In this document: in pieces, positions 1 through 35,253 of the stretch
How positions within the stretch are numbered: the stretch's first letter is position 1
Layout of the letters: every line of letters starts with the position of its first letter
Assembly: GCA_003597995.1 (NCBI GenBank)
Contig: QZJY01000020.1
Span: 1 to 35,253 of the forward strand
Direction of reading: 5' to 3'
DNA: 35,253 nucleotides
Origin: Dehalococcoidia bacterium
Lineage (GTDB): Bacteria; Chloroflexota; Dehalococcoidia; Dehalococcoidales; UBA1222
The notes under the pieces: model-generated
What the model was told of the DNA's origin: nothing
Seen by the model: only the letters and a program-made list of their open reading frames with translations
The model's database searches: none
Made by a program: the position numbers and the translations under genes

Positions 1-861
1 CACTCCAAAGGCATAACTGGCAAACTGGGCCAGCTTCCAGGCTTTGTCGAGCTTGATATTCCCGGCAAGCTGATATTTTTCGTTGAATCCCTTGGACTTG
101 GTGATGGCCAGTATTACCGACACCAGGTCGGCATTGCCGGCACGTTCTCCGATGCCATTGACAGTCGTGTTGATGTAGGCGTCCTGGCCGCCGTCGATAG
201 CGCCTTTGGCGCCGGCGATAGAAGTGGCGACTGCCATGCCCAGGTCGCCGTGGCAATGCAGTTCGATAGGCAACTCGACTTTTTGCGCCAGCGTTCTGGC
301 GGTCTCGTATATGGAGAACGGATTGTCGTAACCCAGCGTGTCGCAATAGCGCAGGCGGGCGGCCCCGTGAGCGTTAGCGGCCTGTCCGTATTTCACCAGA
401 TAATCCAGGTCGGTACGCGAGGCGTCTTCGGCGTTGATTCCCACGCTCTCGGCCCCATGAGCCAGCGCGGCGTCCAGCGCTTCGGTCATCTCGGCGATGA
501 TGTCGTCTTTGTTCTTGCGGCCTTTGAACTTGCCGTCGATCATCTGGTTCGATGTGGAAATGGAGAGGTTGAGGTGTTTGATGGTAGGCACTTGCTTGAA
601 GGCCAGTTCGACGTCCTCGACGATAGCGCGCATCCAGCCGCCGAGCACTATGTGCTTGATGACACCCATTTTGGCCAGCTCCAGGTTGGCCTGAAGGTAA
701 CGCTGCTCGTGGCGCGTAGTGGGGAAGCCGAACTCGCTCTGAAAAATGCCCATTTCGTCCAGGTAGAGGTTTATCATGGTCTTTTCGAGCTTGGACAGCC
801 CCAGGCGGGCGGTCTGCACGCCGTCGCGGTTGGTTACGTCGATGAGGTAAATCTTAGGCAA
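1..861 (-). CDS. Re-citrate synthase / homocitrate synthase-like HMGL-family enzyme (3' end outside window)
   Basis: The visible 287 codons encode a DRE-TIM (HMGL/LeuA-like) carboligase that condenses acetyl-CoA with a 2-oxoacid. Family signatures are DVTNRDGVQ near residue 8 (the R/D/Q metal and acetyl-CoA site), HCHGDLGMA near residue 215 (metal-binding HxH) and a GERAGNADL motif. The protein resembles the clade annotated as homocitrate synthase that includes the Re-citrate synthases of Clostridium kluyveri and Dehalococcoides, so citrate formation in a CO2-fixing or incomplete TCA route is the likely role; homocitrate synthase remains possible. The start is a TTG preceded by GAGAGGGGGC. 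A near-consensus promoter lies about 40 bases upstream. The C-terminus is cut by the window edge. Confidence 0.8.
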   Translation of the reverse strand, partial: MPKIYLIDVTNRDGVQTARLGLSKLEKTMINLYLDEMGIFQSEFGFPTTRHEQRYLQANLELAKMGVIKHIVLGGWMRAIVEDVELAFKQVPTIKHLNLSISTSNQMIDGKFKGRKNKDDIIAEMTEALDAALAHGAESVGINAEDASRTDLDYLVKYGQAANAHGAARLRYCDTLGYDNPFSIYETARTLAQKVELPIELHCHGDLGMAVATSIAGAKGAIDGGQDAYINTTVNGIGERAGNADLVSVILAITKSKGFNEKYQLAGNIKLDKAWKLAQFASYAFGV

Positions 862-898
862 AAGTAGCCCCCTCTCTTGAGCCGGGGAATAATCACAA

Positions 899-927
899 AT
901 AGTAACATAAAAAAGCCTTTATGGCAA
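899..927 (-). promoter_or_regulatory. Sigma70-type promoter for the citrate synthase-like gene
   Basis: On the minus strand TTGCCA (927-922) is followed after exactly 17 bases by TACTAT (904-899), with an extended -10 TG one base upstream. Initiation would fall near 892, giving a leader of about 30 bases to the TTG start at 861. Confidence 0.7.
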
Positions 928-1034
928 CCGGTTTGAAGCTGGTTTATGAACGGTTAAAGCTAATTCATCCGTGGAGGCAGCGAGATTTGCCGTAAAATTG
1001 CCGTTAAAAGCAGGCAATATGCTGGAGTAAACCT

Positions 1035-1042
1035 GCTATATT
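1035..1042 (+). promoter_or_regulatory. Extended -10 promoter element for the Mut7-C gene
   Basis: The sequence TGCTATATT contains an extended -10 (TG at 1034-1035, TATATT at 1037-1042). No good -35 is visible. Predicted initiation lies only a few bases before the ATG at 1052, and no Shine-Dalgarno is present, so the transcript may be leaderless. Confidence 0.4.
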
Positions 1043-1051
1043 TAGACTGTC

Positions 1052-1519
1052 ATGGACGCTCCTCGCTTTATGGCCGACCAGAATGTAGGCAAGCTGGCGC
1101 GTTTACTGCGCATGCTGGGCTTCGATACCCTCTTTTTCGATGGCCGAGATGACGGCGAGATGGTGCAGCTGGCGCTGGAACAGGGCAGAATAATCCTCAC
1201 GCGCAACACCCGCATCATGCAAAGGAAGCTGGTGACGAGCGGGCGGCTCAAAGCTGTTTTGCTCGTCTCTGATCGTCCCGAAGAGCAGGTATGCCATGTC
1301 ATAAAATCACTCCGACTAAAAGATAGTTTTTGTCCTTTTACTCTCTGTATCGAGGACAATCATCCTCTGGAATTAAGGGGTAAAGAGGAGGTGAAGGACA
1401 GAGTGCCTCCTTATGTGTTCCAGACTCAGGCGCAATACATGGAATGCCCTCATTGCAAGCGTATCTACTGGCGCGGCACGCACTGGCAGGCGATGACGGG
1501 CCGGATTGATAAGCTTTAA
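1052..1519 (+). CDS. Mut7-C RNase domain protein (PIN-like fold with zinc ribbon)
   Basis: This 155-aa protein matches the stand-alone Mut7-C family: an N-terminal PIN-like nuclease core followed by a zinc ribbon. The N-terminus reads FMADQNVGKLARLLRMLGFD, the conserved opening in which the early Asp is a likely catalytic residue. An ILTRNTR motif follows near residue 50, typical of the core. Near residues 130-145 CPHCKRIYWRGTHW gives a CxxC pair and the hallmark W-x-GTHW. The family is predicted to be a ribonuclease; its substrate is unknown. The gene diverges from the citrate synthase-like gene. No Shine-Dalgarno precedes the ATG. Confidence 0.8.
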   Translation: MDAPRFMADQNVGKLARLLRMLGFDTLFFDGRDDGEMVQLALEQGRIILTRNTRIMQRKLVTSGRLKAVLLVSDRPEEQVCHVIKSLRLKDSFCPFTLCIEDNHPLELRGKEEVKDRVPPYVFQTQAQYMECPHCKRIYWRGTHWQAMTGRIDKL

Positions 1520-1555
1520 TACTTTTGGCTTCGGCAAAAAAGGGAGTCAAAAGGG

Positions 1556-1735
1556 TAAATACGAAGCACGAAATGCGAAATCCGAAACAAACTCGAAGTT
1601 CCGAAACTCAAATGCTCAAAACACTTGGAAATTTGGATTTGGGTCATTCGTGCTTGTTTAGTTTTTAGATATTAGAATTTAGAATTTCCCCATTTGTCTC
1701 GTGCTTCGATATTCGTATTTCGTATTTTTGAGCGC
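1556..1735 (+). repeat. AT-rich imperfect palindromic intergenic repeat, copy 1
   Basis: About 180 bases of degenerate palindrome. The left arm has GAAGCACGAAATGCGAAA and CGAAACAAACTCGAA words, and the right arm carries their complements (CGTGCTTCGATATTCG). The centre is near GCTCAAAACACTTGG. It shares the words ATTAGAATTTAGAATTT with the repeats near 3332 and 10466. It fills the whole gap between the Mut7-C gene and nnr and contains no plausible gene. Confidence 0.65.
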
Positions 1736-1741
1736 CGGGTG

Positions 1742-1770
1742 TTGATAATGCCCTTGATTGTTGTTAAACT
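1742..1770 (+). promoter_or_regulatory. Promoter for nnr, probably giving a leaderless mRNA
   Basis: TTGATA (1742-1747) and TAAACT (1765-1770) are 17 bases apart, and TG precedes the -10 by one base. Initiation would fall near 1777, two bases before the ATG at 1779, which has no Shine-Dalgarno. Confidence 0.5.
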
Positions 1771-1778
1771 CGTTTCAT

Positions 1779-3362
1779 ATGAAAATCGTAACGGCAGTGG
1801 AAATGAAGCAGCTCGAAACCGAAGCTGAAAAACTCGGCATACCTACCTCTCAACTGATGGAGAACGCCGGACGGGCGGTGGCTGAAAACGCGCGGCGTCT
1901 GCTTGGCGGCCTCGCTGGCAAAAAAGTGCTGGTGCTGGCCGGTCCAGGCAACAACGGCGGCGATGGGCTGGTGGCGGCGCGCTACCTGCGTGAGTGGGGC
2001 GGGGAGGTCAACCTCTATCTTTGCTCCCAGCGGCCATCCGACGATGCGAATCTTAAACTGGCTCTGGAGTGGGGCATTACCACCGTAGGCTCTGAGGCGG
2101 ATGCCAATCAGGCTCAGTTACTCGACCTACTCGCGTCAGCCGATATGGTTATAGACGCCATCTTCGGAACAGGCCAGAGCCGCGCCATTGAAGGTATTTT
2201 TCAAAAAGTGCTGTTAAGGCTGGGAGAAGCCAAAAATGCGCGCCCGGCGCTCAAAATCCTGGCTGTGGACCTGCCGTCCGGCCTGAACGCCGACAGCGGT
2301 TCAGCCGACCCGGTGGCACCTTTCGCCGACTACACCGTTACCCTCGGCCTGCCCAAGCGCGGGCTGTATGCTCCTTCCGGTGCCGAAAGAGCGGGTGAGG
2401 TTATCGTGGCCGATATCGGTATACCCGTACAGCTTACCGAGAATCTCAAGTCGGAGACAGTCACATCGGAGTGGGCGCGCGCGGCATTGCCTCACCGCGC
2501 TCCGTATTCTCACAAGGGCAGTTTCGGCAAAGCGCTGGTGGTGGCTGGCTCGGTCAATTATATCGGCGCGGCCTATCTGGCTTGCAGCGGCGCCATGAGA
2601 GTTGGGGTGGGGCTTGTGACACTGGCCGCCGGCAGGAGCCTGCGGGAAGTGATTGCTTCCAGGCTGGCGGAAGCCACCTATCTGCCCCTGATTGAGTCGC
2701 CTTCGGGTACGGTATATCCCGATGCTTATAAAACTATTCTCGAAGCCGCGCCGGATTATAATGCCGTGCTCATCGGCTGCGGGCTGGGGCAAAAACCTAC
2801 CGCCAAAGAGCTGGCGCTCAAGACCATCTTCAGGTTGCAGGAATCACAGAAAATTGTTCTGGATGCCGATGCCCTCAATTACCTTGCCAGCGTGAGAGAA
2901 TGGTGGAAACGCATCCCATTCGATATGGTGTTGACGCCCCATCCCGGCGAAATGGCGCGCCTGTGCGGGCTGACCACAGAAGACGTTCAGGCCAACCGCT
3001 TCGAAGTGTCCAGTCAAAAAGCCGCTGAATGGAACAAGACCATAGTGCTCAAGGGAGCCAATACCGTTATCGCCGCGCCGGACGGTGCGCTGCGCATCAA
3101 CCCCTCCGCCAATGCCGGGCTGGCCTCGGCGGGCACGGGTGATGTTCTGGCCGGGGCCATTGCCGGGCTGCTGGCGCAGGGCATGAAGCTCTTTGACGGC
3201 GCGAAACTTGGAGTCTATCTGCACTCTGAAGCTGGCGAGAGAGTCAGGCAGAGGCTGGGAGATGCCGGCATGATAGCCTCGGACCTCCTGCCGGAATTGC
3301 CGCTGGTAATAAAGGAGCTAAAAGGAAACGAGAAGCACCAAATTCTAAGCACCAAACACTAA
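1779..3362 (+). CDS. nnr: Bifunctional NAD(P)H-hydrate epimerase / ADP-dependent NAD(P)H-hydrate dehydratase
   Basis: This is the nicotinamide nucleotide repair enzyme (about 527 aa, the usual fused length). The N-terminal YjeF_N half holds LMENAGRAVAE and the GPGNNGGDGLVAARYL motif near residues 55-70 and epimerizes R-NAD(P)HX. The C-terminal YjeF_C half (from about residue 225) has HKGSFGKALVVAGS, the LTPHPGEMARL motif and SAGTGDVLAGAIAGLLAQG, the ribokinase-like ADP-dependent dehydratase site. ATG 1779 is chosen because the reading frame upstream lies inside the predicted promoter. The last codons (about KHQILSTKH) are encoded by an intergenic repeat that also supplies the stop, so the original C-terminus may have been replaced. 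coaX follows after the repeat. Confidence 0.92.
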   Translation: MKIVTAVEMKQLETEAEKLGIPTSQLMENAGRAVAENARRLLGGLAGKKVLVLAGPGNNGGDGLVAARYLREWGGEVNLYLCSQRPSDDANLKLALEWGITTVGSEADANQAQLLDLLASADMVIDAIFGTGQSRAIEGIFQKVLLRLGEAKNARPALKILAVDLPSGLNADSGSADPVAPFADYTVTLGLPKRGLYAPSGAERAGEVIVADIGIPVQLTENLKSETVTSEWARAALPHRAPYSHKGSFGKALVVAGSVNYIGAAYLACSGAMRVGVGLVTLAAGRSLREVIASRLAEATYLPLIESPSGTVYPDAYKTILEAAPDYNAVLIGCGLGQKPTAKELALKTIFRLQESQKIVLDADALNYLASVREWWKRIPFDMVLTPHPGEMARLCGLTTEDVQANRFEVSSQKAAEWNKTIVLKGANTVIAAPDGALRINPSANAGLASAGTGDVLAGAIAGLLAQGMKLFDGAKLGVYLHSEAGERVRQRLGDAGMIASDLLPELPLVIKELKGNEKHQILSTKH

Positions 3363-3460
3363 ATAATATCAAAATTCAAATATCAAATGTTTTAAACTTT
3401 GGATTTTGAAATTTGAACTTATTTAGAATTTAGAAATTGGGATTTAGTATTTTCGTATCG
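3332..3460 (+). repeat. AT-rich imperfect palindromic repeat, copy 2, overlapping the end of nnr
   Basis: This stretch is close to its own reverse complement: the left arm CCAAATTCTAAGCACC and AAAATTCAAATATCAAATG mirrors the right arm TTTGAAATTTGAAC and TTAGAATTTAGAAATTGGG. The centre is near GTTTTAAAC at about 3392. It belongs to the same family as copies at 1556 and 10466. Its left edge encodes the last residues of nnr. Confidence 0.75.
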
Positions 3461-3471
3461 AGGACAAAGCA

Positions 3472-4239
3472 ATGTTATTGGCAATCGGAATCGGCAATAC
3501 CTCCATCAAGCTCGGCGTTTTTGACGGGGAAAAGCTGGCATCCGCCTGGCACATCGCCACCGACATACGTCACACGCCGGATGAGTACTCCGTTACGCTG
3601 TTCAGTCTGCTCGAACAGGGAAACGTCGAGAAATCGGACCTTACCGAAGCCGCTATGTGGTGCACCGTGCCCCCGCTCATCCCCACTTTCGAAGAACTAC
3701 TGCGAAAGCATTTCGGTATATCCCCTCTTGTTGTGGGCGCAGGCATCAAGACAGGCGTGCGCATTCGCATGGATAACCCCAGGGAGGTGGGCGCCGACCG
3801 CATCGTCAATGCTGCCGCCGTCCACTCGCTTTACCCCGGCACGACCATCATCGTGGACATGGGCACGGCCACTACTTTCGACACCGTCTCCAGAGAGGGG
3901 GACTACCTGGGGGGAGCCATCGCGCCCGGCATCATGATGGCGGCGGAGGCTCTTTTCACCCGCCCGGCCCAGCTCTACCGCGTGCAGCTCGCTGCCCCCA
4001 AAAAGGCTATCGGCACGAGCACCGTCAGCGCCATGCAGTCGGGCATCATTTTCGGCTACACCTCGCTGGTGGAGGGCATGGTGCAGCGCATTCAGCGAGA
4101 GCTACCGGAGAAGGCCAGAGTCATTGCCACCGGGGGTTATGCCTCGCTCATACTCAAAGAGACGGATGTTATAGAAATGGTCAATCCCGACCTGGCTTTG
4201 ATAGGGTTGAGGATAATAAATCAGCTCAATAAGACATAA
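3472..4239 (+). CDS. coaX: Type III pantothenate kinase
   Basis: CoaX phosphorylates pantothenate in the first step of coenzyme A synthesis, using an ASKHA fold. The 255-aa length is normal. Family motifs present are GNTSIKLG at residues 8-15, the GADRIVNAAA motif near 105 and VDMGTATTFD near 125, which holds a conserved Asp and the second phosphate-binding loop. The Asp normally at position 6 of the first motif (xDxGNT) is Gly here (GGA codon), which is unusual and may affect metal or ATP binding. GAGGA lies about 9 bases before the ATG. coaBC, a later CoA pathway gene, lies downstream on the same strand. Confidence 0.88.
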   Translation: MLLAIGIGNTSIKLGVFDGEKLASAWHIATDIRHTPDEYSVTLFSLLEQGNVEKSDLTEAAMWCTVPPLIPTFEELLRKHFGISPLVVGAGIKTGVRIRMDNPREVGADRIVNAAAVHSLYPGTTIIVDMGTATTFDTVSREGDYLGGAIAPGIMMAAEALFTRPAQLYRVQLAAPKKAIGTSTVSAMQSGIIFGYTSLVEGMVQRIQRELPEKARVIATGGYASLILKETDVIEMVNPDLALIGLRIINQLNKT

Positions 4240-4242
4240 ATA

Positions 4243-4362
4243 ATCTTTCCCTTTCCCTCGGCGGGAGAGGATTGAGAGCCTGCACTGAGCGTAGCGAATG
4301 TGTGAGGGTGAGTGAGTTTCTCCCCTTGGAAAGGGGAGATTAAGAGGGATTCTTTAGGATGT
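4243..4362 (+). repeat. Intergenic repeat fragment of the CCCTCTCC/GGGGAGA type
   Basis: The coaX-coaBC gap contains CTTTCCCTCGGCGGGAGAGG and CTCCCCTTGGAAAGGGGAG, each an imperfect inverted repeat, separated by GAGCGTAGCGAATGTG. This resembles dispersed non-coding repeats common in environmental bacterial genomes; a related fragment occurs near 9880-9916. No gene is visible. Confidence 0.4.
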
Positions 4363-4429
4363 CTGACGGGCACAGCAAAAATCGTGAGTGGATTTGTATT
4401 ATTGACTGATAGTTCAGGAGGTTGATGAT

Positions 4430-5608
4430 ATGTTGACGGACAAGATAGTCGTTCTGGGGATTACGGGGAGCATAGCGGCTTACAAGGCGGCGGAGCTGGC
4501 CAGCAAGCTGACTCACGCGGGCGTCAGGGTGGACGTGGTCATGACGGATGCGGCGCAGAAGTTCATCTCGCCGCTCACGCTGCGTTCGCTGACGCGCCGT
4601 CCGGTAGCTTCCGACATGTGGGAGATGTCCTCGGAGTTCAGCATCCAGCACGTGTCCCTGGCGCAGGCGGCAGACGTGGTGGTTATTGCTCCGGCTACGG
4701 CCAACATCATCGCCAGAATTGCCTGCGGCATGGCCGACGACCTGCTCTCCGCCACCGTCCTGGCGACCAAAGCCCCGGTCGTCATCGCTCCGGCCATGAA
4801 CGTCAATATGTACGAGAATTCCGTCACCCAGGAAAACCTGGCCAAGCTCAAAGAGCGCGGTTTCACCATCGTCGAACCTGGCACCGGAAGTCTGGCTTGC
4901 GATGCGGTAGGGAAGGGGCGCCTGGCTGAAATTGAGCAGATAATCGGCGCCATCAAGATGGTGCTGGGCAGGGATGGGGATATGGCGGGCAAGAAGGTGG
5001 TGGTTACCGCCGGGGGCACGCGCGAACCTATCGATCCGGTGCGCTTCATCGGCAACCGCTCGTCCGGCAAGATGGGCTGCGCTTTAGCCGAGGCCGCCCG
5101 CGACAGGGGAGCAACTGTGACGCTTATTTCAGCCGCTAGCCTGCCCCAACCCGGCGGGATGGAAGTGGTTTACGTGGAAAGCGCAGGCCAGATGCTCGAA
5201 GCGGTGCAGAAAGCTGTCAAGAAGGCCGATGCTTTAGTGATGGCGGCGGCGGTGGCCGATTTCAAACCCAAAGTAATGGCAAAATCAAAGATTAAAAAAG
5301 CGGCGCTGGCGCTCAACCTGGAGCTTGAGCGCACGCCCGACATACTGGCCGAGGTTGACGGCAACTTTATCCGCGTGGGTTTCGCCGCCGAGAGCGAAAA
5401 CCTCGTAGTCAACGCCAAGAAGAAGCTGGCAGACAAGGTGCTCGACCTCATCGTAGCCAACGACGTCACGGCCAAGGGCAGCGGTTTCGGCACGGACACC
5501 AACAAGGTGACGCTCATCAGCCGCGACGGCAACGAAGAAGACCTGCCCCTCATGACCAAGCGCGAGGTGGCGGATAAGGTGTGGGATTGGGTGGTGGCGA
5601 ACGAGTAG
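4430..5608 (+). CDS. coaBC: Bifunctional phosphopantothenoylcysteine decarboxylase / phosphopantothenate-cysteine ligase
   Basis: CoaBC (Dfp) joins 4'-phosphopantothenate to cysteine with CTP and then decarboxylates the product using FMN. The CoaC half (about 1-185) shows GITGSIAAYKAAEL, the catalytic-His motif IQHVSLAQAADVVVIAPATA, the PAMNVNMYEN substrate clamp and LACDAVGKGRLAE with the active-site Cys. The CoaB half starts near residue 190 with VVVTAGGTREPIDPVRFIGN and SSGKMG; SKIKK near 285 holds the conserved Lys region. The 392-aa length is normal. The ATG has a strong AGGAGG seven bases upstream. Together with coaX it supplies two consecutive parts of the CoA pathway. Confidence 0.93.
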   Translation: MLTDKIVVLGITGSIAAYKAAELASKLTHAGVRVDVVMTDAAQKFISPLTLRSLTRRPVASDMWEMSSEFSIQHVSLAQAADVVVIAPATANIIARIACGMADDLLSATVLATKAPVVIAPAMNVNMYENSVTQENLAKLKERGFTIVEPGTGSLACDAVGKGRLAEIEQIIGAIKMVLGRDGDMAGKKVVVTAGGTREPIDPVRFIGNRSSGKMGCALAEAARDRGATVTLISAASLPQPGGMEVVYVESAGQMLEAVQKAVKKADALVMAAAVADFKPKVMAKSKIKKAALALNLELERTPDILAEVDGNFIRVGFAAESENLVVNAKKKLADKVLDLIVANDVTAKGSGFGTDTNKVTLISRDGNEEDLPLMTKREVADKVWDWVVANE

Positions 5609-5675
5609 GGTAACATCCTTAAGCCCAGGGTGGAGCGTGCAGGTTAAATCATAGAAAATATGCCAGTCGATAATA

Positions 5676-5704
5676 TTCTCTACAAGAATAATTTGGAGTA
5701 TAAT
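5676..5704 (+). promoter_or_regulatory. Likely promoter for the HEAT-repeat gene
   Basis: A perfect TATAAT (5699-5704) lies 17 bases after a weak TTCTCT (5676-5681). Initiation near 5711 would leave about 23 bases before the TTG start at 5734. Confidence 0.4.
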
Positions 5705-5733
5705 CTTACAGATTCATATCAGCGGAGACCAAT

Positions 5734-6738
5734 TTGATAGACATCTCAAAAAAGCTTGGTATTGAAACAATCGGAGAGCTTCAAAGCAAAAAGGACGTTG
5801 GAGCGCTGATTAACATTGTTGAAAAATCCAAATATCCGAGTGATGTTCGGTTTGCTATCAACGCTTTGGGTATGTTGAAAGCTAAAACGGCGGTAGAACC
5901 TATCATCTGTGCATTATTAAGCGATTCTTTTCAGGATATTGCCGTGAGAGCTTTAGGTGATATTGGAAGCGAGAAAGCGGTAAGGCCGCTCTGTCTTCTT
6001 CTTCAGAATGTTCATACAGCAAAACTCAATCGCGAAGCCATATTACATTCATTGGGCAAAATAGCATCAAAGGAAGCGGCAGGTATTATAATCAATTACC
6101 TTGATACTGATATAGGCGAAATAGCGTTGTCAGTTCTTAAAAACCTGGGCACGTTGGGGGTTGGAGAACTGATATTTGCTCTGGGCACCGACCTGAGAGA
6201 CACAGCCATCGCTGCTCTAGGGCAAATAGGCGAGAATGCTAAAGAAGCCACAGTTCCACTACTAAAGATACTTGAAACAGTTATCGACAAAGAGGCACCG
6301 GAGTGCAATGTTTTAATGTCCCTCGCCTTGATAAAAGACCATGATGCTGTCGAACCGCTAATCAATGCTATTAAATATAATACTTCACACGGGGATGACG
6401 ACTACGCATTTCAAAACCAGATAATTTTTACTTTGGGTGACATAGGCGATAAAGAAGCCACTGCGCCTTTGGTTCGTCTCATGCTCCGCAATGACGAATC
6501 GAGGGTAAGGGGAACGGCGGCAGCAGCTCTAGGTAAAATAGGAGATAACACCGCCATCGAACCTTTGATTAGCGTTCTGGAAAATGATAGAGAAAATGGG
6601 TTTGTGAGGGATAGTGCAGCTTGGGCACTGCTGCACTTGGATGAGGGGAAAACCGCTCTCCCTCTCTTGAAATATTTGAAACAGTATCACAAGGGCATTT
6701 TTGATTCCATAAAACACCTCCAATTTCCATTTGAGTAG
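5734..6738 (+). CDS. HEAT-repeat (PBS-lyase type) scaffold protein
   Basis: A 334-aa protein built from about eight alpha-helical repeats of roughly 30 residues with the E-Z HEAT pattern: VEPLI.AL.....D....A..ALG.IG, for example AVRALGDIGSEKAVRPL near residue 70 and AAAALGKIGDNTAIEPLIS near 265. Such proteins bind protein partners or assist chromophore attachment; no enzymatic residues are visible and the partner is unknown. It has no signal peptide or membrane segment. The start is TTG with GGAGA six bases upstream. The gene is AT-richer than its coaBC and valS neighbours, which hints at separate acquisition. The stop codon touches a perfect palindrome. Confidence 0.75.
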   Translation: MIDISKKLGIETIGELQSKKDVGALINIVEKSKYPSDVRFAINALGMLKAKTAVEPIICALLSDSFQDIAVRALGDIGSEKAVRPLCLLLQNVHTAKLNREAILHSLGKIASKEAAGIIINYLDTDIGEIALSVLKNLGTLGVGELIFALGTDLRDTAIAALGQIGENAKEATVPLLKILETVIDKEAPECNVLMSLALIKDHDAVEPLINAIKYNTSHGDDDYAFQNQIIFTLGDIGDKEATAPLVRLMLRNDESRVRGTAAAALGKIGDNTAIEPLISVLENDRENGFVRDSAAWALLHLDEGKTALPLLKYLKQYHKGIFDSIKHLQFPFE

Positions 6739-6822
6739 GGGCGAGGCATGCCTCGCCCGCGTCATGTAGTGGCACAGCACGCCGTGCCGACGCCTCTGGA
6801 TTGTCGGGTCGAGCCCGACAAT
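6739..6822 (+). repeat. Cluster of three palindromes
   Basis: Immediately after the HEAT gene stop lies GGGCGAGGCATGCCTCGCCC (6739-6758), a perfect 20-bp palindrome. It is followed by GGCACAGCACGCCGTGCC (6771-6788) with a 5-bp stem, and ATTGTCGGG-TCGAG-CCCGACAAT (6800-6822) with a 9-bp stem. None has a T-run, so they are not classical terminators. They look like repeat-type non-coding elements. Confidence 0.6.
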
Positions 6823-7174
6823 GACATTGATGAAGAAAGCAGATGCGTCATTCAACTCTTTACATTCCGTGCCTTCTGCTGTATAACAGTACAGATGTTC
6901 TATATCCCCTTGATGTGCTGAGCGCATGAGCGATTTAACAATTGAATAACCCCGCATTTGAGCCAAAAAGAGGCAAAATAACATTACTAAACCCTACTAA
7001 TCAGTAATTGTTTCCCACGCCTGGCTCATGCCTGAAAAGGAGCATTTGTTTCCCAGAAAAATTTTTCGCCGGGAAACGAATACGAATCGACCTCAACCGC
7101 TCGAATCGGTTTAGGCACTCGTCAGTCATAAGTGGTAAAATAGGCAACTTATATATTTGCAAAGGACGAGCGCC
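6823..7174 (+). other. Non-coding stretch upstream of valS with a long inverted repeat
   Basis: No gene is supported here. At 7048-7077 GTTTCCC and GGGAAAC flank the palindromic core GAAAAATTTTTC, which could form a hairpin in the valS leader. A second GTTTCCC lies at about 7009. I searched for T-box features and found no conserved specifier or T-box sequence. Confidence 0.4.
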
Positions 7175-9829
7175 ATGACAGACCAATCCATACCCGAACT
7201 CTCCAAGGCCTACGAGCCGCACCAGGTAGAGCAGAAGTGGTACGCCTACTGGATGCAGAAGGGCTACTTCACACCGCAGATAGACCCGTCCAAGAAGCCC
7301 TTTGTCATCATCCAGCCGCCCCCCAACATCACCGGCGACCTGCACCTGGGCCATGCCCTCACCGCCACGCTGGAAGACATCATGATACGCTGGCACCGCA
7401 TGATGGGAGAGCCCACGCTGTGGCTGCCGGGCGAGGACCATGCCGGCATCGCGGCGCAGGTGGTGGTCGAGAGGATGCTCGCCAAAGAGGGGTTGACGCG
7501 TCACCAGATAGGCCGCGAGAAGTTCAATGAGCGCATGTGGCAGTGGGTCAACGGCTGCCGCGCCAACATCTCCAACCAGCACAAGCGGCTGGGCGTCTCC
7601 TGTGACTGGACGCGCGAGCGTTTTACACTCGACCCCGGCCCCTCACGCGCCGTGCGCACCTTCTTCGTCAATCTGTACGAGAAGGGGCTCATTTACCGCG
7701 GGGAGCGCATCATAAACTGGTGCGCACGCTGCGCCACCGCCCTCTCCGACCTCGAAGTGGAGCACGAGGACGTATCGGCCCACCTCTGGTATATCAAGTA
7801 CCCGCTGGAGGACGGCAGCGGATTTATCACCGTAGCCACCACCCGCCCCGAGACCATGCTGGGCGACACCGCTGTGGCCGTCAATCCGGCGGACGGACGC
7901 TATAAATCCCTCGTCGGCAAAAATGTAAAACTCCCGTTGATGAACAGGATTATTCCCGTGGTTGCCGATGATTCCGTTTCGACCGAGTTCGGCACGGGCG
8001 CGGTCAAGGTGACCCCGGCTCACGACCCGTCGGACTTTGAGATTGGCTTACGACATAACCTTCCTGTGGTCAATATTCTTGCCAACGACGTCAGCATCAA
8101 CGAGAACGGCAGCAAGTTCGCCGGCATGGACCGCTTCGCCGCGCGCAAGGCTATCGTCGCGGAACTCGATGGAGAGGGCTTGTTGGAAAAGGTAGAACCC
8201 CACACCCATGCCGTGGGGCACTGCCAGCGCTGCCGCACAGTTATAGAGCCCATCGCCAGCCGCCAGTGGTTTGTCAAGATTGCCCCGCTGGCTGAGCCCG
8301 CTATCGAGGCCGTCAAGAGCGGCCGGATCACCATCGTTCCGGAGCGCTTCACCAAGGTCTATCTCAACTGGATGGAGAACATCCGCGACTGGTGCATTTC
8401 CAGGCAACTGTGGTGGGGGCACCGCATCCCGGTGTGGTACTGCGGCTGCGGCGAGACGATAGTCGCCACGGACGAACCCAAAAAATGCCTCAAGTGCGGC
8501 TCGGAACACCTCAAGCAGGACCCAGACGTGCTGGATACCTGGTTCTCCTCGGGACTCTGGACGCACTCCACGCTGGGATGGCCGGATAAAACGCAGGACC
8601 TCGCGTATTTCTATCCCACCACCGTCATGGAAACGGCCTACGATATTCTTTTCTTCTGGGTGGTGCGCATGATAATGATGGGCATTGAGAACATGGGCGA
8701 GCCGCCTTTCCGCTACGTTTACCTGCACGGGCTCATCCGCGACGAAAAAGGCGACAAAATGAGCAAGACCAAGGGCAACGTCATCGACCCGCTCGCGGTC
8801 ATGGATAAATACGGAACAGATGCCCTGCGCTTTGCCGTTATCACGGGCACTACGCCCGGCAATGACAGCAAGTTGTCCTCCACCAAACTGGAGGCTGGAC
8901 GCAACTTCGCCAACAAGCTGTGGAACGCCGCGCGCTTCGTGCTGCGTTACGCCGGCAAAGACGGCGCGGACGCCACCATCAACGTCTCGGCTCTGACGCT
9001 CGAAGACCGCTGGATAATCTCGCGCCTCAATGGCACAGTGGCTGAGGCATCCGAGTTGATGCAGGAGTTCGAGTTCGGCGAGGCGCTGCGCAAGATACAC
9101 GATTTCCTGTGGGGCGAGTATTGCGACTGGTATATCGAGCTGGCCAAGACGCGCCTGGCGGATAAATTTGCCTCATCGCCGCTGCCGGTGCTGGTGCACG
9201 TGCTGGAAACCTCCCTGCGCATGCTGCATCCCTACATGCCCTTTGTGACCGAGGAGCTGTGGCAAAACCTTAACCGCGCCTTCAACCTGGGCTGTGGCGA
9301 CTCCATCATGGTGGCATCCTACCCGGAGGCTGCCGAGATGAGTCCAGACATCGCTGCCGAGTTGGTGATAGATTCCCTCATCGAAATCGTGCGCTCGGTG
9401 CGCAACACGCGCGCCGAATATGAGGTAGAGACCAACCGTCTTATCGAGGCCAGCGTCTATGCTGGCGAACTCGCTCCCCTGCTCAAACCCTACGCAGGGG
9501 CTATTGAGACGCTGGCCAAAGCCAGAGTCACCATAGAAGCCGAACGCAAAGGCGAGGTGCCGCCGCAGGCGCTGGTGCTGGTGCTGGAGACGAGCGAGGT
9601 GGTCATTCCTATGGCCAGCATGTTCGACCTGCGCAGCGAAATGGAGCGCATCACGAAGGAAATGACCGATGCCGTGCTGGAAATAGGCAGACTGGAAACG
9701 CTGCTAGGTGACAAAGCCTTCTGCGACAAGGCCCCGGCGGCGGTAGTAGAGAAGCAGCAGGAAAAGCGGGCTTCCGCGCGTGAGAAACTGACACGCCTCA
9801 AAGAGCATAAGGAGCGGCTGGCGGGATAG
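7175..9829 (+). CDS. valS: Valyl-tRNA synthetase
   Basis: ValRS charges tRNA-Val in the cytoplasm. The 884-aa product shows the class I signature HLGH at 57-60 after PPPNITGD, the editing-domain motif TTRPETMLGDTAVAVNP near 230, paired zinc-ribbon cysteines in HCQRC and CGCGE/CLKCGSEH, and KMSKT at about 528-532 (the KMSKS loop with final Thr, common in ValRS). The C-terminus is the coiled-coil tRNA-binding arm. ATG 7175 is chosen over an upstream in-frame TTG at 7157 because AAAGGA sits about 8-12 bases before it and the protein then begins in the usual way. A shared hairpin terminator follows. Confidence 0.95.
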   Translation: MTDQSIPELSKAYEPHQVEQKWYAYWMQKGYFTPQIDPSKKPFVIIQPPPNITGDLHLGHALTATLEDIMIRWHRMMGEPTLWLPGEDHAGIAAQVVVERMLAKEGLTRHQIGREKFNERMWQWVNGCRANISNQHKRLGVSCDWTRERFTLDPGPSRAVRTFFVNLYEKGLIYRGERIINWCARCATALSDLEVEHEDVSAHLWYIKYPLEDGSGFITVATTRPETMLGDTAVAVNPADGRYKSLVGKNVKLPLMNRIIPVVADDSVSTEFGTGAVKVTPAHDPSDFEIGLRHNLPVVNILANDVSINENGSKFAGMDRFAARKAIVAELDGEGLLEKVEPHTHAVGHCQRCRTVIEPIASRQWFVKIAPLAEPAIEAVKSGRITIVPERFTKVYLNWMENIRDWCISRQLWWGHRIPVWYCGCGETIVATDEPKKCLKCGSEHLKQDPDVLDTWFSSGLWTHSTLGWPDKTQDLAYFYPTTVMETAYDILFFWVVRMIMMGIENMGEPPFRYVYLHGLIRDEKGDKMSKTKGNVIDPLAVMDKYGTDALRFAVITGTTPGNDSKLSSTKLEAGRNFANKLWNAARFVLRYAGKDGADATINVSALTLEDRWIISRLNGTVAEASELMQEFEFGEALRKIHDFLWGEYCDWYIELAKTRLADKFASSPLPVLVHVLETSLRMLHPYMPFVTEELWQNLNRAFNLGCGDSIMVASYPEAAEMSPDIAAELVIDSLIEIVRSVRNTRAEYEVETNRLIEASVYAGELAPLLKPYAGAIETLAKARVTIEAERKGEVPPQALVLVLETSEVVIPMASMFDLRSEMERITKEMTDAVLEIGRLETLLGDKAFCDKAPAAVVEKQQEKRASAREKLTRLKEHKERLAG

Positions 9830-9879
9830 ACACTTTCTGCTTTGAGATACACAAAACGTACGATGAACTAAAATCATTC

Positions 9880-9916
9880 ACCCTCACCTATGCCTCTCCC
9901 CTCAAGGGAGGAAAAA
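9880..9916 (+). repeat. Intergenic repeat fragment (CACCCTCACC / CTCCCCTCAAGGGAGG)
   Basis: The short block carries CTCCCCTCAAGGGAGG, an inverted repeat, preceded by CACCCTCACC. It resembles the element after coaX at 4243-4362 and is probably a fragment of the same dispersed family. Confidence 0.35.
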
Positions 9917-9921
9917 AATAT

Positions 9922-9950
9922 AATCCCCGCTCATGTGAGCGGGGATTTTT
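9922..9950 (+). terminator. Bidirectional intrinsic terminator between valS and the membrane-protein gene
   Basis: AATCCCCGCTCA and TGAGCGGGGATT form a stem of 11-12 bp followed by a T-run on plus and preceded by an A-rich stretch, so it can serve both convergent genes. Confidence 0.85.
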
Positions 9951-9976
9951 CTTACTCAACCTGAATTCGAGTAAAC

Positions 9977-10402
9977 CTACTTGTAACTCTCGCGCCTCCA
10001 GGGCCAGGGGAAGAACAAGAGGAAGCCGATAAGGAAAAGCGCGGTTACCAGCAGGTTCCACCAGATGGCTCCGAAAGTGACATACCCTTTCACAATGGTG
10101 TAAATCTGCCCGACCAGAGTGAGAGCGCTCCACAGGATGGCGAACCTGACGGCATTGACGTTCTTTACAGGGTTAAAGCTGCCGATAATGAAAAAGAATC
10201 CGCCAGCGATAAGGGTGGCTCCAGTGATAGCAAGGATATAAGCCACAAAATCGGTGGCTACCGACATGTAAGTCGGAAATTCAGTGGGGAACTTGTCGAA
10301 GCCGATATAGCCGTATATCCGGTCAGGCATCAGCCACATGACCAGGCCTTCGGCCATCTGGATAGCTCCGTACAGTATCATGGACAACCTTAGATTCCAC
10401 AT
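9977..10402 (-). CDS. Small four-helix membrane protein of unknown function
   Basis: A 141-aa hydrophobic protein with about four predicted transmembrane helices, near residues 5-27, 48-75, 84-106 and 113-133. It ends in a basic tail, WPWRRESYK. I recognise no catalytic motif. The start has a strong AGGAGG seven bases upstream, and the gene is well formed. It stands alone on the minus strand, converging with valS and separated from the downstream-encoded secA group by a repeat. Confidence 0.7.
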   Translation of the reverse strand: MWNLRLSMILYGAIQMAEGLVMWLMPDRIYGYIGFDKFPTEFPTYMSVATDFVAYILAITGATLIAGGFFFIIGSFNPVKNVNAVRFAILWSALTLVGQIYTIVKGYVTFGAIWWNLLVTALFLIGFLLFFPWPWRRESYK

Positions 10403-10465
10403 ACTTTACCTCCTGAATCCGGGCACATTTTCACATAGAAAGAGAGTGGTGTCAATAGACCGGGA

Positions 10466-10586
10466 TAAATACTAAATTCTAATATCTAAATCCTAAATAA
10501 ATTCAAATTTCAAAATGCAAAGTTTAGGTCATTTAATATTTGAGTTTTGAGCTTATTTAGTATTTGAAATTGGGCGCTTAGAATTT
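10466..10586 (+). repeat. AT-rich imperfect palindromic repeat, copy 3
   Basis: The block contains CTAAATTCTAATATC, TAAATTCAAATTTCAAAATG and, on the other arm, TTGAGTTTTGAGCTTATTTAG and TTAGAATTTA. It is nearly its own reverse complement and shares its words and central TTTAGGTCATTTAA-type core with copies 1 and 2. It overlaps the stop codon of the minus-strand gene that ends at 10585. Confidence 0.7.
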
Positions 10587-11262
10587 ATCGGCTTGTGTTT
10601 TTTCTCATCCAGTCGAGGGCTTTCTTGGTATCCGAGGCGATGCGGGGCTTTTCACAGTGCTGCAAGCGGTACTTGAAGCGCCAGTAGCTGAATTCCTTCA
10701 TCTGCTGAAGCGTGGTGCTTACGCCCGAAGCGTAGCCCTTTTCCTTGCGGAACTGGTGCAGCAAAACACGCTGCGGCTCTTCGTAGATACGGCGGTAGGT
10801 CTCGTCGATAATCTGCGCCTCTTTGTGCATGTTGAGCCCGCCCTCTTCCTTGCGCACCTCTTCTTCCACAGCCTGTAAAAGCGCCTCCTCGGCGGTGACG
10901 CCGTAGAAGAAGTTGAGGTACTGGCCGAAGCGTTTGTCGCCCAGCAGCTCTTTGGTCTTGTCAGGCGTGAGCACTGCTGGGGGTTTGTTGTGGAAAAGGA
11001 AATCCATTTTTTCCTTTTCAGGGATGAAGTCTCCAGCGGCCTTGAGCAGGCGTTCTGCCACTTGCAGCAAATCAAAGGCTTCATCGGCGATGATGTAGTG
11101 ATAGGTCTTGCCGCCGGCGGTTTCCTCGCTGACAGGCCAGTTTTTCACCGCCTCCAGCAGGGCTAAATACCAGTTTTTGCCGGAGGATATGTCCGTCTTG
11201 AAACGGTGTACAGCCTCGTCAACGGCAGGGACGGGGGTTGAAGTTTCACCGCTCGCTGACAT
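10585..11262 (-). CDS. Conserved hypothetical protein downstream of secA
   Basis: A 225-aa soluble, mostly helical protein with no signal peptide or membrane segment. I do not recognise a domain. It is rich in Lys and Glu, with aromatic residues clustered near EFSYWRFKYRL (about residue 190). It starts four bases after the secA stop, so it is almost certainly co-transcribed with secA. A link to secretion is possible by context only. The last residues meet AT-rich repeat copy 3, so the C-terminus may vary between strains. Confidence 0.7.
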   Translation of the reverse strand: MSASGETSTPVPAVDEAVHRFKTDISSGKNWYLALLEAVKNWPVSEETAGGKTYHYIIADEAFDLLQVAERLLKAAGDFIPEKEKMDFLFHNKPPAVLTPDKTKELLGDKRFGQYLNFFYGVTAEEALLQAVEEEVRKEEGGLNMHKEAQIIDETYRRIYEEPQRVLLHQFRKEKGYASGVSTTLQQMKEFSYWRFKYRLQHCEKPRIASDTKKALDWMRKNTSR

Positions 11263-11265
11263 TTC

Positions 11266-14215
<2,950 letters not shown>

Positions 14216-14223
<8 letters not shown>

Positions 14224-14446
14224 CTGCTTGTGCCTCTATTATCTTCCTGGCCTCGTCGGCCTGCGCTTCAACGACCATTATTTTAACCTCTCCCATGCCG
14301 TCCATCACGAACGGCTGCATGGATAAAGCGGCGTTACCCTGCATGAGCGAGGGTATGCCGCAGCTCTCCAGCAGGCCTTTAATGACCTGCGCTTCCATCT
14401 CGCCGTGGGCGGTATAGACCTTTACCAGCCTGTCTTTAGATTTCAT
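14216..14446 (-). CDS. DUF2007-like small signal-transducing domain protein
   Basis: A 76-aa protein with the DUF2007 pattern: an opening KVYTAHGEMEAQVIKGLLES, then a GIPSLMQGN turn and a closing strand-helix VVEAQADEARKIIEA. The family is a ferredoxin-like small domain thought to bind ligands; the function is unproven. Its stop overlaps the secA start, so translational coupling is likely. The ATG lies just inside a repeat-containing intergenic region. Confidence 0.7.
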
Positions 14447-14457
14447 AACTCATATAC

Positions 14458-14497
14458 TTGTCATTGCGAGACCGCCGAAAGCGGTCGTGGCAATCCC
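14458..14497 (+). repeat. TGTCATTGCGAG-type dispersed repeat, left fragment
   Basis: The block reads TTGTCATTGCGAG, then ACCGC-CGAAA-GCGGT as a short hairpin, then CGTGGCAATCCC. This matches the widespread bacterial repeat that begins TGTCATTGCGAG and ends GTGGCAATC. Confidence 0.65.
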
Positions 14498-14594
14498 TGG
14501 TAGTAGGTTACTAAATGAGGGATTATTTCTGCTATGGCAGGACACCATCATCTTGTCCACCGGCACTCACTGTCATACCTTCAAAGAAGTGCTT

Positions 14595-14635
14595 CCGGAG
14601 ATTCCCACGGTCGCTACGCTCCCTCGGAAAGACAG
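14595..14635 (-). repeat. TGTCATTGCGAG-type dispersed repeat, inverted second fragment
   Basis: On the minus strand this reads CTGTCTTTCCGAGGGAGCG, then TAGCGACCGTGGGAATCTC, which is a diverged second copy of the repeat at 14458 in opposite orientation. The 236-base gap between the DUF2007-like gene and prs holds these two fragments and no gene. Confidence 0.55.
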
Positions 14636-14682
14636 CTACGGATTACTCCGCAGGCTTTAAGCCTCTTCACAACTATTATAGG

Positions 14683-15630
14683 TTATTTGTGCTCTTCGTA
14701 CATGGCGCCCACCGAAAGCCCGGTGTGGATGCGGTGGATGGCCTCGCCCAGCAGGGGTGCGATGGGCAGTACCGTAATCTTATCGAGGTGCTTGCCCGGC
14801 GGCACGGGTATAGTGTCGGTGACGATAACCTCTTTCACCGGGGAGGCGGCGATGCGCTGTATGGCGGGGCCGGAAAAGACCGGGTGCGAGGCGCAGGCGT
14901 ACACATCTTTGGCTCCCTCTTTGAGCAGGGCCTCCACCGCGTGCACCAGCGAACCGGCGGTGTCTATCTCGTCGTCGAAGGTGATGGCTGTTTTGCCAAC
15001 CACGTCGCCGATGATGTTGAGCGTTTCGGTCTGGTCGTTGTTGCCCACGCGGCGCTTTTCTACGATGGCCAACGGGGCGTTCAGGCGGGCGGCCATATCG
15101 CGCGATTTCTTGGAAATGCCGATATCGGTGGCTACCACCACCATGTTTTTAAGTTTTTTGTTCTTGATATAGTTAGCGATAAGGGTCTGGGCGGAGAGCT
15201 CGTCCACCGGAATGCTGAAGAAGCCCTGTATCTGGCCGGCATGCAGGTCTACCAGGAGGGCGCGCGACGCCCCGGCGGTGGTGATGAGGTCGGCCACCAG
15301 GCGGGCGGTAATGGGCACGCGCGGCTGGTCTTTTTTATCGGTGCGGCCGTAGCCGTAATAGGGTATGACGGCAGTGATGCGGTCGGCTGAAGCGCGCCAG
15401 AAGGCATCCAGCATGATGAGCAGCTCCACCAGGTTGTTGTTCACCGGAGAGCAGACCGGCTGAATGAGAAAAACGTCACGCGAGCGCACGTTCTCAAGGA
15501 TGCGGACAAAGATATTCTCATTGGAAAACTGAGTGACCTCGCACCTGCCCAGAGGCATACCCAGGTAGTCGCAAACGGATTGCGCCAAGGCGGGATGAGC
15601 CCGGCCGGCGAATACCTTCAGTTCTTCCAT
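14683..15630 (-). CDS. prs: Ribose-phosphate pyrophosphokinase
   Basis: PRPP synthetase makes phosphoribosyl pyrophosphate for nucleotide, His and Trp synthesis. From the chosen start it is 315 aa, the canonical length. Motifs include FSNENIFVRILENVRSRDVF near 30, IPYYGYGRTDKKDQPR near 90 (ATP-binding flexible loop), VDLHAGQIQGFF near 130 and DDEIDTAGSL near 215 (PRPP loop; usually DDMIDTAGT). ATG 15630 is preferred over upstream in-frame codons because AAGGAG lies nine bases before it. glyA ends 38 bases upstream on the same strand, so the two are likely co-transcribed, linking one-carbon and PRPP supply for purines. Confidence 0.93.
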   Translation of the reverse strand: MEELKVFAGRAHPALAQSVCDYLGMPLGRCEVTQFSNENIFVRILENVRSRDVFLIQPVCSPVNNNLVELLIMLDAFWRASADRITAVIPYYGYGRTDKKDQPRVPITARLVADLITTAGASRALLVDLHAGQIQGFFSIPVDELSAQTLIANYIKNKKLKNMVVVATDIGISKKSRDMAARLNAPLAIVEKRRVGNNDQTETLNIIGDVVGKTAITFDDEIDTAGSLVHAVEALLKEGAKDVYACASHPVFSGPAIQRIAASPVKEVIVTDTIPVPPGKHLDKITVLPIAPLLGEAIHRIHTGLSVGAMYEEHK

Positions 15631-15668
15631 TCCGCATTCTCCTTCATTCATTAACAGCCGCTTGCGGC

Positions 15669-16916
15669 CTAGGAGTCCACTCCCGGGACCGGGAAGCGGC
15701 TGCAAATACCCTGCACTTCGTCGTGTATCTCTTTTTCCACTGCCGGGTCATCTATGTGGCTGATTATTTTGACGATAAAGCAGGAGATGGCTTTCATCTC
15801 CTCCACGCCGAAGCCGCGGCTGGTCACCGCCGGCGTGCCGAGCCTCATGCCTCCGGTCACTCTGGCCGAGTGTCCGTTGGTGAAGGGCACGGTGTTGCGG
15901 TTAACCACTATACCTGCTCGTCCCAGTGACTCCTCGGCCTGCTTGCCGGTGACACCGGTGCTGGCCAGGTCAACCAGCACCAGGTGATTGTCGGTACCGC
16001 CGCTCACCAGGCGGAGTCCGGCTCTCTTCAGCTCGCTTGCCAGCGTGGAGGCATTCTGCAGCGTGCGTTTCTGGTAGTCGATAAAATCGGGTTTTGACGC
16101 CTCCAGGAAAGCCACCGCCTTGGCGGCAATGACGTGCATCAGCGGGCCGCCCTGCATGCGCGGGAAGACGGCCGAATCAAGAGCGTGCCCCAGGTCTTTT
16201 CGGCACAGCACGAAGCCGCCGCGCGGGCCTCTGAGCGTCTTGTGCGTGGTGGATGTCACCATCTCCGAGTAAGGGATAGGGGATGGATGCAGGCCGGCCG
16301 CCACGAGGCCGGCGATATGCGCCATGTCCACCATTACTTTAGCCCCCACCATATCGGCGATGCGGCGCAGGCGTTCGAAATCTATAATGCGCGGATAGGC
16401 CGAAGCTCCTGCCACGATGAGCTTGGGTTTATGCTCGACAGCCAGTTTTTCAAGCTCGGCATAGTCGATGCGCTCGGTCTCGCGGTTGAGGCCATAGCTC
16501 ACGAACTTATAGGCTTTGCCGGAGAAGTTGACCGGAGAGCCGTGAGTAAGATGTCCGCCGTGCGAGAGCTCCATACCCAGCACGGTGTCCCCGTATTCGA
16601 TGAGAGTAAAATAGGCTGCCATGTTGGCCTGGGCGCCGGCGTGAGGCTGCACGTTGGCGTATTCCGCGCCGAAAAGTTTTTGCGCCCGTTCGATAGCGAT
16701 GGATTCGATGGTGTCCATGTTGCCGCAGCCGCCGTAGTAGCGCTTGCCGGGGTAGCCCTCGGCGTATTTATTGGTTAAAAATGAGCCCTGGGCTTCCAGC
16801 ACGGCACGGCTGGTGTAGTTCTCTGACGCGATGAGGTTGATGGTCTCTTTCTGCCGTTTTCCTTCCAGGGCTATGGCACAACTGATTTCGGGGTCTGCCT
16901 TTTCGAGTGAACTCAT
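15669..16916 (-). CDS. glyA: Serine hydroxymethyltransferase
   Basis: This PLP enzyme interconverts serine and glycine with tetrahydrofolate. The 415-aa product has the LIASENYTS motif near residue 30, [13 protein letters not shown] near 55, the [12 protein letters not shown] stretch, [13 protein letters not shown] near 200 and the PLP-lysine motif [14 protein letters not shown] near 230. ATG 16916 is preferred over an ATG five codons upstream because GAGGAAGGA precedes it by a normal spacing and contains that earlier ATG just ahead of it. prs follows downstream. The outer transposon is inserted about 95 bases upstream of this start and may have displaced original control sequences. Confidence 0.94.
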
Positions 16917-17010
16917 AAATTCCTTCCTCATGGGACAAAAAGAATATAAAGCACCGTAAATGATGCAAATTATATTTTAACTCTTGAGGCTCATTATTAG
17001 CAACCGAAAA

Positions 17011-17019
17011 AGAGAAAAA
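17011..17019. repeat. Left target-site duplication of the outer transposon
   Basis: AGAGAAAAA abuts the left inverted repeat and is repeated exactly at 22999-23007 against the right inverted repeat. With a one-base shift it could be an 8-bp duplication, the size typical of IS6-type elements. Confidence 0.7.
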
Positions 17020-17041
17020 GGTTCTGTTCGGTATTCGTGGA
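17020..17041 (+). repeat. Left terminal inverted repeat of outer transposon
   Basis: Begins GGTTCTGTTCGG and continues TATTCGTGGA. It matches the complement of 22977-22998 except at positions 3 and 13. Confidence 0.85.
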
Positions 17042-17053
17042 TACTATTCGAGG

Positions 17054-17215
17054 CTATTTAAAGCTGCCTTTACTTATTTCCTTAATGTCTTTTTGCATTT
17101 CCTTTAACGTCTGAGAAATCGTTTCTAAGTTCTCATTTATCCCGACAAGCGCATCTGTTATTTGCTCCATGACAATTCCAAATCTAGTCTCAATGTAACC
17201 TTCTTTACCTACCAT
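17054..17215 (-). CDS. Small coiled-coil protein next to the methyltransferase
   Basis: About 53 aa. After MVGKEGYIETRFGIVM the rest is a predicted helix with heptad spacing (MEQITDALVGINENLETISQ and onward to KEISKGSFK). No domain is recognised. The chosen ATG has GGGGGA six bases upstream; an upstream ATG in frame lies inside the end of the methyltransferase gene and has no ribosome site. It follows the methyltransferase by 19 bases and is likely co-expressed. It could be a partner or multimerisation factor for that enzyme, which is inference from position. Confidence 0.55.
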   Translation of the reverse strand: MVGKEGYIETRFGIVMEQITDALVGINENLETISQTLKEMQKDIKEISKGSFK

Positions 17216-17234
17216 CATTCTTCCCCCTTCTGTT

Positions 17235-18557
17235 TTATTTAAGGCTTTTATCAAGCTGTAACTCGATTATTTCGGACACTTTTATCGGGCGGATGGTAAT
17301 ACCTTCTTCTCTTTCAGCCCTGCGGATTTCCTTATCAGCATCACGGCTAAAGTCAAAACCTACAAATATGCCCTGATTCCGCTTATCTCGTTTCATGGCT
17401 GTAATAAACCCATCTATTTCTGGTCGTCCTACTTGGTCGGTTCTTTTAACTTGTATCGGAATATAGTTATCTATTTCCCCGAATAAATCCCGCTTGTCCG
17501 ATTTTTCTTTTTGAATATCCTCTATCGGATATAATTTCCCATCAATGCCCATATCCCTAACCCTAGCTTTGTTCGGGATTCCACCTATGGCATTTATAGC
17601 CCAATTTTGGAATTCAAATGCAGGATAGACCCTCAATTCTTCAACAGATTTTGGCATATCCCGCACGATAAAATCCCCGCCCTCTTTCAACGCCATGCTT
17701 TCGAGTCGTTGCGCCATAACCCTGCAAGCAGTAGGGGATATATCAATGCCTATCCATTTACGCTTTAGTAATTGCGAGGCGACTATCGTTGTTCCGCAAC
17801 CACAAAATGCATCGAGGATTACATCGCCGTCCTTACTACATGAGCCTACGATTCGGTTCAATAGCGTCAAGGGTTTTTGGGTAGGATACCCAAGCCGTTC
17901 TTTAGCAGATGTATTGATGATTGGTATGTCCCAAACATCATCTATCGCACGCCCATTATCAACCACTTCATCAATGTATATTTTATATTCGTGGCTTTTG
18001 CCCTTACCAGCATGCCCCCATATCCATTCACGCCCATCTTCATCCCTATGAAGTTCCTGTTTTTTCATTTGGAGGTATTCTTCACGTGTATATTTTTCGG
18101 AGGGGTAATTATAAATTACGCCATGCTCACTTTTTGCATAGAACAAAATATCATCATGCTTTGAATTGAATTTGTTTTGTGATACCATCCTGCGCCCTGT
18201 GTAATGCCAAACAATGTTATTTCTAAAATTGTTATACCCAAAATAATCATCCCTATCTAGTAAGACCTTAATGTAATGTGCCGCGTGCCAATCGCAATGA
18301 TAGAAAAATAAGCCAGTATTTTTTAATACACGATATAACTCTTTAAGGCGTGGCGACATATAATCTACATACGCACGCGCATCTTCAAATCTATCCTCAA
18401 AATGCCGCTTTTCTTGCTCTTGCCAAAACGCTACATAGTTACGATTAGAGCTGAAGGGTGGGTCTATGTAAATAAGGTCTATGCTTTCGTCTGGTATCTC
18501 TTTGAGTTTTTTAAGACAATCGCCGCAATAGATTATATTTGTTAGCAATTCAGACAT
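17235..18557 (-). CDS. Site-specific DNA methyltransferase fused to an Mrr-like nuclease domain
   Basis: The 440-aa protein starts with a beta-class amino-methyltransferase (N6-adenine or N4-cytosine): motif IV DPPF at 32-35 comes before motif I DAFCGCGTT near 248-256, in the order of beta-class enzymes. The C-terminal third (about 310-425) has WAINAIGG, then DMGIDGKLYP near 337 and IPIQVKR near 367-373, matching the D...QxK core of Mrr-type restriction nucleases. A single protein could therefore both modify and cut DNA, or cut foreign-modified DNA. Start ATG has GGAGGTG. A likely extended -10, TGGTAAAAT, lies about 30 bases upstream. No separate restriction gene is present in the element. 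Confidence 0.85.
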   Translation of the reverse strand: MSELLTNIIYCGDCLKKLKEIPDESIDLIYIDPPFSSNRNYVAFWQEQEKRHFEDRFEDARAYVDYMSPRLKELYRVLKNTGLFFYHCDWHAAHYIKVLLDRDDYFGYNNFRNNIVWHYTGRRMVSQNKFNSKHDDILFYAKSEHGVIYNYPSEKYTREEYLQMKKQELHRDEDGREWIWGHAGKGKSHEYKIYIDEVVDNGRAIDDVWDIPIINTSAKERLGYPTQKPLTLLNRIVGSCSKDGDVILDAFCGCGTTIVASQLLKRKWIGIDISPTACRVMAQRLESMALKEGGDFIVRDMPKSVEELRVYPAFEFQNWAINAIGGIPNKARVRDMGIDGKLYPIEDIQKEKSDKRDLFGEIDNYIPIQVKRTDQVGRPEIDGFITAMKRDKRNQGIFVGFDFSRDADKEIRRAEREEGITIRPIKVSEIIELQLDKSLK

Positions 18558-18611
18558 AGCACCTCCAAGTTCATCGCTATTTTACCACACACGCACAAGT
18601 AGGTGTTGATT

Positions 18612-18640
18612 TTGACAAACATAAATCTAAAGAATACTAT
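18612..18640 (+). promoter_or_regulatory. Near-consensus sigma70 promoter for the zinc-ribbon/transposase transcript
   Basis: A perfect TTGACA (18612-18617) and TACTAT (18635-18640) are separated by exactly 17 bases. It points at the zinc-ribbon gene at 18683 and the transposase gene after it. The methyltransferase gene diverges from the same 125-base gap. Confidence 0.75.
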
Positions 18641-18666
18641 ATAGGTAATACTGTGTTAGTATTCTT
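18630..18666. promoter_or_regulatory. Inverted repeat overlapping the -10 and start site, possible operator
   Basis: AAGAATACTA (18630-18639) is the exact complement of TAGTATTCTT (18657-18666), separated by 17 bases. The left half overlaps the -10 box and the right half lies in the early transcript, followed by a T-run. It could be a repressor site or an early terminator/attenuator hairpin. Confidence 0.55.
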
Positions 18667-18682
18667 TTTTAAGGGGTGATTA

Positions 18683-18814
18683 ATGCCAGCTAGAAAAGTA
18701 ATCCACATCAAGACTTGCAAAAGGTGTAAGCATAAGTGGATGGCTAGGGTAACTAACCCTACTGTATGCCCCAACTGCATGAGCCCTTATTGGAATAAGG
18801 CCAGAAAGAAATAG
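18683..18814 (+). CDS. 43-aa zinc-ribbon protein
   Basis: Codes for a 43-residue basic protein with two paired-cysteine knuckles: TCKRCKHKW near residue 12 and VCPNCMSPYWNK near 29. This is a typical rubredoxin-like zinc ribbon, expected to bind nucleic acid or protein. AAGGGG precedes the ATG and the near-consensus promoter is about 45 bases upstream. Its TAG stop is followed two bases later by the ATG of the transposase gene, so it is the first gene of the transposase operon and a candidate regulator of transposition. The function is inferred from position only. Confidence 0.65.
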   Translation: MPARKVIHIKTCKRCKHKWMARVTNPTVCPNCMSPYWNKARKK

Positions 18815-18816
18815 AT

Positions 18817-18944
18817 ATGGAAAAGATAGTTTTCAAAGTGTAAGCGAATTATCGCAAGCATAGAAAGGTCTATAAATATACGCTGACTGAATTCGGTTGT
18901 AAGCATTGCGGTTCTAACGAAGTCGTCAAGTATGGTCTTGAAGG
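18817..18944 (+). pseudogene. Outer-element IS6/IS240-like transposase, 5' part, with in-frame UAA at codon 9
   Basis: Begins MEKIVFKV, then TAA at 18841-18843, then continues in the same frame through ANYRKHRKVYKYTLTEFGC to the zinc-ribbon start CKHCGSNEVVKYG. The frame then runs into the inner insertion after the first two bases of a Gly codon. Between the TAA and the first zinc-ribbon Cys there is no ATG, GTG or TTG, so a normal internal start that keeps the ribbon is not available. The missing remainder is at 21082-22066. Either the stop is a decay mutation, or it is read through. Confidence 0.75.
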
Positions 18945-19014
18945 GGTTCTCATGCAACTGGGTGTAATCTATCTCCCGCTAGGTGTATGCTACCTCAATG
19001 TGAGGTAAAAGCAT

Positions 19015-19608
19015 ATGAGAAAAAAGCTAATCTCGGCACTGATAACAATTTGCACGTCATTCGTGGGGTGGGGGTGGCCAATGGCGGCTAATTGGTTCCA
19101 GATGATAGCTAGAGTCATTTCTATAATATCCTTTATTATTTTAGTAATGATACTTGCTAAAAAATGGCTTCGAAAACCTATCCAGTCAATCGGAAACTTC
19201 TTCTTTTCGTTGCTCGAAGAAGATAATAACCTATGCGTGTTCCCATATATCAGAATAATTAACGCTTATAGAGCGTATTTTAATGACGAAGCACTTGTTT
19301 TTGTTACAGTATTTCTGCCAAGCTCACTCATTATTAAACGTCAATTTAAACTTAAGGGGACACTCACACTTAGCGGCCATCCAAGTGAATCTCCGTTTAT
19401 TAAAACTATAGAAGTAAACGCCCAAGCGGTAAATCGAATAGATGCTTGGGAGTTTCCAATAAGCCAAGACACACTTGAGCTTATTAAAACCCGTGTTAAT
19501 GAGGGGAAGCCATTTAGCGCTGTTCTCCATTTAGAAGATATAGATAATACTGGTATTCATTGGGATACCGAAGAATGGACAACATTACTTTTGACAAAGG
19601 TGAATTAA
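19015..19608 (+). CDS. Passenger membrane-anchored protein of unknown function
   Basis: A 197-aa protein with one or two N-terminal transmembrane helices (about residues 5-24 and 30-50), then a soluble domain of mostly beta-strand character (VFVTVFLPSSLIIKRQFKLK, GTLTLSGHPSE, TIEVNAQAVNRIDAWEFPIS). I do not recognise a family. It begins about 48 bases inside the left repeat of the inner element and ends two bases before the transposase ATG, so translation of the two is probably coupled. AT-rich like the rest of the element. Its role in transposition or host fitness is unknown. Confidence 0.6.
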   Translation: MRKKLISALITICTSFVGWGWPMAANWFQMIARVISIISFIILVMILAKKWLRKPIQSIGNFFFSLLEEDNNLCVFPYIRIINAYRAYFNDEALVFVTVFLPSSLIIKRQFKLKGTLTLSGHPSESPFIKTIEVNAQAVNRIDAWEFPISQDTLELIKTRVNEGKPFSAVLHLEDIDNTGIHWDTEEWTTLLLTKVN

Positions 19609-19610
19609 AT

Positions 19611-20558
19611 ATGCCTCATCCTAAATTTGAAATTTGCCATGCTTCGATAGCTGGTGCGAAGCCATATAAGCACGGCTCGCACACCCTTCATGTATGCTCG
19701 GCTGATAGCGATATAGGGCATCGGCATTTCACCGAGCCTGAGCCGATTGTCTGCAAATGGTGCGGTTCAAAAGACATTATGAAATACGGCATAAGCGAAG
19801 GCGGGCAAGAGTATATCTGCAAAGTATGCAAGCGTAAATTCACTAACCGAGACATGCCTTTTGGCAAGCGTTCGACTGCCGAGAATATTGGTACGAGCAT
19901 TAGTTCCTACTATGACGGCCTCTCGTTTGCCGATATTGCTCGGCATCTTTCCGAGAGCGGCAATCCCGTAAACGAGTCTACTGTCTATCGCTGGGTAATT
20001 TCATACACTGAGAAGGCCGTCAAAATGATGGAGTCGTATAAGCCTAAAGTGGGTGGAATTTGGATTGCCGACGAAACGGCTATCAAGTTTAATGGCGAGC
20101 TTTATTGGCTTTGGGATTTAATTGATAAAAATACCCGTTTCCTATTGGCAAGCTACCTTTCTGAAAAACGTGGGACATATCAAGCACAACGCCTGATGGA
20201 GCTGGCCGCCAAACGTGCGGGTAGGATTCCTAAGACAGTCATCACCGATAAGCTGGCTGCCTATTTGGATGGCATAGAAGTGCCCTTTGGCTCAGATACC
20301 GACCACATTCAAAGTTCGCCTTTTGCAGCGCAAGATGACACGAACGTTATAGAGAGATTTCAAGGGACTATCAAAGACCGCACAAAGGTCATTCGAGGCT
20401 TCAAAACACTTGAGACAGCCATAATCATACTTGACGGCTTCTTGGTTCACTATAACTTTTTCAAACCGCATCTTTCACTGGGGAAAACGCCTGCTGAACA
20501 GGCAGGTTTAAAGATACCATTCAAAACGTGGACTGAATTTGTGAGGGGGGATAAATAA
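19611..20558 (+). CDS. IS6/IS240-like DDE transposase of the inner element
   Basis: A 315-aa transposase. A zinc ribbon (VCKWCGSKD near 50, ICKVCKRKF near 72) is followed by a helix-turn-helix region (GLSFADIARHLSESGNPVNE, STVYRWV) and an RNase H-fold core. The core shows IWIADETAIKF (first Asp, near 160), VITDKLAAY (second Asp, near 222) and NVIERFQGTIKDR (catalytic Glu, near 258), closing with HYNFFKPHLSLGKTPAEQAG. This is the IS6/IS240 pattern. ATG 19611 is preferred over an upstream in-frame TTG because AAAGGTGAA precedes it and the upstream gene ends next to it. It appears intact. Confidence 0.88.
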   Translation: MPHPKFEICHASIAGAKPYKHGSHTLHVCSADSDIGHRHFTEPEPIVCKWCGSKDIMKYGISEGGQEYICKVCKRKFTNRDMPFGKRSTAENIGTSISSYYDGLSFADIARHLSESGNPVNESTVYRWVISYTEKAVKMMESYKPKVGGIWIADETAIKFNGELYWLWDLIDKNTRFLLASYLSEKRGTYQAQRLMELAAKRAGRIPKTVITDKLAAYLDGIEVPFGSDTDHIQSSPFAAQDDTNVIERFQGTIKDRTKVIRGFKTLETAIIILDGFLVHYNFFKPHLSLGKTPAEQAGLKIPFKTWTEFVRGDK

Positions 20559-20559
20559 G

Positions 20560-20736
20560 ATGGCAAACAGCTTTGTTTCCCATGCGTTAGAATCAATAGA
20601 TTATGGCAAAATCCTGAGAAGCAAATTTGAAGAATCTAAGGGATTACGGGAAACCGAAATTAGTATAAAAAATCTACTTGTTAAGGTGTGGAAGATGGGT
20701 TCGTTAGCTTCTCGCCCATCTTCTCAATCAAAGTAA
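20560..20736 (+). CDS. Short reading frame coupled to the inner transposase
   Basis: A 58-aa frame beginning MANSFVSHALESIDYGKILR one base after the transposase stop. No domain is recognised. Its last 18 codons overlap, in the opposite direction, the end of the convergent gene at 20681-21010. It may be a real coupled gene or chance; the tight start position is the main support. Confidence 0.4.
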   Translation: MANSFVSHALESIDYGKILRSKFEESKGLRETEISIKNLLVKVWKMGSLASRPSSQSK

Positions 20737-21010
20737 GCATCACAGTGTTATTTGTGGCAGTTGTGATACTTTGAGCACGAAGATAGGCAACTAAAATTCG
20801 AATGAAATTATTGAGAGTATCATTGATGTTTTCGACCTTGATTTCGCTAATTAAATCTTCCCATTCACTCCATTCTGGAGGCGATTCACCATGTTCACTC
20901 GCTTCGAGTTCTGAATCGTATTTATCAAGGAATAGCCTTAGTAATTCTATTGTATTTTTTGTGATTGTAGCGGGGTCAGTCATAGCCTTTATAGCATCGG
21001 TATTTTCCAC
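20681..21010 (-). CDS. Passenger acidic helical protein of unknown function
   Basis: A 109-aa acidic protein, largely helical, with an aromatic-acid stretch GESPPEWSEWEDLISEIKVE and no signal peptide. The start is a GTG with GGGGGTGGAG just upstream. It lies between the inner transposase and the right repeat, facing the transposase. No family is recognised. Being on the opposite strand, it has its own promoter and may be independently expressed. Confidence 0.55.
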   Translation of the reverse strand: MENTDAIKAMTDPATITKNTIELLRLFLDKYDSELEASEHGESPPEWSEWEDLISEIKVENINDTLNNFIRILVAYLRAQSITTATNNTVMLTLIEKMGEKLTNPSSTP

Positions 21011-21081
21011 GCTCCACCCCCTTATGCGCTTTAACTATTATACCATGAGGTTACACTCCGATGCATGAGAACCCTTGAAGG

Positions 21082-22066
21082 TGGGATTCAGTATTTTTGG
21101 TGCAAAACCTGTCAGCGTAAGTTTGCCGATAATGATGCCTTGCCTGGTATGCATACCCCAATCCCACAAGTTTCATCATCCTTGAATATGTATTACTCTG
21201 GCATGAGCATAGACGAAATACGCTTGCACCTAGACCAAGAGCACAACAACAAGCCTTCAGACAGCACGATTTACGACTGGATTAAGCGGTTTAGCACCGA
21301 AGCAAAAGGGGCAACCGACACATATAAACCAAATGTCGGGGATGTTTGGCTTGCTGATGAAACAGTCATTGATTTAAATGGGGTCAAGGCATTTTTCTGG
21401 GATTGTATCGATGTAAAGACCCGTTTTTTATTAGCATCACAACTTACATACAATCGCACCAGCCAACATGCGAAAAATCTTATCGAAATGGCTGTAAAGC
21501 GTGCTGGCAAGCAACCAAAGAAATTGATAACAGATAAACTAGGCGCATATGTTGAAGGGGCTGAATCGGCATTAGGTGGGGATACAGAGCATATACAGAC
21601 TAAAGGCTTCATAGTCCAGCCAAATACAAACTTGTTAGAGCGTTTTCACGGCTCATTAAAGAGCCGAACAAAAGTCATGCGTGGCTTAAAAACGCCTGAA
21701 GGTGCTTCGATGATTCTTGACGGCTGGTTAGTCTATTACAACTTCTTTAGACCTCATGAAAGCCTAGAGAACAAAACGCCCGCCGAAAAAGCGGGCATCA
21801 AATCCACAATGCAAAACTGGCGTGATGTAGTCGTGCAATCAAGAGGAACTAACCTTAATTATGATACTGGCGAATTGTTGGCACGACTTCCAGAATGGCA
21901 ACGGCTTACACGCCCATCGGTAGATATGGGAACACCCACTAGATACGGGCTAACAAAAAAGAAAAAGGGGGTGATGAAAAAGCGAGTGAAAAGAGCACCA
22001 GTCATAGAGGTTGCACGGATGCCGATGATAACGGCAATCTCTCTAAATAGACGTAAGAGCAGATAA
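21082..22066 (+). pseudogene. Outer-element IS6/IS240-like transposase, 3' part
   Basis: Continues the frame that begins at 18817: deleting the inner element and one copy of CTTGAAGG joins KHCGSNEVVKYGLEG to GIQYFWCKTCQRKF and yields a protein of about 370 codons. The second zinc knuckle CKTCQRKF is followed by VWLADETVIDL (first Asp), LITDKLGAY (second Asp) and NLLERFHGSLKSR (catalytic Glu). A basic C-terminal extension (TKKKKGVMKKRVKR) distinguishes it from the inner transposase. The ATG at 21065 lies within the inner element's repeat and is not a true start. The stop TAA lies in the loop of a hairpin. Confidence 0.85.
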
Positions 22067-22087
22067 CTACTAATTACCTGCTCTTAC
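22053..22087 (+). other. Perfect 10-bp hairpin between the transposase end and the tRNA
   Basis: GTAAGAGCAG (22053-22062) and CTGCTCTTAC (22078-22087) pair perfectly around a 15-base loop that contains the transposase stop TAA (22064-22066). No T-run follows, so it is not a typical terminator. It ends 11 bases before the tRNA and could be a processing or translation-control structure. Confidence 0.65.
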
Positions 22088-22098
22088 CCATTCGGCAA

Positions 22099-22170
22099 GG
22101 GGGCTTGGTCTAAAGGTCAGGACATCTGTCTTTAACACCGATAATGCGGGTTCGATTCCCGTAGCCCCCA
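22099..22170 (+). tRNA. tRNA with anticodon UUA (predicted ochre suppressor)
   Basis: The sequence folds as a full cloverleaf. Acceptor GGGGGCT/AGCCCCC pairs over 7 bp, with discriminator A at 22170. D-arm GTCT/GGAC with loop AAAGGTCA; T-arm GCGGG/CCCGT with loop TTCGATT. Conserved T8, A14, G18G19, A21, T33, T54T55C56, A58 and C61 are all in place. The anticodon stem TCTGT/ACCGA has one U-C mismatch. The 7-base loop CTTTAAC (22130-22136) puts TTA at 22132-22134, which would read UAA. The variable loop is short and no CCA is encoded. The charging amino acid cannot be told from sequence. Confidence 0.75.
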
Positions 22171-22240
22171 CTTGTCCCTTATCTGTATCCTAAAGCTATT
22201 TATTCCGATTGTCAATGTAGATTTAAGGAGGTTAGTTAAT

Positions 22241-22570
22241 ATGCCAATTCCTAAAAAATGGTCAAAATTCACAAAAGATAATGTGAATAAGCTAGATGGT
22301 AGTCGTGGCTCATATGAGTTGGCGAATAAAGATAAACGGATAATAGACATTGGCGGCAGTGATTGCGGAAGTGGTGGTTGCCGCAATAGACTACAGTCGC
22401 ATCTGCGTGATAACAAATATCCTACCGCCAGGTTTTTTCGTGTCCATGAAGCTAATCTTTTTGATAGTGGCATATCTTTGGAAGCCTCTCATAGCTCAAA
22501 ATATCAGGGCAAAACGGGCAGAAAACCTCGCTATACACAACGCTCTCCCAAAAAGAATAATTGGTTTTAG
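22241..22570 (+). CDS. Divergent GIY-YIG-like protein
   Basis: A 109-aa basic protein. GSRGSYELANKDKRIIDIGG (about 20-40) resembles the GIY...YIG strands of GIY-YIG nucleases, with GSY and DIG in place of the name motifs; RNRLQSHL follows with the conserved Arg position, and a Glu occurs at ISLEASHSSKYQ. The tail GRKPRYTQRSPKKNNW is strongly basic. The first Tyr-type residues are partly replaced, so activity is uncertain. An AAGGAG Shine-Dalgarno sits 12 bases before ATG 22241. It could be a structure-specific nuclease of the element; the family call is tentative. Confidence 0.5.
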   Translation: MPIPKKWSKFTKDNVNKLDGSRGSYELANKDKRIIDIGGSDCGSGGCRNRLQSHLRDNKYPTARFFRVHEANLFDSGISLEASHSSKYQGKTGRKPRYTQRSPKKNNWF

Positions 22571-22749
22571 CCCACTCTAATATCTAAACCATCGCTAGAA
22601 ACACGGGCGGATTTGTAGATTCGTTCTAACTCTGCCCGTGTTTTGTATTTCAAACCCTTTAATAGTGTAGCCCTAACGAATGGCTTGGCTTTTTTAGTCT
22701 TGTCTTTTATCCCGTGAATTAATTCCGCTTTAGTCAATGTGTTTTCCAT
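22567..22749 (-). CDS. Small helical protein, paralog A
   Basis: A 60-aa basic protein whose pattern KAELIHGIKDKTKKAKPFVR...LLKGLKYKTRAELERIYKSARV closely matches the neighbouring protein at 22764-22949 (about half the residues identical). It looks like a short helix-loop-helix nucleic-acid-binding domain of SAP-like style, but I do not recognise a named family. The ATG has GGGGGTG upstream. It converges with the GIY-YIG-like gene, overlapping its end by four bases. Confidence 0.6.
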   Translation of the reverse strand: MENTLTKAELIHGIKDKTKKAKPFVRATLLKGLKYKTRAELERIYKSARVSSDGLDIRVG

Positions 22750-22763
22750 CACTTTTCACCCCC

Positions 22764-22949
22764 TCATTTTGAATATCTAATCCCCGTCCCATCTTTATCT
22801 ACTCGAATAGACCCATAAATCCTTTCAAGAGTTGCTTTGGGCTTATTGTCTAAACCTCTTAATAAGTCTGCCCTGACTATGGGTTTTGCCCTCTTTGTTT
22901 TAGTCCTTATTCCATCTATTAACTCTGATTTTGAAAGGTTACTTTTCAT
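22764..22949 (-). CDS. Small helical protein, paralog B
   Basis: A 61-aa basic protein, tandem paralog of the gene at 22567-22749: shared pattern SELIDGIRTKTKRAKPIVR, then LLRGL, LERIYGS and RVDKDG. The two are separated by 14 bases and almost certainly form one transcript arising from a duplication. Its start is only 28 bases inside the right terminal repeat, so a promoter would overlap the transposon end or lie outside it. Function unknown. Confidence 0.6.
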   Translation of the reverse strand: MKSNLSKSELIDGIRTKTKRAKPIVRADLLRGLDNKPKATLERIYGSIRVDKDGTGIRYSK

Positions 22950-22976
22950 ACCTAAATTACCCCCGTCTTGGCTCTT

Positions 22977-22998
22977 TCCACGAATTCCGAACAGAGCC
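22977..22998 (-). repeat. Right terminal inverted repeat of outer transposon
   Basis: Ends in CCGAACAGAGCC; its complement begins GGCTCTGTTCGG and continues AATTCGTGGA, matching the left end at 17020. Confidence 0.85.
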
Positions 22999-23007
22999 AG
23001 AGAAAAA
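22999..23007. repeat. Right target-site duplication of the outer transposon
   Basis: AGAGAAAAA directly follows the right inverted repeat and equals 17011-17019. A further CCAGAGAAAAAT occurs 22 bases downstream (about 23019-23030), so the target itself may have been repetitive. Confidence 0.65.
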
Positions 23008-23107
23008 TAATCTAAAGTCCAGAGAAAAATTGATAGAGGGGTTCTGAGACTCGGTGCAGACGAGCATGAAGCAGGTTAGAACCTGTCCCGGCACGGAGGG
23101 ATAATAA

Positions 23108-24994
23108 TCAAGGCTGGATTGTGTCTGTCGGAGATGGGTTAGCTGCATCCTGCGGCGGGAGCGCGTTGTCCCTGATGATGCGGTTTACAGCAAGATGGAT
23201 AATGGCAAAAAGTATCCAGGTGATGGCTAGTCCTATCACGGCGCTGACCACCCAGAGAAAAGATACCTCCGGCAGTCCCCAGGGAGCGTTGCCCGTCACC
23301 AGCCAGCCTTTAAGCGGCCAGTAGAGGACGAAACGCATTATCAGTGTGGCAATGGCGGCAGCTACATAAAACTGGATGGTAAAGCGCCAGCCGAAGCCCA
23401 GATAATTCAGAGCGAAGAGAAGCAACATTGCACTGACGGGTATGGAAATCCACAGGTGCAGCGGTGAAAGGATGCTGAATGATAATAAGTGGACCAGCAG
23501 GAACGAGGTCACGCCAAGCTGCATGAAGCGCTTGCGGAAGCCGCCGGTGCGTTTCTCTATCCTCTTGAGAAAGCCGGCCAGGATGAGAGCTGTGCCTATG
23601 GCGATGGCCCCGATGGTCGGCAGGTAGTAGAACATGTAGGTAATGCGGTTGGTGGCCAGGAAAAGCGGCACCCACACCAGCCAGGTGCCGATTATCCAGC
23701 AGACGACAAAGATAGCGGCGTTCTTCTCCGGGTTGTTCCTCCGTATGAAGGACTTAACGACGGCGTAGGGGATGACGGCTAGGCCACTGAGCCAGAGCGA
23801 TGGGCTGAGCATGCCGGTATAGCTGGGCGTGTACCAGTAGGGCAGCATGATATTTTTGTAATTTTCCGGGTGGAACAGCCAGCCGTAAAAATAGAACGAG
23901 CCGGTAGGGGAAAGTATCCACTCCCAGGGGCGGGCGGGGAAAGCCCCGTCGTAGCTGAATTTGATGCTGCCGGTCTGTGTCAGAGCGTTCTTGATATCGC
24001 CCACGATGCCCTGGTCCCAGTGCCCCCAGACAACGAAAGGAATCCACTTGGTCCAGATGACCATTTCGAAAACGCTGTAAAGCAGGAAAAAGGCGATAGG
24101 CGCCAGAGCCATGGACAGAATGAATACGATGGGGCTGGAGTAGGTAGCCCAGAAACCGCGTTTTTTCGCCGGCTCAGCCTGGCTAGGCACAACCTGGGCG
24201 GTATCGGAAGGAGAATTGATTACTGTTTCTGCACTTGCCGAGACGCTTTCAAGAACGGGCGTTGACTGCTCAACAATCGTGATTTGAGACGCTGATTGTT
24301 CCACAACCGGGGCTTGAGGCGGTAACTGCTCGACAACTGGTGCTTGAGACGGCGACTGGGCAACGACTGGAACTTGTGACGATACCTGTTGAACCGTATT
24401 CCCCATGTCGTGTTTGTAACCGATAATCATCCAGTGCAGGCCGATGGGAATGATGGCCAGGATGCCGCTGAACTTGGAAAGCCCGGCCAGTGCCACGGAG
24501 ACGGCTGCCGCCCACCACCAGCGCGAGCCCTTGAGATAGAACCAGAAGGCGAATATGGCAAAAGCTACCTCAAATATATCCAGCATGGTCATGCCGCTGT
24601 GGATGAACATGAGGTTTTCCGTTCCAAGCAACAGTGTGGCCAGGAAAGCCGTCTTGTGGGATGTACCCAGCTTGCGGCAGATGTCGTAAAAGGCTATCAG
24701 GGCGATAGTGCTTAGCAAGACGGCCGGCATGCGCCAGCCCCAGGGGTTGTCGCCGAAAATCTCGATGCCGCCGGCGATGATAAGCTTGGCCAGGGGCGGG
24801 TGCTCCACGCGCAAGGTGCCTTCCCCTGTGACGATACGTCGGGCGTCGGGCACATAGTGTTGCTCGTCGAAAAGGGGCTCGTTGGGGCGGGTGATGGTGG
24901 CCAGGTGCAGCCCCAGCACCACCAGAAGCAGTACCAGCAGGGGGAAATACTGCCAGCGGATGAGCTGCTTGAAGCCGATTTTTATCTTTTCCAT
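23108..24994 (-). CDS. Dolichyl-phosphate-mannose-type protein mannosyltransferase (GT39)
   Basis: A large polytopic protein (628 aa, about 10 or more membrane helices). The first periplasmic loop has FDEQHYVPDARR near residue 43 and RVEHPPLAKLII near 65, the DE and HPP motifs of PMT/GT39 enzymes that transfer mannose from a lipid carrier to protein. Between helices near residues 205-280 is a Gln/Val/Pro-rich insertion with about four copies of a 10-residue unit like QAPVVEQLPP. ATG 24994 is preferred over a GTG two codons upstream. It overlaps the end of the upstream glycosyltransferase, which probably makes the lipid-linked donor, so the two form one glycosylation operon. Confidence 0.85.
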   Translation of the reverse strand: MEKIKIGFKQLIRWQYFPLLVLLLVVLGLHLATITRPNEPLFDEQHYVPDARRIVTGEGTLRVEHPPLAKLIIAGGIEIFGDNPWGWRMPAVLLSTIALIAFYDICRKLGTSHKTAFLATLLLGTENLMFIHSGMTMLDIFEVAFAIFAFWFYLKGSRWWWAAAVSVALAGLSKFSGILAIIPIGLHWMIIGYKHDMGNTVQQVSSQVPVVAQSPSQAPVVEQLPPQAPVVEQSASQITIVEQSTPVLESVSASAETVINSPSDTAQVVPSQAEPAKKRGFWATYSSPIVFILSMALAPIAFFLLYSVFEMVIWTKWIPFVVWGHWDQGIVGDIKNALTQTGSIKFSYDGAFPARPWEWILSPTGSFYFYGWLFHPENYKNIMLPYWYTPSYTGMLSPSLWLSGLAVIPYAVVKSFIRRNNPEKNAAIFVVCWIIGTWLVWVPLFLATNRITYMFYYLPTIGAIAIGTALILAGFLKRIEKRTGGFRKRFMQLGVTSFLLVHLLSFSILSPLHLWISIPVSAMLLLFALNYLGFGWRFTIQFYVAAAIATLIMRFVLYWPLKGWLVTGNAPWGLPEVSFLWVVSAVIGLAITWILFAIIHLAVNRIIRDNALPPQDAANPSPTDTIQP

Positions 24995-26061
24995 GTCCAC
25001 AGGTTATTGGCTATGTAATTCCACAACATCGAGACGGCTATGCCGATCAGGTTGGCTATCAGATAATATACCCCGAACTCTGTCTTGAAAAGCCATAACA
25101 GACCCAGGTTTATGCCTACGGCTACCAGGCTCACAAGGTTGAACTGTCCCAGCTTGGTCAAATAGGATTTTACACCGTTTCCTTTAAGGTCGGCAAAAGT
25201 GAACCAGTGATTGAGGACGAAATTGGTGATGATGGACGTTTCGATGGCAATGGCCGAGGACAACATGAAAAAAAGCCCGACTTTATCCGTTAATAGCCAG
25301 AGCAATCCTTCGTTCACTAATACGCCGCTTCCCCCGACGAGGCAAAATTTCAGGAAGCGGACAAGTTCCCCGCTTCTCTGCATCAGGCTGAAGATGTGCT
25401 TTAGATACTCGATTTCCTGTTTCACATCCAGCTTGCTCTTGCCCTTCTCGCGGGGCTGGAACATGAAGGGCACTTCGGCGACTTTGCCGGCCGTACCCAT
25501 CACCAGCATCTCCAGCAGTACCTTGTAACCTATAGGCGCCAGCGTAACCCCGGATATAACGCTCTTTTTGAAGGCGAAGAAACCTGACATAGGGTCTTTT
25601 ACCTTACGGCTCTGCGGCAGAAGGATATGAGCCAGCATGATGGCCCCATTGGAGATTAGCTGCCGTGTTTTACTCCAGCCGGCGGTTCCTCCGCCCGGAA
25701 CATACCTGCTGGCCACGGCGATGTCTGCCCCAGCGCGTATTGCCTCGATAAGTGCAGGGATAACCTCAGGCGGGTGCTGCAGGTCGGCATCCATCACCAC
25801 CACGGTGTCGAAGGATACCATGCCGAAGCCATCAACCACTGCTGAAGCCAGGCCTTTTTTATCCTTACGCACGACAACCCTCGCCGGGTATTTGGAGGAA
25901 AGTGCCTTTATCAGTTCCGGGGTGCCGTCGCGGCTGTCGTCGTCAACGAAGACCACTTCGTAGTCATTACCGGTAATGGCACCGGCAATGCGCTCCAGGA
26001 GCAGGGCGATGTTGTCATGCTCGTTATAGGTGGGGATGAGAATCGAAAATGATTTAGACAT
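24982..26061 (-). CDS. Polyprenyl-phosphate mannose synthase-like GT2 fused to a GtrA domain
   Basis: The 359-aa protein has an N-terminal DPM1-like glycosyltransferase (about 1-225): ILIPTYNEHDNI, FVDDDSRDGT, a DXD-type VVMDADLQHPPE near 90 and the DPMSGFFAFKK motif near 160. The C-terminal third (about 230-359) is a four-helix GtrA-like membrane domain (FLKFCLVGGSGVLVNEGLLW onward to NYIANNLWTWKR). It likely transfers mannose from GDP-mannose to polyprenyl phosphate and helps membrane transfer of the product. It overlaps the mannosyltransferase start by 13 bases, consistent with translational coupling. DPM1-GtrA fusions are known in Chloroflexota and other bacteria. Confidence 0.87.
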   Translation of the reverse strand: MSKSFSILIPTYNEHDNIALLLERIAGAITGNDYEVVFVDDDSRDGTPELIKALSSKYPARVVVRKDKKGLASAVVDGFGMVSFDTVVVMDADLQHPPEVIPALIEAIRAGADIAVASRYVPGGGTAGWSKTRQLISNGAIMLAHILLPQSRKVKDPMSGFFAFKKSVISGVTLAPIGYKVLLEMLVMGTAGKVAEVPFMFQPREKGKSKLDVKQEIEYLKHIFSLMQRSGELVRFLKFCLVGGSGVLVNEGLLWLLTDKVGLFFMLSSAIAIETSIITNFVLNHWFTFADLKGNGVKSYLTKLGQFNLVSLVAVGINLGLLWLFKTEFGVYYLIANLIGIAVSMLWNYIANNLWTWKR

Positions 26062-26439
26062 TTATCATTGCTCTATAGACATGTCTCTGCTGAACATTCC
26101 GATTATTCTACCACAACTCGGTTAAGTTGGAGAAAAGAAAGGCTGAACGCCCATGAGCAGATGCTTCCATATCCAATAGTGTCTTATTCCGTTGATTGAC
26201 AGTGGCGTCAGGCTGCCTTTGGCAGTGGCATAATGAAAGCTGATTATCTAGATCTCTGCGGCATATTTACCTTTAGAAGAGCGATGTCCATGTCAGAGGG
26301 AACGAAAGATGTGGAGGGTATTGAAACGCTTACCCGAAGGTCAACTGGTTAAAATAGAGGTAGATAAAAAATGGTAGCTACCAGGGATGGAATCCAGCCC
26401 CCATCCCCATATTTATTGGAGAAAAATAAGATGTGTTGC
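26062..26439. other. Intergenic stretch without supported gene
   Basis: About 378 bases between the GT2-GtrA start and the stop of the DUF1858 gene. A 39-codon plus-strand frame near 26234 lacks a ribosome site and protein-like character. GGTAGCTACC near 26372 is a 10-bp palindrome. I see no RNA gene or known element. Confidence 0.5.
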
Positions 26440-26688
26440 CTATATTCTGGAGAAAAGAGCCTGCGGTGATTTCACAACAAACCTATTTTCCTCGAGTTTT
26501 CTCACCACATCATCGAGGTTTTTCCCCTGCTTCTGGCAACCCTGAGGTATTGTCATAATTTTGCCAAGAGTGTTCCTGACAACCGGGTAAGTCACACCCG
26601 CAAACCCCAATTCTTTGAGAACGCTGATGAGTTCCGGGAAAGCCTCTGTGAGTTCGTAGACACTCCTGGTCAAATCAATCTCTTTCAT
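26440..26688 (-). CDS. DUF1858 domain protein
   Basis: An 82-aa protein matching DUF1858: ...LTRSVYELTEAFPELISVLKELGF at the start, then the family-like IPQGCQKQGKNLDDVVRKLEENRF. This domain is related to the N-terminal domain of ScdA-type iron-sulfur repair proteins and often sits beside hemerythrin-type proteins. A strong GAGGAGG lies before the ATG. It overlaps the end of the upstream DUF438 gene by 14 bases and is surely co-expressed with it. Confidence 0.8.
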   Translation of the reverse strand: MKEIDLTRSVYELTEAFPELISVLKELGFAGVTYPVVRNTLGKIMTIPQGCQKQGKNLDDVVRKLEENRFVVKSPQALFSRI

Positions 26689-27898
26689 CCAGCAACCTCC
26701 TCTCCCCCTCTAATTGCTTGATTCCAGTGATGTCTTGAGTGACTTCAAGTGTTCCCAGGTAGTTCCCCTGGCTGTCCCGCACAGCGAAGTAGCGGATGTA
26801 AATCAACCGGTCATGGAAGGTGATCCAGAATTCATAAGAGTCCCGCTTTCCCTGTTTGAAAGCGGATAAAATCTTTTCCACCTTCTCCACGCTCTGCGGC
26901 GGATGGCAGTTCTGCACCTTCCTTCCCAGAACTGCCTTGGTGCGCAGGAAAATGCGTTCCTTGCTGTCTGAGAAGTAACGCAGCGTATCATCCTTATCGA
27001 TGAAAGTCACGTCCAGCGGAAGTGTATTCAATATAGGTAGCAACTCTGCAAGCTTGATTGAACCCGTGGGCATATTGATAGCCTCATCACGGATTAGTGT
27101 CTCTTCGAGGAGCGTTGACTCCAGATGCCTGATAAGTTCGGTCGTTTCCGCCGGTTTTTCAATGAAAACATAGCCGATGCCATCACTCTCCCGAAGTATT
27201 TCCACCCAATCACCGGCATCGAGCTTTTCGAGCGAAGCGGGGAAGAGAATATTCTCTTCCTTGAATACCATGCCCAGGACTTCGTCGATGAACGGGTTCA
27301 GTCTTTTCTCAAGATAAGCGGATAGCTCATCGTGCCCCTTAATGCCATCGAGTTCAGCCGATGCCGCTTTCAGCAATCCCCTGATTTCATTGTCTTTCCC
27401 CCACATCACTTTTGAAGGGCCCATGAAGCCCTTTTTCTCAAGGAACGGGAAGAGGAGCTGCTCTTTGCGTTCATAGTGGGTTTCCACCCCCCTGAGTTTG
27501 AGCAAGACTTCTTTAAGTTGCGCCTTAACGCGGGGAAAGCCGGAGCTATCCTTTTTTTCAGCCGTCTTTTTCAGGGCATCAACCAGTTTTTCTATTTCGC
27601 GGTTTTCCAGCTTGAAAAGGTAGACCGGGTGCGCCGGCGAAGTTTCTTTGACGGCCTCCTTTTCCAGGGCTGACTGGAAGATAAGGGCGTGGACATTGCA
27701 GAACTTCTTAATCTCTTCCGTGGAAAGTCCCTCGTCAATGAGAGATTGCTCGAGTTCCGCGATTTCAGACGAGCTGATATTGCCCGCTTCCTGTTCGAAC
27801 CGCTGTTTGGCTTCCGTGACCGACAGACCCTCATGTAACTTGAGGATAATGTCCTTGAGTATCGCCTTTTTCGCTTCTCTCTTCAACATATCAGCCAT
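26675..27898 (-). CDS. DUF438-hemerythrin-PAS sensor protein
   Basis: A 407-aa soluble protein with three parts. DUF438 covers about 5-75 (LKDIILKLHEGLSVTEAKQR, EGLSTEEIKKFCNVHA). A hemerythrin-like four-helix domain covers about 85-245 (HPVYLFKLENREIE, THYERKEQLLFPFLEKKG, KEENILFPASLEKL). A PAS domain covers about 285-400 (LDVTFIDKDDTLRYFSD, ending LGTLEVTQDIT). This architecture is associated with anaerobes and sensing of oxygen, NO or redox state; output is unknown since no kinase domain follows. ATG 27898 has AAGGAGG at ideal spacing, unlike a possible start 28 codons upstream. A CRP/FNR-type site lies in the promoter. Confidence 0.85.
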   Translation of the reverse strand: MADMLKREAKKAILKDIILKLHEGLSVTEAKQRFEQEAGNISSSEIAELEQSLIDEGLSTEEIKKFCNVHALIFQSALEKEAVKETSPAHPVYLFKLENREIEKLVDALKKTAEKKDSSGFPRVKAQLKEVLLKLRGVETHYERKEQLLFPFLEKKGFMGPSKVMWGKDNEIRGLLKAASAELDGIKGHDELSAYLEKRLNPFIDEVLGMVFKEENILFPASLEKLDAGDWVEILRESDGIGYVFIEKPAETTELIRHLESTLLEETLIRDEAINMPTGSIKLAELLPILNTLPLDVTFIDKDDTLRYFSDSKERIFLRTKAVLGRKVQNCHPPQSVEKVEKILSAFKQGKRDSYEFWITFHDRLIYIRYFAVRDSQGNYLGTLEVTQDITGIKQLEGERRLLDERD

Positions 27899-27971
27899 GT
27901 TTGACCTCCTTGTGGTAAATACTGATTCCTGGCCTTCACCGAATAGTGATTTTCGGGGTCGGACAAACTGG

Positions 27972-28028
27972 TTATACGCCATTTTTTGTCAGGTAGCCCT
28001 CTACTACCATTGAATAGCGGACGTTCAT
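27972..28028 (-). CDS. Possible 18-aa leader peptide upstream of the hemerythrin gene
   Basis: ATG 28028 has GGAGAG seven bases upstream and opens an 18-codon frame, MNVRYSMVVEGYLTKNGV, then TAA. It lies about 20 bases after the predicted transcription start. It could be a regulatory leader or the remnant of a lost gene; no attenuator structure is obvious. Confidence 0.35.
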   Translation of the reverse strand: MNVRYSMVVEGYLTKNGV

Positions 28029-28053
28029 TTCAACTCTCCTCTGTTCAGGTGTT

Positions 28054-28096
28054 AATTTAACATGCTTCAAAAAACTTATCTGTGATATTGCTCACA
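28054..28096 (-). promoter_or_regulatory. CRP/FNR-type binding site and promoter for the hemerythrin operon
   Basis: TGTGATATTGCTCACA (28081-28096) is a perfect TGTGA-N6-TCACA palindrome of the CRP/FNR family. On the minus strand an extended -10 TGTTAAATT (about 28062-28054) follows. The implied start near 28047 puts the site centre at about -41.5, the classic class II activator position. This fits redox or oxygen control of the sensor operon. Confidence 0.6.
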
Positions 28097-28166
28097 CTGT
28101 TAATTTTTTCTCCGTGAAGTTGCTGGAGACTCAAACTGGCTTAGCCTTGGTTAAAGCTAACTCAAA

Positions 28167-28195
28167 TTGACTTGACATATAGCCCGTGTTATCAT
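28167..28195 (+). promoter_or_regulatory. Promoter for the udg-rnj-ftsK operon
   Basis: TTGACT (28167-28172), 17 bases, then TATCAT (28190-28195) with an extended TG at 28187-28188. Initiation near 28202 rules out the in-frame TTG at 28172 as a translation start. Confidence 0.6.
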
Positions 28196-28240
28196 GATTC
28201 AAGAGGTGCAGACATCAATTCCAGCCCTGCCAACTATGAT

Positions 28241-28858
28241 ATGTCGGCTCTAACTGAGCTTTATCAAGCCGTACGCTCCTGCCACAAGTGTGAAATATCG
28301 AAATCGCGGACTAACGCGGTGCCCGGAGAAGGGGCGGAGAACGCCGAGATCATGTTCATCGGCGAGGCTCCGGGCTGGCACGAGGACCAGCAGGGGCGAC
28401 CATTCGTCGGTTCAGCCGGCCAGTTCCTGGACCAGCTCCTGAAATCCATCGACCTCAAGCGCGAGCAGGTGTACATTACCAATGTCATCAAGACGCGCCC
28501 GCCGGACAACCGCGACCCGCTGCCGCAGGAGATTATCAACTGCCGCCCGTGGCTGGACAAGCAGCTTGAAATCATCAAGCCGAAGATGATAGTCACGCTG
28601 GGGCGCTACTCCATGGCTCTCTTTCTGCCGGGTAAGACCATCAGCCAGATACACGGCATGGCCGTGAAGAAGGATGGCATGCTCTATTTCGCCATGTACC
28701 ATCCGGCGGCGGCGCTGCACCAGGGTAGCTTGCGCGGCGTCATCCAGTCCGACATGCTGAAAATACCCGGCCTGCTGGCCGGATTGAAAAAAGAAACCGG
28801 AGAAAATAAGGCTCAGATGAGCCAAAAGGGAGAAACGCAGCAACTCAAGCTGTTATAA
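28241..28858 (+). CDS. Family 4 (iron-sulfur) uracil-DNA glycosylase
   Basis: Removes uracil from DNA in base excision repair. From ATG 28241 it is 205 aa, normal for the family. Motifs: the cluster pair C14-x2-C17, the catalytic-loop motif [20 protein letters not shown] at 41-60, VTLGRYS near 120 and YHPAAALHQ near 160. The [4Fe-4S] cluster normally has a third Cys in the KCRPP motif; here it is Thr85 (KTRPP), while Cys101 (NCRP) is kept, leaving three of four usual ligands. The start lacks a strong ribosome site. RNase J begins 13 bases after the stop. Confidence 0.88.
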
Positions 28859-28871
28859 AGGAAAAAAGCTC

Positions 28872-30533
28872 ATGCCAAAAGAAAAACTCAAGATCATTCC
28901 CCTGGGTGGCCTGGGGGAAATAGGTAAGAACATGATGGCCATCGAATACGGCGAGGACATAATGGTCGTCGACTGCGGACTGATGTTCCCCGACGAAGAA
29001 ATGATGGGCATCGACTTGGTTATCCCCGATGTCAGCTACCTGGTGGAGCACCAGAAAAAGGTGCGCGGCATCGTCATTACCCACGCCCACGAGGACCACA
29101 TCGGAGCGCTGCCCTACGTGCTGCCGCAGCTTAACGTGCCCATCTACTGCACCAAACTGGCCAAAGGCCTCATTTCCGGCAAGCTCAAAGAAAGAAAAGT
29201 TCTGGCGCAGACCAAGATCAATGTGATTGCCCCGGGAGGGCATTTCACTCTGGGGCATCATTTCGCGGTGGAGTTCTTCCCCGTGTGCCACAGCATCCCA
29301 GACGCGGTGGGACTCATCGTGCGCACTCCCGCCGGCACCATCGTGCATACAGGTGATTTCAAGCTGGACTACACGCCGGTAAACGGGCAGCCCACCGACC
29401 TCTCCCGCCTGGCGCAGGTGGGGTCGCAGGGCGTGCTGCTGCTCATGTCCGACTCGACCTACTCCGAGCTGCCGGGTTACACTCCTTCCGAAAAAGTGGT
29501 CAGCGAAGCACTTGATACTATCATCGCCAATGCTCCTGGCCGCGTGCTGGTGACCACATTCGCCTCCCTTATCTCGCGCATGCAGCAGATAATAGATGCC
29601 GCTGCCAAACACAACCGCCGTGTCTTCGTGGTGGGACGCAGCATGACGGACAACGTGCGCATAGCCAGCGACCTGGGCTACCTCAAGCTCCCGCCGGGCG
29701 TCATGGGGCATATCGACGAGCTATCCCGCACCCCTCGCGAAAAGGTTGTGATTCTCACCACCGGCAGCCAGGGAGAGCCCACTTCCGGGCTGGTGCGTAT
29801 CGCCAGCCGTGCCAACCAGCATATCAGCATTGTTCCCGGAGACACCGTAATCATCTCCGCCTCGCCCATACCGGGCAATGAGTCGCTGGTCAACCGCACC
29901 GTGGACAATCTCTTCAAGCAGGGAGCCCAGGTGTTTTACGGCAGCCGTACCCAGGCGCACGTTCATGGCCATGCCAGCCAGGAAGAGCTCAAGCTGATGA
30001 TGAGCCTCACCAAACCCAAATATTTCGTTCCCGTGCATGGCGAATACCGCCACCTCAGCCTGCATGCCAAGCTGGCGCAGTCGGTAGGTATTCCTGCCGA
30101 CCACACCTTTGTGCTGGAGGACGGCGACGTGCTGGAACTGGATGCCACCGGCGGTAAAACCGGTCACAAGGTAAGCTCCGGCAATGTTTACGTGGACGGC
30201 CTCTCCGTGGGGGACGTGGACGGAGTCATCCTGCGCAACCGCCGCATGCTGTCACGCGACGGCATCGTGGTGGTCATCATCGCTATCAACAAGCAGACCG
30301 GCAAGCTGGTCACCCGTCCCGATATTGTCTCGCGCGGCTTCGTGGATGTCATCGAATCCAAAGACATGCTCGACGGCGGGCGCGACCTGGTGGCGGAGGT
30401 GTTGAACCATGGCCGGACGCACACTTCGGACAGGGGTTTTATCGACAACGAGGTCAAAAATGCCCTCGACAAGTATTTCTACGACAAGACCAAGCGCCGC
30501 CCCATGATACTACCGGTGCAGGTGCAGGTGTAG
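28872..30533 (+). CDS. rnj: Ribonuclease J
   Basis: RNase J is a metallo-beta-lactamase/beta-CASP enzyme with 5'-3' exonuclease and endonuclease activity, central to mRNA decay and rRNA processing. The 553-aa length is normal. The zinc motif HAHEDH is at 71-76, after IPLGGLGEIGKNM. GDFKLDYTP follows near 163. The beta-CASP region has VTTFASLISRMQQI and GRSMTDN. HVHGHASQEELKLMM and VPVHGEYRHL give the remaining active-site histidines. AAAGGA lies before the ATG. It sits between udg and ftsK in one operon with gaps of 13 and 9 bases. Confidence 0.94.
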   Translation: MPKEKLKIIPLGGLGEIGKNMMAIEYGEDIMVVDCGLMFPDEEMMGIDLVIPDVSYLVEHQKKVRGIVITHAHEDHIGALPYVLPQLNVPIYCTKLAKGLISGKLKERKVLAQTKINVIAPGGHFTLGHHFAVEFFPVCHSIPDAVGLIVRTPAGTIVHTGDFKLDYTPVNGQPTDLSRLAQVGSQGVLLLMSDSTYSELPGYTPSEKVVSEALDTIIANAPGRVLVTTFASLISRMQQIIDAAAKHNRRVFVVGRSMTDNVRIASDLGYLKLPPGVMGHIDELSRTPREKVVILTTGSQGEPTSGLVRIASRANQHISIVPGDTVIISASPIPGNESLVNRTVDNLFKQGAQVFYGSRTQAHVHGHASQEELKLMMSLTKPKYFVPVHGEYRHLSLHAKLAQSVGIPADHTFVLEDGDVLELDATGGKTGHKVSSGNVYVDGLSVGDVDGVILRNRRMLSRDGIVVVIIAINKQTGKLVTRPDIVSRGFVDVIESKDMLDGGRDLVAEVLNHGRTHTSDRGFIDNEVKNALDKYFYDKTKRRPMILPVQVQV

Positions 30534-30542
30534 AGGAAGAGT

Positions 30543-32903
30543 ATGGCCAACAACCACGCGGCCAAAAAAGCGGAAAAACATTCCTCCAGGCCCAAAGCGC
30601 GGCCTCAGAAGGCTAGAGCTCCCAAGGTCAATCGGAGCGGAGGCGGTCCGGGTCCGTTGAGGCGGCTGTTTACCTCCATCTGGACATGGCGTCTCATTCT
30701 GCTGGCGGCCTTTATCGCCCTGTTCGCCTGGCAGTGGGACAGAATCTCTGAATTTATTAACAATCTCATTACGGGCACTTATGGAGCGTTAGGGTGGGGT
30801 CTGATACTCATCCTGATGGCTTTAATCGTAGCGGTGAGCGTGCTTTTCCGCGAACAACTGGTGCCGTTTGCTAAACGCTGGACGCTGAATTACTGGTACC
30901 GCTGGGCGGGCGCGTTGATATTGCTTTTCGCAATCTGGGGCATACTGGGGTTTTTTGACCTGGGAGGCAGCGTAGGCTCTAACATCGCTGGCGATGATGT
31001 TGTGTTGGGCGTGTTCAAGATTCTCGGCCTGGTATTGCTGGCATTCATTCTCCTGCTTCCGGCTATCAGCTGGCGCGTCTTTAAGAATATCGTCGGGGGG
31101 CTGGTGGGACTGTTCCGCATGCCCGCGCCGAAGCCGCGGCCCACCGGCATGCCTGCATCAGGTACGAAAGGCGTTGCTTCACTGACAGAGTCCGAGCGCC
31201 TCTCCGCCACTGAATCCATAGCACGAGTTCCTCTCAAGGATGGCGTTACACCCCCGCAACGCAGGATCGGCCTGCCTTCATTCGGCGGGTCCGCTGAGAA
31301 AGCGGTTAAAGAGCCGCCCAAAAAGCCTGAATTAGAGACCTCTACCGCCGCTCCGAGGCAGCCGGCCCAGCAGGTGGCGCTGGATGTATGGCGCAAGTAC
31401 GGCGAGTCCTCCAGGGTGGTTGTCATCGACGGCTGGAAGCTGCCGCCCATAGATATTCTGGACAAAGCCCAGGAGATAGAATTCAGCGAGTCCGATAACC
31501 GCCAGCGCGCCAAAGTCATCGAAGACGCCCTGGCGAGCTATGGCGTCATCGGTAAGGTCATCGAGATAAACGTCGGCCCTACCGTGACACAGTTCGGCGT
31601 GGAGCCCGGCTGGGATATCAAAACCAGACGAGTGCAGGAAAAAGACAAGGACGGCAATGTTACCGCCCGCGACGAAGAGGCCTCGCGTACGCGCGTCAAG
31701 GTGGAACGCATCACCGCCCTTTCCAACAACCTGGCGCTGGCTCTCTCCGCTCCCACCATCCGCATTGAGGCTCCCGTACCGGGCAAACCCATCGTCGGTA
31801 TCGAGGTGCCCAACAAGGTCTACAGCACCGTCAGCCTGCGCGGCATCATAGAGACCAACAGTTTTCAAAAACTCCTCACCAAGACCAAGCTGGCCATGGC
31901 GCTGGGCAAAGGCGCCGGCGGCGAAGCGGTGGCCGACGACCTGGCCAAGATGCCGCACATACTGATTGCCGGGGCCACCGGTTCGGGCAAGACGGTGTGC
32001 CTCAATGCCATCATTTGCTGCATATTGATGGGCAACACGCCCTATGACACCAAGCTCATTATGATAGACCCCAAGCGCGTGGAGCTTACACCCTTCAACA
32101 GCCTGCCGCACCTGGCGGCGCCGGTCATCGTGGATACCGACAAAGCTCTCAGCACCATGCGCTGGCTCAATATGGAGATGGATAACCGCTACAAGAAGCT
32201 GGCGGCTACGGGTTCGCGCAATATCGACGGCTACAACAAGGGTAAAACCGGCCCCGAGAAAATGCCTTACCTTATCCTCGTCATCGACGAACTGGCCGAC
32301 CTGATGATGGCCGGCTTCGACGAGGTGGAGCACATCCTGTGCCGCCTGGCCCAGCTGGCGCGCGCCGTGGGTATTCACCTGGTAGTGGCCACGCAGCGCC
32401 CTTCGGTGGACGTCATTACCGGTCTAATCAAGGCCAACTTCCCCACGCGCATCAGCTTTGCCGTCACATCGCAGGTGGACTCGCGCACCATCCTCGACAT
32501 GGTGGGCGCCGAGAAGCTGCTGGGACGCGGGGACATGCTTTATGCCCCCACCGAGGCGGCCAAGCCCAAGAGGCTTCAGGGATGCTACGTTTCCGACGCA
32601 GAGGTGGAACGCCTGGTCTATTTCTGGAACAGCCAGAAGAAGCAGGACGTGGCGCCGCTCAACGTGACGGAAATTGCCTCCGCTCCTCCTGTGATGAAGA
32701 AAGAGAGCCAGCCAGTGGACCCGCTTATGGACACCGTGCGTCAACTGGCGGGCGAACATGACCAGATTTCGGCGTCTTATTTACAGAGGAAGCTGGGGAT
32801 AGGCTACCCACGCGCCGCCAGGCTCTACGACAAGCTCAAAGAGGAGATGGAATCGGGGCTGGACGGCGGTGCGGAGATGCCGAAAGACGGGCCGGAGATA
32901 TAG
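30543..32903 (+). CDS. ftsK: DNA translocase FtsK/SpoIIIE
   Basis: The 786-aa protein pumps chromosomal DNA at division. It opens with a basic tail (about 1-40), then about four membrane helices (near 45-65, 80-100, 115-140 and 155-180) and a short linker. The RecA-like motor spans about 260-710: IEAPVPGKPIVGIEVPNK, Walker A GATGSGKTV near 477-485, Walker B LVIDELADLM near 578 and the ATQRPSVDVITGLIKANFP motif. The C-terminal gamma domain (about 720-780, QLAGEHDQISASYLQRKLGI) is a winged helix that reads polar DNA sites. AGAGGAAGA precedes the ATG. A strong terminator follows. Confidence 0.94.
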   Translation: MANNHAAKKAEKHSSRPKARPQKARAPKVNRSGGGPGPLRRLFTSIWTWRLILLAAFIALFAWQWDRISEFINNLITGTYGALGWGLILILMALIVAVSVLFREQLVPFAKRWTLNYWYRWAGALILLFAIWGILGFFDLGGSVGSNIAGDDVVLGVFKILGLVLLAFILLLPAISWRVFKNIVGGLVGLFRMPAPKPRPTGMPASGTKGVASLTESERLSATESIARVPLKDGVTPPQRRIGLPSFGGSAEKAVKEPPKKPELETSTAAPRQPAQQVALDVWRKYGESSRVVVIDGWKLPPIDILDKAQEIEFSESDNRQRAKVIEDALASYGVIGKVIEINVGPTVTQFGVEPGWDIKTRRVQEKDKDGNVTARDEEASRTRVKVERITALSNNLALALSAPTIRIEAPVPGKPIVGIEVPNKVYSTVSLRGIIETNSFQKLLTKTKLAMALGKGAGGEAVADDLAKMPHILIAGATGSGKTVCLNAIICCILMGNTPYDTKLIMIDPKRVELTPFNSLPHLAAPVIVDTDKALSTMRWLNMEMDNRYKKLAATGSRNIDGYNKGKTGPEKMPYLILVIDELADLMMAGFDEVEHILCRLAQLARAVGIHLVVATQRPSVDVITGLIKANFPTRISFAVTSQVDSRTILDMVGAEKLLGRGDMLYAPTEAAKPKRLQGCYVSDAEVERLVYFWNSQKKQDVAPLNVTEIASAPPVMKKESQPVDPLMDTVRQLAGEHDQISASYLQRKLGIGYPRAARLYDKLKEEMESGLDGGAEMPKDGPEI

Positions 32904-32928
32904 CTCTCTCTACATCTCTGTGAAAATT

Positions 32929-32962
32929 AAAAGGAGTCCCGATGAAATCGGGACTCCTTTTC
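32929..32962 (+). terminator. Intrinsic terminator after ftsK
   Basis: AAAAGGAGTCCCGAT and ATCGGGACTCCTTTT form a 15-bp perfect stem with a 3-4-base loop, followed by a T-run; the A-run on the other side allows it to serve the convergent lipoprotein gene as well. Confidence 0.92.
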
Positions 32963-32999
32963 TGTTAGGTGTTTATCGGGTGCAGCCACTCTTTCATGT

Positions 33000-33506
33000 C
33001 TAGTAGGACGGCGCGAAAGTGGAAGAGGCATCAATATCAGCGGGTAAAGCTAACTGCCCGGCAGGTGCTACCACGCAATTGTTGAAAGTAAGTCCTGGAA
33101 TGTAACGTGATGCGGGCCCGGCATTCTTTCCCACCACATCGATTTTGTCCCCCGGTTTGAAGTCGTCCATGCTACTGAGGTTCATCAGGTAGCACTGGAT
33201 TTGGTCTACCCAGATAAAGCCCTTGTCCAATCCGGTGAACATACGTTCATCGACGAGTATATTTTTAAAGATAAAAACAACGTCATTGTACTGGGCATTT
33301 ACATTAAGCCAGCGGAATTCCGCGTGATCGCCAAAATATTCTCTTAACAGGTCATCGGGTTCAATTGGTACACAACTGTAGTATTCGGGTGGCACATAAG
33401 GTTGAGGATTGAACACGGCGCTCTGGCTGCAGCCTGCTAGCAGTGTTGACAGAGCTACTATGGCTAACACAAAAGGCATGGATATCTTTTTAATTGTTTT
33501 GATCAT
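33000..33506 (-). CDS. Putative lipoprotein of unknown function
   Basis: A 168-aa protein with a classic lipoprotein signal: basic start MIKTIKKI, hydrophobic helix, then lipobox LLAGC with Cys near residue 26. The mature part is a small domain with VNAQYNDVVFIFKNILVDER and FKPGDKIDVVGKNAG, reminiscent of OB-fold tRNA_anti-like lipoproteins, though the match is weak. It would be anchored on the outside of the cytoplasmic membrane. It converges with ftsK. Confidence 0.7.
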   Translation of the reverse strand: MIKTIKKISMPFVLAIVALSTLLAGCSQSAVFNPQPYVPPEYYSCVPIEPDDLLREYFGDHAEFRWLNVNAQYNDVVFIFKNILVDERMFTGLDKGFIWVDQIQCYLMNLSSMDDFKPGDKIDVVGKNAGPASRYIPGLTFNNCVVAPAGQLALPADIDASSTFAPSY

Positions 33507-33917
33507 CGCTTACTTATTTTCCCCCCAAATATTCAGCTGTGCATTCGGTGATTATGCTGTCATGCACCACTTTATTGGATTTGAAAGGTGTCGTCTGTGA
33601 CATTTGTCATCATGGTTTGATACTTGAATTTACGAAGTGAGCGACTTCCCGAAAAGCTGAAGATGCTTCGGGATTGTCGCCGACCTCTGGCCGCATAAAA
33701 TGGAACGGTATTGTCCCTTGTATCTTAGGAAAATAGAGAATTGAAGAAATCGAATTAGCTTTTTTGAGTTAGGAATAGCCAAGTCATAATATACAATTGC
33801 GATATTGTCTAAACCCTTAATTTCCTGTTTTTCTACGCATAGGTACGTTTGACATCCCCGTCCAGCTTATTTTTATAATTAAACCTTGAATTTATATGTG
33901 CGATGGAGTATTTAACA
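33507..33917. other. Intergenic region with a 12-bp palindrome and a hairpin
   Basis: About 410 AT-rich bases. TGACATTTGTCA (33598-33609) is a palindrome of response-regulator or TetR type. CCCGAA...TTCGGG near 33653-33677 can form a hairpin. On the minus strand a frame of about 50 codons ends near 33620 (with FMRPEVGDNPEASSAFREV), without ribosome site or known homology that I recognise; it may be a gene remnant. No complete gene is supported. Confidence 0.4.
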
Positions 33918-34868
33918 ATGGAAACCGACGCATCAATGATAAGAACCTTAAAAGGGCACTCGGACAGAATCAGCGCCGTAAGTTTTTGCTGCGATGGGAA
34001 ACGTGCCATCAGCGGCTCATGGGACAATATTTTGATCTTATGGGATGTGGAAACAGGCGAAGCCATCCGCACCTTTAAAGGGCACTTGGATAAAGTCCAC
34101 ACGGTGGATGTAAATAGTGATGGGAAGCGTGCATTAAGCGGGGCGGGAGATGGGAAGATTATTCTATGGGATGTGGAAACAGGCGAAGCTATCCGTACCT
34201 TTGAAGGATACTTAGGCTGGGTCTGGGCAGTGAGCTTGAGCATTGATGGGAAACTTGCTATGTGCGGCGCATTCAACAAATCACTGAGCCTCTGGGATGT
34301 GGAAAGCGGAAAGCAAATCAGAACTTTCAGCGGACACACAAGAGATGTATGGGCGGTGAGGTTTACTACTGATGGCAAGCAGGCAATTAGCGCTTCTGAG
34401 GATACGACACTGATACTCTGGGATGTGCAAACAGGGGAAATAATTCGCGCTTTCAAGGGACACTCGGAAAAAGTCCGTGGCCTGAGTATAAGCAGTGACG
34501 GCAAATTGGCTGTCAGTGGCTCATGGGACAATACGTTGATCTTGTGGGATGTGGAAACTGGAAACGTTATGCGGACTTTTAAAGGTCACTCGGATAAAGT
34601 CGAAGCTGTATGCATGAATAAAGATAGCAAGTTCGCTATCAGCGGCTCCTGGGACAAGACATTGAAACTCTGGAATATAGAAACAGGCGAAGCCATTCAC
34701 ACTTTCAATGGACACTCAGCTGAAGTCTGCGCGGTGAGTTTACATAGTAATTCCAGACGAGCCATCAGTGCTTCGGCTGATAAAACGTTGATTTTATGGA
34801 ATTTGGAACCTTTCCTAAACCAACAAGGTTCGGCAAACGCTTCCCAAGCCGTGCCTGAAAAACCTTAA
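33918..34868 (+). CDS. WD40-repeat beta-propeller protein
   Basis: A 316-aa protein made almost entirely of seven WD40 repeats of about 42 residues, each ending in variants of LILWDVETGEAIRTFKGH. Seven units fit one closed propeller, used as a protein-binding scaffold. No signal peptide, kinase or effector domain is attached. The repeats are very similar even in DNA, implying recent expansion or gene conversion. ATG 33918 is preferred because GGAG lies nine bases upstream; an ATG five codons earlier has no ribosome site. The gene is AT-richer than the ftsK operon. It converges with the degV remnant after a nine-base gap. Confidence 0.85.
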   Translation: METDASMIRTLKGHSDRISAVSFCCDGKRAISGSWDNILILWDVETGEAIRTFKGHLDKVHTVDVNSDGKRALSGAGDGKIILWDVETGEAIRTFEGYLGWVWAVSLSIDGKLAMCGAFNKSLSLWDVESGKQIRTFSGHTRDVWAVRFTTDGKQAISASEDTTLILWDVQTGEIIRAFKGHSEKVRGLSISSDGKLAVSGSWDNTLILWDVETGNVMRTFKGHSDKVEAVCMNKDSKFAISGSWDKTLKLWNIETGEAIHTFNGHSAEVCAVSLHSNSRRAISASADKTLILWNLEPFLNQQGSANASQAVPEKP

Positions 34869-34877
34869 GGAAGGTTG

Positions 34878-35159
34878 CTAGCTCCTGGTTCTCACAGCTA
34901 TCCCCAGCACTCCCGGCCCGGCGTGCGTTGCCAGCGCCGGCCCCACGCGTTGAACATGGATGCGCTCTTTGGGGAATGAGGTAATGCTGTTCGCCATTTC
35001 CTGGGCTTCATCCGGCGTGGTGCTGTGTATGACCGCCAGGTCTTCTACGCCCTTGAGGCCGTTGGCGAACTCCAGCAGTTTCTCCTTGCCTTTGGACCGG
35101 CTGCGCACCTGACCCGAGGGTACCAGCTCGCCATCCTTGACTGAAATCATGGGCCGGTA
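34878..35159 (-). pseudogene. DegV family protein, C-terminal remnant truncated by an insertion sequence
   Basis: The frame encodes the last ~93 residues of a DegV fatty-acid-binding protein: PMISVKDGELVPSGQVRSRS, then a helix-strand region and the terminal GPALATHAGPGVLGIAVRT. Before PMIS the expected conserved lead-in is missing; codons upstream come from an insertion sequence that starts near 35160 and brings a stop in frame. The 5' part of the gene is therefore separated from this piece, which is likely non-functional. Confidence 0.7.
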
Positions 35160-35253
35160 TGTTTCCGTAGAAATCCGACAGTCCATGTAAAATCATGGAC
35201 ATGCAAAACGCCACTTTAATAACTCTATGCTGGGAGCTCTACGAGCAGGGCAT
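35160..35253 (+). mobile_element. Left end of an insertion sequence interrupting degV (continues beyond window)
   Basis: Homology to DegV ends near TGTTTCCGTAG at 35160. After it come GTCCATG-TAAAAT-CATGGAC, a 7-bp hairpin around the start codon, and a new reading frame on plus. The exact terminus and duplication cannot be fixed since the right end is outside the window. Confidence 0.55.
35195..35253 (+). CDS. Transposase N-terminus (partial)
   Basis: Nineteen complete codons beginning MDMQNATLITLCWELYEQG, resembling the helix-turn-helix start of IS481/IS3-group transposases, in which such a segment precedes DNA-binding helices. The rest is cut off by the window edge. The start may be ATG 35195 or ATG 35201. 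The family call is tentative. Confidence 0.5.
   Translation, partial: MDMQNATLITLCWELYEQG

Follow-up and report, generated by a model that had tools for sequence, protein, structure and literature searches.

Known brakes on transposase output are frameshifting, antisense RNA and weak starts. We know of no precedent for the control of a transposase by a stop codon together with the element's own suppressor tRNA, and a transposon-encoded suppressor tRNA was not found in open-access full texts (PMC subset; subscription literature was outside the scope). A near functional analogue is the stop-codon recoding of phages, mobile elements which supply their own suppressor tRNA for in-frame stops of their own genes (PMC11210395). 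These phages recode UAG or UGA over many genes (PMC11210395). In the element described here, a 2.2-kb transposon, the stop concerned is UAA and occurs once, in a single gene, and the host terminates with UAA; the small transposon combines this lone ochre codon with a private tRNA. Programmed frameshifting in IS1 and IS3 also limits the transposase by recoding and fuses the catalytic part to a stretch upstream of it (PMC5009743), but in the present case the frame does not change and a trans-acting tRNA of the element would decode. In the gag-pol read-through of murine leukaemia virus (mentioned in PMC5009743), an in-frame stop, UAG, is likewise read through to yield a mobility enzyme; the virus relies on tRNAs of the host and on an RNA pseudoknot, whereas a dedicated tRNA of the element is proposed here.

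With the IS6 family (zinc-finger clades h and i; PMC7986276) the element shares a DDE transposase of the IS240/IS6 type, an N-terminal CxxC zinc ribbon and, as one part of the terminal pattern, the tips GG..CTGTT. The Pfam model DDE_Tnp_IS240 matched the transposase of the analysed copy (E 2e-16) and that of an intact relative, G135 (E 1e-18), while the NCBIfam model transpos_IS6 gave 119.6 and 124.4 bits, just below its cut-off of 125. The ends GGTTCTGTTCGG and GGTACTGTTCGG contain GG and CTGTT; of the IS6 pattern (tip GG, internal cTGTt, caaa) the caaa is absent at the expected place. By definition, IS6 elements generate 8-bp direct target repeats (PMC7986276), in contrast to the 9-bp duplications around both copies, AGAGAAAAA and, in G135, TGGCAGATG. 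Further differences from the family are several passenger genes, the in-frame UAA of the transposase and the UUA tRNA; ISDsp3 of Dehalococcoides is a passenger-carrying IS6 member (PMC7986276). Because of the 9-bp duplications and the NCBIfam scores just under the cut-off, the element is called IS6-like and was not filed as an IS6 member.

Anatomy of the transposon and its host background

The window, that is the whole stretch of 35,253 nucleotides analysed, is one contig (C20) of a 1.8-Mb assembly with 71 contigs and 95.5% completeness. Its outer transposon (Table 1) has a G+C content of 41% versus 53-55% in the surroundings, as expected for an incoming element. End repeats and an inner insertion had been proposed in an earlier note made from the sequence alone; both are real, and the perfect 9-bp duplication around the outer element comes in addition. 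Since the inner element interrupts the gene, the window copy cannot make transposase; its tRNA is intact. ORF1 ends 2 nt upstream of the transposase ATG. The earlier note had also read a single internal stop, TAA at codon 9, and indeed the transposase frame, both before and after the inner insertion, is free of further stops up to position 22066. The other ORFs of the element are uninterrupted, and no in-frame UAA was found apart from that of the transposase. Equally, the full cloverleaf with anticodon TTA seen by the earlier reader was recognised by ARAGORN, as the only tRNA in the window, and by the Rfam tRNA model, which gave 62.2 bits (gathering score 29). Host tRNAs scored 52-77 bits, so the locus ranks as a sound tRNA and not as a non-functional one.

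Table 1 Features of the outer transposon in the window
Feature	Position	Strand	Remarks
Outer IS6-like transposon	17020..22998	+	5979 bp including the inner insertion
Inverted repeats of the outer transposon	17020-17041 / 22977-22998		22 nt
Target duplication of the outer transposon	17011-17019 / 22999-23007		9 bp, AGAGAAAAA, perfect
Passenger gene, DNA methylase with C-terminal Mrr-like nuclease stretch	17235..18557	-	Pfam N6_N4_Mtase E 4e-51, Mrr_cat E 4e-5
Promoter-like site upstream of ORF1	18612..18640	+	TTGACA-17-TACTAT, consensus match only
ORF1, small zinc-ribbon protein	18683..18814	+	43 aa, kept in the intact copy
Outer transposase, 5' part	18817..18944	+	ATG (18817-18819), codons 2-8 (GAAAAGATAGTTTTCAAAGTG), UAA, start of zinc ribbon
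In-frame UAA of the transposase	18841-18843	+	codon 9; codon 10 in the intact copy
Inner IS6-like element	18945..21073	+	interrupts the outer transposase; its transposase (19611-20558) is free of internal stops
Duplication around the inner element	18937-18944 / 21074-21081		8 bp, CTTGAAGG
Outer transposase, 3' part	21082..22066	+	DDE domain (IS240/IS6 type)
Hairpin	22053..22087	+	spans the transposase stop codon, immediately 5' of the tRNA; z -4.8
tRNA gene, predicted ochre suppressor	22099..22170	+	anticodon UUA (22132-22134); ARAGORN (22099-22171), Rfam
Passenger gene, DUF7508 domain	22241..22570	+	Pfam DUF7508 E 2e-8
Two tandem paralogous ORFs	22567-22752 and 22764-22949	-	61 aa each

The host itself has an ordinary decoding apparatus. 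Its genome encodes two full-length release factors (RF-1 type), RF1 and RF2 being present, and UAA terminates 8 of the 20 window genes. UAA is therefore a normal stop in a host without UAA reassignment, and a tRNA of the element must compete with release factors. The tRNA set of this host is ordinary, as are the other tRNAs detected in the host of G135.

Conservation of the stop codon and the tRNA in an intact relative

Relatives were sought with the window transposase in 393 genomes of the class. The best match, G135 (locus L034/L063), belongs to another family of the same order, and the two transposases are about 56% identical. The G135 element is intact: 2188 bp (L063:9320-11507), with 22-nt ends matching those of the window element. 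It begins its coding part with a 45-aa zinc-ribbon ORF. The transposase follows, with TAA as the codon after the ATG and eight more codons, and behind its end come a hairpin and, directly behind the transposase according to ARAGORN, a tRNA-Stop(tta). This is the layout of the window element. Another stop was not present in the transposase frame. A promoter-like site, TTGACA-18-TAGTAT, lies upstream of ORF1 at the same place as in the window copy; the hairpin (z -3.9) has the same position as its counterpart, although the two sequences are unrelated. ORF1 of G135 ends with UAA and an immediate UGA, a tandem stop that would shield ORF1 from the suppressor.

Complete tRNA folds with UUA anticodon were obtained for both copies by ARAGORN and Rfam, and both score like ordinary tRNAs. 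They agree with each other at 60 of 73 positions (82%), and no tRNA found in their hosts exceeds 68% identity to them. The nearest host tRNA is Gln(CUG) in either case, with Glu(CUC) second in the host of the window. With a best identity of 68%, a recent mutation of a host tRNA was rejected, and the UUA tRNAs form a separate mobile lineage. Pairing in the T stem is kept by changes on both sides at two pairs, the anticodon stem of each contains one mismatch, and CCA is not encoded in the genes. By the identity rules we take the D stem to be Glu-like, and likewise the variable loop, which is short, but A36 departs from the anticodons of Glu and Gln. Judged by tRNA body and UUN anticodon, the amino acid inserted by the putative suppressor could plausibly be Glu, Gln or Lys, which is a guess.

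The transposase reads MEKIVFKV-UAA-ANYRKHRKVYKYTLTEFGCKHC in the window copy and MTDKVIYQV-UAA-GYGHRRKVSKYVLTDFGCKYC in G135. Upstream of the UAA 9 of 21 bases differ, and the residue changes are conservative (E/D, K/K, I/V, V/I, F/Y, K/Q, V/V). In simulations with an equal number of random changes, the similarity before the UAA had a p of about 0.0014; by the same type of simulation, p was about 0.01 for the seven residues that separate the UAA from the first GTG in G135, and none of 20,000 simulations was as similar as the two copies are over the whole stretch up to the ribbon. Other reading frames around the UAA are not conserved between the two copies, and a frameshift reading was rejected on this ground. 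Judged by these substitutions, evolution on either side of the UAA is that of coding sequence.

A tree built from 58 transposases joins those of the window and G135 as sisters (support 99/98); their branches measure 0.59 and 0.76 changes per site. Only 39.5% of the four-fold degenerate sites (30 of 76) are identical between the two, so synonymous sites are near saturation. The neutral survival of the three UAA bases was calculated as ~0.06, and that of codon plus anticodon as ~0.004, a rough estimate from one sequence pair. Joint retention of the UAA and the tRNA by selection is well supported by the comparison of the copies. Both copies (n=2) belong to one lineage and hence represent a single evolutionary event.

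About 55 other related transposase loci, usually with 1.5 kb on each side, had neither an N-terminal UAA nor a UUA tRNA; loci with the one are exactly the loci with the other. The N-termini of the relatives lacking the tRNA are open. In one of them, G112, the N-terminal extension aligns across the UAA site and has the sense codon ACC there; no tRNA was detected on its 4.8-kb contig. Many relatives have very short N-termini. Other related transposases flagged for stops (G431, G432, G455 and others) were dismissed, having no in-frame UAA in a conserved N-terminus and no suppressor tRNA nearby.

Further copies were not obtained by wider searches. A strict pattern for the UUA tRNA, run over 156 genomes of the order, and a blastn search of 393 genomes of the class detected it only in the window and G135. 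Nothing was confirmed in scans of genome contigs with the window transposase and of viral contigs with the G135 transposase. The tRNA-UUA pattern had no match in viral contigs and three in genome contigs, none of them the element: at L066, in an assembly from Bacteroidota, a chromosomal tRNA of Glu type has the anticodon TTA, and L067 and L068 contain no ARAGORN tRNA. The blastn search of the UUA tRNA against phages and plasmids gave no match, and the two viral contigs retrieved by the terminal-repeat pattern lacked both transposase and tRNA.

Proposed reading of the stop codon and control of transposition

We consider it probable, from the sequences of the two copies, that the UAA is read by the element's own ochre-suppressor tRNA and that a fraction of the ribosomes yields full-length transposase. 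The earlier note had suggested that transposase production may require this tRNA, and the retention of both parts in G135, the single intact relative found, speaks for its interpretation.

The strongest rival, which we still regard as improbable, takes the stretch from ATG to UAA as a short leader coupled to ORF1, the transposase as initiated internally, downstream of the UAA, and the tRNA as an unrelated passenger. Here the earlier note has to be corrected in part: it had seen no start codon between UAA and ribbon, and in the window copy ATG, GTG and TTG are indeed absent before the CxxC ribbon, but in the intact copy GTG occurs in frame twice between the UAA and the zinc ribbon, at -9 and -5 relative to the latter. 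The argument against re-initiation is therefore weaker than stated there. Moreover, several relatives begin within a few residues of the ribbon, and the stretch before it may be dispensable. An internal start would nevertheless have to dispense with such codons in the window copy, it does not agree with the conservation as protein of the residues before the UAA and from the UAA to the first GTG, and it leaves the UUA anticodon kept alongside the UAA unexplained.

Less probable again is that the tRNA is kept for another use, on UAA codons in genes of the host or of competitors or in processing of the 3' end of the transposase mRNA, the effect on the transposase UAA being secondary. Suppression would extend to every UAA of the cell, and a processing signal might lie in the hairpin on the 5' side of the tRNA. 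However, mRNA processing does not need a conserved UUA anticodon, the coincidence of N-terminal UAA and tRNA among the loci is exact, and read-through of the transposase UAA would follow anyway. Decay, against which the earlier note had cautioned with a view to the interrupted window copy, would make the UAA a chance nonsense codon in a dead element and the tRNA degenerate or miscalled; this is hardly credible, since the intact G135 copy keeps the same UAA and UUA tRNA, both tRNAs score like functional ones and neither transposase frame has another stop.

For decoding by the element's own tRNA we propose the following mechanism. The lock would be the UAA, codon 9 or 10 of the transposase, which lies upstream of the zinc ribbon and is flanked on either side by a conserved coding stretch; the key would be the dedicated UUA tRNA on the same strand, downstream of the transposase. 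A scan for promoter-like sites on the + strand revealed none from the transposase end to the tRNA in either copy, and together with the site before ORF1 this suggests one transcript of ORF1, transposase, hairpin and tRNA. The hairpin might serve as processing site 5' of the tRNA, which is a guess. The majority of ribosomes starting the transposase would terminate after 8 or 9 residues, while a fraction, set by the charged element tRNA versus the release factors, would read the UAA as an amino acid. Transposition would thus be low, dosage-dependent and tied to elements that are transcribed through to the tRNA, and the element would be independent of host suppressors. Co-transcription, charging, read-through and the regulatory effect are steps that we infer. 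With less assurance than for decoding as such, we lean towards a private, self-supplied change of decoding, in which one programmed UAA would be efficiently read only by the element's own ochre suppressor tRNA, a dosage-sensing lock that would let only tRNA-carrying elements move.

If true, the pairing of one transposase stop with a suppressor tRNA of the same element would add a new means of controlling transposition and be a compact natural case of a selfish element altering decoding in a standard-code host. It would raise the questions which amino acid is inserted, how much suppression of UAA a host tolerates and whether mobile tRNAs may seed the reassignment of stop codons.

Passenger genes of the two transposons

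Besides its transposase and tRNA genes, the outer IS6-like transposon carries a DNA methylase reading frame, which may represent a gene of the restriction-modification type, and two small tandem frames that are close paralogues of each other. For the inner IS6-like element, neither of the two passenger frames had a match in Pfam.

Features of the outer and inner transposons and of other loci
Feature	Location	Context
DNA methylase fused to Mrr-like nuclease stretch	window 17235-18557	outer transposon, passenger
61-aa ORF	window 22567-22752	outer transposon, tandem
61-aa ORF	window 22764-22949	outer transposon, tandem
197-aa ORF; 109-aa ORF on other strand	window 18945-21073 (element)	inner element, passengers
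TAA-TGA	L063:9888-9893	intact relative of outer transposon, end of ORF1
tRNA, anticodon TTA, Glu-type body	L066:5363-5437	DVIL01000038.1, chromosomal

A chromosomal tRNA with TTA anticodon

The tRNA pattern scan also matched a locus in an assembly of Candidatus Coprenecus (Bacteroidota), where the gene is flanked by gltX-like and rpsT-like genes, with a tRNA-Glu(CTC) nearby. This gene may be a genuine suppressor, or else the assembly may be wrong at a position where tRNA-Glu(TTC) normally lies.

Termination of the zinc-ribbon frame

In the intact element, ORF1, the small zinc-ribbon frame upstream of the transposase, is terminated by tandem stops, the first of which, TAA, is overlapped by the transposase ATG. 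Such an arrangement would shield ORF1 from a UAA suppressor.
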